Shown here: piece by piece, positions 1-64,000 of the stretch
Numbering within the stretch: position 1 is the stretch's first letter
Layout of the letters: each line of letters starts with the position of its first letter
DNA from: Streptomyces olivochromogenes
GTDB lineage: Bacteria > Actinomycetota > Actinomycetes > Streptomycetales > Streptomycetaceae
Direction: 5' to 3'
DNA: 64,000 bases
NCBI RefSeq assembly: GCF_001514115.1
Contig: NZ_KQ948453.1
Span: 106,659 to 170,658 of the forward strand
The notes under the pieces: model-generated
What the model was told of the DNA's origin: nothing
Databases searched by the model: none
The model's input: only the letters and a program-made list of their open reading frames with translations
Position numbers and translations under genes: made by a program

Positions 1-18
1 TCGTCAGCCTGCCGCGTC

Positions 19-65
19 GGATCAAAAGTTCGCCCGTCAGTTCGCTGCGCCGGATCAAGAGTTCG
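19..65. repeat. short imperfect direct repeat upstream of the anti-sigma gene
   Basis: GGATCAAAAGTTCG (19-32) recurs as GGATCAAGAGTTCG (52-65), a 33-base period with one mismatch. A related GGCGAGTTCGCC follows at 89-100. No gene is recognisable in bases 1-210. The partner sigma factor expected near an RskA-type protein must lie outside the window or elsewhere. Confidence 0.4.
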
Positions 66-210
66 TCTGCCGGCCTGTCCTGCCGGAAGGCGAGTTCGCC
101 CGCCCGGGCCGTGCTCCCCACCCGCGGCGCCTTCCCCCCGGCTCCCGACACCCCCGTATCCGCGCCCTGGAACTGCCCAGCCGCGCCCCGCACCCCCAGG
201 GAGGCGTCGT

Positions 211-1035
211 ATGAGCGTCCTCGACCGTCTGCTGCGCCGCGATCTGCACTCGCTCGCCGCCCCCTACGCCCTCGACGCGCTGGAACCCGACGAACGCCGC
301 CGCTTCGAGCGTCATCTGCAGGGCTGCCCCCGGTGCGCGGCCGAGGTGCGGGAGCTGGGTGAGGACGCGGTGCGGCTCGCCTGGTCCACCACGGCACCCG
401 CCCCGGCCGCCCTGCGCGAACGGGTCCTGACCGCCGTACGCACGACTCCTCAGGAGGCACCGGACCCGTCACACCCCGCCCACCCGTCGCAGGCGTTGCC
501 GAACGGCGTGCCCCGTGGGCGCGCGGCGCACGGGCCCGCGCGCGGCCGGACCCCGCGCTTCCGGTCGCTGCTCGCCCCGCTCTCCACCGCCACCGCCGCC
601 GCGGCGCTCGTCGTGGCGTCCCTCTTCGCCGTGCAGGCGACGCAGACCCAGGACAAGCTGGACCAGGAGCGGGCCCAGGCACGTGAGATCGCCCACGTTC
701 TGGCGGCCCCCGACGCCCGGGCGACGAGCGACCGGGACGCACAGGGCCGCGGAATCGGAGTGGTCGCCTCCGCATCGGAGCGGCGCGCCGTCGTGACCTT
801 GAGCGGACTTGCCACTCCGTCAGGGGGGCGCGTGCACCAGTTGTGGCTCATGCGCCCCAACGTGCAACCGCGCTCCCTGGGGCTCTTCGAGGGCGACACG
901 CCCTTGATAGCCGACGGACTGAACACCAACGCCACGTCACTCGCTGTCACCGTCGAGCCGCAGGGAGGCTCGACACAGCCCACGACCTCGCCAGTTGCGC
1001 AACTCGCCCTGAAATCGGTTGGATTCGGAGAGTAA
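211..1035 (+). CDS. RskA-like anti-sigma factor, zinc-binding, membrane-anchored
   Basis: Predicted membrane anti-sigma factor that would hold an ECF sigma factor inactive; 274 aa. The N-terminus carries a zinc-binding anti-sigma (ZAS) signature with His35, Cys39 and Cys42 (H-x3-C-x2-C) in a helical region. A hydrophobic segment rich in Ala/Val around residues 118-145 is the single membrane span. The C-terminal half resembles the extracytoplasmic RskA domain (GGRVHQLWLM, later SLAVTVEPQGGS). GGGAGG at 198-204 precedes the ATG and supports this start. In other actinobacteria the cognate sigma gene (sigK-like) lies immediately upstream; here the window begins too late to show it. Family call fairly sure, partner unknown. 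Confidence 0.85.
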   Translation: MSVLDRLLRRDLHSLAAPYALDALEPDERRRFERHLQGCPRCAAEVRELGEDAVRLAWSTTAPAPAALRERVLTAVRTTPQEAPDPSHPAHPSQALPNGVPRGRAAHGPARGRTPRFRSLLAPLSTATAAAALVVASLFAVQATQTQDKLDQERAQAREIAHVLAAPDARATSDRDAQGRGIGVVASASERRAVVTLSGLATPSGGRVHQLWLMRPNVQPRSLGLFEGDTPLIADGLNTNATSLAVTVEPQGGSTQPTTSPVAQLALKSVGFGE

Positions 1036-1150
1036 CCGTCAACACCCTTACGGGGAAGGTGAATCCTGTCGCCGCGATACACGAGTGCCACGAGGGAGCG
1101 ATAGGGTTAGCCTGCCCGGGCCGGGTGGACTCGTACGGGTGGGGAGAGAC

Positions 1151-1420
1151 ATGGAACAGATAACAGTGCGCAGCAGGGCACGCGTCCCTGCGATCACCTG
1201 CGGGAGCAGCGCGACCAGTTCGCGCCTCGACCGCCATCTGGCGGTGCTGGGCGGCCCTGCCGTCCCGCAGCGCGAGACGGCCGAGGCGACCTCGCTGATG
1301 CGTGAACTCACCGCGCGTGACACCGCGCACGACAGCAGCGGGAGGAGCGCGCGCGTACGGCGGGTCTCGCTCTTCGCCCCTCTGAAGCGGCTGCGTCGTT
1401 CGCTGTTCGGCGGCCACTAG
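1151..1420 (+). CDS. small conserved-looking protein of unknown function
   Basis: 89 aa starting with MEQITV. The ATG follows GGGGAGAGAC directly, a good ribosome site, and coding-type third-position GC begins here, so I reject the longer reading frame upstream. The protein is basic, has no membrane segment or signal peptide, contains one Cys (residue 17, in PAITCGSS), and ends in an Arg/Lys-rich tail (FAPLKRLRRSLFGG) that could be amphipathic. I do not recognise a domain. It sits alone, 115 bases after the anti-sigma gene and same-strand, so co-transcription is possible. Confidence 0.55.
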   Translation: MEQITVRSRARVPAITCGSSATSSRLDRHLAVLGGPAVPQRETAEATSLMRELTARDTAHDSSGRSARVRRVSLFAPLKRLRRSLFGGH

Positions 1421-1668
1421 TACGGTCGCGCGGTACTCGAACCCGCGCTCGGGCGATCACACCGCCCCGGCGTAAGCGCTGCGTTCTCGCCGCCCGTCGT
1501 CCCCACGGCACGCAGCGCCGCCCCGGTGTGTTCCCGGAGCGCGGGTGCACCCCCGTTCGTCTTTTTGTGCGCCTCGTTCCCACCCGGCGGCGCGCGGCGG
1601 TCTCCGTCTCCCCTTCCTCCCGGCCCCCGGCCGTCGTCAACCCCGGGTGTCCGAACTCCCGTTGGGTC

Positions 1669-2451
1669 TCACCGCCCGCCGGTCGCGTACCGGCGCACGG
1701 CGAGCGGCACGAACACGGCGAGAATGACGGCGCACCAGGTCAGCGCCCCGGCCACTGGATGCGTCACCGGCCAGGCCCCCTCGTCCGGCACCGGTGCGTT
1801 TCCGAAGAGGTCCCGCAGTGCCGTGGTCACCGCGCTGATCGGATTCCACTCGGCCACCGTGCGCAGCCAGCCGGGCAGGTTGTCGGTGGGGATGTACGCG
1901 TTCGACAGCAGCGGCAGGATGAACGTCGCGGCGCCCAGTTGCCCGGCCGCCTCCTCGCTCTGTGAGGCGAGCCCCAGCACGATGCCGACCCACGTCGTCG
2001 CGAACCGGAAGAGCAGCAGGAGTCCGACGCCGGCCACCGCCCGGAGCGCCGACCCCTCGATCCGCCAGCCCACGGCCAGCCCGACCAGCATCAGCGGCAC
2101 CGTGCCCACGGCGGTGACCACGAGGTCCGCGAGCGCCTGTCCGAGCGGCACGGCGGCCCGGCTCATCGGCAGGGTACGGAAGCGGTCCATCACGCCCCGG
2201 TGCGAGTCCTGGGCGGCCTGGAACATGCCGGTCATGATCCCGTTGGCGGCGGTCGCCACCAGTAGTCCCGGCAGCAGGAAGGCGCGGTACTCCTGTCCGG
2301 GTGTCGCGAGCGCGCTGCCGAAGACATAGCCGAAGAACAGCAGCATCGTGATCGGCATGGACTGGGTGAGGATCAGCAGCCCGGGATTGTGCCGGATCCG
2401 CCTCAGGTGCCGCCCCAGCATCGCGGTCCCGTCGTACGCCAACGTACTCAT
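1669..2451 (-). CDS. ABC-2 type exporter permease (DrrB-like)
   Basis: Membrane subunit of an ABC exporter, 260 aa, with about six hydrophobic segments and the ABC-2 membrane layout seen in DrrB of daunorubicin resistance. It contains a conserved-looking ATAANGIMTGMF segment and AYIPTDNLPGWL near the C-terminus. Its ATG overlaps the stop of the upstream ATPase gene in an ATGA arrangement (2448-2451), so the two are translationally coupled. Function inferred: export of a hydrophobic compound or drug, controlled by the divergent TetR. The substrate cannot be read from sequence. Confidence 0.88.
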   Translation of the reverse strand: MSTLAYDGTAMLGRHLRRIRHNPGLLILTQSMPITMLLFFGYVFGSALATPGQEYRAFLLPGLLVATAANGIMTGMFQAAQDSHRGVMDRFRTLPMSRAAVPLGQALADLVVTAVGTVPLMLVGLAVGWRIEGSALRAVAGVGLLLLFRFATTWVGIVLGLASQSEEAAGQLGAATFILPLLSNAYIPTDNLPGWLRTVAEWNPISAVTTALRDLFGNAPVPDEGAWPVTHPVAGALTWCAVILAVFVPLAVRRYATGGR

Positions 2452-3416
2452 GTCACAAGCTCCTTGCGGTCGGTGCGGCCTCCGGTGAGGCGCAGGAAGA
2501 CGTCGTCGAGCGTCGGCGGGCGCAGGCTCGCGTCGAGCAGGGGCACCCCCGCGGCGTCGAGTTCACGGACGAGCCGGGGCAGGGTCAGTGTCGGATCGGT
2601 GGTCACCGCCCCGACCGCGTGCCGCTCCGGGGCGAACGCCGGTTCGGAGCCGGTGAGCCGGTCGAGGACGGCCGCCGCGCCGGGCATCGCATCCGCGTGG
2701 GCGACGACGACCTCCGCGTACGAGCCGATGAGCGCCTTGAGTTCGGCGGGCGATCCGGTGTGCGCGACCCGGCCGTGGTCCACGAGCGCGATGTCGTCGG
2801 CGAGGTGGTCGGCCTCCTCCAGGTACTGCGTGGTCAGCACCACGGTCGTGCCCTCGCCGCGCAGGGCGCGCACGGCCTCCCAGATCTGGTTGCGGCTGGC
2901 CGGGTCGAGCCCGGTGGTGGGTTCGTCGAGGAAGAGCACCTCGGGGCGGCGGATCAGGCTCGCGGCGAGATCGAGGCGGCGCCGCATCCCGCCCGAGTAG
3001 GTGGAGGCGGGCCGGTCGGCGGCCTCGGCGAGCCCGAAGCGTTCGAGGAGTTCACCGGCGCGCGTGGGAGCGTCCCGCATCCGGTGCAGCCGCGCGAACA
3101 GCCGCAGGTTCTCCCGGCCGGTGAGGTCGCCGTCGACGGAGGCGTACTGCCCGGTGACCCCGATGGCGCCGCGCACCGCGGCCGCCTCCCGTACGAGGTC
3201 GTGCCCGGCGACCCGCGCGGACCCCGCGTCCGGCCGCAACAGCGTGGTGAGCAGGCGCACCGCCGTGGTCTTGCCCGCGCCGTTGGGTCCGAGCACCCCG
3301 CAGACGGTGCCCTCGGCCACCGCGAGATCGAGCCCGCGCACCGCGTGGACGACCTCCCCCTTGGTCCCGAAACTCTTCTCCAGACCTTCACTAAGTACGG
3401 CGTACGTAGTTGTCAT
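2448..3416 (-). CDS. ABC exporter ATPase (DrrA-like)
   Basis: Nucleotide-binding subunit, about 322 aa from ATG at 3416. Walker A GPNGAGKT is at residues 43-50; the signature STYSGGMRRRLDLA and Walker B VLFLDEPTTGLDP follow in order. The DrrA-type C-terminal extension ends in LRPPTLDDVFLRLTGG. An in-frame GTG at 3434 would add six residues. I prefer the ATG, but neither has a strong ribosome site, so a leaderless transcript is possible. The first codons overlap one of two TetR-type palindromes. It pairs with the downstream permease. Confidence 0.9.
   Translation of the reverse strand: MTTTYAVLSEGLEKSFGTKGEVVHAVRGLDLAVAEGTVCGVLGPNGAGKTTAVRLLTTLLRPDAGSARVAGHDLVREAAAVRGAIGVTGQYASVDGDLTGRENLRLFARLHRMRDAPTRAGELLERFGLAEAADRPASTYSGGMRRRLDLAASLIRRPEVLFLDEPTTGLDPASRNQIWEAVRALRGEGTTVVLTTQYLEEADHLADDIALVDHGRVAHTGSPAELKALIGSYAEVVVAHADAMPGAAAVLDRLTGSEPAFAPERHAVGAVTTDPTLTLPRLVRELDAAGVPLLDASLRPPTLDDVFLRLTGGRTDRKELVT
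3391..3410. promoter_or_regulatory. candidate TetR operator, site 2 (inside the ATPase 5' end)
   Basis: Read on the minus strand this is ACTACGTACGCCGTACTTAG, nearly the same as site 1 at 3433-3451. It lies over codons 3-9 of the ATPase gene. It is probably a second binding site of the TetR product at 3469; this is inference from similarity and position. Confidence 0.55.
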
Positions 3417-3434
3417 GGGGTGACCATAGCGCAC

Positions 3435-3451
3435 TACGTACGGTGTACGTA
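3435..3451. promoter_or_regulatory. candidate TetR operator, site 1 (perfect palindrome)
   Basis: TACGTAC-GGT-GTACGTA: 7-base arms with no mismatch, midway between the divergent exporter and TetR genes. It ends 17 bases before the GTG of the regulator, a typical place for autorepression and exporter repression. Confidence 0.7.
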
Positions 3452-3468
3452 ACTAGGATGGTGGCGAG

Positions 3469-4194
3469 GTGATCGACGACATGACAGGGCGCAGTGCCGT
3501 ACCCGAAGTGATTTGGGCCCGCCCCAAGCGTGCGGGCCGTGGTCCGCGGGCGGCCTACAGCCGGGCGGACATCGCGGCCGCCGCGGTGCGGATCGCGGAC
3601 GCGGACGGGCTCGACGCGGTCTCGATGCGGCATGTGGCCACCGAACTGGGCTGCGGCACGATGTCGCTGTACAACTACGTCCCGCGCAAGGAGGACCTGT
3701 ACGAGCTGATGGTTGACGCCATCAGCGGTGAGCACGAGCCCTGGGAGCCGACGGGCGACTGGCGCGCCGACATGCTCCGGGTCGCCCATCAGACCCGTGC
3801 CCTCATGCACCGCCACCCATGGCTGCCGCGCCTGATGTCCCCGGTCTACGGCTTCAGCCCCAACGCCCTGCGCTACCTGGAGCACTGTCTCGTCTGCCTC
3901 GACCCGCTGGACGCGTCGTACGGCACGAAGATGGAGCTGATCGCGATGCTCAACGGCGTGGTGACGACGTACGTGGGCAACGAACTGGCCACCGCCGAGC
4001 GCACCCGCTCGCTGCCCTGGTCCGAGGAGCAGGAGCAGGCGATGCGGATCGCCTACCTCGGCAGCCGGATCGCGACCGGCGCGTATCCGCGGATGGCGGC
4101 CGCCTTCACGCAGGACGCGGGCCCGATCGACCTGGAGGCGGTGTTCGAGCGGGCGCTGGGGCGGGTGCTGGACGCGTTCGAACCGAAGGGGTAG
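3469..4194 (+). CDS. TetR-family repressor of the DrrAB-like exporter
   Basis: Regulator of 241 aa with an N-terminal helix-turn-helix around residues 25-75 (SRADIAAAAVRIADADGL, VSMRHVATELGCGTMSLYNYV) and a long C-terminal ligand domain of the TetR_C type. It is divergent from the exporter operon and separated by a short intergenic region with two related palindromes, the usual layout for local drug-responsive control. The GTG at 3469 or the ATG at 3481 could be the start; both leave the HTH intact. Ligand unknown. Confidence 0.88.
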   Translation: MIDDMTGRSAVPEVIWARPKRAGRGPRAAYSRADIAAAAVRIADADGLDAVSMRHVATELGCGTMSLYNYVPRKEDLYELMVDAISGEHEPWEPTGDWRADMLRVAHQTRALMHRHPWLPRLMSPVYGFSPNALRYLEHCLVCLDPLDASYGTKMELIAMLNGVVTTYVGNELATAERTRSLPWSEEQEQAMRIAYLGSRIATGAYPRMAAAFTQDAGPIDLEAVFERALGRVLDAFEPKG

Positions 4195-4221
4195 ATCTAC
4201 GGGGCGGTCGGACCTACGGGG

Positions 4222-5457
4222 TCAGATGAGCGCGAACTGTCCTTCCGGGCCCTCTTCGTGATGATCGAGGACGGACGCGGGCCGGTGCGCCGCCTCCGGA
4301 ACCGGCAGCACACCCGCCTCGCGCAGCTCCGTCCGCGTGATCGGCGGGCCGATCGTCAACTCGGCCAGCTGGGGACGGAGTTCCGCGAGCAGTGTCAGCA
4401 CCGTGACGAGTTCCAGCAGCTCGGACGTCCAGGCCTGCTGCCAGCCGGCGGGCCGGATCGCCTCCAGGGTGCCCGGCTCGGGTGGTTCCGCCGGCTCGGT
4501 CCTGGCCGCGAACCACTGCTCCAGGACGCGCGCTCCGCCCACCTCGAAGTCCCAGGCCTCCGGCGGCACGGGCGAGATACGGCCCTCGTCGAGGAGGAGA
4601 GCCTCCTCGTCGCGGTCGTAGCGCACGTCGACGGGGCGCGACGGGAGCGGGGCGCGGACATAGGGGCGGCGGCCCCCGGGGAGCTTGGGGCGCTCGCCGT
4701 CGCGGCGCATCAGCCACAGCATCCGGCGTCCCAATCCGACGCCGTGCGCCCACACCTGCGGGTCCGCGGTGAGCGGGACGGCACACCCCTCCCGGCCCGA
4801 CCGCGCGACCGCGACCGCCCAGGCGAGTACGTCGACGGGGTCGGGGTCGGGGGAGTGACCGAGGCGGGTGCCGAGGTGCTCCAACAGGCCGGGCGCCAGA
4901 TTCGGTTCGAGGCCCCCGGGGCGCCGGTGGAGGGGGCGGACACGGCCGCCGCGACCGGTGCTCAGCGGCAGCACGGACGCGACCAGCAGCACCGGCCCCG
5001 ATGTGTCAGGCACCGCCGTCTGCTCCATCACGAACACCTGCCGGTCGTCGGCCACCCGCCACAACTCGGGGCGCGCCGCGTCGATCAGCCGGTGGTCCGG
5101 GATCAGCCACTGCTCGTCGAACGGGCCGTGCAGGACGCGTACAGGCTCCGGACAGGGCCCCGACTCGCGCTCCAGCCGGGCCGTCCCACTGGACTGCCCC
5201 GGCAGCTGTCCGACGGCCGAGTGCGTGGTGCGCGAGCGCGTCGGGCCGAACAACGCCTCGCGGCCCTGCCCCTCGGCCTTCATCAGCGTGTCCCAGCGCG
5301 CCTTCAGGGACGCCGCGTCGGGCGCCGTCGGCCACCCCCGGCCCAGCCTCGGCGGTGCGACGGACCACGGCATGAGGTCCGCGAGCAGCGGAGCGTCGTC
5401 GTGCGTCACGCCCGGCATCGTACGACGTGGGCGCTGCGCGCCGGTCTCGTACGCCAT
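4222..5457 (-). CDS. orphan type ISP restriction/modification C-terminal-like protein
   Basis: Streptomyces-type protein of up to 411 aa that resembles only the C-terminal target-recognition part of type ISP restriction enzymes. Clues are ALFGPTRSRTTHS near residue 69, SPVPPEAWDFEVGGARVLEQWF near 312, and the ending SVLDHHEEGPEGQFALI. I see no methyltransferase motifs, helicase motifs or nuclease motif in it or in its neighbours, so it should not be called a restriction system. The true start could be ATG 5457 or the internal ATG 5418 (MPGVTHDD). It lies 2 bases downstream of the GntR gene and is probably co-transcribed with it. Actual role unknown. Confidence 0.6.
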   Translation of the reverse strand: MAYETGAQRPRRTMPGVTHDDAPLLADLMPWSVAPPRLGRGWPTAPDAASLKARWDTLMKAEGQGREALFGPTRSRTTHSAVGQLPGQSSGTARLERESGPCPEPVRVLHGPFDEQWLIPDHRLIDAARPELWRVADDRQVFVMEQTAVPDTSGPVLLVASVLPLSTGRGGRVRPLHRRPGGLEPNLAPGLLEHLGTRLGHSPDPDPVDVLAWAVAVARSGREGCAVPLTADPQVWAHGVGLGRRMLWLMRRDGERPKLPGGRRPYVRAPLPSRPVDVRYDRDEEALLLDEGRISPVPPEAWDFEVGGARVLEQWFAARTEPAEPPEPGTLEAIRPAGWQQAWTSELLELVTVLTLLAELRPQLAELTIGPPITRTELREAGVLPVPEAAHRPASVLDHHEEGPEGQFALI

Positions 5458-5459
5458 CG

Positions 5460-6209
5460 TCAGTGGGCGTCGAGGGTGACCGTGAAGGAGAAGCGGTCAC
5501 CGCGGTAGTGGATGCGGGCCACGTCCAGAGCGCGGCCGTCCTCGCCGTGCACGATGCCCGTGTAGTGCAGGATCGGGCTGAGCAGCGGCACCTGGAGCAG
5601 CCGGGCCGTCTCCGGATCCGCGAGCCGCGCCTCCACCGTGTCGGTGATCCGGCTGATGCGCACGCCCACCACGTCCCGCAGCACCTTGGTCATGGGCCAG
5701 CGCACCAGGTCCTGCGGGTCGATCCGCGCGGCCAGTTCGGGACGGACGTAGTTGCGCGCGTGGTTCGTCGGCTCACCGGTCTTCTCGTCGCCGCGCAGCC
5801 GGTGGTACGTCCCCACCTCGGCCAGATCCGGGAAGTACTCGGCGAGTTCGGCCGGCACCGGCACGCTCCCGTGGTCCAGCAGCTCGGTCGTCATGCCCGA
5901 CTGCTGCGCGACGATCGTGTCCACCGAGCCCAGCAACCGCACCGGAGCCCCCCGTTGCGCGCTCGGCTCGATGAACGTGCCCCGCCGCCGATGGCGGGTG
6001 ATCAGTCCCTCGTCCTCCAGTTCCTTGAGCGCCTGCCGCATGGTGAGCACGCTCACCCCGTAGTGGCCCGCCAACCGCTCCTCGGTCGGCAGGCGCAGCG
6101 GTTCCTGGGGCGAGCGCCCGAGTATCGAGGCACGCAGGGACTGCGACACCTGGTACCAGAGCGGGAGTTTGCGGTTCAGGACGATCGAGTCCGGGGCGAA
6201 GGAGGTCAC
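5460..6209 (-). CDS. GntR-family regulator, HutC/UTRA type
   Basis: DNA-binding regulator of 249 aa. Residues about 17-80 form the winged HTH (LPLWYQVSQSLR, LPTEERLAGHYGVSVLTMRQ, ALKELEDEGLITRHRRRGTF); residues about 95-245 form a UTRA ligand-binding domain. It starts 28 bases after the stop of hmgA on the same strand, so it probably senses an aromatic or tyrosine-pathway metabolite and controls hmgA. A palindrome upstream of hmgA is the candidate site. Family certain, regulon inferred from position. Confidence 0.88.
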   Translation of the reverse strand: MTSFAPDSIVLNRKLPLWYQVSQSLRASILGRSPQEPLRLPTEERLAGHYGVSVLTMRQALKELEDEGLITRHRRRGTFIEPSAQRGAPVRLLGSVDTIVAQQSGMTTELLDHGSVPVPAELAEYFPDLAEVGTYHRLRGDEKTGEPTNHARNYVRPELAARIDPQDLVRWPMTKVLRDVVGVRISRITDTVEARLADPETARLLQVPLLSPILHYTGIVHGEDGRALDVARIHYRGDRFSFTVTLDAH

Positions 6210-6237
6210 GAGGGATATCCGTACCGGTCGCCGACGC

Positions 6238-7578
6238 TCAGTGCAACGGCCTGAAGTGCCGCTGCAGGCCCCGCCACACGTCGTCGTACCCGCTCTGCAG
6301 ATGCTCCGCGTGCGCCGCCTGCGCCGTGGCGGTCACCGGCCACCGGGTCTCGAACATGAACGCCAGCCCGTCGTCGATCTTCTGCGGCCGCAGCTCGGCG
6401 GCGCTGGCCCGGTCGAAGGTCTCCCGGTCCGGCCCGTGCGCCGACATCATGTTGTGCAGCGAACCGCCCCCCGGAACAAAGCCCTCCGCCTTCGCGTCGT
6501 ACGCCCCCTCGATGAGCCCCATGTACTCGCTCATCACGTTCCGGTGGAAGTACGGCGGCCGGAAGGTGTCCTCGCCCACCAGCCAGCGCGGCGCGAACAC
6601 CACGAAGTCGACCCCGGCGAGGCCCGGGGTGTCGCTCGGCGAGGTGAGCACCGTGAAGATCGACGGGTCCGGGTGGTCGTAGCTGATCGTGCCGATCACA
6701 TTGAAACGACGCAGGTCATAGACGTACGGCACATGGTTGCCGTGCCAGGCGACGACATCCAGCGGCGAGTGGTCGTACGTCGCCGTCCAGAGGTTGCCGC
6801 AGAACTTGTTGACCACCTCCACCGGGCCCTCGACATCCTCGTACGCGGCGACGGGAGCGAGGAAGTCCCGCGCGTTGGCGAGCCCGTTGGCGCCGATCGG
6901 GCCGAGGTCGGGCAGCTGGAAGGGCGCCCCGTAGTTCTCGCACACATAGCCGCGGGCCGTCGGGCTCTGCCCGCCGTCGGACGCGGCGTCCAGCAGCTCC
7001 ACCCGGAAGCGGACCCCACGGGGAATCAGCGCCACCCCGCCCGGCTCCACGTGCAGCAGCCCGAACTCGGTCCGCAGCAGCAGCCCGCCGCGCTCCGGCA
7101 CGATCAGCAGCTCCCCGTCGGCGTCACTGAAGACGCGGTCCATCGAGGAGTCGGCGTGATACAGGTGCACGGCCATGCCGGTGCGCTGGGTCGCGTCGCC
7201 GTTGCCGCCCAGCGTCCACAGGCCCGCGAGGAAGTCGGTACCCCGCGCCGGCTCCGGCAGCGGGTTCCAGCGCAGCCGGTTCGGGTCCGCCTCGGTCTCC
7301 GTGAAGGGCGCCGAGCGCAGCGCCCCGTTGTCCGTGCGCGTGAACGCCGGGTGCGCGGCCGACGGACGGATCCGGTACAGCCACGAACGCCGGTTGTGCG
7401 CCCTCGGCTCCGTGAACGCCGTACCGCTCAGCTGCTCCGCGTACAGCCCGAGAGGGGCGCGCTGGGGCGCGTTGCGGCCGTGCGGCAGCGCCCCGGGGAG
7501 CGCCTCCGAGCTGTGTTCGTTGCCGAATCCGGTGAGGTAGGTCAGCCCCTCGGCCGTCTTCCTCGCGTCCCCGCTCAT
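6238..7578 (-). CDS. hmgA: homogentisate 1,2-dioxygenase
   Basis: Opens the ring of homogentisate to maleylacetoacetate in tyrosine/phenylalanine breakdown; cytoplasmic Fe(II) enzyme. Length 446 aa is normal for the family. Recognisable blocks are [19 protein letters not shown] at the N-terminus, [11 protein letters not shown]-like [11 protein letters not shown], and the iron site: His345 and Glu351 in HRNVMSE and His381 in SAHGPD, which align with His335, Glu341 and His371 of the human enzyme. GAGGGAG lies before the ATG. The downstream fumarylacetoacetase and isomerase genes are not adjacent. It is followed directly by a GntR regulator. Confidence 0.96.
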
Positions 7579-7599
7579 GATCGCTCCCTCGCGCCTGAT

Positions 7600-7619
7600 T
7601 CCTATGCTTCACCGTAGGA
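7600..7619. promoter_or_regulatory. candidate operator in the hmgA promoter region
   Basis: TCCTATG-CTTCAC-CGTAGGA, 7-base arms with one mismatch, 22 bases upstream of the hmgA ATG. It is probably bound by the GntR/UTRA protein encoded just downstream of hmgA. Found by eye; no promoter hexamers were clear. Confidence 0.45.
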
Positions 7620-7780
7620 TTCAGTTTTTTCGCGCGCAAGAGGTACGTCGAGGTGCGTGGCCGGCGAACGCGCGGCACCGGGAACCTCCGTGCGGAGTAC
7701 ATCCCAGGGTCGGCGGTACGGCCCAAGAACCCGACTCCAGGGGGATCCGCCTGTCAGAGCGTTGTTCTAATGTCCCCGGC

Positions 7781-8428
7781 ATGTCGTGGAAGCGTGGACT
7801 GCTCGCCGCGCTCGCGGTCTGCGTCCTGCTCGGCGGATCGGCGGGCTGCGGCACCGGCGCCGCACACGAGCGGAGGGACGCGGTGTCGCCCTCACCCGTG
7901 GGCAAAATCCTGGACGATACGGACAAAGAAGGACGGCACTACCGTGAGGTCGACAAGAAGAGCGCACCCGAGGTCGCCATCGAGGTCCAACCCGCCTCCG
8001 ACGACGGCTGGGACGTCCGCCTGACCGTCCACCGCTTCCGCTTCTCGCCCGCCGACACCAAGGCGGAGGCCGTGGCCGGCCGCGGCGTCGCGCTGCTGTC
8101 CCTGGACGGCCGGAACCTCGCCACGCTGCGCACCGCCGAGTACCACCTCGCCGGCGGCCTGGTCACACGCGGCACCCACCACGTCACCGCGCGTCTGTAC
8201 GCCGACGACCGCACCGCGTGGGCCGTCGGAGGCAAGCCCGTCGAGAGCACGGCGGACATCACCGCCTCCGGGGCCACCGCCTCGACCCGGCCCTCGACAC
8301 CCGCCTCGCCGCCGCCGTCGAGCCCGTCGGCCCCCGCGTCGACACCGGCATCGACGGCGAGCGGGAACGCAGTCGCGGGCCGTAGCGACACGCGAGGTTC
8401 ACCGGATCCCGGCGGAAAGGCATCATGA
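7781..8428 (+). CDS. putative lipoprotein of unknown function
   Basis: 215 aa. It begins MSWKRGLLAALAVC with a hydrophobic stretch and a lipobox-like SAGC, so Cys23 would be lipidated after signal peptidase II cleavage. The mature middle part looks folded, with beta-type spacing. Residues about 160 to the end are a Ser/Thr/Pro/Ala-rich linker with no recognisable domain. The ATG at 7781 follows a stop-rich, non-coding-looking stretch, so I reject the longer frame. Its stop overlaps the ATG of the TetR gene (ATGA at 8425), showing coupling. Confidence 0.7.
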   Translation: MSWKRGLLAALAVCVLLGGSAGCGTGAAHERRDAVSPSPVGKILDDTDKEGRHYREVDKKSAPEVAIEVQPASDDGWDVRLTVHRFRFSPADTKAEAVAGRGVALLSLDGRNLATLRTAEYHLAGGLVTRGTHHVTARLYADDRTAWAVGGKPVESTADITASGATASTRPSTPASPPPSSPSAPASTPASTASGNAVAGRSDTRGSPDPGGKAS

Positions 8429-9042
8429 AGCCTGTGCCCCACGCGACCTCGCTGCGCCGCGCGCCCGTTCAGCGGCGCAGCGCCGAACGACTGACCAGGA
8501 TCCTCGACGCCTGTGCCGACCTCCTCGACGAGGTCGGCTACGACGGCCTGAGCACCCGGGCCGTGGCCCAGCGCGCGGGCGTCCCCATCGGCTCCGTCTA
8601 CCGCTTCTTCGGCAACAAGCGCGCCATGGCCGACGCACTCGCCCAGCGCAACCTCGAGCGCTACACCGAACGCGTCACCGAACGCCTCCGAGCGACAGGC
8701 GCACAGGGCTGGCGCGCCGCCATGGACGCCGTACTCGACGAGTACCTCGCCATGAAGCGCACCGCACCCGGCTTCTCCCTCGTCGACTTCGGCAACCAGA
8801 TACCCGTCGGCGTCCGCGACGCCGAGCCCAACACCCGCGTCGCCGACCGCCTCACCGACCTCCTCTCCGCCTTCCTCGACCGCACCCCCGACGAAGACCT
8901 CCGGCGCACCTTCCTGGTCGCTGTGGAGGCCGCCGACAGCCTGGTCCACCTGGCCTTCCGCATCGCCCCGGAGGGGGACGAGCGGATCATCGGGGAGACG
9001 CGGGAGCTGCTGCGCGCGTATCTGGCCAGGGTTCTGGACTGA
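8425..9042 (+). CDS. TetR-family regulator
   Basis: 205 aa. The N-terminal HTH is clear (RLTRILDACADLLDEVGYDGL, TRAVAQRAGVPIGSVYRFFGNK, residues about 20-68), followed by an all-helical ligand domain. It is coupled by an ATGA overlap to the upstream lipoprotein gene and lies 195 bases before a molybdopterin oxidoreductase gene. By recalled gene order it probably corresponds to S. coelicolor SCO1712, reported as a TetR affecting antibiotic output; I could not check that here. Direct targets are not known from sequence. Confidence 0.85.
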   Translation: MKPVPHATSLRRAPVQRRSAERLTRILDACADLLDEVGYDGLSTRAVAQRAGVPIGSVYRFFGNKRAMADALAQRNLERYTERVTERLRATGAQGWRAAMDAVLDEYLAMKRTAPGFSLVDFGNQIPVGVRDAEPNTRVADRLTDLLSAFLDRTPDEDLRRTFLVAVEAADSLVHLAFRIAPEGDERIIGETRELLRAYLARVLD

Positions 9043-9168
9043 ACCGCTGCACCGCTCTACCGCTCCACGGCCCTACCGCTGCACCGTTCCGTCGCTCCAC
9101 CGCTGAAGCGCGTGGGCCGGGGGCGGGCTCGCGATTTCCCGACCTCACCCCCTTCAAGCCCTCCCTCC

Positions 9169-9186
9169 CATCCGTACCGGTCGGTA
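9169..9186. promoter_or_regulatory. candidate TetR-type palindrome
   Basis: The core TACCGG-TCGGTA has 10 of 12 symmetric bases. It lies 52 bases before the start of the molybdopterin oxidoreductase. Its right part ACCGGTCGGTATG differs by one base from ACCAGTCGGTATG in the operator at 38572-38589. The TetR protein encoded just upstream is the first candidate binder. Confidence 0.45.
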
Positions 9187-9237
9187 TGCTCGGCCAGGTC
9201 CGTGTGCCACCGCCGCCACCGTCCTCCGGGAGGACCC

Positions 9238-11496
9238 GTGTCCCGCACCTCCGGCGCCACCCCCGACTCCCGCACCGCCCTGCGCGTCTGCCCCCTCTGC
9301 GAGGCCACCTGCGGGCTGACCCTCACCATCGAGGGCACCCGGGTCACCGGCGCCCGCGGCGACCGCGACGACGTCTTCAGCAAGGGGTTCATCTGCCCCA
9401 AGGGCGCCTCCTTCGGCGCCGCCGACGGCGACCCCGACCGGCTGCGCACCCCCCTCGTCCGCACGGACGGCGAACTGCGCGAGGCCACCTGGCAAGAGGC
9501 CTTCGACGCGATCGCGGCAGGCCTCGGCCCGATCGTCGAGCAGCACGGCCCGCACGCCCTCGGCATCGTCCTCGGCAACCCGAACGTGCACACCATGGCC
9601 GGCGCCCTCTACCCCACCGTCCTGCTCACGGCACTGCGCACCCACAACGTCTTCACCGCCTCCACGCTCGACCAGATGCCCAAACACGTCTCCAGCGGTC
9701 TGCTCTACGGCGACGCCAACGCGATCCCGGTCCCGGACCTCGACCACACCGACCACCTCCTCCTCATCGGCGCCAACCCCCTGGAATCCAACGGAAGTCT
9801 GTGCACCGCCCCCGACTTCCCCGGCAAGCTCAAGGCACTGCGCGCCCGCGGCGGCACCCTGACGGTCATCGACCCGCGCACCACCCGTACCGCCAAACTC
9901 GCCGACCGCCACGTGACCGTCCGCCCCGGCACCGACGCCCTGCTGCTCGCCGCGATGACGTACGTCCTCTTCGAGGAGAAACTCGTCGACCTGCGCGACC
10001 TCGCCCCGCACGTCCAGGACGTCGAAGAACTCGCCACCGCCGTACAGGACTTCACCCCCGAGGCCGCGAGCGAGGCCTGCGACGTGGACGCCGACACCAT
10101 CCGCGCGCTCGCCCGCGAACTCGCCGCCGCCCCCACCGCCGCCGTCTACGGCCGCATCGGCAGCTGCACCGTCCCGCACGGCACCCTCGCCAGCTGGCTC
10201 GTCGACATCCTCAACATCCTCACCGGCAACCTCGACCGCCCCGGCGGCGCCCTCTTCCCGCAGGCCGCCACCGACAAGACCCCCCGCCCCGCCGGACCCG
10301 GCCGCGGCTTCGCGCTCGGCCGCTGGCACAGCCGGGTCAGCCGCCACCCCGAGGCCAAGGGCGAACTGCCGCTCGCCGCACTCGCCGAGGAGATCGACAC
10401 CGCCACACCCGAGGGCAGCCCCGTCCGCGCCCTCATCGCCATCGCCGCCAACCCCGTACTGTCGGCACCCGACGGCAACCGCCTGGACAAGGCGCTCGAC
10501 TCCCTCGACTTCATGGTCAGCGTCGACCCGTACCTGAACGAGACCGCACGCCACGCCGACGTCGTGCTGCCGCCGCCCCCGCCCTCCCAGAGCGCCCACC
10601 ACGACTTCGCCTTCAACACCCTCGCCGTACGCAACCAGGTCCGCTACAACCGCCCCGCCGTCCCCCTCGAACCGGGCCGCATGGCCGAGACCGAGATCCT
10701 CGCCCGGCTGGTGCTCGCCGCGACCGGCATGCACGGCGCCGACCCGTCCGCCGTGGACGCCATGGTCATCGACTCCACCCTCGGCAAGGCCGTCCAGGAC
10801 CCGCACGGACCCGTCCACGAACGCGACCCGAAGGAACTCGCCACGCGGCTCACCGGCGAGAGCGGACCCGAACGCAGGCTCGACATGATGCTGCGCCTCG
10901 GCCCGTACGGCGAGGGCTTCGGCGCCCGGCCCGACGGCCTGAGCCTGGAGAAACTGCTCGCCCACCCGCACGGCATCGACCTCGGACCGCTGCGCCCACG
11001 TCTGCCGCAGCCGCTGAAGACGCGCAGCGGAAAGATCGAGCTGATGCCGGCACCGATCGTCGACGATCTTCCCCGGCTGCGCGCCGCCCTGCGTGAGCGC
11101 CCGTCCGCGATCGTCCTCGTCGGCCGCCGCCATCTGCGCTCCAACAACAGCTGGATGCACAACGTCCCCGCCCTCACCGGCGGCACCAACCGCTGCACCC
11201 TGCACATCCACCCCGAGGACGCGGCACGCCTCGGCCTCGCCGACGGGGCGGCCGTGCGCGTCAAGGGCGCCGGGGGAGAGGTGGTCGCCCCGGCCGAGGT
11301 CACGGACGCCGTACGACGCGGGGTGGTGAGCCTGCCGCACGGCTGGGGACACGACCGCCCCGGCACCCGGATGAGCCATGCGGCCCTCGACCCGGGCGTC
11401 AACGTCAACCAGCTCCTCGACGGCTCGCTCCTCGACCCGCTGTCGGGTACGGCGGTGCTCAACGGGGTGCCGGTGGAGCTCGCGGCGTGCCCGTAG
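9238..11496 (+). CDS. molybdopterin oxidoreductase, Fe4S4, NasA/FdhF-like
   Basis: Catalytic subunit of the DMSO-reductase superfamily, about 752 aa from GTG 9238, preceded by GGGAGGA. Cys18, Cys21, Cys25 and Cys53 (C-x2-C-x3-C-x27-C) should hold one 4Fe-4S cluster. The molybdopterin-binding core follows (DHTDHLLLIGANPLESN, GTLTVIDPRTTRTAKLAD), and a C-terminal molydop-binding barrel ends the protein (NRCTLHIHPEDAARLGLADG). There is no twin-arginine signal, so it is cytoplasmic. No redox partner gene is adjacent, which leaves substrate and electron source open. Confidence 0.88.
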   Translation: MSRTSGATPDSRTALRVCPLCEATCGLTLTIEGTRVTGARGDRDDVFSKGFICPKGASFGAADGDPDRLRTPLVRTDGELREATWQEAFDAIAAGLGPIVEQHGPHALGIVLGNPNVHTMAGALYPTVLLTALRTHNVFTASTLDQMPKHVSSGLLYGDANAIPVPDLDHTDHLLLIGANPLESNGSLCTAPDFPGKLKALRARGGTLTVIDPRTTRTAKLADRHVTVRPGTDALLLAAMTYVLFEEKLVDLRDLAPHVQDVEELATAVQDFTPEAASEACDVDADTIRALARELAAAPTAAVYGRIGSCTVPHGTLASWLVDILNILTGNLDRPGGALFPQAATDKTPRPAGPGRGFALGRWHSRVSRHPEAKGELPLAALAEEIDTATPEGSPVRALIAIAANPVLSAPDGNRLDKALDSLDFMVSVDPYLNETARHADVVLPPPPPSQSAHHDFAFNTLAVRNQVRYNRPAVPLEPGRMAETEILARLVLAATGMHGADPSAVDAMVIDSTLGKAVQDPHGPVHERDPKELATRLTGESGPERRLDMMLRLGPYGEGFGARPDGLSLEKLLAHPHGIDLGPLRPRLPQPLKTRSGKIELMPAPIVDDLPRLRAALRERPSAIVLVGRRHLRSNNSWMHNVPALTGGTNRCTLHIHPEDAARLGLADGAAVRVKGAGGEVVAPAEVTDAVRRGVVSLPHGWGHDRPGTRMSHAALDPGVNVNQLLDGSLLDPLSGTAVLNGVPVELAACP

Positions 11497-11585
11497 CGGG
11501 CCTCCGCTCACCGAGACAAGCCTGTGACCTGGAGTTTTGCGCTTATTGCTCGCGTGTCAACATCTTGTTAACGCAATCTTGCGCG

Positions 11586-11640
11586 ACCTAACGTCATCGC
11601 ACCGCCGTCCCTGGTGGGAGTTCAAGGGCGAACGTTAGGT
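11586..11640 (+). promoter_or_regulatory. inverted repeat in the CitMHS gene leader
   Basis: ACCTAACGT (11586-11594) and ACGTTAGGT (11632-11640) are perfect 9-base arms separated by 37 bases. The second arm ends 10 bases before the ATG and contains the only AGG that could serve as ribosome site. A folded transcript could therefore hide translation start, or the arms could be a split protein site. A small palindrome AACA-TCT-TGTT is at 11559-11569. Confidence 0.45.
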
Positions 11641-11650
11641 AATCCAAGTC

Positions 11651-13102
11651 ATGCTGACCATCCTCGGCTTCACCATGATCGCGACCTTCCTGGTCCTGAT
11701 CATGCTGAAGAAGATGTCGCCGATCGCGGCGCTCGTGCTGATCCCGGCACTCTTCTGTGTCTTCGTCGGAAAGGGCGCCAAGCTCGGTGACTACGTCATC
11801 GACGGCGTCACCAGCCTCGCCCCCACGGCGGCGATGCTGATGTTCGCGATCGTCTACTTCGGTGTGATGATCGACGTCGGTCTCTTCGACCCGATCGTCC
11901 GGGGGATCCTCAAGTTCTGCAAGGCCGACCCGCTGCGGATCGTGGTCGGCACCGCGGTCCTCGCCGCGATCGTCTCCCTCGACGGCGACGGCTCGACCAC
12001 CTTCATGATCACGGTCTCGGCGATGTACCCGCTGTACAAGCGCCTCAAGATGAGCCTGGTCGTGATGACCGGCGTCGCCGCCATGGCCAACGGCGTCATG
12101 AACACGCTCCCCTGGGGCGGCCCCACGGCTCGCGCCGCGACCGCGCTGAAGCTCGACGCCAGCGACATCTTCGTCCCGATGATCCCGGCCCTCGCCGTCG
12201 GCCTGCTCGGCGTCCTCGCCCTCTCGTACGTCCTCGGACGCCGCGAGCGCAAGCGGCTCGGCGTGCTGACGCTGGACGAGGTCCTGGAGCCGGAGACCGA
12301 GACGGTGCTCGTCGGCGCGGGTGCGGGCGCCTCCGGCGACGGCGACGGCACCGTCGCCGTCGCGAAGAAGGCGGCGCGCACGGGTGGTCCGGGCGCCGGC
12401 ACCGGCGGCAGCGGCACTGGCTCCGGCACCGACGCCGATCTGTCCGAAGCGGACGACGACTTCCAGGGTCTCGACCCCCACCGCGCCACCCTGCGTCCCA
12501 AGCTCTACTGGTTCAACGCGCTCCTCACGGTCGCGCTCCTCACCGCCATGATCATGGAGTGGCTGCCGATCCCGGTCCTCTTCCTGCTCGGCGCCGCACT
12601 CGCGCTCACCGTCAACTTCCCCCACATGCCCGACCAGAAGGCCCGCATCGGCGCCCACGCCGAGAACGTCCTCAACGTCTCGGGCATGGTCTTCGCCGCC
12701 GCCGTCTTCACCGGCGTCCTCCAGGGCACCGGCATGGTCGACCACATGTCCAAGTGGCTGGTCTCCAACATCCCCGACGGGATGGGCCCGCACATGGCCC
12801 TCGTCACCGGTGTCCTCAGCATCCCGCTCACCTACTTCATGTCGAACGACGGCTTCTACTTCGGCGTCCTGCCGGTCCTCGCCGAAGCGGGCCAGGCACA
12901 CGGAGTCTCGTCCCTGGAGATCGCCCGCGCCTCGCTCGTCGGCCAGCCGCTGCACATGTCCAGCCCGCTGGTGCCCGCCGTATACGTCCTCGTCGGCATG
13001 GCGAAGGTCGAGTTCGGAGACCACACGAGGTTCGTGGTGAAGTGGGCGGCGCTGACTTCGCTGGTGGTGTTGGGGGCGGGGATTCTGTTCGGCATCATCT
13101 GA
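11651..13102 (+). CDS. CitMHS-family citrate-metal/H+ symporter
   Basis: Integral membrane carrier of 483 aa with about 12 hydrophobic segments. The N-terminal half matches the CitMHS pattern (FGVMIDVGLFDPIVRGILK, SLDGDGSTTFMI, NTLPWGGPTARAATAL). A hydrophilic Gly/Ala/Thr-rich loop at about residues 215-275 separates the halves; TYFMSNDGFYFGVLPV is the matching C-terminal block. The family imports citrate complexed with divalent metal. It is monocistronic, with an unusual inverted-repeat leader. Which metal is preferred cannot be read from the sequence. Confidence 0.9.
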   Translation: MLTILGFTMIATFLVLIMLKKMSPIAALVLIPALFCVFVGKGAKLGDYVIDGVTSLAPTAAMLMFAIVYFGVMIDVGLFDPIVRGILKFCKADPLRIVVGTAVLAAIVSLDGDGSTTFMITVSAMYPLYKRLKMSLVVMTGVAAMANGVMNTLPWGGPTARAATALKLDASDIFVPMIPALAVGLLGVLALSYVLGRRERKRLGVLTLDEVLEPETETVLVGAGAGASGDGDGTVAVAKKAARTGGPGAGTGGSGTGSGTDADLSEADDDFQGLDPHRATLRPKLYWFNALLTVALLTAMIMEWLPIPVLFLLGAALALTVNFPHMPDQKARIGAHAENVLNVSGMVFAAAVFTGVLQGTGMVDHMSKWLVSNIPDGMGPHMALVTGVLSIPLTYFMSNDGFYFGVLPVLAEAGQAHGVSSLEIARASLVGQPLHMSSPLVPAVYVLVGMAKVEFGDHTRFVVKWAALTSLVVLGAGILFGII

Positions 13103-13126
13103 CGGGTGGGTGTCGACTGACAGATT

Positions 13127-13245
13127 CTGTCATCTGTTATCTGTCATCTGAAATCCGTCATCTGTTATCTGTCGGTCGATATCGGCCGGTCGATACCCGT
13201 CATCTGCCACCTGTTCTCTGAAATCCGTCATCTGTAATCCGTCAC
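13127..13245. repeat. cluster of short direct repeats between transporters
   Basis: The 19-mer TCTGAAATCCGTCATCTGT occurs exactly at 13147-13165 and 13217-13235. Between and around are further ATCTGTCATCTGTTATC-like units. The AT content is far above the surroundings. It fills almost the whole gap between the citrate carrier and the MFS gene. Function unknown. Confidence 0.75.
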
Positions 13246-13264
13246 CGGATGGAGGGGTGTCCCC

Positions 13265-14494
13265 GTGGGGCCCGGTCGGAACCGCGGCTGGCTGCTGCGC
13301 CTCGTCATCGCCTTCGGCTTCGCGCAAGGGGCGGTGTCCATGGCCCGGCCCGCCGTCTCCTACCGGGCCCTTGCCCTGGGCGCCGACGAACGCGCCATCG
13401 GTGTGATCGCCGGTGTGTACGCCCTGCTGCCCCTCTTCGCCGCCGTACCCCTGGGCCGCCGTACCGACCATGGACGTTGTGCCCCGCTGCTGCCGGTCGG
13501 GGTCGTCCTCATCGCGGGCGGTTGCGCGCTCAGCGGTGCGGCGGACTCGCTGGGGGCGATGGCTGCCTGGAGCGGGGTGATGGGCCTGGGTCACCTCTGC
13601 TTCGTCATCGGGGCCCAGTCGATCGTGGCCCGGCAGTCCGCGCCGCACGAACAGGATCGCAACTTCGGCCATTTCACCATCGGCGCCTCCCTGGGCCAAC
13701 TGGTCGGGCCGATCGTCGCGGGCCTTCTGATCGGGGGTCCGGACAGGGCGGGCAGCAGCGCGCAGGCCCTGCTCGTGGCGGGTGCGCTCGCCGCGGTGTC
13801 GTTCAGCTCGCTCTGGCGCATCGAGCACCGTACGCCCGCCGAATCCCGTACGGCTCAGGCCGGCCGCGTGCCCGTGCACCGCATTCTGCGTGCCCGGGGC
13901 GTGCCCGCCGGAATCCTCATCAGCCTCTCCGTGCTGTCCGCGACGGACGTCCTGACCGCGTATCTGCCCGTGGTCGGCGAGCACCGGGGCATCGCGCCGT
14001 CGGTGATCGGTCTGCTGCTCAGTCTGCGCGCGGCGGCGACCATCGCCTGCCGACTGGTCATGACGCCGATGCTGCGACTGCTGGGCCGGGCGGCGCTGCT
14101 CACCGCGACCTGTCTGGTGGCCGGTGTGCTGTGCGCGGGTCTCGCGCTGCCCGTGCCGGTGTGGGCGCTGGCCGCGATGCTGCTGGTCCTCGGCTTCTGT
14201 CTGGGCGTCGGGCAGCCGCTGTCCATGACGACGGTCGTGCAGGCCGCCCCGGACGAGGCCCGCTCCACGGCCCTGGCCCTGCGGCTGACCGGTAACCGTC
14301 TGGGGCAGGTGGCCGCCCCGGCCGCGGCGGGGCTGGTCGCCGGGGTCGCCGGTGTGGCCGCGCCGTTCGTGATGCTGGGCGCGTTGTTGGTGCTGTCCTC
14401 GGGGGTCGCGCTGCGCTCGCCGCGGAAGGCGCCCGCGGGCCGTGCCGAGCCCGTTCGGCGCGCAGTGCCCCTGCGTCGCAAGAGCGACATCTGA
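13265..14494 (+). CDS. MFS transporter
   Basis: Major facilitator membrane protein of 409 aa with 12 predicted segments and the motif-A-like loop PLGRRTDHGRCAPLLP after segment 2. GGAGGGG at 13250-13256 supports the GTG start at 13265. The C-terminus ends in a basic tail. No neighbouring biosynthetic genes suggest a substrate; it may be a drug or metabolite exporter. Confidence 0.85.
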   Translation: MGPGRNRGWLLRLVIAFGFAQGAVSMARPAVSYRALALGADERAIGVIAGVYALLPLFAAVPLGRRTDHGRCAPLLPVGVVLIAGGCALSGAADSLGAMAAWSGVMGLGHLCFVIGAQSIVARQSAPHEQDRNFGHFTIGASLGQLVGPIVAGLLIGGPDRAGSSAQALLVAGALAAVSFSSLWRIEHRTPAESRTAQAGRVPVHRILRARGVPAGILISLSVLSATDVLTAYLPVVGEHRGIAPSVIGLLLSLRAAATIACRLVMTPMLRLLGRAALLTATCLVAGVLCAGLALPVPVWALAAMLLVLGFCLGVGQPLSMTTVVQAAPDEARSTALALRLTGNRLGQVAAPAAAGLVAGVAGVAAPFVMLGALLVLSSGVALRSPRKAPAGRAEPVRRAVPLRRKSDI

Positions 14495-14740
14495 CCTTCC
14501 CGACCGGCCCGACGAGGGTGCGGCGACGTGTCTGCGGGCCGGTAGGCGATCGTCCGTTTCCGCCGCACCCGAGCAGGGACGGGAGCCGCGGCGGGAACCG
14601 ACACGCCGGATCCCGCCGGGTGTCTTCCCCCAGGTGGTCGCGGTCCGTTAACTTCCGTGACTCATACGTCCCTTGCGGCCCGCTCGGGGCGTCTCGACCG
14701 TGGAGCGACAGCGCCCTTTGAGCCCCCGGGGGCACCCTTC

Positions 14741-16084
14741 ATGACACGCGCCATCTCCCTGCACCAGGTCAGCAAGTCGTATACGCGCGGTGTCCGCGTG
14801 GTGGAGCGGCTGTCGTTGGACATCCGGCCGGGCGAGTTCCTCGTCCTGCTCGGGCCCTCCGGCTGCGGCAAGTCGACCGTGCTCAGGATGATCGCCGGCC
14901 TGGAGAGCGCCACTGAGGGCGAGGTGCGTCTCGACGGTGAGGACGCGGGCGATCTGCCGCCGTCCGAGCGGGACATGGCGATGGTCTTCCAGAACTTCGC
15001 GCTCTACCCGAGCATGACGGGCCGCGACAACATCGGCTTCCCGTTGCGCATCGAGACCCCCGGCGAGGACCCGCGTCCGCGTGTCGACGCCACCGCCCGG
15101 ATGCTCGGCATCGAGGACCTCCTCGACCGTTTCCCCCACCAGCTGTCGGGCGGCGAGCGCCAGCGCGTGGCGATGGGCCGTGCGATCGCCCGCCACCCGT
15201 CCGCCTTCCTGATGGACGAGCCGCTCTCCAACCTCGACGCCAAGCTCCGCAACCACCTGCGCGCCGAGATAGCCTCGCTCACCAGGGAGTTGGGCGTCAC
15301 GACGGTGTATGTCACCCATGACCAGGCGGAGGCGCTGTCGCTCGGCGACCGGGTCGCCGTCCTGCGCGGTGGCGTCCTCCAGCAAGTGGGCACACCCCGG
15401 ACGGTCTACGCGCTGCCCGCGAACGTCTTCGTCGCCGCCTTCATCGGCACCCCGCGCATCAATCTGCTGCGCGGCCTGGTCCGGGCCCCGCTCGACGGGG
15501 CCATGTCGATCAGCCTCGGCAAGCAGTATCTGCCGCTGCGCGAGCCCTGGTCGGTGGATCAGCGGTTGCTGCGGGTGCAGCAGGGCCGCGAGGTCATCGT
15601 CGGGCTGCGTTCCGAGGCCGTCCGTCTGGCCAAGCCGTCGGAGGCCCGGCCGGGCGAGGTGGCGATCAGCGGTCTCGTGGAGCATGTGGAGTTCCAGGGG
15701 CACGAGGTGCTCGTCCACTTCAACACCGGCTCGCGGCCCGCCGTCGTCCCCGATCTGGAGGCGCCGCGCCCGGTCCGCCCGGTCCGGCGCCGCCGTCGCG
15801 AGGGCTCGCTGCTCGACCGTCTCCGGGACCGCCGGGCCGGTCTGCGGGCCGGTCCGGTGGTCGATCTCGACGACCCCGCCGACGCGGGTGCCGGGCGCGA
15901 CGGCGAGATGCCGCCGGAGGGCCGGCTCCCCGGCGACCTGGTGGTCCGCACCACCCCCGACTTCGACCTCCGTCACGGCATGCAGGTGCCCCTCCTTGTC
16001 GACCTCGCCCATCTGTTCGTCTTCGACCAGCACGGCGAACGCATCTGCCCCGCTCCGGCGCGGCTGCCGGACCTGGACGAGTGA
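14741..16084 (+). CDS. carbohydrate-type ABC transporter ATPase, orphan
   Basis: ATPase of the MsiK/UgpC class, about 447 aa from ATG 14741. It contains Walker A GPSGCGKST, the Q-loop VFQNFALYP, signature LSGGERQRVAMGRA, Walker B AFLMDEPLSNLDAKL and the switch HDQAEALSLGDRV, followed by a TOBE-type C-terminal regulatory part. An Arg-rich insertion (about residues 345-375) makes it longer than typical MsiK. No permease or binding-protein gene is nearby, so it may energise importers encoded elsewhere, as MsiK does in Streptomyces. The start is uncertain because an in-frame GTG/ATG occurs upstream. Confidence 0.85.
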   Translation: MTRAISLHQVSKSYTRGVRVVERLSLDIRPGEFLVLLGPSGCGKSTVLRMIAGLESATEGEVRLDGEDAGDLPPSERDMAMVFQNFALYPSMTGRDNIGFPLRIETPGEDPRPRVDATARMLGIEDLLDRFPHQLSGGERQRVAMGRAIARHPSAFLMDEPLSNLDAKLRNHLRAEIASLTRELGVTTVYVTHDQAEALSLGDRVAVLRGGVLQQVGTPRTVYALPANVFVAAFIGTPRINLLRGLVRAPLDGAMSISLGKQYLPLREPWSVDQRLLRVQQGREVIVGLRSEAVRLAKPSEARPGEVAISGLVEHVEFQGHEVLVHFNTGSRPAVVPDLEAPRPVRPVRRRRREGSLLDRLRDRRAGLRAGPVVDLDDPADAGAGRDGEMPPEGRLPGDLVVRTTPDFDLRHGMQVPLLVDLAHLFVFDQHGERICPAPARLPDLDE

Positions 16085-16124
16085 GGTGAGCAGGGTGAGT
16101 CGCGGGAAGACGTCTGGCGCCTGA

Positions 16125-16143
16125 AAACTAACACCGCTAGTTT
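16125..16143. promoter_or_regulatory. candidate operator for the TetR encoded at 20788
   Basis: AAACTAACACCGCTAGTTT, 7 of 9 symmetric pairs, 55 bases before the aldehyde dehydrogenase ATG. It closely matches AAACTAGCAGTGCTAATTT at 21456-21474, next to a TetR gene. Shared control of both loci is inferred. Confidence 0.65.
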
Positions 16144-16198
16144 GTGGGTCGGACGACGCCGCGAGGCGGACGGCACGCCCCCGCCCGGGAGGAACACG

Positions 16199-17587
16199 AT
16201 GAAGGCACATGACGGCATGTACATCGACGGTGCCTGGCGCCCCGCCGCCGGGACGGACACCATCGAGGTCGTGAACCCGGTGGACGAACAGGTTCTCGGC
16301 CGGGTGCCGGCGGGTACGGCCGAGGACGTCGACACCGCCGTACGGGCCGCCCGCGCCGCGTTCCCGGCCTGGGCCGCGACCCCGCCCGCCGAGCGGGCCG
16401 CGCGGCTCGGCGCCCTGCGTGACGTCCTCACCGCACGCAAGGACGAGATCGCCGAGACGGTCACGGCGGAGCTCGGCTCCCCGCTGTCCTTCTCGCAGGC
16501 GGTCCACGCGGCCGTACCGATCCTGGTCGCGGGCTCGTACGCCGAACTGGCGGCCACCTACGCCTTCGAGGAGAAGGTCGGCAACTCGACCGTCTACCAG
16601 GAACCGATCGGTGTGGTCGGCGCGATCACACCCTGGAACTACCCGCTGCACCAGATCGTCGCCAAGGTCGCCCCCGCGCTCGCGGCGGGCTGCACGGTCG
16701 TCCTGAAGCCCGCCGAGGACACCCCGCTCACCGCCCAGCTGTTCGCCGAGGCGGTCGCGGAGGCGGGCGTCCCGGCCGGCGTCTTCAACCTCGTCACCGG
16801 CCTCGGCCCGGTCGCGGGCCAGGCCCTCGCCGAACATCCGGACGTGGACCTGGTCTCCTTCACGGGCTCCACGGCGGTGGGGCGGCGGATCGGGGCGACG
16901 GCCGGTGCGGCCATCAAGCGGGTCGCCCTCGAACTCGGCGGCAAGTCCGCCAACGTCATCCTGCCGAGCGCCGACCTCGCCAAGGCCGTCAACGTCGGCG
17001 TCGCCAACGTGATGTCCAACTCCGGCCAGACCTGCAGCGCCTGGACCCGCATGCTCGTGCACGCCGCGCAGTACGAGGAGGCGGTCGAGCTCGCCGCGAC
17101 CGCCGCGGCGAAGTACGGGGACCGCATCGGCCCGGTCGTCAACGCCAAGCAGCAGGCGCGGGTGCGCGGTTACATCGACAAGGGCGTCGCCGAGGGCGCC
17201 CGGCTCGTCGCGGGCGGCCCCGAATCCCCGCGCGAGCAGGGGTATTTCGTCCAGCCGACCGTCTTCGCGGACGTCACCCCGGAGATGACGATCGCGCAGG
17301 AGGAGATCTTCGGCCCGGTGCTGTCGGTGATCCCGTACGAGGACGAGGAGGACGCCGTCCGGATCGCCAACGACACGGTGTACGGGCTCGCGGGCGCGGT
17401 GTGGGCGGGCGACGAGGCCGAGGCGGTCGCCTTCGCGCGACGGCTCGACACCGGGCAGGTCGACATCAACGGCGGCCGGTTCAACCCCAGTGCCCCGTTC
17501 GGCGGTTACAAGCAGTCGGGGGTCGGACGGGAACTGGGCGCACACGGCCTGTCCGAGTACCTCCAGACGAAGTCCCTCCAGTTCTAG
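16199..17587 (+). CDS. aldehyde dehydrogenase (NAD(P)+)
   Basis: Oxidises an aldehyde to the acid; 462 aa, a normal length. The cofactor block [11 protein letters not shown], the SFTGSTAVG loop and the catalytic pair are present: Glu in [10 protein letters not shown] and Cys in [17 protein letters not shown] at 16188-16194 supports the ATG at 16199. It is followed 84 bases later by a zinc alcohol dehydrogenase, so the pair could convert an alcohol to an acid in two steps. The upstream palindrome links it to the TetR/acyl-CoA dehydrogenase locus at 21 kb. Confidence 0.93.
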
Positions 17588-17590
17588 CCC

Positions 17591-17645
17591 GTTCCACTCC
17601 ACTCCACTCCACTCCACTCCGTTCCACTCCATTCCAGTCAGTTCC
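17591..17645. repeat. 5-base tandem repeat between ALDH and ADH genes
   Basis: Eleven 5-base units in register, mostly ACTCC with GTTCC and ATTCC variants, begin 4 bases after the ALDH stop. This is a microsatellite-like stretch likely to vary in copy number. It separates the two genes and ends about 27 bases before the ADH GTG. Confidence 0.85.
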
Positions 17646-17671
17646 AGAGTTCTGGGCCGAGGAGCTTTTAC

Positions 17672-18754
17672 GTGGTTCGCGCTGCCGTACTTCCCGCCGT
17701 GGGCGCCCCCCTGGAGATCGCCGAGATCGACCTCCCGGCACCCGGTCCGGGTCAGGTCCGCGTCCGGCTGGCCGCCGCCGGCGTCTGTCACTCCGACCTC
17801 TCGCTGTCCGACGGCACCATGCGGGTGCCCGTCCCCGCCGTCCTCGGCCACGAGGGTGCCGGGACCGTCGTCTCCGTCGGGGAGGGCGTGACGGGTGTCG
17901 CGCCCGGCGACGGAGTCGTCCTCAACTGGGCTCCCTCCTGCGGAAGTTGCCACGCCTGCTCGCTGGGGGAGGTGTGGCTGTGCGCCAACGCGCTGACCGG
18001 CGCGGGGGACGTGTACGCGCGGCGCGCCTCCGACGGGAGCGACCTCCATCCCGGCCTGAACGTCGCCGCGTTCGCCGAGGAGACCGTCGTGGCCGCCGGC
18101 TGCGTACTCCCCGTCCCGGACGGCATCCCCCTCACCGACGCCGCGCTCCTCGGCTGCGCCGTCCTCACCGGGTACGGCGCCGTCCACCACTCGGCGCGGG
18201 TCCGTGCCGGTGAGACCGTCGCCGTGTTCGGGGTGGGCGGGGTCGGGCTCGCGGCGCTCCAGGCGGCGCGGATCGCGGGCGCGTCGCAGATCATCGCGGT
18301 GGACATCTCTCCGGAGAAGGAGTCACTGGCACGTGAGGCCGGCGCCACGGACTACGTCGTCGCCTCCGACACCACCGCCCGCGAGATCCGCTCCCTCACC
18401 GGCAAGCAGGGTGTCGACGTCGCCGTCGAGTGTGTGGGCCGTGCCGTGACCATTCGCGCGGCCTGGGACTCCACCCGCCGCGGCGGACGTACGACGGTCG
18501 TCGGCATCGGTGGCAAGGACCAGCAGGTCACCTTCAACGCGCTGGAGATCTTCCACTGGGGCCGTACGCTGTCCGGCTGCGTGTACGGCAACTCCGACCC
18601 CGCGCGGGATCTGCCGGTGCTGGCGGAGCATGTGCGGGCGGGGCGTCTGGATCTGGGGACGCTGGTGACCGAGCGGATCGGGCTGGACGGGATCGCGGGG
18701 GCGTTCGAGAACATGGTGGCGGGGAAGGGCGGACGAGCGCTGGTGGTGTTCTAG
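17672..18754 (+). CDS. zinc-dependent alcohol dehydrogenase (MDR family)
   Basis: 360 aa medium-chain dehydrogenase. The catalytic zinc site is in GVCHSDLSLSDG and GHEGAG; the structural-zinc region SCGSCHACSLGEVWLC has the four-Cys spacing; the NAD fold has VFGVGGVGLAAL. GAGGAG precedes the GTG start. It belongs to the group that includes mycothiol- and glutathione-linked formaldehyde dehydrogenases and broad aryl/alkyl alcohol dehydrogenases; I cannot choose between them. Probably works with the upstream aldehyde dehydrogenase. Its stop codon lies inside a large terminator hairpin. Confidence 0.9.
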   Translation: MVRAAVLPAVGAPLEIAEIDLPAPGPGQVRVRLAAAGVCHSDLSLSDGTMRVPVPAVLGHEGAGTVVSVGEGVTGVAPGDGVVLNWAPSCGSCHACSLGEVWLCANALTGAGDVYARRASDGSDLHPGLNVAAFAEETVVAAGCVLPVPDGIPLTDAALLGCAVLTGYGAVHHSARVRAGETVAVFGVGGVGLAALQAARIAGASQIIAVDISPEKESLAREAGATDYVVASDTTAREIRSLTGKQGVDVAVECVGRAVTIRAAWDSTRRGGRTTVVGIGGKDQQVTFNALEIFHWGRTLSGCVYGNSDPARDLPVLAEHVRAGRLDLGTLVTERIGLDGIAGAFENMVAGKGGRALVVF

Positions 18755-18789
18755 GGCCTGTCCGGCGTGCTCCGCCGGACAGGCCCTAG
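18751..18789. terminator. bidirectional terminator containing both stop codons
   Basis: CTAGGGCCTGTCCGGCG and its exact reverse complement flank a TGCTC loop: 17-base arms, no mismatch. The TAG of the alcohol dehydrogenase and the TAG of the convergent exporter gene both lie in the stem. Confidence 0.9.
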
Positions 18790-19757
18790 TCCCGGGTGGC
18801 CCGGTTGTCCACGGGCGGGCGGGGGCTGGTCGTGCGGGTTTCCGCGCCGCTGAAGGCCTTCGGCCGGGGGCGGGAGCGGGACACCGCGACCCCGGCCAGG
18901 CACAGTGCGCCGCCCGCGAGCGTGAGCAGCGCCGGTACCTCGTCGAGGAACAGCCAGGACATCGCGACGACGAGCGCGGGTACCGCGTAGGTCGTCGCGC
19001 CCATCCGGCTCGCGGTGGTCCGGGCCAGCGCGTACGCCCAGGTCGTGAACGCCAGCGCGGTCGGGAAGACGCCCAGGTAGAGCACGTTGAGGGTGGCGGT
19101 GGCGGGCGCGTGGGCCACGTCGTGGACCAGTTGCCCCGCGAACGGCAGGCACGCCACCGTCCCCACCAGACAGCCGAACGTGGTCACCTGGAGGGCGCTC
19201 GCCCGCCCGAGCGCCGGCTTCTGTGCGACGACCCCCGCCGCGTAGCCGACGGCGGCGAGCAGGCACAGGACCACCCCGAGCACCGAGGAACCGCCCTCGC
19301 CGGACATCGACAGCCCCACCGCGACCGCCCCCGCGAACGACACCGCCATGCCCGCGAGCAGCCGCGGCGGCATCGCGTCGCCGAGCAGCCGGGAGCCGAG
19401 CAGCGCGATGAGGATCGGGCCGATGTTCACGACCAGCGCCGCCGTGCCGGCGTCCACCTGCTGCTCACCCCAGTTGAGCACCACCATGTAGAAGCCGAAC
19501 CAGAGCAGGCCGGATATCGCGATCCCGCGCCAGGCCGCGCGCGGCGGCCACCCCTCCCTGCGTACGAGACAGATGGCGCCCAGCGCGACGGATCCCGCCA
19601 GCAGCCGCCCGAGTGCCAGTGCGCCCGGCGAGTACGCCGCGCCCGCGCTGCGGATCGACACGAAGGCGGAGGCCCACAGCACGACCGTGACGGTCGCGGC
19701 GCCCGCGGCGAGCAGGTCCGCGCGACGGGCGGACGCGGGGGAGGTGGCGTTCATCAT
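18786..19757 (-). CDS. EamA/DMT-superfamily exporter
   Basis: 323 aa membrane protein with ten predicted segments in two EamA repeats (TVVLWASAFVSIRSAGAAYS; second repeat VLGVVLCLLAAVGYAAG). This architecture is that of RhaT/YdcZ-like metabolite exporters. Tandem ATGs at 19757 and 19754 could each be the start. It reads away from the convergent alcohol dehydrogenase and lies downstream of an ArsR-like gene on the same strand, 71 bases apart, which may regulate it. Substrate unknown. Confidence 0.87.
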   Translation of the reverse strand: MMNATSPASARRADLLAAGAATVTVVLWASAFVSIRSAGAAYSPGALALGRLLAGSVALGAICLVRREGWPPRAAWRGIAISGLLWFGFYMVVLNWGEQQVDAGTAALVVNIGPILIALLGSRLLGDAMPPRLLAGMAVSFAGAVAVGLSMSGEGGSSVLGVVLCLLAAVGYAAGVVAQKPALGRASALQVTTFGCLVGTVACLPFAGQLVHDVAHAPATATLNVLYLGVFPTALAFTTWAYALARTTASRMGATTYAVPALVVAMSWLFLDEVPALLTLAGGALCLAGVAVSRSRPRPKAFSGAETRTTSPRPPVDNRATRD

Positions 19758-19828
19758 GGTCCCGAGGCTAGGTGGGGTACGGGGCGGGGGGCTCGCGGAT
19801 TTCGGACGCCGCGGTGGGACATGGCTGC

Positions 19829-20542
19829 TCAGCGGAGTGCCCTCGCCTCGATGCCCAGGAGTTCCGCGAAGGCCCGCTCGCCGTCCGGCGTGACCTTGAC
19901 CGCGCGCTCCGAGCCGATACGTACGCACCAGTGGGCGTCCAGGGCGTGACGGCACAGGGCCGCGCCGGCGGTACCCGCGAGGTGGGGGCGGCGTTCGGTC
20001 CAGTCGAGGCAGCCGCGGGTGAGGGGACGGCGGCCGGTGCGGTTCAGGTCGATGCCTGCCTCGTCGAACCATCGCAGGCCCGCGTCCGTGAGCGCGAACC
20101 CGGTGTCCTGGCGGAGCAGGCCGCGGTGGGTGAGGGCGTCGGTGAGGGTGATGCCGAGGCGGCCCGCGAGGTGGTCGTAGCACGTGCGGGCGCGAGCCAT
20201 CGCGGAGCCCGTGCCGGCTTCCCGCAGGGTGCGGGGGCGTCGGGTGGTGTCGGGAGCGACCTGGGCGGCGAGGTCCTCGACGAGTTGGGCGACGTGGGGG
20301 TCCGCGAGCCGTACGTAGCGGTGTCGGCCCTGTCGTTCCTCGGTGAGCAGGCCGCCGGTGACGAGCTTGCCGAGGTGCTCGCTGGCCGTCGAGGGGGCGA
20401 CGTGGGCGTGCCGGGCCAGTTCACCCGCGGTCCAGGCGCGGCCGTCGAGCAGGGTGAGCAGGAAGGTGGCGCGGGTCTCGTCCGCGAACATTGCCGCCAG
20501 CGCGGCGAGTCCCGGTGCGACCGGATCCGTCGACCTCGTCAT
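19829..20542 (-). CDS. ArsR-family winged-helix regulator
   Basis: 237 aa from ATG 20542 (20551 and 20554 are alternatives). Residues about 15-85 form the ArsR winged helix (AAMFADETRATFLLTLLDGR, TAGELARHAHVAPSTASEHL, LTEERQGRHRYVRL). A long C-terminal part resembles the extension of regulators fused to a second winged-like domain (QDTGFALTDAGLRWFDEAGI). I see no clear Cys metal site, so metal sensing is not supported. It may control the downstream DMT exporter. Confidence 0.8.
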   Translation of the reverse strand: MTRSTDPVAPGLAALAAMFADETRATFLLTLLDGRAWTAGELARHAHVAPSTASEHLGKLVTGGLLTEERQGRHRYVRLADPHVAQLVEDLAAQVAPDTTRRPRTLREAGTGSAMARARTCYDHLAGRLGITLTDALTHRGLLRQDTGFALTDAGLRWFDEAGIDLNRTGRRPLTRGCLDWTERRPHLAGTAGAALCRHALDAHWCVRIGSERAVKVTPDGERAFAELLGIEARALR

Positions 20543-20649
20543 GCCTCCCATCATCCGCCCCCTACATTTCGGCCCCCGCCGAACGGTCTCCGCCGAACGG
20601 TCTCCGGGCCCAGGAGGGGTCCTGGGCTGCGGGCGGGTGAGGGCTGGTG

Positions 20650-20760
20650 GCGCAGTTCCCCGCGCCCCTGAAGCGGGGGCTTCGCCCCGCATCTCCGCCG
20701 CCCGACTCGTTCGGCCGACGGCCGGTGGGGGCTTGGCGCGCAGTTCCCCGCGCCCCTGAA
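20650..20760. repeat. two copies of a dispersed GC-rich Streptomyces repeat
   Basis: GCGCAGTTCCCCGCGCCCCT followed by GAA occurs at 20650-20672 and again at 20738-20760. More copies are at 26143-26162 (reverse), 36147-36189 (as a hairpin) and a worn copy near 32911-32937. All lie between genes. Confidence 0.8.
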
Positions 20761-20787
20761 AGCCTCCAGCAAACCGTCTCGGCGTCG

Positions 20788-21429
20788 TCAGCTCTCGCCC
20801 GTCGCCCTTTCGAACTGCTGCGTCAGCCCGTCCAGCAACGCCCCGAGCCCCACCTCGAAGGCCCGCTCGTCCACCTTCTCCTGCTGCTCGGCGAGCAGGT
20901 GGGCCTGCCCGAGGTGGGGATAGTCGGCGGGGTCGTACGCGCTCTCGTCGTCGACGAAGCCCCCGGCGAAGGAACCGAGGGCGGAGCCCATGATGAAGTA
21001 GCGCATCAGGGCGCCGATCGACGTGGCCTGGGCCGGCGGCCATCCGGCGTCGACCATCGCGCCGAAGACGGCGTCCGCGAGGCGCAGCCCGGCGGGGCGG
21101 CGCCCGGGACCGCGGGCGAGGACCGGGACGATGTTCGGGTGGTCGCGCAGCGCCGCCCGGTAGGACACGGCCCAGTCGTGCAGGGCGGTGTGCCAGTCCC
21201 GCCCGTCCTCGAACATCGCCAGGTCGACCTGCGCGCTCACGGAGTCCGCGACCGCTTCCAGGATCTGGTCCTTGGTGCGGAAGTGGTTGTAGAGGGAGGG
21301 CCCGCTCACGCCCAGTTCGGCGGCGAGCCGCCGTGTGGAGACGGCGGCCAGACCCTCCGCGTCCACCAGGGCCCGTGCCGTGTCGACGATCCGGTCGGTG
21401 CTCAGGAGGGGCTTGCGCGGTCGGGCCAT
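20788..21429 (-). CDS. TetR-family repressor, divergent from acyl-CoA dehydrogenase
   Basis: About 213 aa. HTH in residues about 10-55 (STDRIVDTARALVDAEGL, STRRLAAELGVSGPSLYNHF) followed by a TetR_C-like ligand domain. An alternative start at 21438 adds MCA. It is divergent from an acyl-CoA dehydrogenase gene with a 19-base palindrome between them; a matching palindrome lies before the aldehyde dehydrogenase gene at 16.2 kb. It probably represses itself, the ACAD gene and the ALDH/ADH pair. Ligand likely an acyl-CoA or related catabolite, by inference. Confidence 0.87.
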   Translation of the reverse strand: MARPRKPLLSTDRIVDTARALVDAEGLAAVSTRRLAAELGVSGPSLYNHFRTKDQILEAVADSVSAQVDLAMFEDGRDWHTALHDWAVSYRAALRDHPNIVPVLARGPGRRPAGLRLADAVFGAMVDAGWPPAQATSIGALMRYFIMGSALGSFAGGFVDDESAYDPADYPHLGQAHLLAEQQEKVDERAFEVGLGALLDGLTQQFERATGES

Positions 21430-21455
21430 GGCGCACATAGTAGGGCTGCGGGCTT

Positions 21456-21474
21456 AAACTAGCAGTGCTAATTT
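21456..21474. promoter_or_regulatory. candidate TetR operator between TetR and ACAD genes
   Basis: AAACTAGCAGTGCTAATTT, 8 of 9 symmetric pairs around a central G, in an AT-rich patch between the divergent starts. The match to 16125-16143 gives the consensus AAACTARCANYGCTARTTT. Confidence 0.75.
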
Positions 21475-21513
21475 AGCTTTTCGAATGTACGGCTTTCAAA
21501 TGGGGTGACCGTC

Positions 21514-22665
21514 ATGAACCTGGAGCTCAGCGAGGAGCAGACCGCCGTCCGGCAACTCGCCAAGGACTTCGTGGACCGCGAGATCGCCCCTCATGTCGTC
21601 GAGTGGGACCGGGCGGAGGAGGTCGACCGCTCGCTCGTGAAGAAGCTCGGCGAGGTCGGCTTCCTCGGACTCACCGTCGACGAGGAGTACGGCGGCAGCG
21701 GCGGTGACCACCTCGCGTACTGCCTCGTGACGGAGGAGCTGGGCCGCGGTGACTCCTCCGTACGCGGCATCGTCTCCGTCTCGCTCGGTCTGGTCGCCAA
21801 GACGATCGCGTACTGGGGGAGCGAGGAGCAGAAGCGGCAGTGGCTGCCGGGGCTGACCTCCGGCGCGTACGTGGGCTGCTTCGGCCTCACCGAGCCCGGC
21901 ACCGGCTCGGACGCGGGCAACCTGACGACGAAGGCCGTACGCGACGGCGACGACTACGTCATCAACGGCACCAAGATGTTCATCACCAACGGGACCTGGG
22001 CCGACGTCGTCCTGCTCTTCGCCCGCTCCACCGAAGCGCCCGGCCACAAGGGCGTCTCCGCCTTCCTCGTTCCGACCGACACCCCCGGCCTGACCCGCCG
22101 CACCATCCACGGCAAACTCGGCCTGCGCGGCCAGGCCACCGCCGAACTCGTCCTGGAAGACGTACGCGTACCCGCGAGCACCATGCTGGCGCCCGAGGGC
22201 AAGGGGTTCTCCGTGGCCATGTCCGCCCTGGCCAAGGGGCGGATGTCGGTCGCCGCGGGGTGTGTCGGCATCGCCCAGGCGGCCCTGGACGTCGCCGTGC
22301 GGTACGCGACCGAGCGGGAGCAGTTCGGCAAGACCATCGCGCACCACCAGCTCGTCCAGGAACTGATCAGCGACATCGCCGTCGACGTGGACGCGGCTCG
22401 GCTGCTGACCTGGCGGGTCGCCGATCTCGTCGACCGCGGGCTGCCCTTCGCCACGGAGTCGTCGAAGGCCAAGCTCTTCGCCTCCGAGGCCGCCGTGCGC
22501 GCCGCGAACAACGCACTCCAGGTCTTCGGCGGCTACGGCTACATCGACGAGTACCCGGCGGGCAAGCTGCTGCGCGACGCCCGCGTGATGACCCTCTACG
22601 AGGGCACCAGCCAGATACAGAAGCTGGTCATCGGGCGTGCGCTGACCGGGGTTTCCGCCTTCTGA
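21514..22665 (+). CDS. acyl-CoA dehydrogenase
   Basis: FAD enzyme of 383 aa that makes the alpha-beta double bond in an acyl-CoA. It shows the family signatures CFGLTEPGTGSDAG and QVFGGYGYIDEYPAGKLLRD, and the C-terminal catalytic-region Glu in LYEGTSQIQKLVIGR as in short/medium-chain enzymes. GGGGTG seven bases before the ATG supports 21514 rather than the GTG at 21505. It is divergent from a TetR gene and under a shared palindrome. Confidence 0.95.
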   Translation: MNLELSEEQTAVRQLAKDFVDREIAPHVVEWDRAEEVDRSLVKKLGEVGFLGLTVDEEYGGSGGDHLAYCLVTEELGRGDSSVRGIVSVSLGLVAKTIAYWGSEEQKRQWLPGLTSGAYVGCFGLTEPGTGSDAGNLTTKAVRDGDDYVINGTKMFITNGTWADVVLLFARSTEAPGHKGVSAFLVPTDTPGLTRRTIHGKLGLRGQATAELVLEDVRVPASTMLAPEGKGFSVAMSALAKGRMSVAAGCVGIAQAALDVAVRYATEREQFGKTIAHHQLVQELISDIAVDVDAARLLTWRVADLVDRGLPFATESSKAKLFASEAAVRAANNALQVFGGYGYIDEYPAGKLLRDARVMTLYEGTSQIQKLVIGRALTGVSAF

Positions 22666-22761
22666 GGCCGACCGGGTTCCCCGTCTTCTGAGTACGCCCG
22701 CACGCGGCGCTGAGTACGTGGGCGGATGCGGCGGTGGTCGCCTCCGCCGACCCTTGTCCCC

Positions 22762-22992
22762 ATGAGTGAGACACCCGTCAAGCATCAGAACACGGCGGCC
22801 TTCTACGGGCAGGCCGTGGCCTCCTTCTCCGTCGCCATGGTGGCGACCGCCGTCGGTATCTACAAGCTGCACGCCGACGCCTGGGTGCGAGCCTTTCTGG
22901 CCATCGCCGTCCTCTATCTGGTGACGTCGTCCTTCACGCTGGCCAAGGTGATCCGGGACCGTCAGGACGCGGGCGCTGAGCGGGCACGCTAA
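22762..22992 (+). CDS. YiaA/YiaB two-helix membrane protein
   Basis: 76 aa from ATG 22762. It carries two hydrophobic helices (FYGQAVASFSVAMVATAVG and AWVRAFLAIAVLYLVTSSF) separated by IYKLHADA, matching the YiaAB two-helix domain, with a charged C-terminal tail. Family function is unknown. Its stop overlaps the palindrome that precedes the TetR gene, 60 bases downstream. Confidence 0.8.
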   Translation: MSETPVKHQNTAAFYGQAVASFSVAMVATAVGIYKLHADAWVRAFLAIAVLYLVTSSFTLAKVIRDRQDAGAERAR

Positions 22993-23004
22993 GCGCCCGC
23001 TCAG
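22989..23004. promoter_or_regulatory. candidate TetR operator (autoregulatory)
   Basis: CTAAGCGCCCGCTCAG, 6 of 8 symmetric pairs, 48 bases before the TetR start. The closely related and more perfect CTAAGCAACTGCTTAG is at 24192-24207, upstream of the MaoC gene. Confidence 0.6.
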
Positions 23005-23052
23005 CTTCGGCGGTATGGTGTACCTCCTGTCAGCGAGAGGGGCGAACCAGCG

Positions 23053-23679
23053 ATGAGTACGGCGGAGGAGACGGCCGGCGGCGAGATGCAGCCGTGGGCC
23101 GAGGTCACCCCGGACGCGGCCCGGCGGCTGCTCGTCGCCGCCGTGGAGGCCTTCGCCGAGCGCGGATACCACGCGACGACGACCCGGGACATCGCGGGCC
23201 GCGCGGGCATGAGCCCCGCCGCGCTCTACATCCACTACAAGACCAAGGAAGAGCTGCTCCACCGCATCAGCCGGATCGGGCACGACAAGGCGCTCGACAT
23301 CGTGCGCAGCGCGGCGCAGGGCGGCGGCAGCGCCGCCGAGCGGCTCACCGACGCCGTGCGGTCCTTCGTACGGTGGCACGCCGGGCAGCACACCACCGCG
23401 CGGGTCGTGCAGTACGAGCTGGAAGCCCTCGGGCCCGAGGCACGGGCGGAGATCGTCGCGCTGCGACGGCAGACCGACGCGGCCGTGCGCGGCATCATCG
23501 CGGACGGCGTGGCGGCGGGCGACTTCGACGTGCCGGACGTGCCGGGCACCACGCTCGCCGTGCTCTCCCTCTGCATCGACGTGGCCCGCTGGTTCAACGT
23601 CGACGGGCCCCGTACGCCCGACGAGGTCGGCGCGCTCTACGCCGACCTCGTGCTGCGTATGGTCGGGGCCAAGGAGTAG
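23053..23679 (+). CDS. TetR-family regulator (probable fatty-acid/MaoC regulator)
   Basis: 208 aa with the HTH at residues about 18-65 (ARRLLVAAVEAFAERGYHAT, TRDIAGRAGMSPAALYIHYK) and a C-terminal ligand domain of the KstR2/FadR-like TetR_C type. It is convergent with the MaoC-like hydratase gene. Matching palindromes lie before both genes, so it most likely represses itself and the hydratase. Start ATG follows GAGAGGGGCG. Confidence 0.87.
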   Translation: MSTAEETAGGEMQPWAEVTPDAARRLLVAAVEAFAERGYHATTTRDIAGRAGMSPAALYIHYKTKEELLHRISRIGHDKALDIVRSAAQGGGSAAERLTDAVRSFVRWHAGQHTTARVVQYELEALGPEARAEIVALRRQTDAAVRGIIADGVAAGDFDVPDVPGTTLAVLSLCIDVARWFNVDGPRTPDEVGALYADLVLRMVGAKE

Positions 23680-23703
23680 CGGCCCCGGGGCGGGTGGGGG
23701 TGC

Positions 23704-24165
23704 TCAGAGGTAGTAGCGCGACACCGACTCGGCCACGCACACCGGCTTGTCGCCGCCCTCGCGCTCCACGGTGAAGGCCACGGACACCTGGACACCGCCG
23801 GTCACGTCCTCGACGCCGGTGATCTGCGCGGTGGCGCGCAGCCGTGAGCCGACCGGTACGGGGGCGGGGAAACGGACCTTGTTCGTCCCGTAGTTGACGC
23901 CCATCCTCACGCCTTCGACCTTGATCAGCTGCGGGCCGAAGAGCGGGAGCAGCGACAGGGTGAGGTAGCCGTGCGCGATCGTCGTGCCGAAGGGGCCGGT
24001 CGCGGCCTTCTCGGGGTCGACGTGGATCCACTGGTGGTCGCCGGTCGCCTCCGCGAAGAGGTCGATCCGCTTCTGCTCGATCTCGACCCAGTCGCTGTAC
24101 CCCAGTTGCTCGCCCACCGCGGCCCGCAGTTCGTCGACCGTCGCGAACGTCCTCGGCTCTGCCAT
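23704..24165 (-). CDS. MaoC-like (R)-specific enoyl-CoA hydratase
   Basis: 153 aa single hot-dog domain. The hydratase-2 motif is FAEATGDHQWIHVDPEKA (residues about 37-54) with its Asp and His catalytic pair, followed by GPFGTTIAHGYLTLSLLPLF. The ATG at 24165 has GGGAGG eight bases before it; longer N-terminal frames are rejected. It would hydrate enoyl-CoA to (R)-3-hydroxyacyl-CoA in lipid or polyester metabolism. Linked by a palindrome to the TetR gene at 23053. Confidence 0.9.
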   Translation of the reverse strand: MAEPRTFATVDELRAAVGEQLGYSDWVEIEQKRIDLFAEATGDHQWIHVDPEKAATGPFGTTIAHGYLTLSLLPLFGPQLIKVEGVRMGVNYGTNKVRFPAPVPVGSRLRATAQITGVEDVTGGVQVSVAFTVEREGGDKPVCVAESVSRYYL

Positions 24166-24191
24166 CTTCCCGACCTCCCGCATCTCTATGT

Positions 24192-24207
24192 CTAAGCAAC
24201 TGCTTAG
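24192..24207. promoter_or_regulatory. candidate TetR operator upstream of the MaoC gene
   Basis: CTAAGCAACTGCTTAG, 7 of 8 symmetric pairs, 26 bases upstream of the MaoC ATG. It matches the site before the TetR gene at 22989-23004. Confidence 0.72.
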
Positions 24208-24246
24208 CATGGTCGGGCGCGGGGCGCATGTCAACGGACCGGACGT

Positions 24247-24281
24247 GTGACGAAGTAGGTGGGGCGGGTGACGAAGTAGGT
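24247..24281 (+). repeat. tandem repeat directly upstream of soxR
   Basis: GTGACGAAGTAGGT occurs exactly at 24247-24260 and 24268-24281, a 21-base period equal to two helical turns. It lies in the soxR leader, ending 12 bases before the GTG. It does not resemble the usual SoxR box. Confidence 0.8.
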
Positions 24282-24293
24282 AGGGTTGGAGGG

Positions 24294-24821
24294 GTGCCCC
24301 AGATCCCTGAGAAGATCCACGAGCTGACCGTCGGCCAGCTGTCGGCCCGTAGTGGCGCCGCCGTCTCCGCCCTGCACTTCTACGAGTCCAAGGGCCTGAT
24401 CAGCAGCCGTCGAACCACCGGCAACCAGCGCCGCTACCACCGTGACGCGCTGCGCCGTGTCGCCTTCGTCCGGGCCGCCCAACGCGTCGGCATCCCCCTC
24501 GCCACCATCCGCGAGGCGCTCGCCGAACTCCCCGAGGAGCGCACCCCGACGCGCGAGGACTGGGCCCGGCTGTCGCAGGCCTGGCGTTCCGAACTCGACG
24601 AGCGGATCAAGCAGTTGAGCCGGCTCCGGGATCACCTGACCGACTGCATCGGGTGCGGTTGTCTGTCCCTGGAGAACTGCGTGCTGTCCAACCCGGACGA
24701 CGTCTTCGGCGAGCGCCAGGCGGGCTCCCGGCTCATGGTGGAACGCGTCACCGCGCCTCCGAAACCGCAGCGGTCACAGGGAGCGCAGGAGTCGCAGCGC
24801 GCGGCCGAAGAGTGCTGCTGA
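24294..24821 (+). CDS. soxR: redox-sensing regulator SoxR
   Basis: MerR-family sensor of redox-active compounds, 175 aa from GTG 24294, which has GGAGGGG just before it. The N-terminal MerR HTH (LTVGQLSARSGAAVSALHFYESKGL) is followed by the dimer helix and the 2Fe-2S cluster Cys at 118, 121, 123 and 129 (C-x2-C-x-C-x5-C), the same spacing as E. coli SoxR. In Streptomyces SoxR responds to redox-active antibiotics such as actinorhodin and switches on detoxifying genes rather than soxS. The longer C-terminal tail is Gln/Ala-rich. Divergent from the MaoC gene. Confidence 0.95.
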   Translation: MPQIPEKIHELTVGQLSARSGAAVSALHFYESKGLISSRRTTGNQRRYHRDALRRVAFVRAAQRVGIPLATIREALAELPEERTPTREDWARLSQAWRSELDERIKQLSRLRDHLTDCIGCGCLSLENCVLSNPDDVFGERQAGSRLMVERVTAPPKPQRSQGAQESQRAAEECC

Positions 24822-24923
24822 GGACACCCCCTCGGCCCGCCCCGTGGCCGGGCTGCGGGGTGCCCTCGGCTCGCTCCACGGCCGGGCGGAACCGCGGCTC
24901 CCGTGCCGCGACCGCCCAGCCCG

Positions 24924-25991
24924 TCACTCGTACTCCGTGCCGCCCTTGCGGGTCAGATACGCCGGGCTGACCGCCTTCGCGATGGCCCGGCCGCCGGTGA
25001 CCGGGCTGTAGCGCTCGACGGCAGGGCGTATCACGACGCCCTCCCGCAGATGCAGTGCGCGCCCGGACACGGTCTCCCGGCCCGAGGCGACCTCCAGGAC
25101 GCGGTCGATGTCGTACGGGCCCTCGTACAGCCTTGGCACCAGCGGCAGTTCGCCGTCGAGGAGCGCGGCCGCGTCCAGCCAGTGGACCTCGCCGGCGATC
25201 TCCGCGGACACGTCGAACACGGCGTAGCCGAGAGACTCGCGGCGGCCGTCGGCGCCGTACGACAGGTCCTGCACGCCCGCCCCGTACACCTCCCCGAAGA
25301 CGCCGACCCGGCGGGCGCCGAGCCGTTCGGCGAGCCGGGCCGCGGCCGCCGCGACGCCGTGGGCGTGGACGGCACGCCAGTACAGATTGCGGGAATCCTC
25401 CTTGAGGGCGAGGGACTTGGCGCCGAAACCCTTGGAGGAGACGTACGCGCGGTCCTGGTCGGCGAGGTAGGTCAGCAGGCAGGCCGAGCCGTGCAGCTTC
25501 TCCGTCAGGACGACGTTCTCGCCCGGCGCGAAGATGTCCGGGTACCGCTGGATGTTCTCGATGTCGACCCAGGGCAGCAGATCGGGCGCGGACTCGACGT
25601 CGCCGTTCATGGTGGGCGGGATCGGCGGCACCCACTTGACGATGCCGAGCGCCTCGGCGAAGTCGGTGCCGTCCGCGGCGGCCCGTGCCAGGTCGACGTC
25701 GGCCAGCGCCTTCGGGCGGCAGACGATGCCCTGCGACAGCTCACCGCGCAGGCGTACGGCCTTGACGCGGTCCGAGCCGGGGCCCGCGAGGCGTCCGGTC
25801 AGGCCCAGCTCCTCGATGAGCGTGGTGGGGAGCACGGACTGCTCGGGGATGTAGACGGCACTCTCGCCGGTGCGGTAGGCGCCCTTGGCGACGACGGCTC
25901 GGTACAGGCCCACCTGGGCCAGTTCGAGCGCGTCGGCGTTCGGATGCTCGTGGACGGTCAGCACTTCGGCGGTGACGCGCAGCGTCGACAT
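24924..25991 (-). CDS. RNA ligase, DRB0094 (Rnl5/DraRnl) family
   Basis: ATP-dependent RNA ligase of 355 aa. The order of nucleotidyltransferase motifs is clear: the nucleophile Lys165 in EKLHGS (motif I), YVSSKGFG, VFGEVYGAGVQDL (motif III/IIIa), REGVVIRP (motif IV) and AIAKAVSPAYL (motif V). An N-terminal OB-like domain fills residues 1-150, the DraRnl layout. DraRnl of Deinococcus seals nicks with an RNA 3' end. No end-healing or RtcB gene is nearby, so it acts alone or with distant partners. Convergent with soxR. Confidence 0.9.
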   Translation of the reverse strand: MSTLRVTAEVLTVHEHPNADALELAQVGLYRAVVAKGAYRTGESAVYIPEQSVLPTTLIEELGLTGRLAGPGSDRVKAVRLRGELSQGIVCRPKALADVDLARAAADGTDFAEALGIVKWVPPIPPTMNGDVESAPDLLPWVDIENIQRYPDIFAPGENVVLTEKLHGSACLLTYLADQDRAYVSSKGFGAKSLALKEDSRNLYWRAVHAHGVAAAAARLAERLGARRVGVFGEVYGAGVQDLSYGADGRRESLGYAVFDVSAEIAGEVHWLDAAALLDGELPLVPRLYEGPYDIDRVLEVASGRETVSGRALHLREGVVIRPAVERYSPVTGGRAIAKAVSPAYLTRKGGTEYE

Positions 25992-26291
25992 CGGGACTCC
26001 TCGGGTTCCGCGGGTACCTCAACGGGGTTTCATCGAGCCCAACTGTCCCGAGGAGAAAGCGGTGGAGCGAGCGGATTTGCGCCTGCTAGCGTCGGCCCAC
26101 CGGGTGTCTTCAGTGGCGCCCCCGTCGAGGTCGGCGCCCCGAAGGGGCGCGGGGAACTGCGCGCCCAGCCGCGCACGATCCCGCAGCCGACGACTCACCC
26201 GCAGTTCCCGTAACCCGGTCGACCCCGAGCCCTACCCCGACCGCCGACCGTCGACCCCTGCACCCGCCCCCCGTTCAACCCGGCGGAGCGC
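25992..26291. other. intergenic region with one dispersed repeat copy
   Basis: About 300 bases between the zinc-ribbon unknown and the RNA ligase gene on the same strand. I see no coding signal. AGGGGCGCGGGGAACTGCGC at 26143-26162 is a reverse copy of the dispersed repeat described at 20650. The RNA ligase promoter should lie in 25992-26100 but no clear hexamers are visible. Confidence 0.5.
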
Positions 26292-26894
26292 TCACACAGA
26301 GACGAGCAACCGCCCGCGCCTGGCCTCCGCCAGCGCCTCGGGCGTGAGGACGGGCCGCGGTACGACGATTCCGCAACCCGTGCAGACGGGACCCGACGAC
26401 GGTTCGTGGGCCAGGTCGTACTTCCAGGTGAGGCGCTCACCGGTGCAGACCGGGCAGCAGGTGCCCGGTTCGCGCTCCAGCGCGGCGATCAGCCGGCGCA
26501 GCACCTCGGCCAGTGATTCGTGGGGGTGGATCCGCGGATCGTCGCACCACGCGACGCCGAATCCGCCCCAGGTCAGCCGATGCCAGTCGTCCACGCTGCC
26601 CGGCCGGCGCAGCCCGTCGTGCTTCTCCTTCTTGCGGCGCTCGGCGAACTCGACCTCGTAGGCGAGCCAGACGGAGCGGGCCTCCTCCAACTCGTCCAGT
26701 GCGGCCACGAGCCGCGCTGGATCGGGGGACCGGTCCTCGGGGCCGAACCCGGCCCGGGAGCAGAGATGGTCCCAGGTCGCCCGATGCCCGTAAGGGGCGA
26801 ACCTCTCCAGGCACTTGCGCAGTGAATAGCGTCGCAGTGCCAGATCATTCCTCGGATCTCGCACCTGTCTCGCCAGACTCCGAAAACCCGCCAT
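26292..26894 (-). CDS. unknown protein with C-terminal zinc ribbon
   Basis: 200 aa, not recognised. Residues about 1-95 are charged and helical; the middle has HRLTWGGFGVAWCDDPRI. The C-terminal part holds two CxxC pairs (CCPVC about 145-149 and CTGC about 171-174) typical of a zinc ribbon. There is no membrane segment or signal peptide. Possibly a nucleic-acid or protein-binding adapter; this is inference only. It is isolated and divergent from the acylase gene. Confidence 0.65.
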   Translation of the reverse strand: MAGFRSLARQVRDPRNDLALRRYSLRKCLERFAPYGHRATWDHLCSRAGFGPEDRSPDPARLVAALDELEEARSVWLAYEVEFAERRKKEKHDGLRRPGSVDDWHRLTWGGFGVAWCDDPRIHPHESLAEVLRRLIAALEREPGTCCPVCTGERLTWKYDLAHEPSSGPVCTGCGIVVPRPVLTPEALAEARRGRLLVSV

Positions 26895-27252
26895 CGCCCT
26901 GCACCTCCGTCACACCTGCACCTGTACTTCGGTCACTTCGGCGTTGCCGTCCCAGGGACGTCGCCGAGTAGACGTATCGACACGCGATTCGGCTCCATCC
27001 AATTTCCGATGAGCGCCATAAGTCACCGGCCGAACTCCCTCCGGCCTACCTCCCGTCGCTGTCAGCCACCTGTTGACAAGCTCGTGGGCCGGGATGAGCG
27101 GGGTGTCGCCGGATCCGCATGGCCCGTCGATCTCTAAACGGCTCGTGACCTCTGAACAGCTCAGTGATCGTTGAAAAGTTGACGCATGTTCATCTTCCAA
27201 CTCGGGGATACCGGCGGTAACGTCCGGCCCACCCCCGTCGGTAGGAGCAGCC
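26895..27252. other. divergent promoter region upstream of the acylase
   Basis: About 358 bases without a gene. An imperfect direct repeat is visible: TCTAAACGGCTCGTGACC (27133-27150) next to TCTGAACAGCTCAGTGATC (27151-27169), followed by AT-richer GTTGAAAAGTTGACG. This looks like a regulated promoter for the secreted acylase, but I cannot assign the regulator. Confidence 0.45.
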
Positions 27253-30045
27253 ATGCCACGACGCACCCCACGCACCGCACCCGACAGACAGAGAACTCCC
27301 CGCAGATTCCCCAAGTTCCTGGGGGCGGCATCCATCTGTGCTCTCATAGCCGCCCTGCTGTCCCCGCTGACCCAGGCGGCGGCCGCCGACAACACGACCG
27401 CGCTCGCCGCCAACGACTACTGCGGCGGCCAGTGTTCCGACATCCTCCCGCCCGGTCAGAACGGCAACGCCACCCTCGCCCAGATCCTCCTCAACCAGGC
27501 CTTCGGCATTCAGCCCGACCACGCCGAGGACCAGCTCGGCCCCTACAGCAACCTGGCCTCGGGTGCCGCCACGCTCACCGACGCCAAGATCAACGACTTC
27601 TTCAACGACGCGTCCTTCGGGGTCGCCTCCGACCAGGTCGCCTCCACCACCGCGCCCGGCGGACGCACCGACGTGACGATCGTCCGCGACAAGAAGACCG
27701 GTGTGCCGCACATCACCGGCACCACCCGCTACGGCACCGAGTACGGCGCCGGATACGCCGCCGCCCAGGACCGGCTGTGGCTGATGGACGTCTTCCGGCA
27801 CGTCGGCCGCGGCCAGCTGACCTCCTTCGCCGGCGGGGCCCCCTCCAACCAGGGCCTGGAGCAGGAGTTCTGGCGCAACGCCCCCTACACCGAGGCCGAT
27901 CTGCAGACCCAGATCGACAACGCCATCGCGAACAACGGCGCCCGCGGCCAGCAGGCCCTCGCCGACGCCAACGCCTACATCGACGGCATCAACGCCTACA
28001 TCGACGCCTCCGACAGCGGCCGCTACTTCCCCGGTGAGTACGTCCTGACCGGCCACAAGGACTCCATCACCAACGCCGGCACCATCGACCACTTCAAGAT
28101 CACCGACCTGGTCGCGCTGGCCTCCGTCATCGGCTCGCTCTTCGGCTCCGGAGGCGGCGGCGAGGTCAACAACGCCATCTCGCTGCTGGCCGCCCAGTCC
28201 AAGTACGGCGTGACCGAGGGCACCAAGGTCTGGGAGTCCTTCCGCGAGCGCAACGACCCCGAGGCGGTGCTCACCGTCCACAACGGCGAGAGCTTCCCGT
28301 ACGCCTCGAAGCCCGACACCGCGCAGGGCGAGGCCCTGCCCGACGCCGGCTCGGTGACCCAGGAGCCACTGGTCTACGACCGCACCGGCAGCGCGGGCAC
28401 CGCCACCGCCACCAGCGCCTCGGCGACGGCGGCCGCCACCACCCTCACCTCGGCGAAGCGCGGGATGTCCAACGCCCTCGTGGTGAGCGGCAAATACACC
28501 GCCAGCGGCCACCCCATCGCCGTCTTCGGGCCGCAGACCGGCTACTTCGCGCCACAGCTCCTCATGCTCCAGGAGATCCAGGGGCCGGGCCTCAGCGCGC
28601 GCGGCGCCTCCTTCGCGGGCCTGAGCATGTACGTCGAACTCGGGCGCGGCCAGGACTACTCCTGGAGCGCGACGACCTCCGGCCAGGACATCATCGACAC
28701 GTACGCCGTCGAGCTGTGCCAGGACGACTACCACTACCTGTACCACGGCACCTGCACCGCCATGGACAAGGTCGAGCGGACCAACTCCTGGAAGCCCACC
28801 ACGGCCGACGGCACCGCGGCGGGCTCGTACCGCATGCAGGTCTACCGGACCAAGTACGGTCCCGTGGAGTACCGCGCGACGGTCGGCGGCAAGAAGGTCG
28901 CGTACACGACCCTGCGCTCCTCCTACATGCACGAGGCCGACTCGATCATCGGCTTCCAGATGCTCAACGACCCGGACTACGTGAAGAGCCCACAGACGTT
29001 CCAGAGCGCGGTGCAGCACATCAACTACACCTTCAACTGGTTCTACGCCGACTCCTCGCACACCGCGTACTACAACAGCGGTGACAACCCGGTGCGGGCG
29101 GCCGGCGTCGACGCCGAGTTCCCGATCTGGGCGCAGGCCGCGTACGAGTGGCAGAACTGGGACCCGACGACGAACACCGCCTCGTACACCCCGCCGTCCG
29201 CGCACCCCAACTCCATCGACCAGGACTACTACATCTCCTGGAACAACAAGCAGGCCAAGGACTACACCACGGCCCCCTGGGGAGACGGTTCCGTGCACCG
29301 CGGGAACCTCCTGGAGGACCGGGTGAAGAAGCTGGTCGCCGCGGGCGGGGTGACCAGGTCCTCGCTCACCAAGGCGATGGCCGACGCCGCGCTGGCCGAC
29401 CTGCGGGCCGAGGACGTGCTGCCGAAGCTGCTGAGGGTCATCAACAGTTCGACGGTCACGGACACCACGGCCGCGGCGGCGGTGACCAAGCTGTCCGACT
29501 GGGTGACGGCCGGCGCCAAGCGCAAGGAGACCTCGGCCGGTTCGAAGGCCTACGCCAACGCCGACGCGATCCGCATCCTGGACGCCTGGTGGCCGCTGCT
29601 GGTGAAGGCCGAGTTCCAACCCGGTCTCGGCACCGACCTGTACACGGCCTTCTCCAACAACCTGCCCATCGACGAGTCCCCGTCGGCCGCGCACGGCCCG
29701 ACCGGCGCGCACGCCGGAAGCTCCTTCCAGTACGGCTGGTGGAGCTATGTCGACAAGGACATCCGGGCGGTCCTTGGTGAGTCGGTGCAGGGCGGACTGT
29801 CGCAGAAGTACTGCGGCGGCGGCACCCTCAGCGCCTGCCGGGACGCCCTGATCAGCACACTCAAGACGGCGGCCGGCCTGACCGCCGCCCAGGTCTACCC
29901 GGGCGACGACCAGTGTTCGGCGGGCGACCAGTGGTGTGCCGACTCGATCGTCCAGCGGACGCTCGGCGGCATCAAGCACGGCAAGATCACCTGGCAGAAC
30001 CGGCCGACCTACCAGCAAGTGGTGGAGTACACGTCGCACCGGTGA
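27253..30045 (+). CDS. secreted penicillin-acylase-family Ntn hydrolase
   Basis: 930 aa preprotein that should be exported and self-cleaved into alpha and beta chains. A long basic n-region and hydrophobic core end near residue 47 (LTQAAAA/DN), a Sec or Tat-type signal. The predicted nucleophile is Ser406 in RGMSNALVVSG, which would become the first beta-chain residue; TASGHPIAVFGPQTGY follows as in this family. Family members cleave amide bonds in penicillins, acyl-homoserine lactones, aculeacin or similar acylated compounds. GGAG precedes the ATG. Substrate unknown; antibiotic or signal acyl removal is the leading guess. Confidence 0.92.
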   Translation: MPRRTPRTAPDRQRTPRRFPKFLGAASICALIAALLSPLTQAAAADNTTALAANDYCGGQCSDILPPGQNGNATLAQILLNQAFGIQPDHAEDQLGPYSNLASGAATLTDAKINDFFNDASFGVASDQVASTTAPGGRTDVTIVRDKKTGVPHITGTTRYGTEYGAGYAAAQDRLWLMDVFRHVGRGQLTSFAGGAPSNQGLEQEFWRNAPYTEADLQTQIDNAIANNGARGQQALADANAYIDGINAYIDASDSGRYFPGEYVLTGHKDSITNAGTIDHFKITDLVALASVIGSLFGSGGGGEVNNAISLLAAQSKYGVTEGTKVWESFRERNDPEAVLTVHNGESFPYASKPDTAQGEALPDAGSVTQEPLVYDRTGSAGTATATSASATAAATTLTSAKRGMSNALVVSGKYTASGHPIAVFGPQTGYFAPQLLMLQEIQGPGLSARGASFAGLSMYVELGRGQDYSWSATTSGQDIIDTYAVELCQDDYHYLYHGTCTAMDKVERTNSWKPTTADGTAAGSYRMQVYRTKYGPVEYRATVGGKKVAYTTLRSSYMHEADSIIGFQMLNDPDYVKSPQTFQSAVQHINYTFNWFYADSSHTAYYNSGDNPVRAAGVDAEFPIWAQAAYEWQNWDPTTNTASYTPPSAHPNSIDQDYYISWNNKQAKDYTTAPWGDGSVHRGNLLEDRVKKLVAAGGVTRSSLTKAMADAALADLRAEDVLPKLLRVINSSTVTDTTAAAAVTKLSDWVTAGAKRKETSAGSKAYANADAIRILDAWWPLLVKAEFQPGLGTDLYTAFSNNLPIDESPSAAHGPTGAHAGSSFQYGWWSYVDKDIRAVLGESVQGGLSQKYCGGGTLSACRDALISTLKTAAGLTAAQVYPGDDQCSAGDQWCADSIVQRTLGGIKHGKITWQNRPTYQQVVEYTSHR

Positions 30046-30078
30046 CCCCGGAGCGCGACGCGGACTCCCGGCGGCGGG

Positions 30079-31413
30079 TCATTGAACACGGCCCGCCGCC
30101 AGCACCACCTGCGCCAGCTCCCGGTGGCAGATGTCGCTGTGGGCCCCGCTCGGGGGCCCGCCGCGGTTCACCACCGCGCACGCGTCGACGTTCACGCACC
30201 CCGACACCGGCAGCTTCGCGCGCAGCGCGTCGGCGAGCGTGAACGTCTTCGTGCCCTCCACCGCCTGCACCCCGTCGTGTCCCATCGCGCCCCAGCGGGC
30301 ACCCAGGAGGTGTCCGGGGCCGAGGTCGACGCCCAGCACCGAACGGTCGTCGTCCGCCATCCGGGAGGCCAGCGGATAGATCGTGCCGAGCGCCGTGTCG
30401 AAGTGGGAGTAGCAGCACACCACAGGGCCGTCGACGCGGCTCTGCAGACCGTGCAGCGCACCGCTCGCCCCCGGGTCGCCGGGCAGCCGCGCGGCGAACG
30501 CGTAGTGCGAGAACGCCCCTTGGAGCAGCGTCACGGACTTCACCGTGCGCACGCCCTCGGGCAGTCCGCGCAGCGCGAAGGAGACCAGCCGCCCGCCGAA
30601 GCTGTGTCCGACCAGATGCACCCGCACCCCGGGCGCGGCGGACGCGAGCTGCCCGAGCGTGCGCCCGAGCCCCCGCTCACCCACCGTTCCCGCGCGCCGC
30701 TTCATGGCGTAGTACGTGGCCTGGCGCAGCAGTTCGCGCGCCCCGTCCCAGGGCCGCGGCAGGGTGAAGGTCTCGCCGGGGGCCGTCATCCCGGCCAGCG
30801 CCTCGGCGAACTCGCCGCACACCGTGACCGTGTCCCCGAAGAGCATCGCGGGGTCGCCCTGCGGCGCGCCCTGCGCGAGCGTGTCCGCGGCGAAGGCGGC
30901 CTGCGGTCCCTGCGGTGGTACCTCCACGAGCAGCCGCACCAGGCGCCCGAACTCCTCCAACGAGGCGCCGTCGTCCGGCTGTTCGTCCAGCAGGCGCGCG
31001 ATCTGCTCGACGATCGTCGCCCGGCCCGGGAACACCTCCAGGAGCGCGCGCCGGGTGTCCTTGTCGAGCGCGGTGCGGGCGGCGGCGGGCAGGTCGGCGG
31101 GGACGGCGGCGGCCACCGACCGGGGAAAGTCGGGGATCGGTTCGTCCGAGAACCGCATCGAGGGCCACACCACACCGACGTAGCCCAGACGCGCGTGCGG
31201 CGCGAGGCCCGGCACGGGCGCGAAGAACTGGCTGTAGAGGCGGGTCGCGCCGGAGCGGTCGTTGTTCCAGCCGTGTGCGAAGACGATCAGATCACGCACT
31301 GTGCGCCGGGGCACCTCCGCGAGCAGCCGGTCCCTTTCCCGGCCGTCCACGTCCCCGTCCGCGTCGAAGGTCAGCTCCCAGTAGGGAGAAACACTGACTG
31401 CCGGATCCGCCAT
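30079..31413 (-). CDS. alpha/beta hydrolase with GHSFGG nucleophile elbow
   Basis: 444 aa cytoplasmic-looking hydrolase. DLIVFAHGWNND is the early strand with an oxyanion-type HGW, and Ser271 in VGHSFGG is the nucleophile. Late His candidates occur near DLGPGH and MGHDGVQAV. It lacks a signal peptide or membrane segment. It resembles serine-hydrolase domains in large actinobacterial proteins that cleave esters; no more specific family is recognised. Convergent with the acylase gene, with 33 bases between the stops. Confidence 0.75.
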   Translation of the reverse strand: MADPAVSVSPYWELTFDADGDVDGRERDRLLAEVPRRTVRDLIVFAHGWNNDRSGATRLYSQFFAPVPGLAPHARLGYVGVVWPSMRFSDEPIPDFPRSVAAAVPADLPAAARTALDKDTRRALLEVFPGRATIVEQIARLLDEQPDDGASLEEFGRLVRLLVEVPPQGPQAAFAADTLAQGAPQGDPAMLFGDTVTVCGEFAEALAGMTAPGETFTLPRPWDGARELLRQATYYAMKRRAGTVGERGLGRTLGQLASAAPGVRVHLVGHSFGGRLVSFALRGLPEGVRTVKSVTLLQGAFSHYAFAARLPGDPGASGALHGLQSRVDGPVVCCYSHFDTALGTIYPLASRMADDDRSVLGVDLGPGHLLGARWGAMGHDGVQAVEGTKTFTLADALRAKLPVSGCVNVDACAVVNRGGPPSGAHSDICHRELAQVVLAAGRVQ

Positions 31414-31523
31414 GGCAATCTCCCTCGTCCCCCGAAGGCGGTGCGATGTGGGCGCATCGTCCTACCGGGGGCGAAGATTGGCCATACGTCACGACCCGAC
31501 CGCGGAAAAGAAGTTCTTTCCGC

Positions 31524-32792
31524 TCATCCGTAGAGGAGATATTCCTTCCGGATCCTTTGGAAGGCCTTCAGTTCGTCCTGCCAGGCGGCCACGACCTCGT
31601 CGGTCGTCGCCCCCGCGTCGATCATCGTGCGCACCTCGGCGGAGCCGGTCAGCTTGTCGATCCAGTTGTCCGAGCGCCAGGCGAAGCCGCTCCAGACCTT
31701 CTTGGCGGTCACCAGGAGGGCGATTCCGGTGCGGACGGGGTCGTACGCGGCCCGGTCGTCCACATGGATCTGCACGCCACCGATCGTCTTTCCCTGGAAC
31801 TTGGAGAAGGTCGGAGCGAAGTACGCCTCCCTGAAGCGCACGCCCGGGACCTTGAGCCGGTTCGCCTCCAGAGCCCATCGGCCGTCGATGCCCTCCGCGC
31901 CCAGCAGCTCGAACGGACGGGTCGTGCCGCGCCCCTCCGACAGGTTCGTCCCCTCGAAGAGACACGTTCCGGAGTACACCAGGGCGGTGTCGGCCGTCGG
32001 CATGTTCGGGCTCGGCGGCACCCAGGGCAGGCCGGAGGCGTCGTAGAAGTCCGACCGCTTCCAGCCCGACATCAGTACGGTGGTCAGCTCCACCGGCGCC
32101 GCCAGGAACTCCCCGTTGAACAGCCGCGCGAGCTCCGCCACCGTCATCCCGTGCGCCTGCGCGACGGGCTGCCGGCCGACGAACGTCGCGAACTCCTTGT
32201 GCAGCACCGGGCCCTGGGCGGCCCGTCCGGTCACCGGGTTCGGCCGGTCCAGCACCACGAAGCGCTTGCCCGCGAGCTGAGCCGCCTCCATGCAGTCGTA
32301 CAGCGTCCAGATGTACGTGTAGAAGCGCGCGCCCACGTCCTGGATGTCGAAGACGACGGTGTCCACGCCGGAGGTGGTGAAGACGTCGGCGAGAGGCTTG
32401 CCGCTCTTGAGGTACGTGTCGTAGACCGGGAGTCCGGTCGCCGGGTCGTCGTAGCGGCCCTCGGAGCCGCCGGCCTGCGCGGTGCCGCGGAAACCGTGTT
32501 CCGGGCCGAAGACGGCGGTCAGCTCGACGTGGGGGTCGGCGTGCATGACGTCGACGATGTGGCGAACGTCTCTGGTGACACCGGTGGGGTTCGTGACGAC
32601 GCCGACACGCCGGCCGTGGAGGGCGGCGTAGCCGCTTGCCTGGAGCTGCTCGAAGCCGGTGCGGAGGGGACTGTCGTGGGTCGTCGTGGCGGGGGTGGCG
32701 GGGGTGGTGAGGGTGGTGGGGGTCGCCGCGAAGGCGGCGGTGGCGGTGGCCGTGGCTGTGGCGGTGAGGAGGGCTCGGCGGGAAGGGCGCAT
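31524..32792 (-). CDS. NamZ/DUF1343 exo-beta-N-acetylmuramidase-like secreted protein
   Basis: 422 aa from ATG 32792, which has GGAGGT before it. The N-terminus has RPSRRALLTATATATATAAF, a twin-arginine-like signal. The body matches DUF1343: GRRVGVVTNPTGVTRD, FGPEHGFRGTAQAG, FDIQDVGARFYTYIWTLYDC, VLDRPNPVTG and LFEGTNLSEGRGTTRPFE. Characterised NamZ removes terminal MurNAc from peptidoglycan fragments, so a cell-wall recycling or turnover role outside the membrane is likely. Isolated in the window. Confidence 0.88.
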   Translation of the reverse strand: MRPSRRALLTATATATATAAFAATPTTLTTPATPATTTHDSPLRTGFEQLQASGYAALHGRRVGVVTNPTGVTRDVRHIVDVMHADPHVELTAVFGPEHGFRGTAQAGGSEGRYDDPATGLPVYDTYLKSGKPLADVFTTSGVDTVVFDIQDVGARFYTYIWTLYDCMEAAQLAGKRFVVLDRPNPVTGRAAQGPVLHKEFATFVGRQPVAQAHGMTVAELARLFNGEFLAAPVELTTVLMSGWKRSDFYDASGLPWVPPSPNMPTADTALVYSGTCLFEGTNLSEGRGTTRPFELLGAEGIDGRWALEANRLKVPGVRFREAYFAPTFSKFQGKTIGGVQIHVDDRAAYDPVRTGIALLVTAKKVWSGFAWRSDNWIDKLTGSAEVRTMIDAGATTDEVVAAWQDELKAFQRIRKEYLLYG

Positions 32793-32977
32793 GGGGGGAC
32801 CTCCGTGATCGCGGAAGGCTGGCACCGGCACGTTAGGGCTCCCGCCGGCCGTTTGGAAGCTGCGGGTGGTTCGTGGCTGGTCGCGCCCACGCGGCGGAGC
32901 CGCATATGGCAGAGCCCCGCGCCCCTGAAGAGGCGCTCCTGCGGGTCGGAGCTGCCAAAGGGCCCTTCCCCTGCTAC

Positions 32978-32995
32978 ATACCGACTGGTTAGTCT
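32978..32995. promoter_or_regulatory. candidate operator of the SDR-ligase-TetR operon
   Basis: ATACCGACTGGTTAGTCT. The first 12 bases are identical to the reverse complement of the site at 38572-38589, before the opposing acyl-CoA operon. It lies about 50 bases before the SDR start and is the likely binding site of the TetR at 35533. Confidence 0.65.
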
Positions 32996-33043
32996 GGGGT
33001 CGCAGCTGAGCCGTGTTGTGTCGCGTCGTGTCGAAGGAGACCG

Positions 33044-33808
33044 ATGGTGGAAGCCGTGCAGGATGCGGGAGTGGTCGTCACCGGGGCCGGAGGTGGCATC
33101 GGGGCCGCGCTGGCCCGTCGTTTCGCCGCCGAGGGGGCCCGGGTCGTCGTCAACGACCTGGACGCCGCCAAGGCGAAGGCCGTGGCCGAGGAGATCGGGG
33201 CGATCGCGGTGCCCGGCGACGCGTCCGCGATCGTGGCCGAGGCCCGGGACGCCCTCGGGGGCACCATCGACGTCTACTGCGCCAACGCGGGCCTCCCCTC
33301 GGGCGGCAGTGAGTCGGCCGACGAGAAGGTCTGGGCGCTCGCCTGGGACGTCAACGTGATGGCGCACGTCCGGGCGGCCCAGGAGCTGCTCCCGGCCTGG
33401 CTGGAGCGCGGCAGCGGCCGGTTCGTCTCCACCGTCTCCGCCGCCGGACTGCTCACCATGATCGGCGCCGCGCCCTACAGCGTCACCAAGCACGGCGCGT
33501 ACGCCTTCGCCGAGTGGCTGTCGCTGACGTACCGCCACCGCGGCGTGAAGGTGCACGCGATCTGTCCGCAGGGCGTGCGCACCGACATGCTCGACGCCAC
33601 CGGCAGCGCGGGCGACCTGGTCCTGCAGCCCACCGCCATCGAGCCGGAGGCCGTCGCCGACGCGCTGTTCGCGGGGATCGAGGAGGACCGCTTCCTGATC
33701 CTGCCGCACCCCGAGGTCGCCGGGTACTACCAGGTGCGGGCCGCCGAACCGGACCGCTGGCTGACGAACATGAACCACATCCAGCAGAAGTGGGAGGCGA
33801 CCCGGTGA
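33044..33808 (+). CDS. short-chain dehydrogenase/reductase
   Basis: 254 aa classical SDR. The cofactor motif TGAGGGIG, the NAG motif ANAGLPSGG, Ser in STVSAAG and the YSVTKHG Tyr-Lys pair are all present. GAAGGAGACCG precedes the ATG. Its stop overlaps the GTG of the acyl-CoA ligase (GTGA at 33805). Likely a 3-hydroxyacyl-CoA or alcohol oxidation step in the same catabolic route. Confidence 0.92.
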   Translation: MVEAVQDAGVVVTGAGGGIGAALARRFAAEGARVVVNDLDAAKAKAVAEEIGAIAVPGDASAIVAEARDALGGTIDVYCANAGLPSGGSESADEKVWALAWDVNVMAHVRAAQELLPAWLERGSGRFVSTVSAAGLLTMIGAAPYSVTKHGAYAFAEWLSLTYRHRGVKVHAICPQGVRTDMLDATGSAGDLVLQPTAIEPEAVADALFAGIEEDRFLILPHPEVAGYYQVRAAEPDRWLTNMNHIQQKWEATR

Positions 33809-35466
33809 CCACCTACGCCGACCGGCCCTGGGTGGCCCTCCTCAATGACGCCCAGAGCGGCCCGGTGAGCCCGGCCGACTCCCTGGTGCACGCCCTGCGC
33901 GGGGCCGTGGCGGACGCTCCGGACCGCGCCGCGCTCGCCTACTTCGACGGGCGGCTGAGCTACCGCGAGGTGGACGAGCTGAGCGACTCCGTCGCCGGGC
34001 ACCTCGCCGCCCGCGGTCTGGAGCGCGGCGACCGCGTCGCGATCCTGCTCCAGAACTCCCCGCACTTCGTGCTCGCGCTGCTCGGCGCCTGGAAGGCGGG
34101 CGCGACCGTCGTGCCGGTCAACCCGATGTACAAGTCGGGCGAGGTCCGCCACGTCCTGCACGACGCGGACGTACGCGCCCTGGTGTGCTCCGACCGCGCG
34201 TGGGAGTCGTATCTGCGCGAGACGGCTGCCGACTCGGCCGTGAGCGTCGTCCTCACGGCGTGTGAGTTGGACTTCCAGACTCGGGGCGACGCGCGGGTGC
34301 TGACCTTCGAGCGGCTGCCGCAGGCCGCGGACGCCGACGATCTGGTGGCGGTCGCCCGGGCGGGCCACAAGGCCCCCGCGGGGCGTGCCGCGGAGCCCTC
34401 CGACATCGCGCTGATCAGCTACACCTCGGGGACGAGCGGCACCCCCAAGGGAGCCACCAACACGCACGGCAACATCATGTACAACGCCGAGCGGCAGCGG
34501 ACGGGCCTCGGGCTGCCGGAGGCGCCCGTCTACTTCGCGATGGCGCCCCTGTTCCACATCACCGGGATGGTCTGCCAGCTCGCCGCCTGCCTCGACAGCG
34601 TGGGCACGCTCGTCCTCGCCTACCGCTTCGAGGCGGGGGTCGTCCTCGACGCGTTCGCCGAGCACAGGCCGCTGTACACGGTCGGCCCGTCGACCGCCTT
34701 CATGGCGCTCGCGGCGCATCCGGCGGTCACGCCGGACCACTTCGCCTCCTTCGTGAACATCTCCTCGGGCGGCGCGCCACTGCCGCCGGCCCTGGTGGAG
34801 AAGTTCCGGGCCGGTTTCGGGCCCTACATCCGCAACGGCTACGGACTCACCGAGTGCACCGCGCCCTGCGCCTCCGTACCGCCGGGCCGGGAGGCTCCCG
34901 TCGACCCGGTCTCGGGCACGCTGGCCGTCGGTGTGCCGGGCCCCGACACGGTCGTACGCATCGTCGACGACCAGGGCCAGGAGGTGCCCTTCGGCGAACA
35001 GGGCGAGATCCTTGTACGAGGCCCCCAGGTCGTGCCCGGCTACTGGCGCCGCCCCGAAGCCACCGCCGAGACCTTCCCGGACGGTGAGCTGCGCACCGGC
35101 GACATCGGATTCATGGACCCCGAAGGCTGGCTCTACGTAGTCGACCGCAAGAAGGACATGATCAACGCTTCCGGCTTCAAGGTGTGGCCCCGCGAGGTCG
35201 AGGACGTGCTCTACACGCACCCCTCGGTCCGGGAGGCGGCCGTCGTCGGCATCCCCGACGGCTACCGCGGCGAGACCGTGAAGGCCTACATCAGCCTGCG
35301 GCCCGGCGCGGACGAGGACCCCGACGCGCTCGCCGCGTACTGCAAGGAGAGACTGGCCGCCTACAAATATCCGCGGCATGTGGAGATCCTGCCCGAGCTG
35401 CCGAAGACGGCGAGTGGCAAGATCCTCCGTCGGGAACTGCGTTCCCGTCCCCAGGACTCCCAGTAG
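33805..35466 (+). CDS. acyl-CoA ligase (AMP-forming)
   Basis: 553 aa ANL enzyme that activates a carboxylic acid as its CoA thioester. AMP motifs are ISYTSGTSGTPKGATNTHG, NGYGLTECTAP and YVVDRKKDMINASGFKVWP; the catalytic Lys lies in PKTASGKILRRELR. The GTG start overlaps the SDR stop. Long- or medium-chain fatty acids or aromatic acids are possible substrates. Second gene of the operon, followed by its TetR regulator. Confidence 0.94.
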   Translation: MTTYADRPWVALLNDAQSGPVSPADSLVHALRGAVADAPDRAALAYFDGRLSYREVDELSDSVAGHLAARGLERGDRVAILLQNSPHFVLALLGAWKAGATVVPVNPMYKSGEVRHVLHDADVRALVCSDRAWESYLRETAADSAVSVVLTACELDFQTRGDARVLTFERLPQAADADDLVAVARAGHKAPAGRAAEPSDIALISYTSGTSGTPKGATNTHGNIMYNAERQRTGLGLPEAPVYFAMAPLFHITGMVCQLAACLDSVGTLVLAYRFEAGVVLDAFAEHRPLYTVGPSTAFMALAAHPAVTPDHFASFVNISSGGAPLPPALVEKFRAGFGPYIRNGYGLTECTAPCASVPPGREAPVDPVSGTLAVGVPGPDTVVRIVDDQGQEVPFGEQGEILVRGPQVVPGYWRRPEATAETFPDGELRTGDIGFMDPEGWLYVVDRKKDMINASGFKVWPREVEDVLYTHPSVREAAVVGIPDGYRGETVKAYISLRPGADEDPDALAAYCKERLAAYKYPRHVEILPELPKTASGKILRRELRSRPQDSQ

Positions 35467-35532
35467 ACGACCAGTAGACGTCCAGTGGACGACGCGTTTC
35501 ACCGGACAACGCTTGAAAGGCAGGTGGCGGCA

Positions 35533-36126
35533 GTGCCCAGGACGACGGACGGAGACGGTACGCCCGTCCCGCAGCGGCTCTTGGCCGCCGCCACCAGGCT
35601 CTTCGCCGAGCAGGGCTACGACCGCACCTCCGTGCAGGAGATCGTGGAGGCGGCGGGCGTCACCAAGGGCGCGCTGTACCACTACTTCGGCTCCAAGGAC
35701 GACCTCCTGCACGAGGTGTACGCCCGCGTGCTGCGGCTTCAGCAGGAGCGGCTGGACGCGTTCGCCGATGCCGACGCGCCGGTCGAGGAGCGGCTGCGGG
35801 GTGCCGCCGCCGACGTCGTCGTGACCACGATCGACAACCTCGACGACGCGGCGATCTTCTTCCGCTCCATGCACCACCTCAGCCCCGAGAAGGACAAGCA
35901 GGTGCGCGCCGAGCGCCGCCGCTACCACGAACGCTTCCGCGCGCTCGTGGAGGAGGGCCAGAAGAAGGGCGTCTTCTCCACCGCCACCCCGGCCGACCTG
36001 GTCGTCGACTACCACTTCGGCTCGGTGCACCACCTGTCGACCTGGTACCGCCCCGACGGCCCCCTCGCCCCCCAGGAGGTCGCCGACCACCTGGCCGACC
36101 TGCTGCTGCGGGCGCTACGTCCGTAG
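35533..36126 (+). CDS. TetR-family regulator of acyl-CoA metabolism
   Basis: About 197 aa from GTG 35533 (35485 and 35524 are in-frame alternatives). HTH in QRLLAAATRLFAEQGYDRTS and VQEIVEAAGVTKGALYHYFG, then a helical ligand domain with HHLSPEKDKQV. Third gene of the SDR-ligase operon. The same 12-base motif lies before this operon and before the convergent phosphotransferase-ACAD operon, so it probably controls both, in the manner of FadR/PaaR-like acyl-CoA-sensing TetRs. Ligand inferred, not shown. Confidence 0.86.
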   Translation: MPRTTDGDGTPVPQRLLAAATRLFAEQGYDRTSVQEIVEAAGVTKGALYHYFGSKDDLLHEVYARVLRLQQERLDAFADADAPVEERLRGAAADVVVTTIDNLDDAAIFFRSMHHLSPEKDKQVRAERRRYHERFRALVEEGQKKGVFSTATPADLVVDYHFGSVHHLSTWYRPDGPLAPQEVADHLADLLLRALRP

Positions 36127-36145
36127 TTCTGCCCCGGACCCCGTA

Positions 36146-36189
36146 CGCGCAGTTCCCCGCGCCCCTGAAGAGGGGCGCGGGAACTGCGC
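36146..36189. terminator. hairpin terminator built from the dispersed repeat
   Basis: CGCGCAGTTCCCCGCGCCCC and a near-exact reverse complement (one G missing) face each other around a GAAG-type loop, between two convergent operons. A second hairpin, CTGGGGG-CGCAG-CCCCCAG-like, follows near 36206-36224. Confidence 0.75.
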
Positions 36190-36289
36190 GATCTTTTGCG
36201 GGGGTCTGGGGGCGCAGCCCCCAGGGGACGGGAACGGGCAGGGGCGGCGGGGGCGAAGAAGCCCGTCACCGCCCCACCGGACCGGACGG

Positions 36290-37504
36290 TCACACGTACT
36301 TCTTGATCTCCCGTCGCGCCAGCGACCGCTGGTGCACCTCGTCCGGGCCGTCCGCGAGCTTCAGCGTCCGTGCGCTCGCCCACAGCTCGGCCAGCGGGAA
36401 GTCCTGACTGACACCGCCCGCGCCGTGCAGCTGGACCGCCTTGTCGAGGATGTCGACGACCGTGCGCGGGGTGGCGATCTTGATGGCCTGGATCTCGGTG
36501 TGGGCGCCCCTGTTGCCGACGGTGTCCATCATCCAGGCCGTCTTCAGGACCAGCAGACGCAGCTGCTCGACGGCGACGCGCGCGTCCGCGATCCAGTTCT
36601 GGACCACGCCCTGCTGGGCGAGGGGCTTGCCGAAGGCCGTACGGGACACGGCCCGGCGGCACATCAGCTCGATCGCCCGCTCGGCCATGCCGATCAGCCG
36701 CATGCAGTGGTGGATACGGCCCGGGCCGAGCCGCGCCTGGGCGATGGCGAAACCGCCGCCCTCCTCGCCGACGAGGTTGCTCACCGGGACGCGGACATGG
36801 TCGAAGACGACCTCCGCGTGCCCGCCGTGGGAGTGGTCCTCATAGCCGTACACCTGCATGGCGCGCCGGACTTCGAGCCCCGGGGTGTCGCGCGGGACCA
36901 GGACCATGGACTGCTGGCGGCGGATGTCCGGCCCGTCCGGGTCCGTCTTGCCCATCACGATGAAGATCTTGCAGTCCGGGTTCATCGCCCCGGAGATGTA
37001 CCACTTGCGGCCGGTGATGACGTACTCGTCACCGTCGCGTTCGATGAGCGTGGTGATGTTGGTGGCGTCGGAGGAGGCCACCTCCGGCTCGGTCATCGCG
37101 AACGCCGAGCGGATCTCACCGGCGAGCAGCGGCTCCAGCCACTGCTTCTTCTGCTGCTCGTCGCCGAACTGCGCGAGCACCTCCATGTTGCCGGTGTCCG
37201 GCGCGGCGCAGTTCAGCGCGGTGGGCGCCAGGTGCGGGCTGCGGCCGGTGATCTCGGCGAGCGGCGCGTACTGGAGGTTGGTCAGCCCGGCGCCGTACTC
37301 CGCGTCGGGCAGGAAGAGGTTCCACAGGCCCTGCCTGCGGGCCTCCGCCTTCAACTCCCCGACCACGGCGGGCGTGTCCCACGGCGAGGCCAGCCGGGCG
37401 CGCTGCTCCTCCGCCACCGCCTCCGCCGGGTAGACGTACTCGTCCATGAAGGCGAGCAGCTTCCCGCGCAGTTCCTCGGTACGCGCGTCGAATGCGAAGT
37501 CCAT
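36290..37504 (-). CDS. acyl-CoA dehydrogenase (ACAD10/11 or FadE-like)
   Basis: 404 aa FAD-dependent enzyme. Typical blocks are AFAMTEPEVASSDATN, KWYISGAMNPDCKIFIVMGKT, RVPVSNLVGEEGGGFAIAQARLGPGRIHHCMR and VQLHGAGGVSQDFPL. It follows the phosphotransferase gene by 6 bases and belongs to the group that pairs with aminoglycoside-phosphotransferase-like proteins, as in human ACAD10/11 where both domains are fused. That group acts on hydroxylated or unusual acyl-CoAs. Confidence 0.93.
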   Translation of the reverse strand: MDFAFDARTEELRGKLLAFMDEYVYPAEAVAEEQRARLASPWDTPAVVGELKAEARRQGLWNLFLPDAEYGAGLTNLQYAPLAEITGRSPHLAPTALNCAAPDTGNMEVLAQFGDEQQKKQWLEPLLAGEIRSAFAMTEPEVASSDATNITTLIERDGDEYVITGRKWYISGAMNPDCKIFIVMGKTDPDGPDIRRQQSMVLVPRDTPGLEVRRAMQVYGYEDHSHGGHAEVVFDHVRVPVSNLVGEEGGGFAIAQARLGPGRIHHCMRLIGMAERAIELMCRRAVSRTAFGKPLAQQGVVQNWIADARVAVEQLRLLVLKTAWMMDTVGNRGAHTEIQAIKIATPRTVVDILDKAVQLHGAGGVSQDFPLAELWASARTLKLADGPDEVHQRSLARREIKKYV

Positions 37505-37510
37505 CTCGGA

Positions 37511-38533
37511 TCAGCCTTCCTGAAGAGTGGTCAGACCGTGCTCGATGAAGAACGGGACCAGTTCACCGATGCGGTCGAAGCCGGCGCCGACCGTCTGGCC
37601 GAGCGTGTAGCGGTAGTGGATGCCCTCCAGGATCACGGCGAGCTTGAACCAGGCGAACGCCGTGTACCAGGCGACGTCGGACACGTCGCGCCCCGAGCGC
37701 GCGGCGTACCGTTCGACGATCTCGGCCGGGTCCGGGTGCCCGGCGGCCGAGGCGGTCGTGCTGATGGGGGAGTCGGGCAGGTCCAGCGGCGCGCTGTACA
37801 TCACCAGCAGGCCCAGGTCGGTGAGCGGATCGCCGAGCGTGGACATCTCCCAGTCCAGGATCGCCTTGATCCGGTCGTCCTCGCCGATCAGCACGTTGTC
37901 GAGCCGGTAGTCGCCGTGCACGACGGAGGGCGCGGGGGAGTGCGGCAGCTCGCGGCCGAGGGCGGCGTGCAGTTCGTCGATCCCGGCGAGCTCACGGTTC
38001 CTGGAGGCGTCCAGCTGCTTGCCCCAGCGGCGCAGTTGCCGGTCGAGGAAGCCCTCGGGGCGCCCGAAGTCGGCGAGGCCCACGGCGGCGGGGTCGACGG
38101 CGTGCAGTTCGACGAGCGTGTCGACGAGCCCGAGCACCGCGTCCCGGGTGCGCTCCGGGCCGAGCGGGGCGAGCTGCTCGGCGGTGCGGTACGGGGTGCC
38201 GGCCACGAACTCCATGACGTAGAAGGGCGCGCCCAGCACCTCCTCGTCCTCGCACAGCAGCACCGGACGCGGCACGGGGACCGCGGTCGGGTGCAGCGCG
38301 CTGATGACGCGGTGCTCGCGCTTCATGTCGTGCGCGGTGGCCAGTACGTGCCCGAGCGGGGGCCGTCGGACGACCCAGCTCGAGGTGCCGTCCGTGACCG
38401 CGTACGTGAGGTTCGACCGTCCGCCCTCGATCAGCCGGCCGGTCAGCGGGCCGTGCACCAGACCGGGCCGCTCGCCGTCGAGCAGGCCGCGCAGTCGGTC
38501 CAGGTCGAGACCTGGCGGGTGGTCGGGGCTCAT
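37511..38533 (-). CDS. APH/ACAD10-type phosphotransferase
   Basis: 340 aa kinase-fold protein. The catalytic loop VVHGDYRLDNVLIG and the metal-binding AILDWEMSTLGDPLTDLGL are intact, and the N-terminal Gly-rich and FYVMEFVAGTPY regions fit the APH family. AGGAGAAATC precedes the ATG. It is co-transcribed with the acyl-CoA dehydrogenase 6 bases downstream. By analogy with the ACAD10/11 kinase domain it may phosphorylate a hydroxyacyl-CoA so that the phosphate can be eliminated; this is inference. It is not an antibiotic-resistance gene on this evidence. Confidence 0.9.
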   Translation of the reverse strand: MSPDHPPGLDLDRLRGLLDGERPGLVHGPLTGRLIEGGRSNLTYAVTDGTSSWVVRRPPLGHVLATAHDMKREHRVISALHPTAVPVPRPVLLCEDEEVLGAPFYVMEFVAGTPYRTAEQLAPLGPERTRDAVLGLVDTLVELHAVDPAAVGLADFGRPEGFLDRQLRRWGKQLDASRNRELAGIDELHAALGRELPHSPAPSVVHGDYRLDNVLIGEDDRIKAILDWEMSTLGDPLTDLGLLVMYSAPLDLPDSPISTTASAAGHPDPAEIVERYAARSGRDVSDVAWYTAFAWFKLAVILEGIHYRYTLGQTVGAGFDRIGELVPFFIEHGLTTLQEG

Positions 38534-38571
38534 GATTTCTCCTGCACGCCGGGAAACGGGACGTGACCATG

Positions 38572-38589
38572 ATGCCGACCAGTCGGTAT
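38572..38589. promoter_or_regulatory. candidate operator of the phosphotransferase-ACAD operon
   Basis: ATGCCGACCAGTCGGTAT, 7 of 9 symmetric pairs, 39 bases upstream of the phosphotransferase ATG. Its reverse complement shares ATACCGACTGGT with the site at 32978-32995. Confidence 0.7.
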
Positions 38590-38665
38590 GTCGTCCAGCG
38601 CCCGGGCGAAACGTGATCGGCGTCTCCCTCCGGGAGCCGGGGGAGACGCCGGGGCGTGCTTGCCT

Positions 38666-38962
38666 CTAGTGGTCGTCCCAGTGGCCGTCGTGCTCGGCGT
38701 GGCGGTGGCCGTCGTGCAGGTAGTCGACGTGGTCGCCGTGCGCGACCGCCGGGTGCCCGCAGCCCTCGCCGTGCCGGTGGCCGTGCTCGCCGTGCGCCGT
38801 GTGACCGCTCGGCTCGCACTCGTCCCAGTGTCCGGAGTGCTCCCGGTGCAGATGTCCGTCGTGCGCGTAGTCGACGTGGTCCCCGTGCGGCACGGCGGTG
38901 TGCCCGCAGTCCGGGCCGTGGGTGTGCTCGTGGGTCGGATGCTCCAGGTGAAGGGTGGTCAT
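38666..38962 (-). CDS. histidine-rich metal-binding repeat protein
   Basis: 98 aa, about one quarter His, no signal peptide or membrane segment. After a short N-terminus (MTTLHLEHPTHEHTHGPDC) there are two copies of a 31-residue unit: CGHTAVPHGDHVDYAHDGHL and later CGHPAVAHGDHVDYLHDGHR, each ending in HWDEC or HWDDH. HGDHVDY is identical in both. This is an expected multi-site binder for Zn, Ni, Co or Cu, serving storage or chaperoning. The ATG at 38962 is chosen because the repeats start near it. Three DUF202 and Nudix genes lie upstream on the same strand. Confidence 0.8.
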   Translation of the reverse strand: MTTLHLEHPTHEHTHGPDCGHTAVPHGDHVDYAHDGHLHREHSGHWDECEPSGHTAHGEHGHRHGEGCGHPAVAHGDHVDYLHDGHRHAEHDGHWDDH

Positions 38963-39020
38963 GGTGCTCGCCTTCGTGAGTGGCGTGGAATGACGGCTCA
39001 GGCTAGCGCCAGAAAGAACC

Positions 39021-39040
39021 GCATTCATCACCATTTGCAT
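39021..39040. promoter_or_regulatory. AT-rich candidate regulatory site before the His-rich gene
   Basis: On the minus strand this reads ATGCAAATGGTGATGAATGC, unusually AT-rich here and loosely like an actinobacterial zinc-uptake-regulator box. The symmetry is weak, so it is only a lead. Confidence 0.25.
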
Positions 39041-39063
39041 CGTTACGCCCCATTTGATCCCGC

Positions 39064-39402
39064 TCAGAACACCAGTGCCACCGCGCACACGGCCAGGGCG
39101 ACCGTGCACAGGGTCGCCGCCGTCGCGTGCCGCGGCGCGAGCGCGGGCGGACCGTCGGTGCCGGACGTCGCGAGCACCCGGATGCGCCGGTGCGCGAGGG
39201 CCAGGAAGCCCAGCCACAGAGCGCAGCACAGGGCGCAGGCCGTCACGTCGATCGCCGACGGACCGCCGTGCAGCGCCGCCTTCGCCGCGAGGACCGCGGC
39301 GACGGTGCTCGACAGGGTCGTACGCCGCCACGCGAGCCGCGTACGCTCCGGCTGCAGCCCCGGATCCCGCTCGGGACGGTGCCGGGTGCCGGGCGCGGTC
39401 AT
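39064..39402 (-). CDS. DUF202 membrane protein (second of pair)
   Basis: 112 aa with three hydrophobic helices. QPERTRLAWRRTTLSSTVAAV near the N-terminus is the DUF202 signature (E-R-T-x-L-A-W-x-R). Its ATG overlaps the stop of the upstream DUF202 gene (39399-39402). DUF202/YidH proteins are small inner-membrane proteins of unknown function; two different ones fused in an operon suggests a heteromeric complex. Confidence 0.82.
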   Translation of the reverse strand: MTAPGTRHRPERDPGLQPERTRLAWRRTTLSSTVAAVLAAKAALHGGPSAIDVTACALCCALWLGFLALAHRRIRVLATSGTDGPPALAPRHATAATLCTVALAVCAVALVF

Positions 39403-39791
39403 CCTTCCCAGCCGACGAGGACGACGACGACCATCGCGACGGCCACGATCGCGACGGCGATGCTCAGCAGTGCCGGGAAGCGCGACACGGGAAGGTCCTC
39501 CCCGCGGCGCATCGCGCGCTCGCAGCGCACCCAGTGATTGACGGCGCGCAGCGAGCAGAGCACGCCCGCCGCCAGCAGGGCCAGCGCGAGACCGACCCGC
39601 CAGCCCCAGCGCAGGTCCGGCAGGAACTGATCCACGGCGAAGCCGCCGCCGATCAGCGCCAGCGCGGTGCGCAGCCAGGCGAGGAAGGTCCGCTCGTTCG
39701 CCAGCGAGAACCGGTAGTCGGGCGTGACGCCCTCCTGCCGGACCTCCTCGGGCGCGAACCACAGCCGGACGTTCCGTACGAATTCGATCAC
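39399..39791 (-). CDS. DUF202/YidH membrane protein (first of pair)
   Basis: 130 aa with three hydrophobic helices. The DUF202 signature is in FSLANERTFLAWLRTALAL (residues about 28-46), followed by IGGGFAVDQFL. It is the YidH-like longer partner; the shorter partner follows with an ATGA overlap. Molecular function unknown. Confidence 0.88.
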   Translation of the reverse strand: MIEFVRNVRLWFAPEEVRQEGVTPDYRFSLANERTFLAWLRTALALIGGGFAVDQFLPDLRWGWRVGLALALLAAGVLCSLRAVNHWVRCERAMRRGEDLPVSRFPALLSIAVAIVAVAMVVVVLVGWEG

Positions 39792-39822
39792 GTCATCGAC
39801 CCTACCGGGGCCCGGCGGGGGC

Positions 39823-40344
39823 TCAGTCGGTGCCCGTCGCCCGGTAGTCCTTCAGGCGCTCGTACGCCGCCAGGCCGTCCGGCACCCACGTCCAGTCCGT
39901 CAGGTGCCGCTCCACCTCCTCCTCGGTGAGGAAGTCGTGCCAGGCGACCTCCTCCGTCTGGGGGTTCACCGGGAGCTCGCAGCGGACCTCGTACACGGCC
40001 GACCACCAGGTCTGGCCGGAGCCGTTGTCGTAGAGGAACCTGAAGAGGGGGACGGGCTCAGGGAGTCCGGAGACCCCGAGTTCCTCCTCGGCCTCGCGCA
40101 GGGCCGCGCAGTCGTAGGACTCGCCCGCGCCCACGACCCCGCCGACGAACATGTCGTACAGGGAGGGGAAGACGAGCTTGGTGGGCGTGCGGCGGTGGAC
40201 GAAGAGGCGGCCCCGGGCGTCCCGGGCCTGGATGAACACGCAGCGGTGGCGAAGACCGCGCGCATACGCCTCGCCGCGCGGGGACTGCCCGATGACCACG
40301 TCGTTCTCGTCCACGATGTCGAGGATCTCGTCAGCGGCGCTCAT
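39823..40344 (-). CDS. Nudix hydrolase, YfcD-like
   Basis: 173 aa from ATG 40344. The Nudix box reads GVVGAGESYDCAALREAEEE followed by LGV, matching G-x5-E-x7-R-E-U-x-E-E-x-G-U. The N-terminal ILDIVDENDVVIGQSPRGEAYARGLRHRCVFIQ-type start with FVHRRTPTKLVFPSLYD places it near YfcD and isopentenyl-diphosphate isomerase-like Nudix proteins; the isomerase active-site Cys is not evident to me. Substrate unknown. It lies 31 bases before the DUF202 pair. Confidence 0.87.
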   Translation of the reverse strand: MSAADEILDIVDENDVVIGQSPRGEAYARGLRHRCVFIQARDARGRLFVHRRTPTKLVFPSLYDMFVGGVVGAGESYDCAALREAEEELGVSGLPEPVPLFRFLYDNGSGQTWWSAVYEVRCELPVNPQTEEVAWHDFLTEEEVERHLTDWTWVPDGLAAYERLKDYRATGTD

Positions 40345-40422
40345 GGCCCCATCCAAGCAGCCGCCGGCACCGGGCGCGGTGCGCGCCGTCCGTGCGGTCC
40401 GACGCGGCGCCGTCGTACGCCC

Positions 40423-41316
40423 TCAATGCGGCTGGAGGTCCCGTACCGACTCGGTCTTGGTGGTGCCCGACGGCATCGCGGGGTGCATGCCCAGCAGGAC
40501 GATCCCCGCCACGATCGCCGCGAGCCCCGCCGCTTCCCAGGTGAGTGCCCCCACGTCCGTGTGCAGCTTGTCCCCGAGGAAGCCCACGCCGCACACGATT
40601 CCGGCCAGCGGCTGGGCGGCGGTGAGCGCGGGCAGCGACATCCGCAGCTCCGCCGTCTCGAAGGCGCTCTGCACCAGCACGAGGCCCGTCACCCCGAGCG
40701 CGAGCACCCCGTACGGCTGCCAGCCGGTCAGCAGCTCACTGAAGCCGCCGGCGCCGAACCGCTCCCCGCTGACCCGGGTGAGCGCGTCCTGCACGCCGTA
40801 CAGCATCCCCGCGGCCAGCGCGAGCAGGACGGGCGCCGCGGTCATCCGGGAGCGCTTGGCGTAGGTGGTGAGGAGCAGCGCGAGCCCGATCATGATGCCG
40901 ATGATCAGCCAGTGCCGCAGCGGATCGGTCACCGAGTCGCCGCCCTTGGGCTTGCCCGCCACGATGAACGCCGTGACCCCGCCCGCGAGCAGGACGAGGC
41001 CCGCCCAGCCCTGGCGGCCCAGGGGGTGCTTGGTCTGGTGGCGGGTGAGCGCGAGCGCGAAGAGCAGATTGGTCGCGAGGAGGGGTTCCACCTGGGAGAT
41101 CTCGCCCTTGCCCAGGGCGACCGCGCCGAGGATCATGCCGCACACCATGAGCCCGATGCCGCCCAGCCAGCGGGGCACCCGGATGAGGTCGAGCAGCAGG
41201 CGCCAGGAGAGGAAGTCGCTCAGCGGGGCGTGCGAGGCGGCGTTCTGCTGGAGCACGAAACCGAAGCCCAGACAGCAGGCCGCGCTCACCGAGAGGATCA
41301 GAACGAGAACCGACAC
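40423..41316 (-). CDS. DMT-type membrane transporter
   Basis: 297 aa from GTG 41316 with nine to ten hydrophobic segments, including GLMVCGMILGAVALGKGEIS and WQPYGVLALGVTGLVLVQSAF. The sequence belongs to the actinobacterial DMT group often labelled EamA or NIPA-like. It starts directly with a hydrophobic segment (VSVLVLILSVSAACCLGFGF). No substrate can be assigned. Confidence 0.82.
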   Translation of the reverse strand: MSVLVLILSVSAACCLGFGFVLQQNAASHAPLSDFLSWRLLLDLIRVPRWLGGIGLMVCGMILGAVALGKGEISQVEPLLATNLLFALALTRHQTKHPLGRQGWAGLVLLAGGVTAFIVAGKPKGGDSVTDPLRHWLIIGIMIGLALLLTTYAKRSRMTAAPVLLALAAGMLYGVQDALTRVSGERFGAGGFSELLTGWQPYGVLALGVTGLVLVQSAFETAELRMSLPALTAAQPLAGIVCGVGFLGDKLHTDVGALTWEAAGLAAIVAGIVLLGMHPAMPSGTTKTESVRDLQPH

Positions 41317-41626
41317 GCTGGGTACCTCGATACGTTCGGGTGAGCACGGGTCACGGTCGCGTATTGCCGCCGACTGTAGTGCCATCGACCGGGCCCTGCC
41401 CACGGGAGTACCCGGAACCGGGCAGTTGACTCGGTCACTCTTCTTGCCGAAGGATCTGACCGATCAGTAACAACGGCCGGTCGAGCGGTGGCCCCGCCTG
41501 TTCGGCCGGTACCGATGACTGATGTCTTCCGTACCACTGTCTCATCAACCAACGACGATGCCGCCGGCTCGTGACGAAGCCGACAGAAGCCGACCGGAAA
41601 CGTCGGCAGGCCGAGAGGACGGGCCC
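41317..41626. other. divergent promoter region with candidate promoter and operator
   Basis: About 310 bases between the DMT gene and the flavoprotein gene. TTGACT (41426-41431) and AAGGAT (41450-41455) are 18 bases apart and could be -35/-10. CTGA-CCGA-TCAG, a perfect palindrome at 41456-41467, starts right after the -10 and could be an operator. No gene is visible. Confidence 0.35.
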
Positions 41627-43282
41627 ATGGCCTACGACGCAGATGTGATCGTGATCGGAGCGGGCCTCGCGGGGCTCGCCGCGACCGCGGAGCTCGTCGA
41701 CGCGGGCCGCAAGGTGATTCTCCTCGACCAGGAACCGGAACAGTCGATCGGTGGCCAGGCCCACTGGTCCTTCGGTGGACTCTTCTTCGTGAACTCGCCC
41801 GAGCAGCGCCGGATGCGGATCAAGGACAGTCACGCGCTCGCCCTCCAGGACTGGATGGGCACGGCCGGCTTCGACCGGGCCGAGGACCACTGGCCGCGCC
41901 GCTGGGCCGAGGCGTACGTGGACTTCGCGGCCGGTGAGAAGCGGTCCTGGCTGCACCAGCAGGGGGTCCGCTTCTTCCCGGTGGTCGGCTGGGCGGAGCG
42001 CGGCGGCTACGACGCCAACGGCCACGGGAACTCCGTGCCGCGCTTCCACATCACGTGGGGGACCGGGCCGGGAGTGGTCGCGCCCTTCGAGCGGCGGGTA
42101 CGCGCCGGGGTCGCCCGGGGGCTCGTCCAGCTCAAGTTCCGCCACCGGGTGACCGGGCTGTCCCGCAGCGCGGGCACCGTCGACACGGTCACCGGGGAGA
42201 TCCTGGAGCCGTCCGGCATCGCGCGCGGGCAGGCCAGCAGCCGTACGGTCGCCGGGGCGTTCGAACTCAAGGCACAGGCGGTGATCGTCACCTCGGGCGG
42301 TATCGGCGGCAACCACGACCTGGTCCGCGCGAACTGGCCCGAGCGGCTCGGCACGCCGCCCGAGAAGATGGTCGCGGGCGTCCCCGCGCACGTCGACGGC
42401 AAGATGCTCGGGATAGCCGAGGAGACGGGCGCGCACCTCATCAACCGCGACCGCATGTGGCACTACACCGAGGGCATCCAGAACTGGAACCCCATCTGGG
42501 AGAACCACGGCATCCGCATCCTGCCGGGCCCGTCCTCCCTCTGGCTGGACGCCCGCGGGAACCGGCTCCCGGTGCCGCTCTTCCCGGGCTTCGACACCCT
42601 CGGCACGCTCGAACACATCATGAAGACCGGCTACGAGTACACCTGGTTCGTGCTCGACCAGAAGATCATCGGCAAGGAGTTCGCGCTCTCGGGCTCGGAA
42701 CAGAACCCGGACCTGACCGGCAAGTCGATCAGGGACGTGATCGGCCGGGCGCGCGCCGACGTACCGGGCCCCGTCAAGGCGTTCATGGACAACGGCGCGG
42801 ACTTCGTCGTCGAGAAGGATCTGGGCGCCCTGGTGCGCGGCATGAACGCCCTCACCAAGGAGCCGCTGATCGACGAGGCCGCGCTGCGCCGCGAGATCGT
42901 CGCGCGCGACCGGGAGATCGCGAACCCCTTCACCAAGGACCTCCAGGTGATGTCGATCCGCGGCGCCCGCAACTACCTCGGGGACAAGCTGATCCGTACG
43001 GCCGCCCCGCACCGCATCCTGGACCCCAAGGCGGGCCCGCTCATCGCCGTCCGTCTGCACATCCTCACCCGCAAGAGCCTGGGCGGGCTGGAGACCGACC
43101 TCTCCTCGCGGGTGCTGACGGAGGGCGGCGACCCGCTCTCCGGCGTGTACGCGGCAGGCGAGGCGGCCGGCTTCGGCGGTGGCGGAGTCCACGGCTACCG
43201 CTCCCTGGAGGGCACCTTCCTCGGGGGTTGCCTCTTCTCCGGCCGCACGGCGGGCCGAGCGGCCGCCAAGGCGGTGGGCTGA
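41627..43282 (+). CDS. FAD-binding dehydrogenase, KstD/fumarate-reductase-like
   Basis: 551 aa flavoprotein. The N-terminal dinucleotide motif VIVIGAGLAGLAATAELVDAG and the C-terminal block AGEAAGFGGGGVHGYRSLEG with LGGCLFSGRTAGR are characteristic of actinobacterial FAD-binding dehydrogenases related to 3-ketosteroid dehydrogenase. ATG 41627 follows GAGAGGACGGGCCC. No other steroid-degradation genes are nearby, so a steroid role is not supported. A likely terminator follows the stop. Confidence 0.87.
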   Translation: MAYDADVIVIGAGLAGLAATAELVDAGRKVILLDQEPEQSIGGQAHWSFGGLFFVNSPEQRRMRIKDSHALALQDWMGTAGFDRAEDHWPRRWAEAYVDFAAGEKRSWLHQQGVRFFPVVGWAERGGYDANGHGNSVPRFHITWGTGPGVVAPFERRVRAGVARGLVQLKFRHRVTGLSRSAGTVDTVTGEILEPSGIARGQASSRTVAGAFELKAQAVIVTSGGIGGNHDLVRANWPERLGTPPEKMVAGVPAHVDGKMLGIAEETGAHLINRDRMWHYTEGIQNWNPIWENHGIRILPGPSSLWLDARGNRLPVPLFPGFDTLGTLEHIMKTGYEYTWFVLDQKIIGKEFALSGSEQNPDLTGKSIRDVIGRARADVPGPVKAFMDNGADFVVEKDLGALVRGMNALTKEPLIDEAALRREIVARDREIANPFTKDLQVMSIRGARNYLGDKLIRTAAPHRILDPKAGPLIAVRLHILTRKSLGGLETDLSSRVLTEGGDPLSGVYAAGEAAGFGGGGVHGYRSLEGTFLGGCLFSGRTAGRAAAKAVG

Positions 43283-43293
43283 CCCCCGGAAGA

Positions 43294-43336
43294 GTCCCCC
43301 GCATTTCGCTCCGGTGGGCCCGGCTCCGCGGGGGAC
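43294..43336 (+). terminator. putative terminator after the flavoprotein gene
   Basis: GTCCCCCGC and GCGGGGGAC, 9-base perfect arms with a 25-base loop, 12 bases after the stop. The rest of the gap up to 43566 shows no further feature. Confidence 0.5.
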
Positions 43337-43566
43337 CGGTCCATGGTCGGGTTTCAGCCGTGACCCGGACTCCGGCGAGCCGGGGCCCGGGCGCGGCCCG
43401 GCCCCCGCGGGGAGTCGGGCTCACCCCCCGGAGAGAACCGTCCCACCAGCCCGTTCCCGTCCCGGAGAGCGTGCGAGCGAACATCAACTCTGCGCCATTC
43501 AAGGCAAGTTGAAACGTGTGGCGGACCGATCGGGCCTTGACTTGAACCCTCAGCCAAGGGTTTGCT

Positions 43567-44574
43567 GTGCGTGATCACCCCTTGACCAGCCGCGTCTGTG
43601 AGGAACCCCCCGCGGTGTCGCCACCCCCGCCACCCCCTCCTCCCCTCGGCCGCGGCCGCAAACGCGCGGTCCACGCCTTCGACGCCGCGCTCGACGACGC
43701 CGAACTCGTCGCCGCGCGCACCTCGTTGGCCCAGGGGCGATGGACCGCGGTCCGTGCACTGCTCGCCGCCACCGGCGACGACTGGGACCGCCGCGGACAC
43801 CGCGTCACCGTCCTCGCCCAGGAGCCCGCCGCCCTCGCCTGGGCCCGTGACTGGCAGCTCGCGGAACCCGAGTCCGCCGACGCCGCCGTGCTCCTCGCCT
43901 GCGCCACCGTCCAGCGCGCCCTGCACGGCAAGGACCGTCCGGAGCGGGCCCGCGAGGCCTGCGACGCCGCCGCCGCGCTCGCGCCCGCCGACCCGACCCC
44001 CTGGCTCGGCCTGCTGATACTGGAGCGGGCGCGCGGCAGCGAGGGCGACGTGGTCCGGCTCTTCGACGAGGTGCGTCACCGCTACCCCGAGCACCACCAC
44101 GCCCACCACCTGATGGTCGCCCGGCTCGCCGAGCGGCGCGCCGAGGCCGGCCAGGACCCCCTCCACGAGGTCTACGACTTCGCGAACTGGGCGGCCGAAC
44201 AGGCGCCCGCCGACTCTCCGCTCGCGATGCTGCCCGTCGTCGCGCACGCCGAGCGCTATCGCGTGCTGGCCGGCGCCGGCAGCGAGTCCACCGACCCCGC
44301 CGCCTCCGGGCACTGGGTCGGACGCCGGGCCCGCCAGGTGATGAAGGCCGCCTTCGACTGGTGGCTGGAGTGGGAGGGCGAGGACCACCCCCGCCGCCAC
44401 CTCGACCTCAACTTCCTCGCCCACGCCAAGTTCTGCGAGGGCCGGGGCGCCGAGGCCGCCGCCCTGTTCCACCGCATCGGCCCGCACGCCACCCCCGAGC
44501 CGTGGTCCTACCCGGACCGCGACCCGTACCAAGCCTTCCGTGCCGCCCGCGACAGCGCCCTCGGCACGGTGTGA
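43567..44574 (+). CDS. helical repeat (TPR-like) protein of unknown function
   Basis: 335 aa, probable GTG start. A run of eight Pro (residues about 19-26) and a basic GRGRKR patch precede an Ala/Leu/Arg-rich helical body with paired-helix spacing like tetratricopeptide repeats (LACATVQRALHGKDRPERAR, ALAPADPTPWLGLLILERAR). Two His stretches occur (HHHAHH near residue 180). No catalytic motif is recognised. It lies 44 bases before an APC-type permease gene and may be co-expressed with it. Confidence 0.65.
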   Translation: MRDHPLTSRVCEEPPAVSPPPPPPPPLGRGRKRAVHAFDAALDDAELVAARTSLAQGRWTAVRALLAATGDDWDRRGHRVTVLAQEPAALAWARDWQLAEPESADAAVLLACATVQRALHGKDRPERAREACDAAAALAPADPTPWLGLLILERARGSEGDVVRLFDEVRHRYPEHHHAHHLMVARLAERRAEAGQDPLHEVYDFANWAAEQAPADSPLAMLPVVAHAERYRVLAGAGSESTDPAASGHWVGRRARQVMKAAFDWWLEWEGEDHPRRHLDLNFLAHAKFCEGRGAEAAALFHRIGPHATPEPWSYPDRDPYQAFRAARDSALGTV

Positions 44575-44618
44575 CCCCACCCACAAGAAGTCGAGAAACC
44601 CGAAAGGACGGCCCCGCG

Positions 44619-46184
44619 ATGACGACGGGCAGTTCGAGCACATCGAGCAGTTCGAACACGGGTAGACCCGCCACGGCCGGTGGCGCCATCAGCACCTTCA
44701 AGGGCCAGGACCGCGCCCTGCACGCGGGCCGGCTCGGCACGGGAGGTCTGCTGCTCTCCGTCCTCGCGGCGACCGCCCCCCTCATGGTGGTCGCGGGTGT
44801 CATGCCCACCACATTCGCGGTGATGGGCATCGTCGGACAGCCGCTGCTCTTCGTCATCCTCGGCGTGGTGCTGGTGCTCTTCAGCGTCGGGTACGCCGAG
44901 ATGAGCCGCCACGTCCACAACGCGGGCGCCTTCTACGCCTACGTCGCCCGCGGTCTCGGCGGCACCGCGGGCGCCGGCGCCGCCGCGGTCGCGCTCGTCG
45001 CCTACAGCGCCCTGCAGTTCGGCATCTACGGCATCTTCGGCTTCGAGGTCTCCGGGCTGTTCGCCACCTACGCCGACGTCGAAGTCGCCTGGTGGATACC
45101 GGCGCTGATCGCCGTCCTCGCCGTCGGCGCGCTCTCCTGGCTGAAGATCGACGTCAACGCGCGTGTACTCGGCGTCCTTCTGGTCGTCGAGGTGGCGCTC
45201 GTCGTCATCTTCGACATCGCCGCCGTCGCCGACCCCGCCAAGGAGGGCCTCTCCCTGCACGCCTTCAACCCCGACACGCTCACCGGGGCGGGCGTCGGCA
45301 CCGCGCTGTGCTTCTGCATCGCCGCCTTCACCGGCTTCGAACAGGCACCGGTGTACGCCGAGGAGACCAGCCGCCCGCACATCCTCGTGCCGCGCGTGAT
45401 GTTCCTGGCGATCGGCTTCGTCGCCGTCTTCTTCGCGCTCAGCTCCTGGGCGCTGACCGTCGCCGCGGGCCCCTCGGGAATCGTCGGGGCGGCGCAGAAG
45501 CAGAGCGCCGGACTGCTGTTCTTCCTCACCGAGTCACGTCTCGGGGGCACCTTCACCGACGTCCTGCACGTCCTCTTCGTGACCGGCATGTTCGCGGCGC
45601 TGCTCAGCTTCCACAACGTCGTCGCGCGGTACGCCTTCGCCATGGGCCGGGAAGGACTGCTGCCCTCCGCCTTCGGCAGGACCACCGGCACCAGCGGCGC
45701 GCCCGGCACCGGCTCGCTGCTGCAGACCGGCGTCTCCGCGATCGTGCTGATCGCGTTCGCCGTGACCGACGACAAGCCCACCGGCGACCCGACCGCGCCC
45801 GTCCTGCACCTGTTCACCTGGGCCGGCAACGTCGGCGCGCTCGGCGTCATCCTGCTGATGGCGGCGGCCTCGCTCTCCGTGATCGTCTTCTTCGCCCGCC
45901 GCGGAGCCGCCCGTGCCCAGGCCTGGCGCCTGGCCACCTCGGCGATCGCGGCCGTCGCCCTCCTCGTGATCGCGGGCTACACGGTCAAGGACTTCGACGT
46001 CCTGGTCGGCGCCGGTCCCGACTCCGCGCTCAGCTGGCTGCTGCCCGCCCTGATCGCGGCCGCCCTGGTCGTCGGCCTGGTGCAGGGCCTGGTGCTGCGC
46101 TCCCGCAAACCCGAGGCGCACGCCCGTATCGGCCTGGGCAACGAGGCGTTCCAGCTGGACAAGGCGGCGGAGTCCACCTCTTGA
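44619..46184 (+). CDS. APC-family amino-acid/amine permease
   Basis: 521 aa membrane transporter with 12 hydrophobic segments after a Ser/Thr-rich cytoplasmic N-terminus (residues 1-25). APC signatures include SRHVHNAGAFYAYVARGLGG and AAFTGFEQAPVYAEETSRP, the second matching the conserved loop of the amino-acid-polyamine family. GAAAGGACGGCCCCGCG precedes the ATG at 44619. Probable importer of an amino acid or amine; exact substrate unknown. Confidence 0.9.
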   Translation: MTTGSSSTSSSSNTGRPATAGGAISTFKGQDRALHAGRLGTGGLLLSVLAATAPLMVVAGVMPTTFAVMGIVGQPLLFVILGVVLVLFSVGYAEMSRHVHNAGAFYAYVARGLGGTAGAGAAAVALVAYSALQFGIYGIFGFEVSGLFATYADVEVAWWIPALIAVLAVGALSWLKIDVNARVLGVLLVVEVALVVIFDIAAVADPAKEGLSLHAFNPDTLTGAGVGTALCFCIAAFTGFEQAPVYAEETSRPHILVPRVMFLAIGFVAVFFALSSWALTVAAGPSGIVGAAQKQSAGLLFFLTESRLGGTFTDVLHVLFVTGMFAALLSFHNVVARYAFAMGREGLLPSAFGRTTGTSGAPGTGSLLQTGVSAIVLIAFAVTDDKPTGDPTAPVLHLFTWAGNVGALGVILLMAAASLSVIVFFARRGAARAQAWRLATSAIAAVALLVIAGYTVKDFDVLVGAGPDSALSWLLPALIAAALVVGLVQGLVLRSRKPEAHARIGLGNEAFQLDKAAESTS

Positions 46185-46315
46185 TCCGGAGCTCCTGATC
46201 CGGAGCCCCGATCCGGGACTCCTGTTCTGAGAAGCGTGTGAGAAGTGGTTACGGAAATCTGACGAGCACCCGCTGCCGCTGGCCTCAAGGGGGTCGCGGG
46301 TGCTCGTATGGGTGT

Positions 46316-47077
46316 GTGAACCCTGAACAGTCCCCACGGCGGGGAGCGGACCGGCCCCGGGAACGCCCACCGGAGGACCCGGAAGCCTCCGGCGCGCCCA
46401 TCGGCCGCCGGCTCCTGCTCGGCACGCTCGGACTCGGCGCCTTCGGCGTGCTGGCCGCGCCCACCCTGCAGCGCGGCCTGGAGTCCCTCTTCGCCGACGA
46501 CCCCACGGGCCTGACCGGCCTGCTCCCCAACGGCGGCGGTTTCCGCTACTACTCGGTGACCTCCTCCGTCCCGCACAAGGACGCGTCGAACTACCGCCTC
46601 ACCATCGACGGACTGGTCGACCACCCCCGCAGCTACACCCTGGCCGACCTCAAGGCCCTGCCGCAGACCCGGATCGTGCACGACGTGCAGTGCGTCACGG
46701 GCTGGCGGGTGCCCGGCACCCCCTTCCAAGGCGTACGGCTGTCCCATCTCCTGGACGCCGCCGGGGTCCAGACCAAGGGCCGCGCGATCCGCTTCACCTG
46801 CTTCGACGGGGCGTACACCGAGAGCCTCACGCTCCAGCAGGCCCGGCGCCCCGACATCCTGGTGGCCCACCGCATGCAGGACAAGCCCCTCGGCCACAAC
46901 CACGGCGGCCCGGTCCGCCTCTACGTCGCCCCCATGTACTTCTACAAGTCCGCCAAGTGGCTCTCCGGCATCACCGTCACCGAGGACGTCCGTCCCGGGT
47001 ACTGGGAGGACCGTGGCTACGACGTGGACGCATGGGTCGGCCGCTCGAACGGACGCGACGATGCACCCACGAGTTGA
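46316..47077 (+). CDS. YedY/MsrP-like molybdopterin oxidoreductase
   Basis: About 253 aa from GTG 46316. The sulfite-oxidase fold is clear: YRLTIDGLVDHPRSYTLADL, the Mo-ligand Cys126 in DVQCVTGW, and the YVAPMYFYKSAKWLSGI block. GRRLLLGTLGLGAFGVLAA before it is a twin-arginine-like signal, so the mature protein should be outside the membrane. Its end overlaps the start of a cytochrome b gene. By analogy with MsrPQ it may reduce methionine sulfoxide or another S-/N-oxide. The start lacks a strong ribosome site; the in-frame extension back to 46238 looks non-coding. Confidence 0.88.
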   Translation: MNPEQSPRRGADRPRERPPEDPEASGAPIGRRLLLGTLGLGAFGVLAAPTLQRGLESLFADDPTGLTGLLPNGGGFRYYSVTSSVPHKDASNYRLTIDGLVDHPRSYTLADLKALPQTRIVHDVQCVTGWRVPGTPFQGVRLSHLLDAAGVQTKGRAIRFTCFDGAYTESLTLQQARRPDILVAHRMQDKPLGHNHGGPVRLYVAPMYFYKSAKWLSGITVTEDVRPGYWEDRGYDVDAWVGRSNGRDDAPTS

Positions 47078-47696
47078 CGACACCCCGACCCTCGCCGCGC
47101 CCGCGCCGCGCGTGAGGCGCTTCAGCCGCGCCGAGCGCTGGGTGCACCGCGTGACCGCCCTGCTGATGGGGATCTGCGTGGCGACGGCGGCGTGCCTGTA
47201 CCTCCCGATGTTCGCCGAGCTCGTCGGCCGCCGTGAGCTGGTGGTCAGGGTCCACGAGTGGGCGGGCCTGATGCTCCCGGTACCGGTCCTGGCGGGCCTG
47301 GTCTCCCGTGCCTTCCGCGCGGACCTGGGCCGCCTCAACCGCTGGGGCCCGCACGACCGTACGTGGCTGCGCGCGGCGCTACGACGGGACCGGCGCCCCT
47401 CGTCCCGGCCCGCGGCCAAGTTCAACGCGGGCCAGAAGACCTATGCTGCCTGGATCGCCGGCGCGACCCTGGTCATGCTCGCCACGGGGCTGCTGATGTG
47501 GTTCACCCACCTCGCCCCCCTGATGTGGCGCACCTCGGCGACCTTCGTCCACGACTGGCTGGCGCTCACGATCGGCGTCGTCCTCGCGGGCCACATCGGC
47601 ATGGCCCTCGGCGACCCGGAGGCCCGCCGCGGCCTGCGCACGGGCTCGGTGAGCCGGGAGTGGGCGAAGCGCGAGCATCCCCTCTGGCGGCCCTAG
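47061..47696 (+). CDS. cytochrome b561/formate-dehydrogenase-gamma-like haem protein
   Basis: 211 aa with four hydrophobic helices. His residues suited to haem ligation occur in RWVHRVTALLMG, RVHEWAGLMLPV and FVHDWLALTIGVVLAGHIGM. The pattern matches the Ni-hydrogenase/formate-dehydrogenase cytochrome b fold. ATG 47061 lies inside the 3' end of the molybdoenzyme gene, so the two are coupled. It should pass quinol electrons to the exported molybdoenzyme. Confidence 0.88.
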   Translation: MHPRVDDTPTLAAPAPRVRRFSRAERWVHRVTALLMGICVATAACLYLPMFAELVGRRELVVRVHEWAGLMLPVPVLAGLVSRAFRADLGRLNRWGPHDRTWLRAALRRDRRPSSRPAAKFNAGQKTYAAWIAGATLVMLATGLLMWFTHLAPLMWRTSATFVHDWLALTIGVVLAGHIGMALGDPEARRGLRTGSVSREWAKREHPLWRP

Positions 47697-47706
47697 ACCC
47701 TGTCGG

Positions 47707-47741
47707 GTGTGCCGGGGGGACTGCTGCGGCCCCCGGCACAC
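47707..47741. terminator. strong terminator between convergent genes
   Basis: GTGTGCCGGGGG and its exact reverse complement CCCCCGGCACAC, 12-base arms with an 11-base loop, between the cytochrome gene and the convergent idonate dehydrogenase gene. Confidence 0.85.
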
Positions 47742-47744
47742 CGC

Positions 47745-48779
47745 CTAATCCTGCTGGACCTCGAAGTCCAGCAGGACCTTGCACGAGCGGCTGCGGTCCG
47801 CGGCCAGGGTGAACGCCGACTCCGCCGCACCGAGCGGGACCACCGCGCTGACCAGGGAGTCGAAGCGCGGCTCGGCCGCGAGCAGGACCAGCGCTTCGTC
47901 GAACTCCTCGTCGAAGCGGAACGCGCCCCGCAGCTCGATCTCCCGGCTCACCACCAGGTTCCCCGCGAACGGGCTCTGTCCCGGCGGCAGCATGCCGAGC
48001 TGGACCACGACCGCGCCGCGCCGCACCAGGCGCAGGCAGGTGTCGAGGCCCGCGGCCACCCCGGACGCCTCGACGGCCACGTCGACCTCCGTCGGCCACC
48101 CGGGATCGGCGGGATCGTCGGCCCGTACCACCGCGTCCGCGCCCGCCGCGACGGCGTACGACAACGCCTGCGGCAGCAGGTCCGTCACGGTCACCCGGGC
48201 CGCGCCCGCGGCCTTCGCGGCGGCCACCACGAGACAGCCGATGGGCCCGGCCCCCGTCACCAGGACATGCCGGTCCTGCACCGCACCGGCCCGTCGGACG
48301 GCGTGCAGCGCCACCGACAGCGGCTCGGCGAGCGCCGCCCGCCGCAGCGGGAGCCCCGCGGGCAGCTCCCTCAACTGCCGGGCGGGCACCACCACCTGGG
48401 CGGCGAAGGCGCCCTGCACATGCGGGGTGCGCGCCGCGCTGCCCAGGTAGCGGGTGTCCCGGCAGACGTTCGCCCGCCCGTCGGCGCACTCCGGGCACAC
48501 CCCGCACGGGGTCGCCGGGTGCACCGCCACGGCCGTACCCGGCGCGGGCCCGGTGGCCCCGTCGCCGTACGACAGCACCGTCCCCACGACCTCGTGGCCC
48601 AGCACCATCGGCTCGCGCAGCCGGAAGTCCCCGACGCCGCCGTGCCGCCAGTAGTGGAGGTCCGACCCGCACACCCCGCCGTACCGGACGGCGACGAGCG
48701 ACTCGCCGGGCCCGGCGGAGGGGACCGGCAGTTCGTCGACCCGCAGGTCATCCTGCCCGTGAATCACACAGCCGAGCAT
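47745..48779 (-). CDS. idnD: L-idonate 5-dehydrogenase-like zinc alcohol dehydrogenase
   Basis: 344 aa medium-chain dehydrogenase. Catalytic zinc ligands lie in GGVCGSDLHYW and GHEVVG; four structural Cys are in PCGVCPECADGRANVCRD; the cofactor loop is VTGAGPIGCL. It begins MLGCVIHGQDDLRVDE, close to IdnD. It lies in a run with an SDR, a gluconate permease and gluconokinase, which supports oxidation of L-idonate to 5-ketogluconate. Sorbitol or threonine dehydrogenase are alternative family members. Confidence 0.85.
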   Translation of the reverse strand: MLGCVIHGQDDLRVDELPVPSAGPGESLVAVRYGGVCGSDLHYWRHGGVGDFRLREPMVLGHEVVGTVLSYGDGATGPAPGTAVAVHPATPCGVCPECADGRANVCRDTRYLGSAARTPHVQGAFAAQVVVPARQLRELPAGLPLRRAALAEPLSVALHAVRRAGAVQDRHVLVTGAGPIGCLVVAAAKAAGAARVTVTDLLPQALSYAVAAGADAVVRADDPADPGWPTEVDVAVEASGVAAGLDTCLRLVRRGAVVVQLGMLPPGQSPFAGNLVVSREIELRGAFRFDEEFDEALVLLAAEPRFDSLVSAVVPLGAAESAFTLAADRSRSCKVLLDFEVQQD

Positions 48780-48818
48780 CGTCAGGCCCCTTTCACCGTG
48801 TTCATCGCGCGGTCCGCT

Positions 48819-49577
48819 TCACAGCACACTCGTCATGCCGCCGTCGACGTACAGCACCTGCCCGCTCACGAAGTCCGCCGCGGGCGAGGCGAGGAAGAGC
48901 ACCCCGCCGACCAGGTCCTCCGTACGGCCCCACCGGCCGGCCGGGGTGCGCCGCCGCACCCAGGCGCTGAACTCCTCGTCCTCGACGAGGGGCCGGGTGA
49001 GCTCCGTCTCGATGTAACCGGGGCCGAGTCCGTTCACCTGCACCCCGTACTGCCCCCAGTCCGCGCACATGCCCTTGGTGAGCATCTTCAGCGCGCCCTT
49101 GGTGGCCGCGTACGGGGCGATTCCCGGACGGACGACCTCGCTCTGCAACGAGCAGATGTTGACGATCTTTCCGTGGCCGCGTTCCGTCATCCGCCGCGCC
49201 GCTTCGCGGCCGACCAGGAACGCGCTGGTCAGGTTGGTGTTCAGGATCCGGTGCCAGTCGGTGTCCGTGAACTCCAGGAGCGGCGCCCGCAGTTGCATGC
49301 CCGCGTTGTTGACGAGGATGTCGAGCGGGCCCACCCGGTCCTCGACGTCGGCTATTCCGGCGGCCACCGAGGGGCCGTCCGTGACGTCGAAGACCGCGGT
49401 GTGGACGTCGCCGGGCAGCTCCGACGCGGCCTTGGTGAGCCGGTCGGCGTCCCGTCCGTTGAGGACGACCGTGCAGCCCGCCTCCAGGAGCCCGCGGGCC
49501 AGCGCGAACCCGATGCCCCGGCTGGATCCCGTGACCAGGGCCCTGCGACCGCTGATGTCGAACAGAGGGTGGCTCAT
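48819..49577 (-). CDS. idnO: gluconate 5-dehydrogenase-like SDR (5-ketogluconate reductase)
   Basis: 252 aa classical SDR with TGSSRGIG, NNAGMQLRAPL and the catalytic YAATKGA block. ATG 49577 has GGGAG before it; the longer N-terminus MRMRDGSTG is unlikely. It closely resembles IdnO/Gno in opening (MSHPLFDISGRRALVTGSS) and would convert 5-ketogluconate to gluconate, which the neighbouring permease and kinase handle. Co-transcribed with the surrounding cluster. Confidence 0.87.
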   Translation of the reverse strand: MSHPLFDISGRRALVTGSSRGIGFALARGLLEAGCTVVLNGRDADRLTKAASELPGDVHTAVFDVTDGPSVAAGIADVEDRVGPLDILVNNAGMQLRAPLLEFTDTDWHRILNTNLTSAFLVGREAARRMTERGHGKIVNICSLQSEVVRPGIAPYAATKGALKMLTKGMCADWGQYGVQVNGLGPGYIETELTRPLVEDEEFSAWVRRRTPAGRWGRTEDLVGGVLFLASPAADFVSGQVLYVDGGMTSVL

Positions 49578-49623
49578 CCCCGTACTCCCGTCTCTCATCC
49601 TCATACCCCTGGACGACCGGCGA

Positions 49624-51021
49624 CTAGATGACCAGCGACAGCAGCAGGACCAGCCCGCCCGCCACCACCGAGATGATCGTCTCCATGACGGACCAGGTCT
49701 TGACGGTCTGGCCGACGCTGAGGCCGAAGTACTCCTTGACCAGCCAGAAGCCGGCGTCGTTGACGTGGCTGAAGAAGAGCGAGCCGGCGCCGATCGCGAG
49801 GACCAGGAGCGAGGTGTGGGCGGTGGACATGTCGGCCGCGAGGGGCGCGACCAGGCCGGCGGCCGAGATGGTGGCGACGGTCGCGGAGCCGGTCGCGAGG
49901 CGGATGGCCACCGCGATCAGCCAGGCGAGCAGCAGCGCGGGGATCGACCAGTCCTTGGAGATGTCCAGGATCATCTGGCCCACGCCGGAGTCGATCAGGG
50001 TCTGCTTGAAGCCGCCGCCCGCGCCCACGATCAGCAGGATGCCGGCGATGGGGGCGAGGGACTTCTCGACGGTGGTGGAGATGCGGTCCTTGGTGAAGCC
50101 GGCCGCGCGGCCCAGCGTAAACATGCCCACGATCACGGCCGCGAGCAGGGCGATCAGCGGGGAGCCGACGACGTCGAAGACGCGCTGCACCATGTGGGTG
50201 GGGTCGTCCACGATGATGTCGACCAGCGCCTTGGAGAGCATGAGGACGACCGGGAGCAGCATGGTGGCGAGGGTGGCGCCGAAGCCGGGCCGCTTGTCCA
50301 GTTCCTCGGAGGCGCGGGTGGGGATCATGCGGTCGGGGGCCGGGACGTCGACCCAGCGGGCCGCGACCTTCGAGAAGAGCGGGCCCGCGATGATCACCGT
50401 CGGGATGGCGACCAGGACGCCGAGGGCGAGCGTGATGCCGAGGTTGGCCTTGACCGCGTCGATGGCGACGAGCGGGCCGGGGTGCGGCGGGATCAGGCCG
50501 TGCATCACGGACAGACCGGCCAGCGCCGGGATGCCGATGCGCATCAGGGAGTAGTTGCCGCGCTTGGCGACCATCAGTACGACCGGGATCAGCAGCACGA
50601 TGCCGACCTCGAAGAACAGCGGCAGACCGATCACCGAGGCGATCAGCACCATCGCCCAGGGCATGGCGCGCCCGCCGGCCTTGGCGAGGATGGTGTCGAC
50701 GATCTGGTCGGCGCCGCCGGAGTCGGCGAGGAGTTTGCCGAGGATCGCGCCGAGCGCGATCAGGACGCCCACACCGGCGACGGTGGCGCCGAGGCCGGTG
50801 GTGAAGCTGACGATGGTCTTGTCGAGCGGGGCCCCGGCGAAGGCGCCGAGGGCGAGCGAGCCGATGGTCAGGGCCAGGAATGCGTGCAGCTTGAACTGGG
50901 TGATGAGCAGGACGATGACGGCGATGCCCGCCAGCACGGCGATGCCCAGCTGAGCATGGCCCGCCGAGGTGATCGGCTCGACGGTGTCCGCTGCCAGCAT
51001 CTCGACGCTGAGTCTGGTCAC
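49624..51021 (-). CDS. gntP: gluconate:H+ symporter, GntP family
   Basis: 465 aa carrier with about 12-14 hydrophobic segments. GntP-type blocks are GVLIALGAILGKLLADSGGA, LMVAKRGNYSLMRIGIPALA and MHGLIPPHPGPLVAI, the last a hallmark of the family. It imports gluconate or a related sugar acid. Located between the SDR and gluconokinase genes; 50 bases separate it from gntK. Confidence 0.94.
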   Translation of the reverse strand: MTRLSVEMLAADTVEPITSAGHAQLGIAVLAGIAVIVLLITQFKLHAFLALTIGSLALGAFAGAPLDKTIVSFTTGLGATVAGVGVLIALGAILGKLLADSGGADQIVDTILAKAGGRAMPWAMVLIASVIGLPLFFEVGIVLLIPVVLMVAKRGNYSLMRIGIPALAGLSVMHGLIPPHPGPLVAIDAVKANLGITLALGVLVAIPTVIIAGPLFSKVAARWVDVPAPDRMIPTRASEELDKRPGFGATLATMLLPVVLMLSKALVDIIVDDPTHMVQRVFDVVGSPLIALLAAVIVGMFTLGRAAGFTKDRISTTVEKSLAPIAGILLIVGAGGGFKQTLIDSGVGQMILDISKDWSIPALLLAWLIAVAIRLATGSATVATISAAGLVAPLAADMSTAHTSLLVLAIGAGSLFFSHVNDAGFWLVKEYFGLSVGQTVKTWSVMETIISVVAGGLVLLLSLVI

Positions 51022-51071
51022 GGTGGTCCCTTGCTTGAGAAACGTACGTGGGGAAGGTGTCGGGGAAGGTG

Positions 51072-51599
51072 TTAGAGCGAGGGTTGGGCAAGCCCCTGGA
51101 GTGCGGCGACGGCCCGTTCGGTGATCTCGCCGGGGTCGCCGGAGACGTCCACGGAGACACCCGCCTCGTCCGCTTCCAGCGGCTGGAGGGTGGCGAACTG
51201 CGAGTCCAGCAGCGCCGTCGGCATGAAGTGCCCCTGACGGTGCGACATCCGGTCCTCGATGAGCGCGCGGTCACCGGTCAGATGGACGAAGACGACCCCG
51301 GGCGCCTCGGCCCGCAGCCGGTCGCGATAGCTGCGCTTGAGCGCCGAACTGCTGACCACTCCGCCGAGCCCGTGCCGGTCGTGCGCCCAACGGCCGATGG
51401 CGTCCAGCCACGGCCAGCGGTCGTCGTCCGTCAGCGGGGTCCCGGCCGACATCTTGGCGATGTTGGCCTGTGGGTGGAAGTCGTCGCCCTCGGCGTACGG
51501 AACGCCGAGCCGGGCCGCAAGCAGGGGACCGATGGTGGTCTTGCCGGTGCCTGCGACGCCCATGACCACGACGACATGGGGGGTGCGCACTTGCTGCAT
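51072..51599 (-). CDS. gntK: gluconokinase
   Basis: 175 aa kinase that phosphorylates gluconate to 6-phosphogluconate, feeding the pentose phosphate pathway. Walker A GVAGTGKT is at residues 14-21; EGDDFHPQANIAKMSAGTPL and CSALKRSYRD-like SSALKRSYRDRLR, FVHLTGD and MSHRQGHFMPTALLDSQF match the family. I chose ATG 51599 because the in-frame ATG at 51641 would place a 23-base palindrome inside the coding region. Confidence 0.95.
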   Translation of the reverse strand: MQQVRTPHVVVVMGVAGTGKTTIGPLLAARLGVPYAEGDDFHPQANIAKMSAGTPLTDDDRWPWLDAIGRWAHDRHGLGGVVSSSALKRSYRDRLRAEAPGVVFVHLTGDRALIEDRMSHRQGHFMPTALLDSQFATLQPLEADEAGVSVDVSGDPGEITERAVAALQGLAQPSL

Positions 51600-51615
51600 C
51601 GTGCTCTCACTGTCT

Positions 51616-51638
51616 TCGTCGACATCTGATGTCGACGA
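51616..51638. promoter_or_regulatory. 23-base perfect palindrome in the gntK-gntR intergenic region
   Basis: Arms TCGTCGACAT and ATGTCGACGA around CTG, no mismatch, 16 bases upstream of the gntK ATG. It is the strongest candidate operator for the divergently encoded GntR protein. The region from 51639 to 51729 is AT-rich and should hold both promoters. Confidence 0.7.
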
Positions 51639-51729
51639 CACTGAAACTCATTAGGTACGACGAATTCAAGAGTGTGTGACATATAAGTCTGACTTTTTGT
51701 TCCAGGGCTCCGCCTCGTACGCTGACCCC

Positions 51730-52431
51730 ATGACCACACGGGGCCGGGGGCTGCACGGACATGTACTGGAGTCCCTCGGGCCGGCGATCACGGCGGGCGA
51801 GTACCCGCCGGGGAGCGTGCTGCGCACCGACGAACTCGCGCAGCGCTTCGAGGTGTCACGCTCCGTGATGCGCGAGGCGGTCAGGGTGCTGGAGTCCATG
51901 TACCTGGTCGAGTCCCGCCGCCGCGTCGGCGTCACCGTCCGCCCCAAGGCCGAATGGAACGTGTTCGACCCTCAGGTCATCCGCTGGCGGCTGGCCGGCG
52001 CCGACCGCCCCCACCAGCTGCGATCGCTCACCGTGCTGCGCTCCGCCGTCGAGCCGATCGCCGCGGGCCTGTCCGCCCGCCACGCCACCGCCGCGCAGTG
52101 CGCGGAGCTCACCGAGTGCGCCCTCGGCATGGTGGCCAACTCACGCGGCCACAAGCTGGAGGAGTACCTCGTCCACGACGTGGCCTTCCACCGGGTGATC
52201 CTCAACGCCTCCGGCAACGAGATGTTCGCCCGTCTCGGTGACGTGGTCGCCGAGGTCCTCGCGGGCCGCACCCACCACGAGGTGATGTTCGAGGACCCCG
52301 ACCCGGCCGCCGTCACCCTGCACGTCCAGGTCGCCGAGGCGGTCCGCGCGGGCGACGCGTCCCGCGCCGAGGAACTCACCCGCAAGATCACGGTCGGCGC
52401 GCTCCAGGAACTGGACATCCTCGCGCCGTAG
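51730..52431 (+). CDS. gntR: GntR/FadR-type (FCD) regulator of the gluconate cluster
   Basis: 233 aa. Winged HTH in residues about 5-72 (LRTDELAQRFEVSRSVMREA, VRVLESMYLVESRRRVGVTV); FCD ligand domain in residues about 90-230, with metal-site-type His in LVHDVAFHRVIL and THHEVMF. The ATG at 51730 is preferred over the frame upstream. Divergent from gntK-gntP-idnO-idnD, so it probably represses them until gluconate or 6-phosphogluconate appears. Matches the recalled SCO1678-SCO1680 order. Confidence 0.9.
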   Translation: MTTRGRGLHGHVLESLGPAITAGEYPPGSVLRTDELAQRFEVSRSVMREAVRVLESMYLVESRRRVGVTVRPKAEWNVFDPQVIRWRLAGADRPHQLRSLTVLRSAVEPIAAGLSARHATAAQCAELTECALGMVANSRGHKLEEYLVHDVAFHRVILNASGNEMFARLGDVVAEVLAGRTHHEVMFEDPDPAAVTLHVQVAEAVRAGDASRAEELTRKITVGALQELDILAP

Positions 52432-52436
52432 GCGTC

Positions 52437-52811
52437 CTACCCCAGGAAGTCGCCGTCGACGTACACCCAAGCCCCGTCGACCCGCTCGAACCGGCTCCGC
52501 TCGTGCAGCGAACCGCCCCGGTAGGAGGCCCGGAAGGTCACGGTCCCCGCGGAGTGGAAAGCCGACCCCTGCCCCGTGTCGAGGATCTCCAGACCCGTCC
52601 ACCGCATCCCCGGATCGAAGTCGACCCGCGCCGGCCGTGTCCGCGGATGCCAGGTCCGCAGCAGATAGCCCTCGTCCTCCTGGACGAAGGCGCAGTACCG
52701 CGACCGCATCAGACGCTCCGCGGTCGGCGCGAGCGCCTCACCGCGATGAAAGCGCCCACAGCACCGCGCGTACGGCTCGGGCAGCCCGCACGGGCAGCTA
52801 CGACTGGTCAT
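52437..52811 (-). CDS. YchJ/UPF0225 SEC-C-like protein
   Basis: 124 aa. The N-terminal SRSCPCGLPEPYARCCGRFH has the Cys/His set of a SEC-C zinc motif (residues about 3-20), and the rest has the YchJ pattern LMRSRYCAFVQEDEGYLLRTWH. Function of the family is unknown; a metal-linked NTF2-like role has been proposed. The stop faces the gntR stop with 5 bases between. Confidence 0.88.
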   Translation of the reverse strand: MTSRSCPCGLPEPYARCCGRFHRGEALAPTAERLMRSRYCAFVQEDEGYLLRTWHPRTRPARVDFDPGMRWTGLEILDTGQGSAFHSAGTVTFRASYRGGSLHERSRFERVDGAWVYVDGDFLG

Positions 52812-52864
52812 GACCGCCATTCTCTCCCAGCCCGAAGGGGCCTCTCTCGCAACCCGGAGGGGCC

Positions 52865-54340
52865 CTACGCCGAGTCGGCGTTGGTCGGCGGGTACGTCGG
52901 GCGGGCCGGCATCGGCGCGACGGTTACGGCCAGGGTGGGCAGCGGCGGCAGCTTCGCCGTACGCACCCAGGCCCCGAACAGGTCGTCCAGCGGCTCGGCC
53001 GAGTACCGGGCGGCGTGCGCGGTGAACACCGCCGTGGTGACCGCGCCGCCCCGGTGCAGGGCGGCCCAGCCGCGCAGCATACGGAAGAACGCGTCGTCGC
53101 CCATCGCGCAGCGCAGCGCGTGCAGGGTGAGTCCGCCGCGCTCGTAGAGCCGGTCGTCGAACATCAGCTTGCGGCCCGGGTCGGACAGCACCAGGTCCTT
53201 CGGCTGCCCGGACAGCTTGCGGTGCGCGAGAGCGGCCAACTGCTGGGCCGTACGGCCGCCCGACCGCTCCGACCACAGCCACTCGGCGTACTTCGCGAAG
53301 CCCTCGTTCAGCCAGATGTGCCGCCAGTCCGCGATGGACACGCTGTTGCCGAACCACTGGTGTGCCAGCTCGTGCGCGACCAGCCGCTCCGAACCCCGCG
53401 CCCCGTCCACGTGGTTGGCGCCGAACAGCGACAACCCCTGCGCCTCGACGGGGACATCGAGCTCCTCCTCGGTCACCACGACGGCGTACTCGCCGAACGG
53501 ATACGGCCCGAAGATCTGCTCGAACAGCTCCATCATCGCGGGCTGCCGCGCGAAGTCCCGGGAGAACGCGGCGAGCAGGTGCGCGGGCAGATGCCCCGTC
53601 TGCGGTACGCCGCCGAGCCCGGGGTCGCCGAGCAGCACCGTCTGGTACTTCCCGATCGACAGCCCGACCAGATAGCTGGAGGTCGGCGCCGCCTGCTCGT
53701 ACACCCAGGTCGTCGTCGACGCCTTCGTCGTACGGGTGAGCAGCCGCCCGCCCGCCACCACCGAGTACGCCGACGGCGTCGTGATGGAGATCTGGTACGA
53801 GGCCTTGTCGGCGGGGCGGTCGTTGCACGGGTACCAGGAGGGCGCGCCGATCGGCTGGCTCGCCACCAGCGCCCCGTCCTCCAGCTCCTCCCAGCCGAGT
53901 TCGCCCCAGGGGCTGGGGACCGGCTTGGGGTTGCCCGACCAGTGCACCTCCACGGTGAACGCGGCACCGGCCCGTATCGGCTTCGGCGGGCGGATGCGCA
54001 ACCGGCCGCCCCGGTGCGTGTAGTGCGGTGCCTTGCCGTCGACCCGGACCCGGCCGATCCGGAAGTCGGCCAGGTTCAGCTGGAACTCGGCGAGTGGAGC
54101 CCGGCCCGCTATGGCGTTGAGCCGCGCGGTGCCGGACAGCCGGTTGGGGCCGGGGCGGTAGTCCAGCGCGAGCTCATACCGGTGCACCCGGTAACGGGGA
54201 TCACCGTTGGCCGGGAAGTACGGGTCCGAACCCACTGCCTGCTGAACGCTCACGCTTGCGTCTGCTCCCTGCGCTGTGCTCGTACGACGTGCCGGTGCAC
54301 CGTCCCCGGACGCCGTACGGGCCGCGCCTAGGAACGCCAT
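52865..54340 (-). CDS. M1-family zinc aminopeptidase coupled to a Pls-like synthetase
   Basis: 491 aa. Zinc and catalytic residues are His323, Glu324, His327 and Glu346 (HELAHQWFG, x18, NEGFAKY). The usual GxMEN exopeptidase motif is replaced by PVEAQGLSLFG, as in other actinobacterial M1 enzymes of this group. No signal peptide is obvious at this start. The ATG lies 13 bases inside the end of the Pls-like NRPS gene, so translation is probably coupled. Known epsilon-polylysine producers carry zinc aminopeptidases that trim the polymer, so a trimming, resistance or recycling role is inferred. Confidence 0.88.
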   Translation of the reverse strand: MAFLGAARTASGDGAPARRTSTAQGADASVSVQQAVGSDPYFPANGDPRYRVHRYELALDYRPGPNRLSGTARLNAIAGRAPLAEFQLNLADFRIGRVRVDGKAPHYTHRGGRLRIRPPKPIRAGAAFTVEVHWSGNPKPVPSPWGELGWEELEDGALVASQPIGAPSWYPCNDRPADKASYQISITTPSAYSVVAGGRLLTRTTKASTTTWVYEQAAPTSSYLVGLSIGKYQTVLLGDPGLGGVPQTGHLPAHLLAAFSRDFARQPAMMELFEQIFGPYPFGEYAVVVTEEELDVPVEAQGLSLFGANHVDGARGSERLVAHELAHQWFGNSVSIADWRHIWLNEGFAKYAEWLWSERSGGRTAQQLAALAHRKLSGQPKDLVLSDPGRKLMFDDRLYERGGLTLHALRCAMGDDAFFRMLRGWAALHRGGAVTTAVFTAHAARYSAEPLDDLFGAWVRTAKLPPLPTLAVTVAPMPARPTYPPTNADSA

Positions 54341-57300
54341 GCCTCGATCGGGTTGCCCAGCCAGCGGGTGTCGTCGGGGACGGATTCCGCCGCCATGACG
54401 AGCGAGGCGGGTCCCAGCGTGCTGCGCGCCCCGACTGTGCTGCCGGGAAGGACGATTCCGCCCGGGCCCAGAGTGGCGCCCTCACGGAGGACAACAGTAT
54501 CCGTCCGCAAGATCCGGTCGTGGAAGAGGTGGGTCTGCAGGACACAGCCCCGGTTGACCGTGGTCGCGTCCTCCAGGGTCACCAGGTCCGTCTCGGGTAG
54601 CCAGTAACTCTCGATCCATGCCCCCTTGCCGATATGGGCGCCGAGGCCGCGCAGCCACGCCGTCATCAGCGGCGTACCGGGCACGGATCCGGCCAGCCAC
54701 GGCACGGCGACGACCTCGACGAAGGTGTCCGCCAGCTCGTTGCGCCACACGAAACCGCTCCACAGCGGGTGCTCGCCCGCCCGGTGCCGGCCCACCAGCA
54801 GCCACTTCGCCACGATGGACGTCAGGCAGGCCAGCACGCCGACGCCCAGGAACACGACTCCGGCCAGCAGCGGCGCCCAGACGCCCAGCGCGCTCAGCGC
54901 GGCGACGGTCAGGACCGCCAGCGCCGCCGAGCAGAACACCGGCACGATCCGGCACAGCTCCACGAGGGCCCGCGCCCACAGCAGCCGCGCGGGCGGGTCG
55001 TAGGTACGGCTCTGATCGCCGTCCTGCGTCGAGCGCGGCAGCTTCACCGGCGGCAGACCCAGGTACGAGCTGCCCTTCTTCGCCTTCTTCGGGGTCGCCG
55101 ACAGCACCCCGACCAGCCCGCCGTCCGGCACGCTGCGGCCCGGCGCGGTCATCCCGGAGTTGCCCAGGAAGGCCCGGCGGCCGATCTCGGCACGCCCGAT
55201 CCGCATCCAGCCGCCGCCCAGCTCGTACGGCGCGGTCAGGGTGTCGTCGGCGAGGAAGGCGCCCTCGCCCACGGTGGTGAGACTCGGCAGCGCGAGGACG
55301 GTGGAGACCTCGGCACCCCGGCCGATCCTCATACCGAGCAGCCGCAGCCACACCGGCGTGATCAGCCCGGCGTACAGCGGGAACAGCGTGTCGCGCGAGC
55401 GGTCCATCAACTGCGTGACGGTCCAGGCCTGCCAGCCGATCCGGCTGTGCGTCGGGTACGTGCCTTCACGCAGGCCCAGGCTGAGCAGACGCACGCCGAC
55501 CAGGAGCAGCAGCGCGTACGCGAGCCCGAAGGCGAGCGTGGCCGGGACCAGCGCGAGCGCCGCGCCGCGCAGGGCCGCACCGAGCCCGGCGTCCGCGCGC
55601 ACGAACGGATGAGCCACCAGGAGCGCGGCCACGGCGGAAAGAACAGGCAGCGCGGTCAGCGCGAAACCGGTCGCGCCGTACATCGCCCGCCAGTACGTAC
55701 CCCGGCGCGGACGCTCCTTGGGCCAGGCACGCTTCGCCTTGCCGAGCTTGCCGGCGGGCGCTCCGGCCCAGCGCTGCCCGGTGGGAATCTGCCCGGCGAC
55801 CGCCGAGCCCGGCGCCACCTCGGCCCGCTTGCCGACGCGCGCGCCCGGGAAGAGGATGCCGCGCGTCCCGACCACCGCACCGGCGCCGACCTTGACCTGC
55901 CCGATCTCCAGCCGGTCACCGTCCAGCCAGTACCCCGACAGGTCCACCTCGGACTCGACGGCGGCACCCCGGCCCAGCTTGAGCATGCCGGTCACCGGCG
56001 GCAGCGAGTGCAGATCGACGTCCTTGCCGACCTTGGCGCCCAGGGCACGCGCGTACCGCTCCAGCCAGGACCCGGTCAGCGAGGCCGCGCCACTGAACTC
56101 GGCCAGCCGTTCGGCGGTCCACAGCCGCAGATGCACACTTCCGCCCCGGGGGTAGCGTCCGGGCTTCACCCGGCGCAGCAGCAGCCGCGCCCCGCCCGCC
56201 GCGATCGCGAGCCGCCCCGGCGGGCTGTGGAGCACGACCGCCCCGGCGCCGACGAGCCACCACGAGGCGCTCGGCGCCCAGGGGTACGGACCGAACCAGT
56301 GCAGTACGTTCCCGAGCGCGGCCAGCGCCACGGTCCAGCGCAGCCCCATCAGCGTGAACAGGGGTATCAGCAGGAACAGCTGGGTCACCTTGGCGCGCAG
56401 TGGCACCGGGGCGATCACCCGGTCGCCGCCGTCGTCCTGCGCGGACTTCTCCAGGCGCCGGGCCAGCTTGCGCAGAACGGGCTGCTGGTAGATGTCGAGC
56501 ACGGCGGCGCTGGGGTAGCGGGTGCGCAGCCGGGTGGTGAGCTGGGCGGCGGCGAGGCTGCCACCGCCGATCGCGAAGAAGTCGTCGGACCCGCTGCCGA
56601 CCGGGATGCCGAGGACCTCGCTCCACTGCTCGGCGAGCCAGGCCTCGGTGCCGTAGAGCTGTTCCTTCGTACCGCCGGTCTCCAGGCCCTCCAGGGGCCA
56701 GGGCAGCGCGCCCCGGTCGACCTTGCCCGAGGTGCGGGTCGGCAGGTCCGCGACCGGGGCGAGCAGCGGGACGAGGGCCGCGGGCAGTTCGGCGCGCAGC
56801 TTCTCGACGGCGGCGGCCTGGTCCCAGCCCTCCTGGGTGACGACATAGCCGACGAGCAGCTGGTTGCCGCTGCGGGCGGTCCGGACGGCGGCGGCGGCCC
56901 CCGCCACACCGGGGAGCGCCTGGAGCGCCGTGTCGACCTCGCCGAGCTCGATGCGGCGCCCGCCGAGCTTGATCTGCTCGTCGGCCCGCCCGAGGAAGAT
57001 CAGCCCCTCCGGCTCGGCCTTGACGAGGTCACCACTGCGGTACGCCCGCGCCCAGCCGAGCGACTGAAGCGGCGCGTACTTCTCCGCGTCCTTCTCCGCG
57101 TCGAGATACCGGGCGAGACCGACCCCGCCGATCACCAGCTGGCCGGTGTCGCCCATGGCCACGGGCTCGCCGGCCTCGTCGACCACGGCCAGCTCCCAGC
57201 CGTTCAGCGGCAGCCCGATCCGGATCGGCTCCTCGCCGGTCATGAGGGAGGCACAGGCGACGACGGTCGCCTCGGTGGGCCCGTAGGTGTTCCACACCTC

Positions 57301-58203
57301 GCGGCCCTCGGTCACCAGCCGCTGGACCAGCTCGGGCGGGCAGGCCTCACCGCCGAAGATCAGCAGCCGTACGTCGGCCAGGGCCTCCGGCTCCCAGAGC
57401 GCGGCGAGCGTCGGCACGGTCGAGACGACGCTGATCTCCTGCTCGACCAGCCAGGGCCCCAGGTCGGCGCCGCTGCGCACCTGGGAGCGCGGCACGGGGA
57501 CCAGGCAGGCGCCGTAGCGCCAGGCCAGCCACATCTCCTCGCAGGAGGCGTCGAAGGCGACGGACAGGCCCGCCATGACCCGGTCACCGGGCCCGATCGG
57601 GTCCTCGGTGAGGAACAGCTCCGCCTCGGCGTCGACGAACGCGGCGGCGCTGCGGTGACTGACGGCCACACCCTTGGGCTTGCCCGTGGACCCGGAGGTG
57701 AAGATGATCCAGGCGTCGTGCTCGACACGGGGGCGCGCGGCGGGCACCTCGGAGGTGCCGTTGACGGTCAGCCGGTGCCCGGCCCCGATGACGGCCCGCA
57801 CCTCCGCCTCGCCGAAGACCAGCTCGGCCCGCTCGTCGGGGTCCTCGGCGTCCACCGGCACATAGGCAGCGCCCGCGGCCAGTACGGCGAGGATGGCGAC
57901 GTACAGCTCGTTGGTGCCGGAGGGGACACGGACGCCGACCCGGTCGCCGAGGCCCACTCCGGCGTCGCTCAGCCGCCGCCGCTGGGCCTCGACCTCGACG
58001 GCCAGGGCGCGGTAGGTGAGGACCCGGTGGCCGTCGTCGAGGGCGGGCTCGTCGGGGTGGGCCCGGACGGTGGCGTCGAGGATGTCGACCAGCGTGCGCG
58101 GCGAGGCGGCGACGGAGGCGGAGAAGCGCGCCGGGTCGCCGAACTCCGCGCGCACCTCCTCGTCGAACAGCGCGAGTGCGGGGCCTTGCTCGAGGGCTGC
58201 CAT
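54328..58203 (-). CDS. pls: Pls/PosA-family poly-amino-acid synthetase (membrane NRPS)
   Basis: 1,291 aa, near the 1,319 aa of epsilon-poly-L-lysine synthetase (Pls). An A domain fills residues about 35-520: FTSGSTGKPKG, FDASCEEMW, NTYGPTEATV, YRSGDLVK, and Lys494 in TRTSGKVDR. The T domain has Ser549 in IGGGSLAA. Then about six membrane helices alternate with tandem hexapeptide-repeat domains (for example LGPGGIVLPGSTVGARSTLG near the C-terminus). No normal C or TE domain is present. My pocket reading is D-A-E-S-I-G-T-V-V-K, suggesting a cationic residue such as lysine. GTGAGGACCCG precedes the ATG. Product unproven. Confidence 0.9.
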   Translation of the reverse strand: MAALEQGPALALFDEEVRAEFGDPARFSASVAASPRTLVDILDATVRAHPDEPALDDGHRVLTYRALAVEVEAQRRRLSDAGVGLGDRVGVRVPSGTNELYVAILAVLAAGAAYVPVDAEDPDERAELVFGEAEVRAVIGAGHRLTVNGTSEVPAARPRVEHDAWIIFTSGSTGKPKGVAVSHRSAAAFVDAEAELFLTEDPIGPGDRVMAGLSVAFDASCEEMWLAWRYGACLVPVPRSQVRSGADLGPWLVEQEISVVSTVPTLAALWEPEALADVRLLIFGGEACPPELVQRLVTEGREVWNTYGPTEATVVACASLMTGEEPIRIGLPLNGWELAVVDEAGEPVAMGDTGQLVIGGVGLARYLDAEKDAEKYAPLQSLGWARAYRSGDLVKAEPEGLIFLGRADEQIKLGGRRIELGEVDTALQALPGVAGAAAAVRTARSGNQLLVGYVVTQEGWDQAAAVEKLRAELPAALVPLLAPVADLPTRTSGKVDRGALPWPLEGLETGGTKEQLYGTEAWLAEQWSEVLGIPVGSGSDDFFAIGGGSLAAAQLTTRLRTRYPSAAVLDIYQQPVLRKLARRLEKSAQDDGGDRVIAPVPLRAKVTQLFLLIPLFTLMGLRWTVALAALGNVLHWFGPYPWAPSASWWLVGAGAVVLHSPPGRLAIAAGGARLLLRRVKPGRYPRGGSVHLRLWTAERLAEFSGAASLTGSWLERYARALGAKVGKDVDLHSLPPVTGMLKLGRGAAVESEVDLSGYWLDGDRLEIGQVKVGAGAVVGTRGILFPGARVGKRAEVAPGSAVAGQIPTGQRWAGAPAGKLGKAKRAWPKERPRRGTYWRAMYGATGFALTALPVLSAVAALLVAHPFVRADAGLGAALRGAALALVPATLAFGLAYALLLLVGVRLLSLGLREGTYPTHSRIGWQAWTVTQLMDRSRDTLFPLYAGLITPVWLRLLGMRIGRGAEVSTVLALPSLTTVGEGAFLADDTLTAPYELGGGWMRIGRAEIGRRAFLGNSGMTAPGRSVPDGGLVGVLSATPKKAKKGSSYLGLPPVKLPRSTQDGDQSRTYDPPARLLWARALVELCRIVPVFCSAALAVLTVAALSALGVWAPLLAGVVFLGVGVLACLTSIVAKWLLVGRHRAGEHPLWSGFVWRNELADTFVEVVAVPWLAGSVPGTPLMTAWLRGLGAHIGKGAWIESYWLPETDLVTLEDATTVNRGCVLQTHLFHDRILRTDTVVLREGATLGPGGIVLPGSTVGARSTLGPASLVMAAESVPDDTRWLGNPIEAWRS

Positions 58204-58533
58204 CGGGTCCTCACGTGTTGTTCCCGGAGCGTCCGGGGAGCTGGTGGGCCCGCAGGTATGCCTGGGGATATTCCGGTCCAGCTCCAAACAAGCCTTGAAT
58301 TTTAGTACGACGCTAGTCGCGTACCTGGTCATCAGCCATGCGGGGACTCCGTACGAGGGCTCCGGAACCACTGATTCCGGTGTGGTGACGGGGCTCTGAC
58401 ATGGGGGTATGTCATCCTGACGAGATCTGCCCCACATCTGTCCGTAACGCGGCGAACACGATGAGTTGAGGCCTGCGCTGCGCACAACGAGTGAGGGCCG
58501 CGACCTGATGGTCGCGGCCCTCACTCCTCTGTG
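58204..58533. other. promoter region of the pls-like gene and tRNA terminator
   Basis: About 330 bases. GTACGACGCT/AGTCGCGTAC at 58305-58324 is an imperfect palindrome (7 of 10 pairs) in an AT-richer patch 100 bases upstream of the synthetase ATG and may be an operator. No CDS is visible. The far end holds the tRNA terminator listed separately. Confidence 0.45.
58491..58524 (-). terminator. terminator downstream of tRNA-Leu
   Basis: GTGAGGGCCGCGACC and its exact reverse complement around a TGAT loop: 15-base arms. It lies 10 bases beyond the 3' end of the tRNA gene, which is on the minus strand. Confidence 0.85.
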
Positions 58534-58618
58534 TGTCCGAGGGGGGACTTGAACCCCCACGCCCGATAAAGGGCACTAGCACCTCAAGCTAGCGCGTCTG
58601 CCATTCCGCCACCCGGAC
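58534..58618 (-). tRNA. tRNA-Leu (anticodon GAG)
   Basis: The minus strand folds as a class II tRNA of 85 bases. Acceptor GTCCGGG pairs with CTCGGAC (one G-U) and the discriminator is A. The anticodon stem CTAGC/GCTAG encloses the loop TTGAGGT with anticodon GAG, reading CUC and CUU. The extra arm TGCCCTTTATCGGGCG is long, as expected for Leu, and the T arm contains GGTTCAAGTCC. CCA is not encoded. Confidence 0.95.
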
Positions 58619-58806
58619 AAGGTGTCTGTCGCGCGGGGTTTCCCTCGCGGCGACAGAGGAAACATTACCAGGCTTTCGAGGGCCCCCGGTCACACCCCGT
58701 CGCCGCGTGAACGGCGTGTGACGGGCCGGGTCCGGCCTTGGGGCGAGGAGGGGGTGGGGGAGAGGATGAGGGGGGACCACCAGCAGTGACAGTGGGAGGA
58801 AGCAGC

Positions 58807-60132
58807 GTGAGCGAGTCGAACACGGCCAGGAGCGTCTCTGGCGAGGACGAGGTCGTGGACCTCTGTCGCGAGCTGATCCAGATCGACACCAGCAACTACG
58901 GGGACCACTCCGGACCGGGTGAGCGCAAGGCCGCGGAGTACGTGGCCGAGAAGCTCGCCGAGGTCGGGCTCGAGCCGCAGATCTTCGAGTCGCACAAGGG
59001 GCGCGCGTCGACCGTGGCCCGTATCGAGGGCGAGGACCGCTCGCGCCCCGCGCTGCTCATCCACGGCCACACCGACGTCGTACCGGCCAACGCGGCGGAC
59101 TGGACCCATCACCCCTTCTCCGGCGAGATCGCGGACGGGATGGTGTGGGGCCGCGGCGCGGTCGACATGAAGGACATGGACGCCATGACGCTGGCGGTCG
59201 TCCGGGACCGGCTGCGCAGCGGGCGCAAGCCGCCGCGTGACATCGTCCTCGCGTTCCTCGCCGACGAGGAGGCCGGCGGCACGTGGGGCGCGCGGCACCT
59301 CGTCGACAAGCACCCCGACCTCTTCGAGGGCGTGACCGAGGCGATCGGCGAGGTCGGCGGGTTCTCCTTCACGGTCAACGAGAAGCTGCGGCTGTACCTC
59401 GTCGAGACCGCCCAGAAGGGCATGCACTGGATGAAGCTCACCGTGGACGGCACCGCCGGGCACGGTTCGATGATCCACAAGGACAACGCGATCACCGAGC
59501 TGTCCGAGGCCGTCGGACGGCTCGGGCGGCACAAGTTCCCGGTCCGGGTGACGAAGACGCTGCGGCACTTCCTCGACGAGCTCGGCGACGCGCTGGGCAC
59601 CGAGCTCGACCCGGAGAACATGGACGAGACGCTCGCCAAGCTCGGCGGCATCGCCAAGCTCATCGGCGCCTCCCTGCAGAACACCGCCAACCCGACCCAG
59701 CTCGGTGCCGGATACAAGGTCAACGTGATTCCGGGGCAGGCGACCGCGCACGTCGACGGGCGTTACCTGCCGGGGTACGAGGAGGAGTTCCTCACCGACC
59801 TGGACCGGATTCTGGGACCGAGGGTCAAGCGTGAGGACGTGCACGCGGACAAGGCGCTGGAGACCACCTTCGACGGGGCGCTGGTCGACGCCATGCAGAC
59901 CGCGCTGTCCGCCGAGGACCCGATCGCGCGAGCCGTGCCCTACATGCTCTCGGCCGGCACCGACGCCAAGTCCTTCGCCGACCTCGGCATCCGCTGCTTC
60001 GGCTTCGCCCCGCTCAAGCTGCCGCCGGAGCTGGACTTCGCGGGCATGTTCCACGGGGTCGACGAGCGGGTGCCGGTGGATGCCCTGAAGTTCGGCGTCC
60101 GTGTGCTCGACCGCTTCATCGAGGCGTCATGA
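58807..60132 (+). CDS. M20-family metallopeptidase/deacylase
   Basis: 441 aa dizinc hydrolase of the ArgE/DapE/carboxypeptidase G2 superfamily. Metal-site blocks are LLIHGHTDVVP, GRGAVDMKDM, and ADEEAGG with the catalytic Glu pair; the dimerisation domain is inserted near residues 195-310, and GTDAKSFADLGIRCFGF closes the site. The GTG at 58807 has GGAGGAAGCAGC before it. It removes an amino or acyl group from a peptide-like substrate in the cytoplasm; substrate not identifiable. Confidence 0.92.
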   Translation: MSESNTARSVSGEDEVVDLCRELIQIDTSNYGDHSGPGERKAAEYVAEKLAEVGLEPQIFESHKGRASTVARIEGEDRSRPALLIHGHTDVVPANAADWTHHPFSGEIADGMVWGRGAVDMKDMDAMTLAVVRDRLRSGRKPPRDIVLAFLADEEAGGTWGARHLVDKHPDLFEGVTEAIGEVGGFSFTVNEKLRLYLVETAQKGMHWMKLTVDGTAGHGSMIHKDNAITELSEAVGRLGRHKFPVRVTKTLRHFLDELGDALGTELDPENMDETLAKLGGIAKLIGASLQNTANPTQLGAGYKVNVIPGQATAHVDGRYLPGYEEEFLTDLDRILGPRVKREDVHADKALETTFDGALVDAMQTALSAEDPIARAVPYMLSAGTDAKSFADLGIRCFGFAPLKLPPELDFAGMFHGVDERVPVDALKFGVRVLDRFIEAS

Positions 60133-60233
60133 CACGTTGACGCCCGCATTCGCCCGTACGTACGGAGATCACCCGGGACGGGTGAATGCGACCATAAGCT
60201 CGTAGCTCTAGTAGTCCCTCCTCGTTACAGGTG

Positions 60234-60259
60234 ATGCGATCCGCTGCTTGGGATCGCAT
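60234..60259 (+). promoter_or_regulatory. 5'-leader hairpin of the short chaplin gene
   Basis: ATGCGATCC and GGATCGCAT, 9-base perfect arms with an 8-base loop, 9 bases before the AAGGAGG ribosome site. It may stabilise the mRNA or control translation of this highly expressed surface protein. Confidence 0.65.
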
Positions 60260-60277
60260 TGCCAACAAGGAGGAATA

Positions 60278-60511
60278 ATGATCAAGAAGGTCGTCGCTGC
60301 TGCGGCTGCCACTGGTGGTCTGGTTCTCGCGGGTGCGGGCCTGGCCGTCGCCGACTCGGGTGCCCAGGGTGCCGCTGTGCACTCCCCGGGTGTCATCTCC
60401 GGCAACGTCATCCAGGTGCCCGTTCACGTCCCGGTGAACGTTTGCGGCAACACGGTCTCCGTGATCGGGCTGCTGAACCCCACCTTCGGCAACACCTGCA
60501 TCAACAACTGA
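60278..60511 (+). CDS. chpH: short chaplin ChpH
   Basis: 77 aa secreted amyloid surface protein that coats aerial hyphae and spores. A signal peptide ends after Ala25 (LAVA/DSG). The single chaplin domain runs from about residue 36 to 76 with the SPGVISGN start, the [12 protein letters not shown] block and two conserved Cys (56 and 74) that form a disulfide. AAGGAGGAATA gives a strong ribosome site. Adjacent to a long sorted chaplin, the S. coelicolor chpH-chpC arrangement. Likely expressed under BldN during development; no promoter was confirmed. Confidence 0.96.
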   Translation: MIKKVVAAAAATGGLVLAGAGLAVADSGAQGAAVHSPGVISGNVIQVPVHVPVNVCGNTVSVIGLLNPTFGNTCINN

Positions 60512-60543
60512 CGTTGTGCCTCACCCCACGAGGGTCTGAGCCC

Positions 60544-60582
60544 GTCGGCCCCGGAGCGCGCGCCATGCGCTCCGGGGCCGAC
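60544..60582 (+). terminator. terminator after chpH
   Basis: GTCGGCCCCGGAGCGC and its exact reverse complement, 16-base arms around GCGCCAT, 32 bases after the chpH stop. It should limit read-through into the long chaplin gene. Confidence 0.88.
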
Positions 60583-60662
60583 CGGCTTTCGGCGCACGCA
60601 CAGGACGGATGCGTGCGCGTTCCGGAGGGTCCAAGCCAAGGACTAAGGCAGGGAATTCAGCT

Positions 60663-61751
60663 ATGCGACAGGTCACCCGCAAGGGCCTGATGACCGTGGC
60701 GGCCGCGACCGGCGTACTCGCCGCGACCGGAGGCTACGCACACGCCGACTCGGGTGCGAGCGGCGCCAGTTCGGACTCGCCCGGCGTGCTGTCGGGCAAC
60801 ACGGTGCAGGCGCCGGTGCACGTGCCGGTCAACGTCTGCGGAAACACCGTGAACGTCGTCGGGTTGCTCAACCCGGCGATGGGCAACAAGTGCGTCAACC
60901 ACGGCGGCGGTGGGTCGTCCGCCGGGGGGCACGGGGGAGGTTATGGAGGCGGCTACGGGGGTGGCGGCCATGATGGTGGCGGCTACGGGGGTGGCGGCTA
61001 CGGCAGTGGCGGCCATGACGGTGGTGGCTACGGCGGTGGCGGCCATGACGGTGGCGGCTACGGCGGTGGTGGCTACGGCGGTGGCGGTTCGCACTGGGGC
61101 GGCTCCCACGCCGGTGGGCACGCGAGTGGCTCGCCGGGCGTCGGCTCCGGCAACCACGTCCAGGTGCCGATCGACGTGCCGGTCAACGTCTGCGGCAACA
61201 GCGTGAACGTCGTCGGGTTGCTCAACCCGGCGATGGGCAACGACTGCGCGAACGGACACGGCGGCCACACCCACTATCCGCCCGGCGGCGGTCACCCCGG
61301 TCACCCCGGTCAGCCCGGTCACCCGGGTCAGCCCGGTCACCCGGGTCAGCCCGGTCACCCCGGTCACCCGGGTCACCCCGGTCACCCCGGTCACCCGGGA
61401 CACCCCGGTTACCCGGGGCAGCCTGGGAACCCCGGTCAGCCCGGGAACCCGGGTACGCCCGGGAACCCGGGTACGCCCGGGAACCCGGGTACGCCCGGGA
61501 ACCCGGGTACGCCCGGGAACCCGGGTACGCCCGGGAACCCGGGTACGCCCGGGCACCCCGGAACCCCGGGCACGCCGCCCACCTCGTACCCCCACCACCC
61601 GGGGACGCAGAACGTCTCCCAGCCGCAGAGCGGCGCGGCGCAGCTCGCCCACACCGGCAGTGACCTGCCGATCGGCGCGGTGATCCCGGCGGCCGCGGGC
61701 GCGCTGCTGGCGGGCGCCGTGCTCTACCGCCGGGCGCGCTCAGGCGCGTAG
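60663..61751 (+). CDS. chpC: long sortase-anchored chaplin with collagen-like repeats
   Basis: 362 aa wall-anchored chaplin. A signal peptide ends near Ala28 (YAHA/DSG). The first chaplin domain has Cys59 and Cys77. A Gly-rich repeat of the type YGGGGHDGG fills about residues 81-150. A second chaplin domain follows with VPVNVCGN and NPAMGNDC. Residues 210-305 are 32 Gly-X-Pro triplets (X = His, Gln, Asn, Thr, Tyr), a collagen-like tract. LAHTG at 328-332 is a class E sortase signal, followed by a membrane helix and RRARSG tail. The collagen-like stretch is unusual and much longer than in the S. coelicolor long chaplins as I recall them. Confidence 0.93.
61290..61578 (+). repeat. 9- and 18-base tandem repeats in the long chaplin
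   Basis: A 9-base register (GGTCACCCC, GGTCAGCCC, GGTCACCCG and variants) runs from 61290. GGGAACCCGGGTACGCCC is repeated exactly six times at 61443-61550. The units encode Gly-X-Pro triplets. Copy number may vary between strains. Confidence 0.92.
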
Positions 61752-61804
61752 TCGGCGGGACAGAGAAGTGTCCGGGCCTGGAACGGGGGCCGGGGCAGGT
61801 GTGA

Positions 61805-61873
61805 TCGCTTCGCCACAGGCATCCCCTGTGGCGAAGCGACCGGAGCGGGCCCGCACGGGCGGGGCCCGCTCCG
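61805..61873. terminator. two consecutive hairpins between convergent genes
   Basis: TCGCTTCGCCACAGG with its exact complement at 61825-61839 (15-base arms), then CGGAGCGGGCCC (61841-61852) with GGGCCCGCTCCG (61862-61873) ending in TTT. They separate the chaplin gene from the convergent DUF5703 gene. Confidence 0.85.
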
Positions 61874-61889
61874 TTTCAGCCGCTTTCGC

Positions 61890-62078
61890 TCACCACGTGG
61901 CACGCACCTGGCGGATGATCCGCCGGCGCAGCCGCACCTTGCGGCTGCCGTCGGGGTGCAGGCTGAGGCGGTCCAACTCCCAGTGTCCGTACTCCGCATG
62001 GTCCGTCAGCAGGCGTGTCGTCTCCTTGCGGGACACCCCGCGCGGCACGTACACGTCGACAAATTCGTATTCCGGCAT
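61890..62078 (-). CDS. DUF5703-family small protein
   Basis: 62 aa, starting MPEYEFVDVYVPRGVSRKET and ending RRRIIRQVRATW. The sequence matches the small conserved DUF5703 family of Streptomyces and relatives. It is basic in its second half, has no membrane segment and probably folds as a small alpha/beta unit. Function unknown. Divergent from the acidic protein gene at 62126 with a 47-base gap. Confidence 0.82.
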   Translation of the reverse strand: MPEYEFVDVYVPRGVSRKETTRLLTDHAEYGHWELDRLSLHPDGSRKVRLRRRIIRQVRATW

Positions 62079-62125
62079 CGCATCTATTGTGCGGGCAGAG
62101 GCCCTGTACGGATAGCGTCTGCACT

Positions 62126-62833
62126 ATGTCTGATGCTGTGCAGCCCACCACTGCCGAGGTACGCGCCGCCGCCGAGGCTGTCAAGACCGCACTCGACCGC
62201 CACCTGGCCGCGGTCGAGCGCAGGTCGGGCGATGACGACCCGGCCGTATACGAGGCGTTCAACGAGCTGGCCGCCGCGGCCGAGGAGTACGACGAGCTGC
62301 TCTACGACCGCTATGACGAGGTCACTCCCTTCGAGATCCCCGGCAGCGACGACACGCTGCCGCCGTACACGGGCCCCGAGGAGCCGAACGCGCTGAGCGT
62401 GCTGATCCGCCGGGACTACGCGGTGGTGGAGCCGCAGCGACTGCTGGCACAGGCCCAGCGGGTGGAGGCCGTGGAGGAGAACGGGGCCACCGCGGCCGCG
62501 GGCTTCGACGCGGCGTCCGGCACGGTGCACGGGGCGCTGGGCGTCCTGTTCGGCGAGTTCGAGCCGGACGAGATCGCCTCCCGGCACAAGGAGTTCGGCC
62601 TGGAGGAGGGCGACTCCACACTCTGGGTCACGGCCGCCGACGAACCGGCCGACCCCGGCGAGTGGCTGGAGACCCCCTTCGAGGCGATCGACCCGCAGCG
62701 CGTGGTCTGCCGCTTCGACGTCAGCGCGGTCTTCGACGACGAGTCGGACGACGACGAGCTGGAGGACGACCTCGCCCCGGACTCCGAACTGGACGAGGAC
62801 GGGGATCTGGAGCCGCTGGACGCCGATCGCTGA
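62126..62833 (+). CDS. conserved acidic protein of unknown function
   Basis: 235 aa from ATG 62126. The N-terminus is helical (AAAEAVKTALDRHLAAVERR); the middle has VEENGATAAAGFDAASGTVHG and FGLEEGDSTLWVTAADEP. The last 40 residues are almost entirely Asp/Glu (DDESDDDELEDDLAPDSEL). No family I can name. Such acidic tails can bind basic proteins or metal. It is conserved in this position near chaplin genes as I recall. Confidence 0.72.
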   Translation: MSDAVQPTTAEVRAAAEAVKTALDRHLAAVERRSGDDDPAVYEAFNELAAAAEEYDELLYDRYDEVTPFEIPGSDDTLPPYTGPEEPNALSVLIRRDYAVVEPQRLLAQAQRVEAVEENGATAAAGFDAASGTVHGALGVLFGEFEPDEIASRHKEFGLEEGDSTLWVTAADEPADPGEWLETPFEAIDPQRVVCRFDVSAVFDDESDDDELEDDLAPDSELDEDGDLEPLDADR

Positions 62834-62894
62834 GCACCGCGGCAAAGGGCTCCTGAGCATGCCGTCGCGGGAGCGCTGAGCACCGCGTCACAGG

Positions 62895-62932
62895 AAGGTG
62901 GCGGTCACCGGAAGCCCGGTGGCCGCCACCTT
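62895..62932. terminator. terminator between convergent genes
   Basis: AAGGTGGCGGTCACCGG and CCGGTGGCCGCCACCTT, 17-base arms with one G-T pair and a 4-base loop, between the acidic protein gene and the RecD-like gene. Confidence 0.85.
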
Positions 62933-62966
62933 CCCGCGTACGGGAGCCCTGTCCCTGGGCGGCGGC

Positions 62967-64000
62967 TCAGCCCGCCGCCGGGACCTGTGCCTTGAGCAGG
63001 GCGGGCAGGCGCGTGGTGCGCGGCTTCTGCGGGACCTCGGCCACCGCCCGCTGCAGGGCCTGCTCCACCCCGTGGACCACGGACAGATGGCGCTCGGCCC
63101 GGCCGAAGGCCGTGTACACCCAGGGCCTGGTCAGGGCCGCCGCTGCGTCACCGGGGAGCACCACGACCGCGGCGGGCCAGCGCAGACCGACCGCCTGGTG
63201 CGCCGTGAGCGCCCAGCCGTGCCGTACGGACTGCTCCACCCGCTCCTTCGGTACGACGACGGGCAGACCCGAGCACTCCAGGTGCAGCCCGTCGGCATCG
63301 GCCTTCACCACGTGCCCCACCGTCGTACGACCCGGAGCGGGGGAGTGGGCGACACGGTCCCCGGGGTCGAAGCCCCCGAAGCGGCCGGGGCCCGGGTTCA
63401 GCCGCTCCTTGAGCGCGCTGTTGAGTGCGCGGGTGCCGACGGCGCCGCCGTGCCCCGGGGTGATCACCTGCGTCTGCTCGGCCGGGATGCCGATGGCGCG
63501 CGGCACCGAGTCCGCGACCAGCTGCACGGTCCGGTGCACCGCCTCGCCGGCGTCCCGCACGGGGACGATCACGACTTCCTTGCCGGGCGCCTCGACCTGG
63601 TTCAGCTCGCCGATGCCGACCCCGGAGACCAGCTCCCCGACGGGGCCGGGGTCCGGCGTCCGCGAGGCCACCTGCGGGCACACCCGAGCGGCGAGCAGAT
63701 CGGCGAAGACCCGCCCCGGACCCGCCGACCACAGCACTCCAGGGTCCCCGCTCAGCACCAGCCGTGCGCCGTCCGGCAGCGACTCGGCGAGCATGGCCGC
63801 CGTCTCGACGTCCAGCTGCGGTGCGTCCAGGACGACCAGGAGGTCCAGGTCGAAGGCGCCGTCCGTGTCCCGGCCAGGGCCCTCGGCGCCGGAGAGGAGT
63901 CCCGCGACGGTGGCGACCCCGGTGACCGGCCCGTCCCCGGCGTCGCCCGAGGGGCCGTCCGGCAGGTCGTACCGCGCCATGCGGGCCGTGCAGTCGTCGC
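62967..64000 (-). CDS. RecD-like helix-hairpin-helix ATPase, 5' end cut off
   Basis: C-terminal 344 residues or so of a RecD/TraA-type superfamily 1 helicase. The frame stays open to the window edge beyond ATG 63980, so the gene continues outside. Motifs in order: a Walker B-like LVVLDAPQLD, motif III LSGDPGVLWSAGPGRV, GELVSGVGIGELN, motif V-like ALTAHQAVGLRWPAAVVV, and VI-like PWVYTAFGRAERHL. The acidic DE of Walker B is DAP here, and HKSQG is HQAVG, so ATP use may be reduced or absent. N-terminal half not visible. Confidence 0.83.
   Translation of the reverse strand, partial: DDCTARMARYDLPDGPSGDAGDGPVTGVATVAGLLSGAEGPGRDTDGAFDLDLLVVLDAPQLDVETAAMLAESLPDGARLVLSGDPGVLWSAGPGRVFADLLAARVCPQVASRTPDPGPVGELVSGVGIGELNQVEAPGKEVVIVPVRDAGEAVHRTVQLVADSVPRAIGIPAEQTQVITPGHGGAVGTRALNSALKERLNPGPGRFGGFDPGDRVAHSPAPGRTTVGHVVKADADGLHLECSGLPVVVPKERVEQSVRHGWALTAHQAVGLRWPAAVVVLPGDAAAALTRPWVYTAFGRAERHLSVVHGVEQALQRAVAEVPQKPRTTRLPALLKAQVPAAG

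Follow-up and report, generated by a model that had tools for sequence, protein, structure and literature searches.

In Streptomyces coelicolor, SrtE1 and SrtE2 are reported to anchor the long chaplin ChpC at an LAXTG motif (PMC5148588), and the smallest working set of chaplins seems to consist of ChpC, ChpE and ChpH (PMC3079736). Long chaplins are believed to help the short ones assemble at the surface (PMC13293333), and 'large disordered region(s)' have been noted in AlphaFold models of the ChpA-C proteins (PMC13251363). For an anchored lipase it is described that a shorter wall-spanning sequence leads to lower activity (PMC8546643). As far as the texts retrieved from the chaplin literature extend, we found no description of a collagen-like spacer in long chaplins, and text in which 'chaplin', 'Streptomyces' and 'collagen-like' occur together concerned other matters. 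Here we analyzed a long chaplin of Streptomyces olivochromogenes in which the second chaplin domain and the sorting signal are separated by a very regular Gly-X-Pro tract.

The long chaplin and its surroundings

The locus was analyzed within a stretch of 64,000 nt, which is called the window throughout. The features of the chaplin pair and its direct neighbor are as follows:

58783..60132, + strand: M20 family peptidase preceding the chaplin pair, a neighbor outside the system (Pfam)
60269..60511, + strand: short chaplin of 80 aa in a ChpH-like position immediately before the long one, with a single PF03777 domain (Pfam)
60663..61751, + strand: long chaplin of the ChpC type, 362 aa (ORF translation, Pfam, 33-protein alignment)
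60729..60899, + strand: chaplin domain 1 (PF03777) with Cys59 and Cys77 (Pfam, alignment)
60948..61087, + strand: Gly-rich HDGG/YGGGG repeat within the linker between the chaplin domains, a 15/45-base tandem array (Tandem Repeats Finder)
61086..61253, + strand: chaplin domain 2 (PF03777) with Cys177 and Cys195 (profile match, alignment)
61290..61577, + strand: 32 uninterrupted Gly-X-Pro triplets, residues 210-305, an 18/54-base tandem array (Tandem Repeats Finder, run count)
61644..61658, + strand: LAHTG sorting motif, residues 328-332 (translation, alignment)
61695..61742, + strand: hydrophobic helix of the sorting signal, residues 345-360 (low-confidence model)

Judged from its sequence, the product of 60663-61751 is a ChpC-type long chaplin, a predicted surface protein with a sortase signal, because an upstream short chaplin, an LAXTG-type signal and the Cys pairs occur together. 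The ChpA-C profile (PF03777) matches in two stretches with 183.8 bits summed, which is over the cut-off. Both Cys pairs (Cys59/Cys77 and Cys177/Cys195) as well as L328, A329, T331 and G332 of the sorting motif are invariant in an alignment of 33 proteins, which were taken from 36 listed ones and hand-picked with a leaning to long tracts. The first ATG in the ORF list lies at 60609, but among the aligned relatives it is the 60663 start that is conserved. By eye the N-terminus resembles a signal peptide, which is conserved in the 33 proteins as well, and basic residues are seen at the end of the hydrophobic helix. The LAHTG signal points to sortase anchoring of the protein; in the genome of 11.7 Mb we counted 13 chaplin-domain matches and 10 sortase matches (PF04203), the latter without regard to sortase class. 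In all 144 usable Streptomyces loci (see below) a short chaplin lies just upstream of the two-domain chaplin, and the chpH-chpC pair of S. coelicolor presumably has the same gene order.

Chaplin domain 2 and the sorting signal are linked by the spacer, whose core is the Gly-X-Pro tract. The X positions of its 32 triplets are occupied by His (11), Thr (8), Asn (7), Gln (5) and Tyr (1), Pro is found at Y in every triplet and never at X, and Lys, Arg, Asp and Glu are absent from the tract. These results agree with the initial annotation, which had described two chaplin domains with paired Cys, the Gly-rich repeat, an uninterrupted Gly-X-Pro tract with X mostly His, Thr, Asn or Gln, and LAHTG followed by a membrane helix and a basic tail. 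Its view of the protein as a long chaplin with a sortase signal and a very regular stalk-like spacer was likewise borne out, whereas two further suggestions, that such a spacer is unusual and that collagen is its natural reading, were not supported by the comparisons described below. An AlphaFold2 model of the long chaplin was set aside as too poor to use (mean pLDDT 47.5); the tract was the most confident part of this model, with block means up to 80.

Two observations concern the surroundings of the gene. A pair of very strong hairpins stands back to back at 61805-61873, a short distance past the stop codon of chpC (minimum free energy of -61.8 kcal/mol, z -5.5, for 61790-61880), and perhaps acts as a terminator or as an RNA-stabilising structure; a scan for a terminator-like T run at this site found none. 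On the minus strand, 54328-58560 holds a large ORF that by eye combines an adenylation/carrier protein with a multi-pass membrane and repeat part and looks poly-amino-acid synthetase-like.

Occurrence and variation of the Gly-X-Pro tract

We searched 199 Streptomyces genomes, of which 198 gave a match, and obtained the best locus of the best-scoring 148. The other 51 genomes, including the one without a match, scored below these, and the sample leans to near relatives. Four loci were dropped, two without a second chaplin domain by profile (L124 and L239) and two ending before the sorting motif (L041 and L183), leaving 144 complete long chaplins with the window protein included. Within this best-scoring set, at least 5 consecutive Gly-X-Pro triplets are present in 60 of the 144 proteins, at least 10 in 39, at least 20 in 15 (the window among them) and at least 30 in 4. 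The longest run has 39 triplets, and the window with its 32 ranks third, after 39 and 35. Spacer length ranges from 39 to 245 residues with a median of 90, the window spacer (132 residues) ranking 10th.

A second set was built from 80 named loci (79 of the 80 contigs are titled Streptomyces) by removing 7 without a second domain and 4 without a usable sorting motif. Runs of at least 10 and at least 5 triplets were found in 15 and 27 of the remaining 69, a set that probably overlaps in species with the 144. For other genera of the family 40 of 51 genomes were used, and after exclusion of 5 unusable loci, runs of at least 5 triplets were observed in 5 and of at least 10 in 3 of 35 loci, some of which may not be orthologues. 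Taken together, a regular Gly-X-Pro spacer is common among the Streptomyces relatives, but it is not standard in most ChpC orthologues. These counts do not support the view of the initial annotation that the spacer is unusual for long chaplins. The protein belongs to a known family, and its spacer is a region of a known kind, though of unusual regularity. One relative (L018) carries a long block of Gly-Gly-His repeats ahead of the Gly-X-Pro tract within the same spacer (Gly run of 46).

The same annotation had considered that the repeats might be assembly artefacts. Tracts of 30 and 39 triplets are present in two single-contig genomes (G015, locus L165; G151, locus L223), which makes an artefact unlikely as the general cause, and this explanation was rejected; the 32 triplets of the window are the count given by its assembly. 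The copy number differs even between close relatives: the nearest named relative, from S. diastatochromogenes (L044), shows 92% protein identity and has 22 triplets compared to 32 in the window, and the nearest relative in the tree (L015) has 10. A quick tree was built from the conserved parts with no mixture model, and 60 of its 141 inner branches are open. Along this tree the presence of at least 10 triplets (39 positive rows) changes 19 times, as against 31-38 changes when the labels were shuffled (100 times). The tract is shared by kin, yet it has been gained or lost often, and an invention in a single lineage was rejected on the basis of the 19 changes. Run length and spacer length are correlated (r = 0.63), and the repeat number probably drifts by slippage of the 18-base unit. 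Two paralogues in the same genome carry other spacers, one of them Pro-Pro-Thr-Thr (L004) and the other short and Pro-containing (L009).

Proline rhythm, glycine register and the nature of the spacer

For each of the 144 spacers we compared the longest run with Pro at every third residue to the longest run with Gly at every third residue. The Pro run was longer in 116 spacers, equal in 15 and shorter in 13, and the median lengths were 12 and 3, respectively. At periods of 2, 4 and 5 the Pro runs were short (medians of 1, 2 and 2). When each spacer was shuffled 200 times with its composition kept, the observed Pro run was reached by fewer than 5% of the shuffles in 115 of the 144 spacers, and the observed Gly run in 61. 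A Gly run below 5 was seen in 79 spacers, and in 51 of these the Pro run nevertheless passed this threshold. Residue pairs at lag 3 occur 2.54 times as often as expected for Pro and 1.72 times for Gly. The Pro fraction of the spacer is also steadier than the Gly fraction (CV of 0.21 versus 0.54), and Pro makes up at least 20% of the spacer in 128 of the 144 relatives. Where the Pro run reaches at least 8 (101 spacers), Gly follows Pro at 73% of 1614 positions, the remainder being Glu, Ser, His, Ala, Asp, Val, Thr or another residue. Of the 39 tracts with at least 10 triplets, 21 have a Pro rhythm that extends two or more steps beyond the Gly-X-Pro run, and 18 have one that hardly outlasts it. 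The named set behaved similarly, with the Pro run being the longer one in 60 of 69 proteins. What the Streptomyces spacers keep most steadily is a three-residue spacing of Pro rather than of Gly.

In the other genera the Pro run exceeds the Gly run in 28 of 35 loci but is short (median of 3), and it is significant in only 9 of the 35, from which we conclude that the rhythm is a trend of the genus and not a rule of the family. By eye most of these spacers are Pro-rich without rhythm, and two (L302 and L309) are charged instead, being rich in Asp/Arg/His or Asp/Glu. Two Streptomyces spacers (L223 of G151 and L201 of G176) maintain the Pro rhythm over 70 and 30 steps, but contain Gly-X-Pro runs of only 39 and 16 triplets; the breaks in these runs include Cys-containing steps, and Cys inside the spacer was also seen in several loci of other genera.

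We consider it probable, at roughly 70%, that the tract is an extended polyproline-II spacer that lifts the chaplin domains out of the wall and varies by repeat slippage. The protein would be secreted and anchored by a sortase with its two amyloid-prone chaplin domains displayed outside, and the Gly-X-Pro tract would serve as the wall-side spacer with Pro at every third residue as its working feature. As a Pro period of 3 matches the three residues per turn of the polyproline-II helix, the chain would be expected to stay extended and to resist compaction. At a helix rise of about 0.3 nm per residue, 96 residues would reach roughly 28-30 nm, a length that may suffice for the chaplin domains to cross the wall and arrive where the short chaplins assemble. 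Gly would then be the most frequent filler between the Pro residues, not an obligatory one. This fits the data better than a triple helix, because a triple helix needs Gly at every third residue and Pro is the steadier of the two. In the window itself the Gly run and the Pro run are equal (32 and 32), so that the case for the spacer rests on the relatives.

A genuine triple helix, in which three ChpC chains would be wound over 32 triplets into one rigid rod carrying six chaplin domains, a rod that could nucleate the amyloid layer, appears unlikely to us. Gly does occupy every third residue across all 32 triplets, the Pfam collagen model (PF01391) scores 59.4 bits on the protein at a cut-off of 27.2, and it matches 23 of the 33 members of the alignment, which was hand-chosen with a lean to long tracts. 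In phmmer searches collagen chains were matched as well, the best being PDB 8zxl/9ius ('spindle fibril/axial fibril'); these matches are of low complexity and were given little weight, although the repeat of this fibril, with GAP, GSQ and GLQ triplets, has Pro at Y in some triplets and is a possible counter-example to the argument that follows. Stability in the absence of hydroxyproline is possible for bacterial collagens (PMC8968730, PMC7824840). However, they are described as having Pro most commonly at X and Thr most commonly at Y (PMC8968730), and the stability of the Scl2 collagen is ascribed to Pro at X together with charge-based interactions (PMC7824840). The window tract offers neither of these two sources of stability and does not share this residue make-up. 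Throughout the 144 spacers, the Gly-every-third runs of at least 5 triplets comprise 1042 triplets, of which 950 have Pro at Y and a single one has it at X. Most relatives do not retain the Gly register: the Pro rhythm outlasts it in 116 of the 144, and 39 have a run of at least 10 Gly-X-Pro triplets. In addition, Pfam found no further domain in the long chaplin that might trimerise. The collagen label, which the initial annotation had offered as the natural reading, goes back to a motif match, and the comparison with relatives weakens it.

Since the Gly and Pro runs of the window are equal, a triple helix may still be considered for the longest tracts. The 15 perfect tracts of at least 20 triplets might have crossed from a single-chain polyproline-II form to a triple helix with Pro only at Y and none at X, in contrast to the make-up known from descriptions of bacterial collagens, bundling three long chaplins with their six chaplin domains into an amyloid nucleus; we regard such a transition as doubtful.

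PF01391 gave 11 matches in all in the genome, and beyond the long chaplin the ORFs at four loci were read. One of them (L249, 1291-1983, minus strand) encodes a small protein, by eye membrane-anchored, with canonical Gly-Pro-X repeats, in which Pro is found mainly at X, unlike in the chaplin spacer. By eye, the match at L251 is the Pro-rich linker of a kinase-like protein and those at L246 and L247 are compositional. Antisense ORFs over the tract and antisense PF01391 matches were attributed to other reading frames of the repeat.

It is quite improbable that the tract is only a passive product of slippage, where any hydrophilic filler of sufficient length would serve and the Gly-X-Pro order would reflect no more than the expansion of GC-rich 9- and 18-base units. 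The 18- and 54-base tandem arrays, the different copy number in a close relative and the correlation of run length with spacer length all agree with slippage, as do the quite different spacers of other genera and of the paralogues, two of them charged rather than Pro-rich. Against this, the residues stay constant despite synonymous variety: the 32 Gly are encoded by four kinds of codon and the 32 Pro by three, which suggests a constraint on the residues besides slippage. Furthermore, the Pro rhythm recurs with different fillers, which passive expansion alone does not explain. The proposal of the initial annotation that His-rich triplets bind metal, for which His at 11 of 32 X positions in the window speaks, is very improbable, and was rejected as a general function since His is not a conserved X residue: in runs of at least 5 triplets (920 positions) X is Asn in 28%, His in 24%, Thr in 18% and Glu in 12%, and His is the commonest X in just 19 of the 60 tract-bearing proteins, which otherwise favor Asn, Thr, Glu, Gln, Asp or Lys.

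Significance and relation to known wall-anchored proteins

Our analysis corrects the tempting label of a chaplin-collagen fusion: Pfam calls many such spacers collagen, yet it is the Pro spacing that is steadier in Streptomyces. If the polyproline-II spacer is the right explanation, long chaplins would be a further case of anchored proteins in Gram-positive bacteria that have Pro-rich stalks, and the natural variation of the spacer over the 144 relatives would offer a ready series for relating the reach of the amyloid domains to the aerial coat. If instead the longest tracts form triple helices, they would represent a collagen with Pro only at Y.

By description, the window protein resembles ChpA-C of S. 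coelicolor, in particular ChpC, with the same two chaplin domains and their Cys pairs, an LAXTG-type signal and a neighboring short chaplin (PMC3079736, PMC13251363). Going by these descriptions, it is set apart by the 32-triplet Gly-X-Pro spacer and the long Gly-rich linker. SesJ of Staphylococcus epidermidis is likened to it by description as well, being an anchored protein with a collagen-like sequence according to a figure legend (PMC7403478). With the sortase-anchored collagen-like proteins Scl1 and Scl2 it shares Gly-X-Y repeats in a wall-anchored protein and a match to the Pfam collagen model; the SclA match is below threshold (17.3 bits at a cut-off of 400). It differs from them by Pro at Y in every triplet and at X in none, by the lack of charges and of any further Pfam domain, and its relatives mostly do not keep the Gly register. 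The proline/glycine-rich stalk (PGR) of S. epidermidis Aap belongs to a different protein, for which we claim no homology, and is likened to the chaplin spacer by position and reported behavior only. In both cases a Pro/Gly-rich region lies between the functional domains and the sorting signal, here from chaplin domain 2 to LAHTG, and the Aap repeat, too, has Pro at every third residue.
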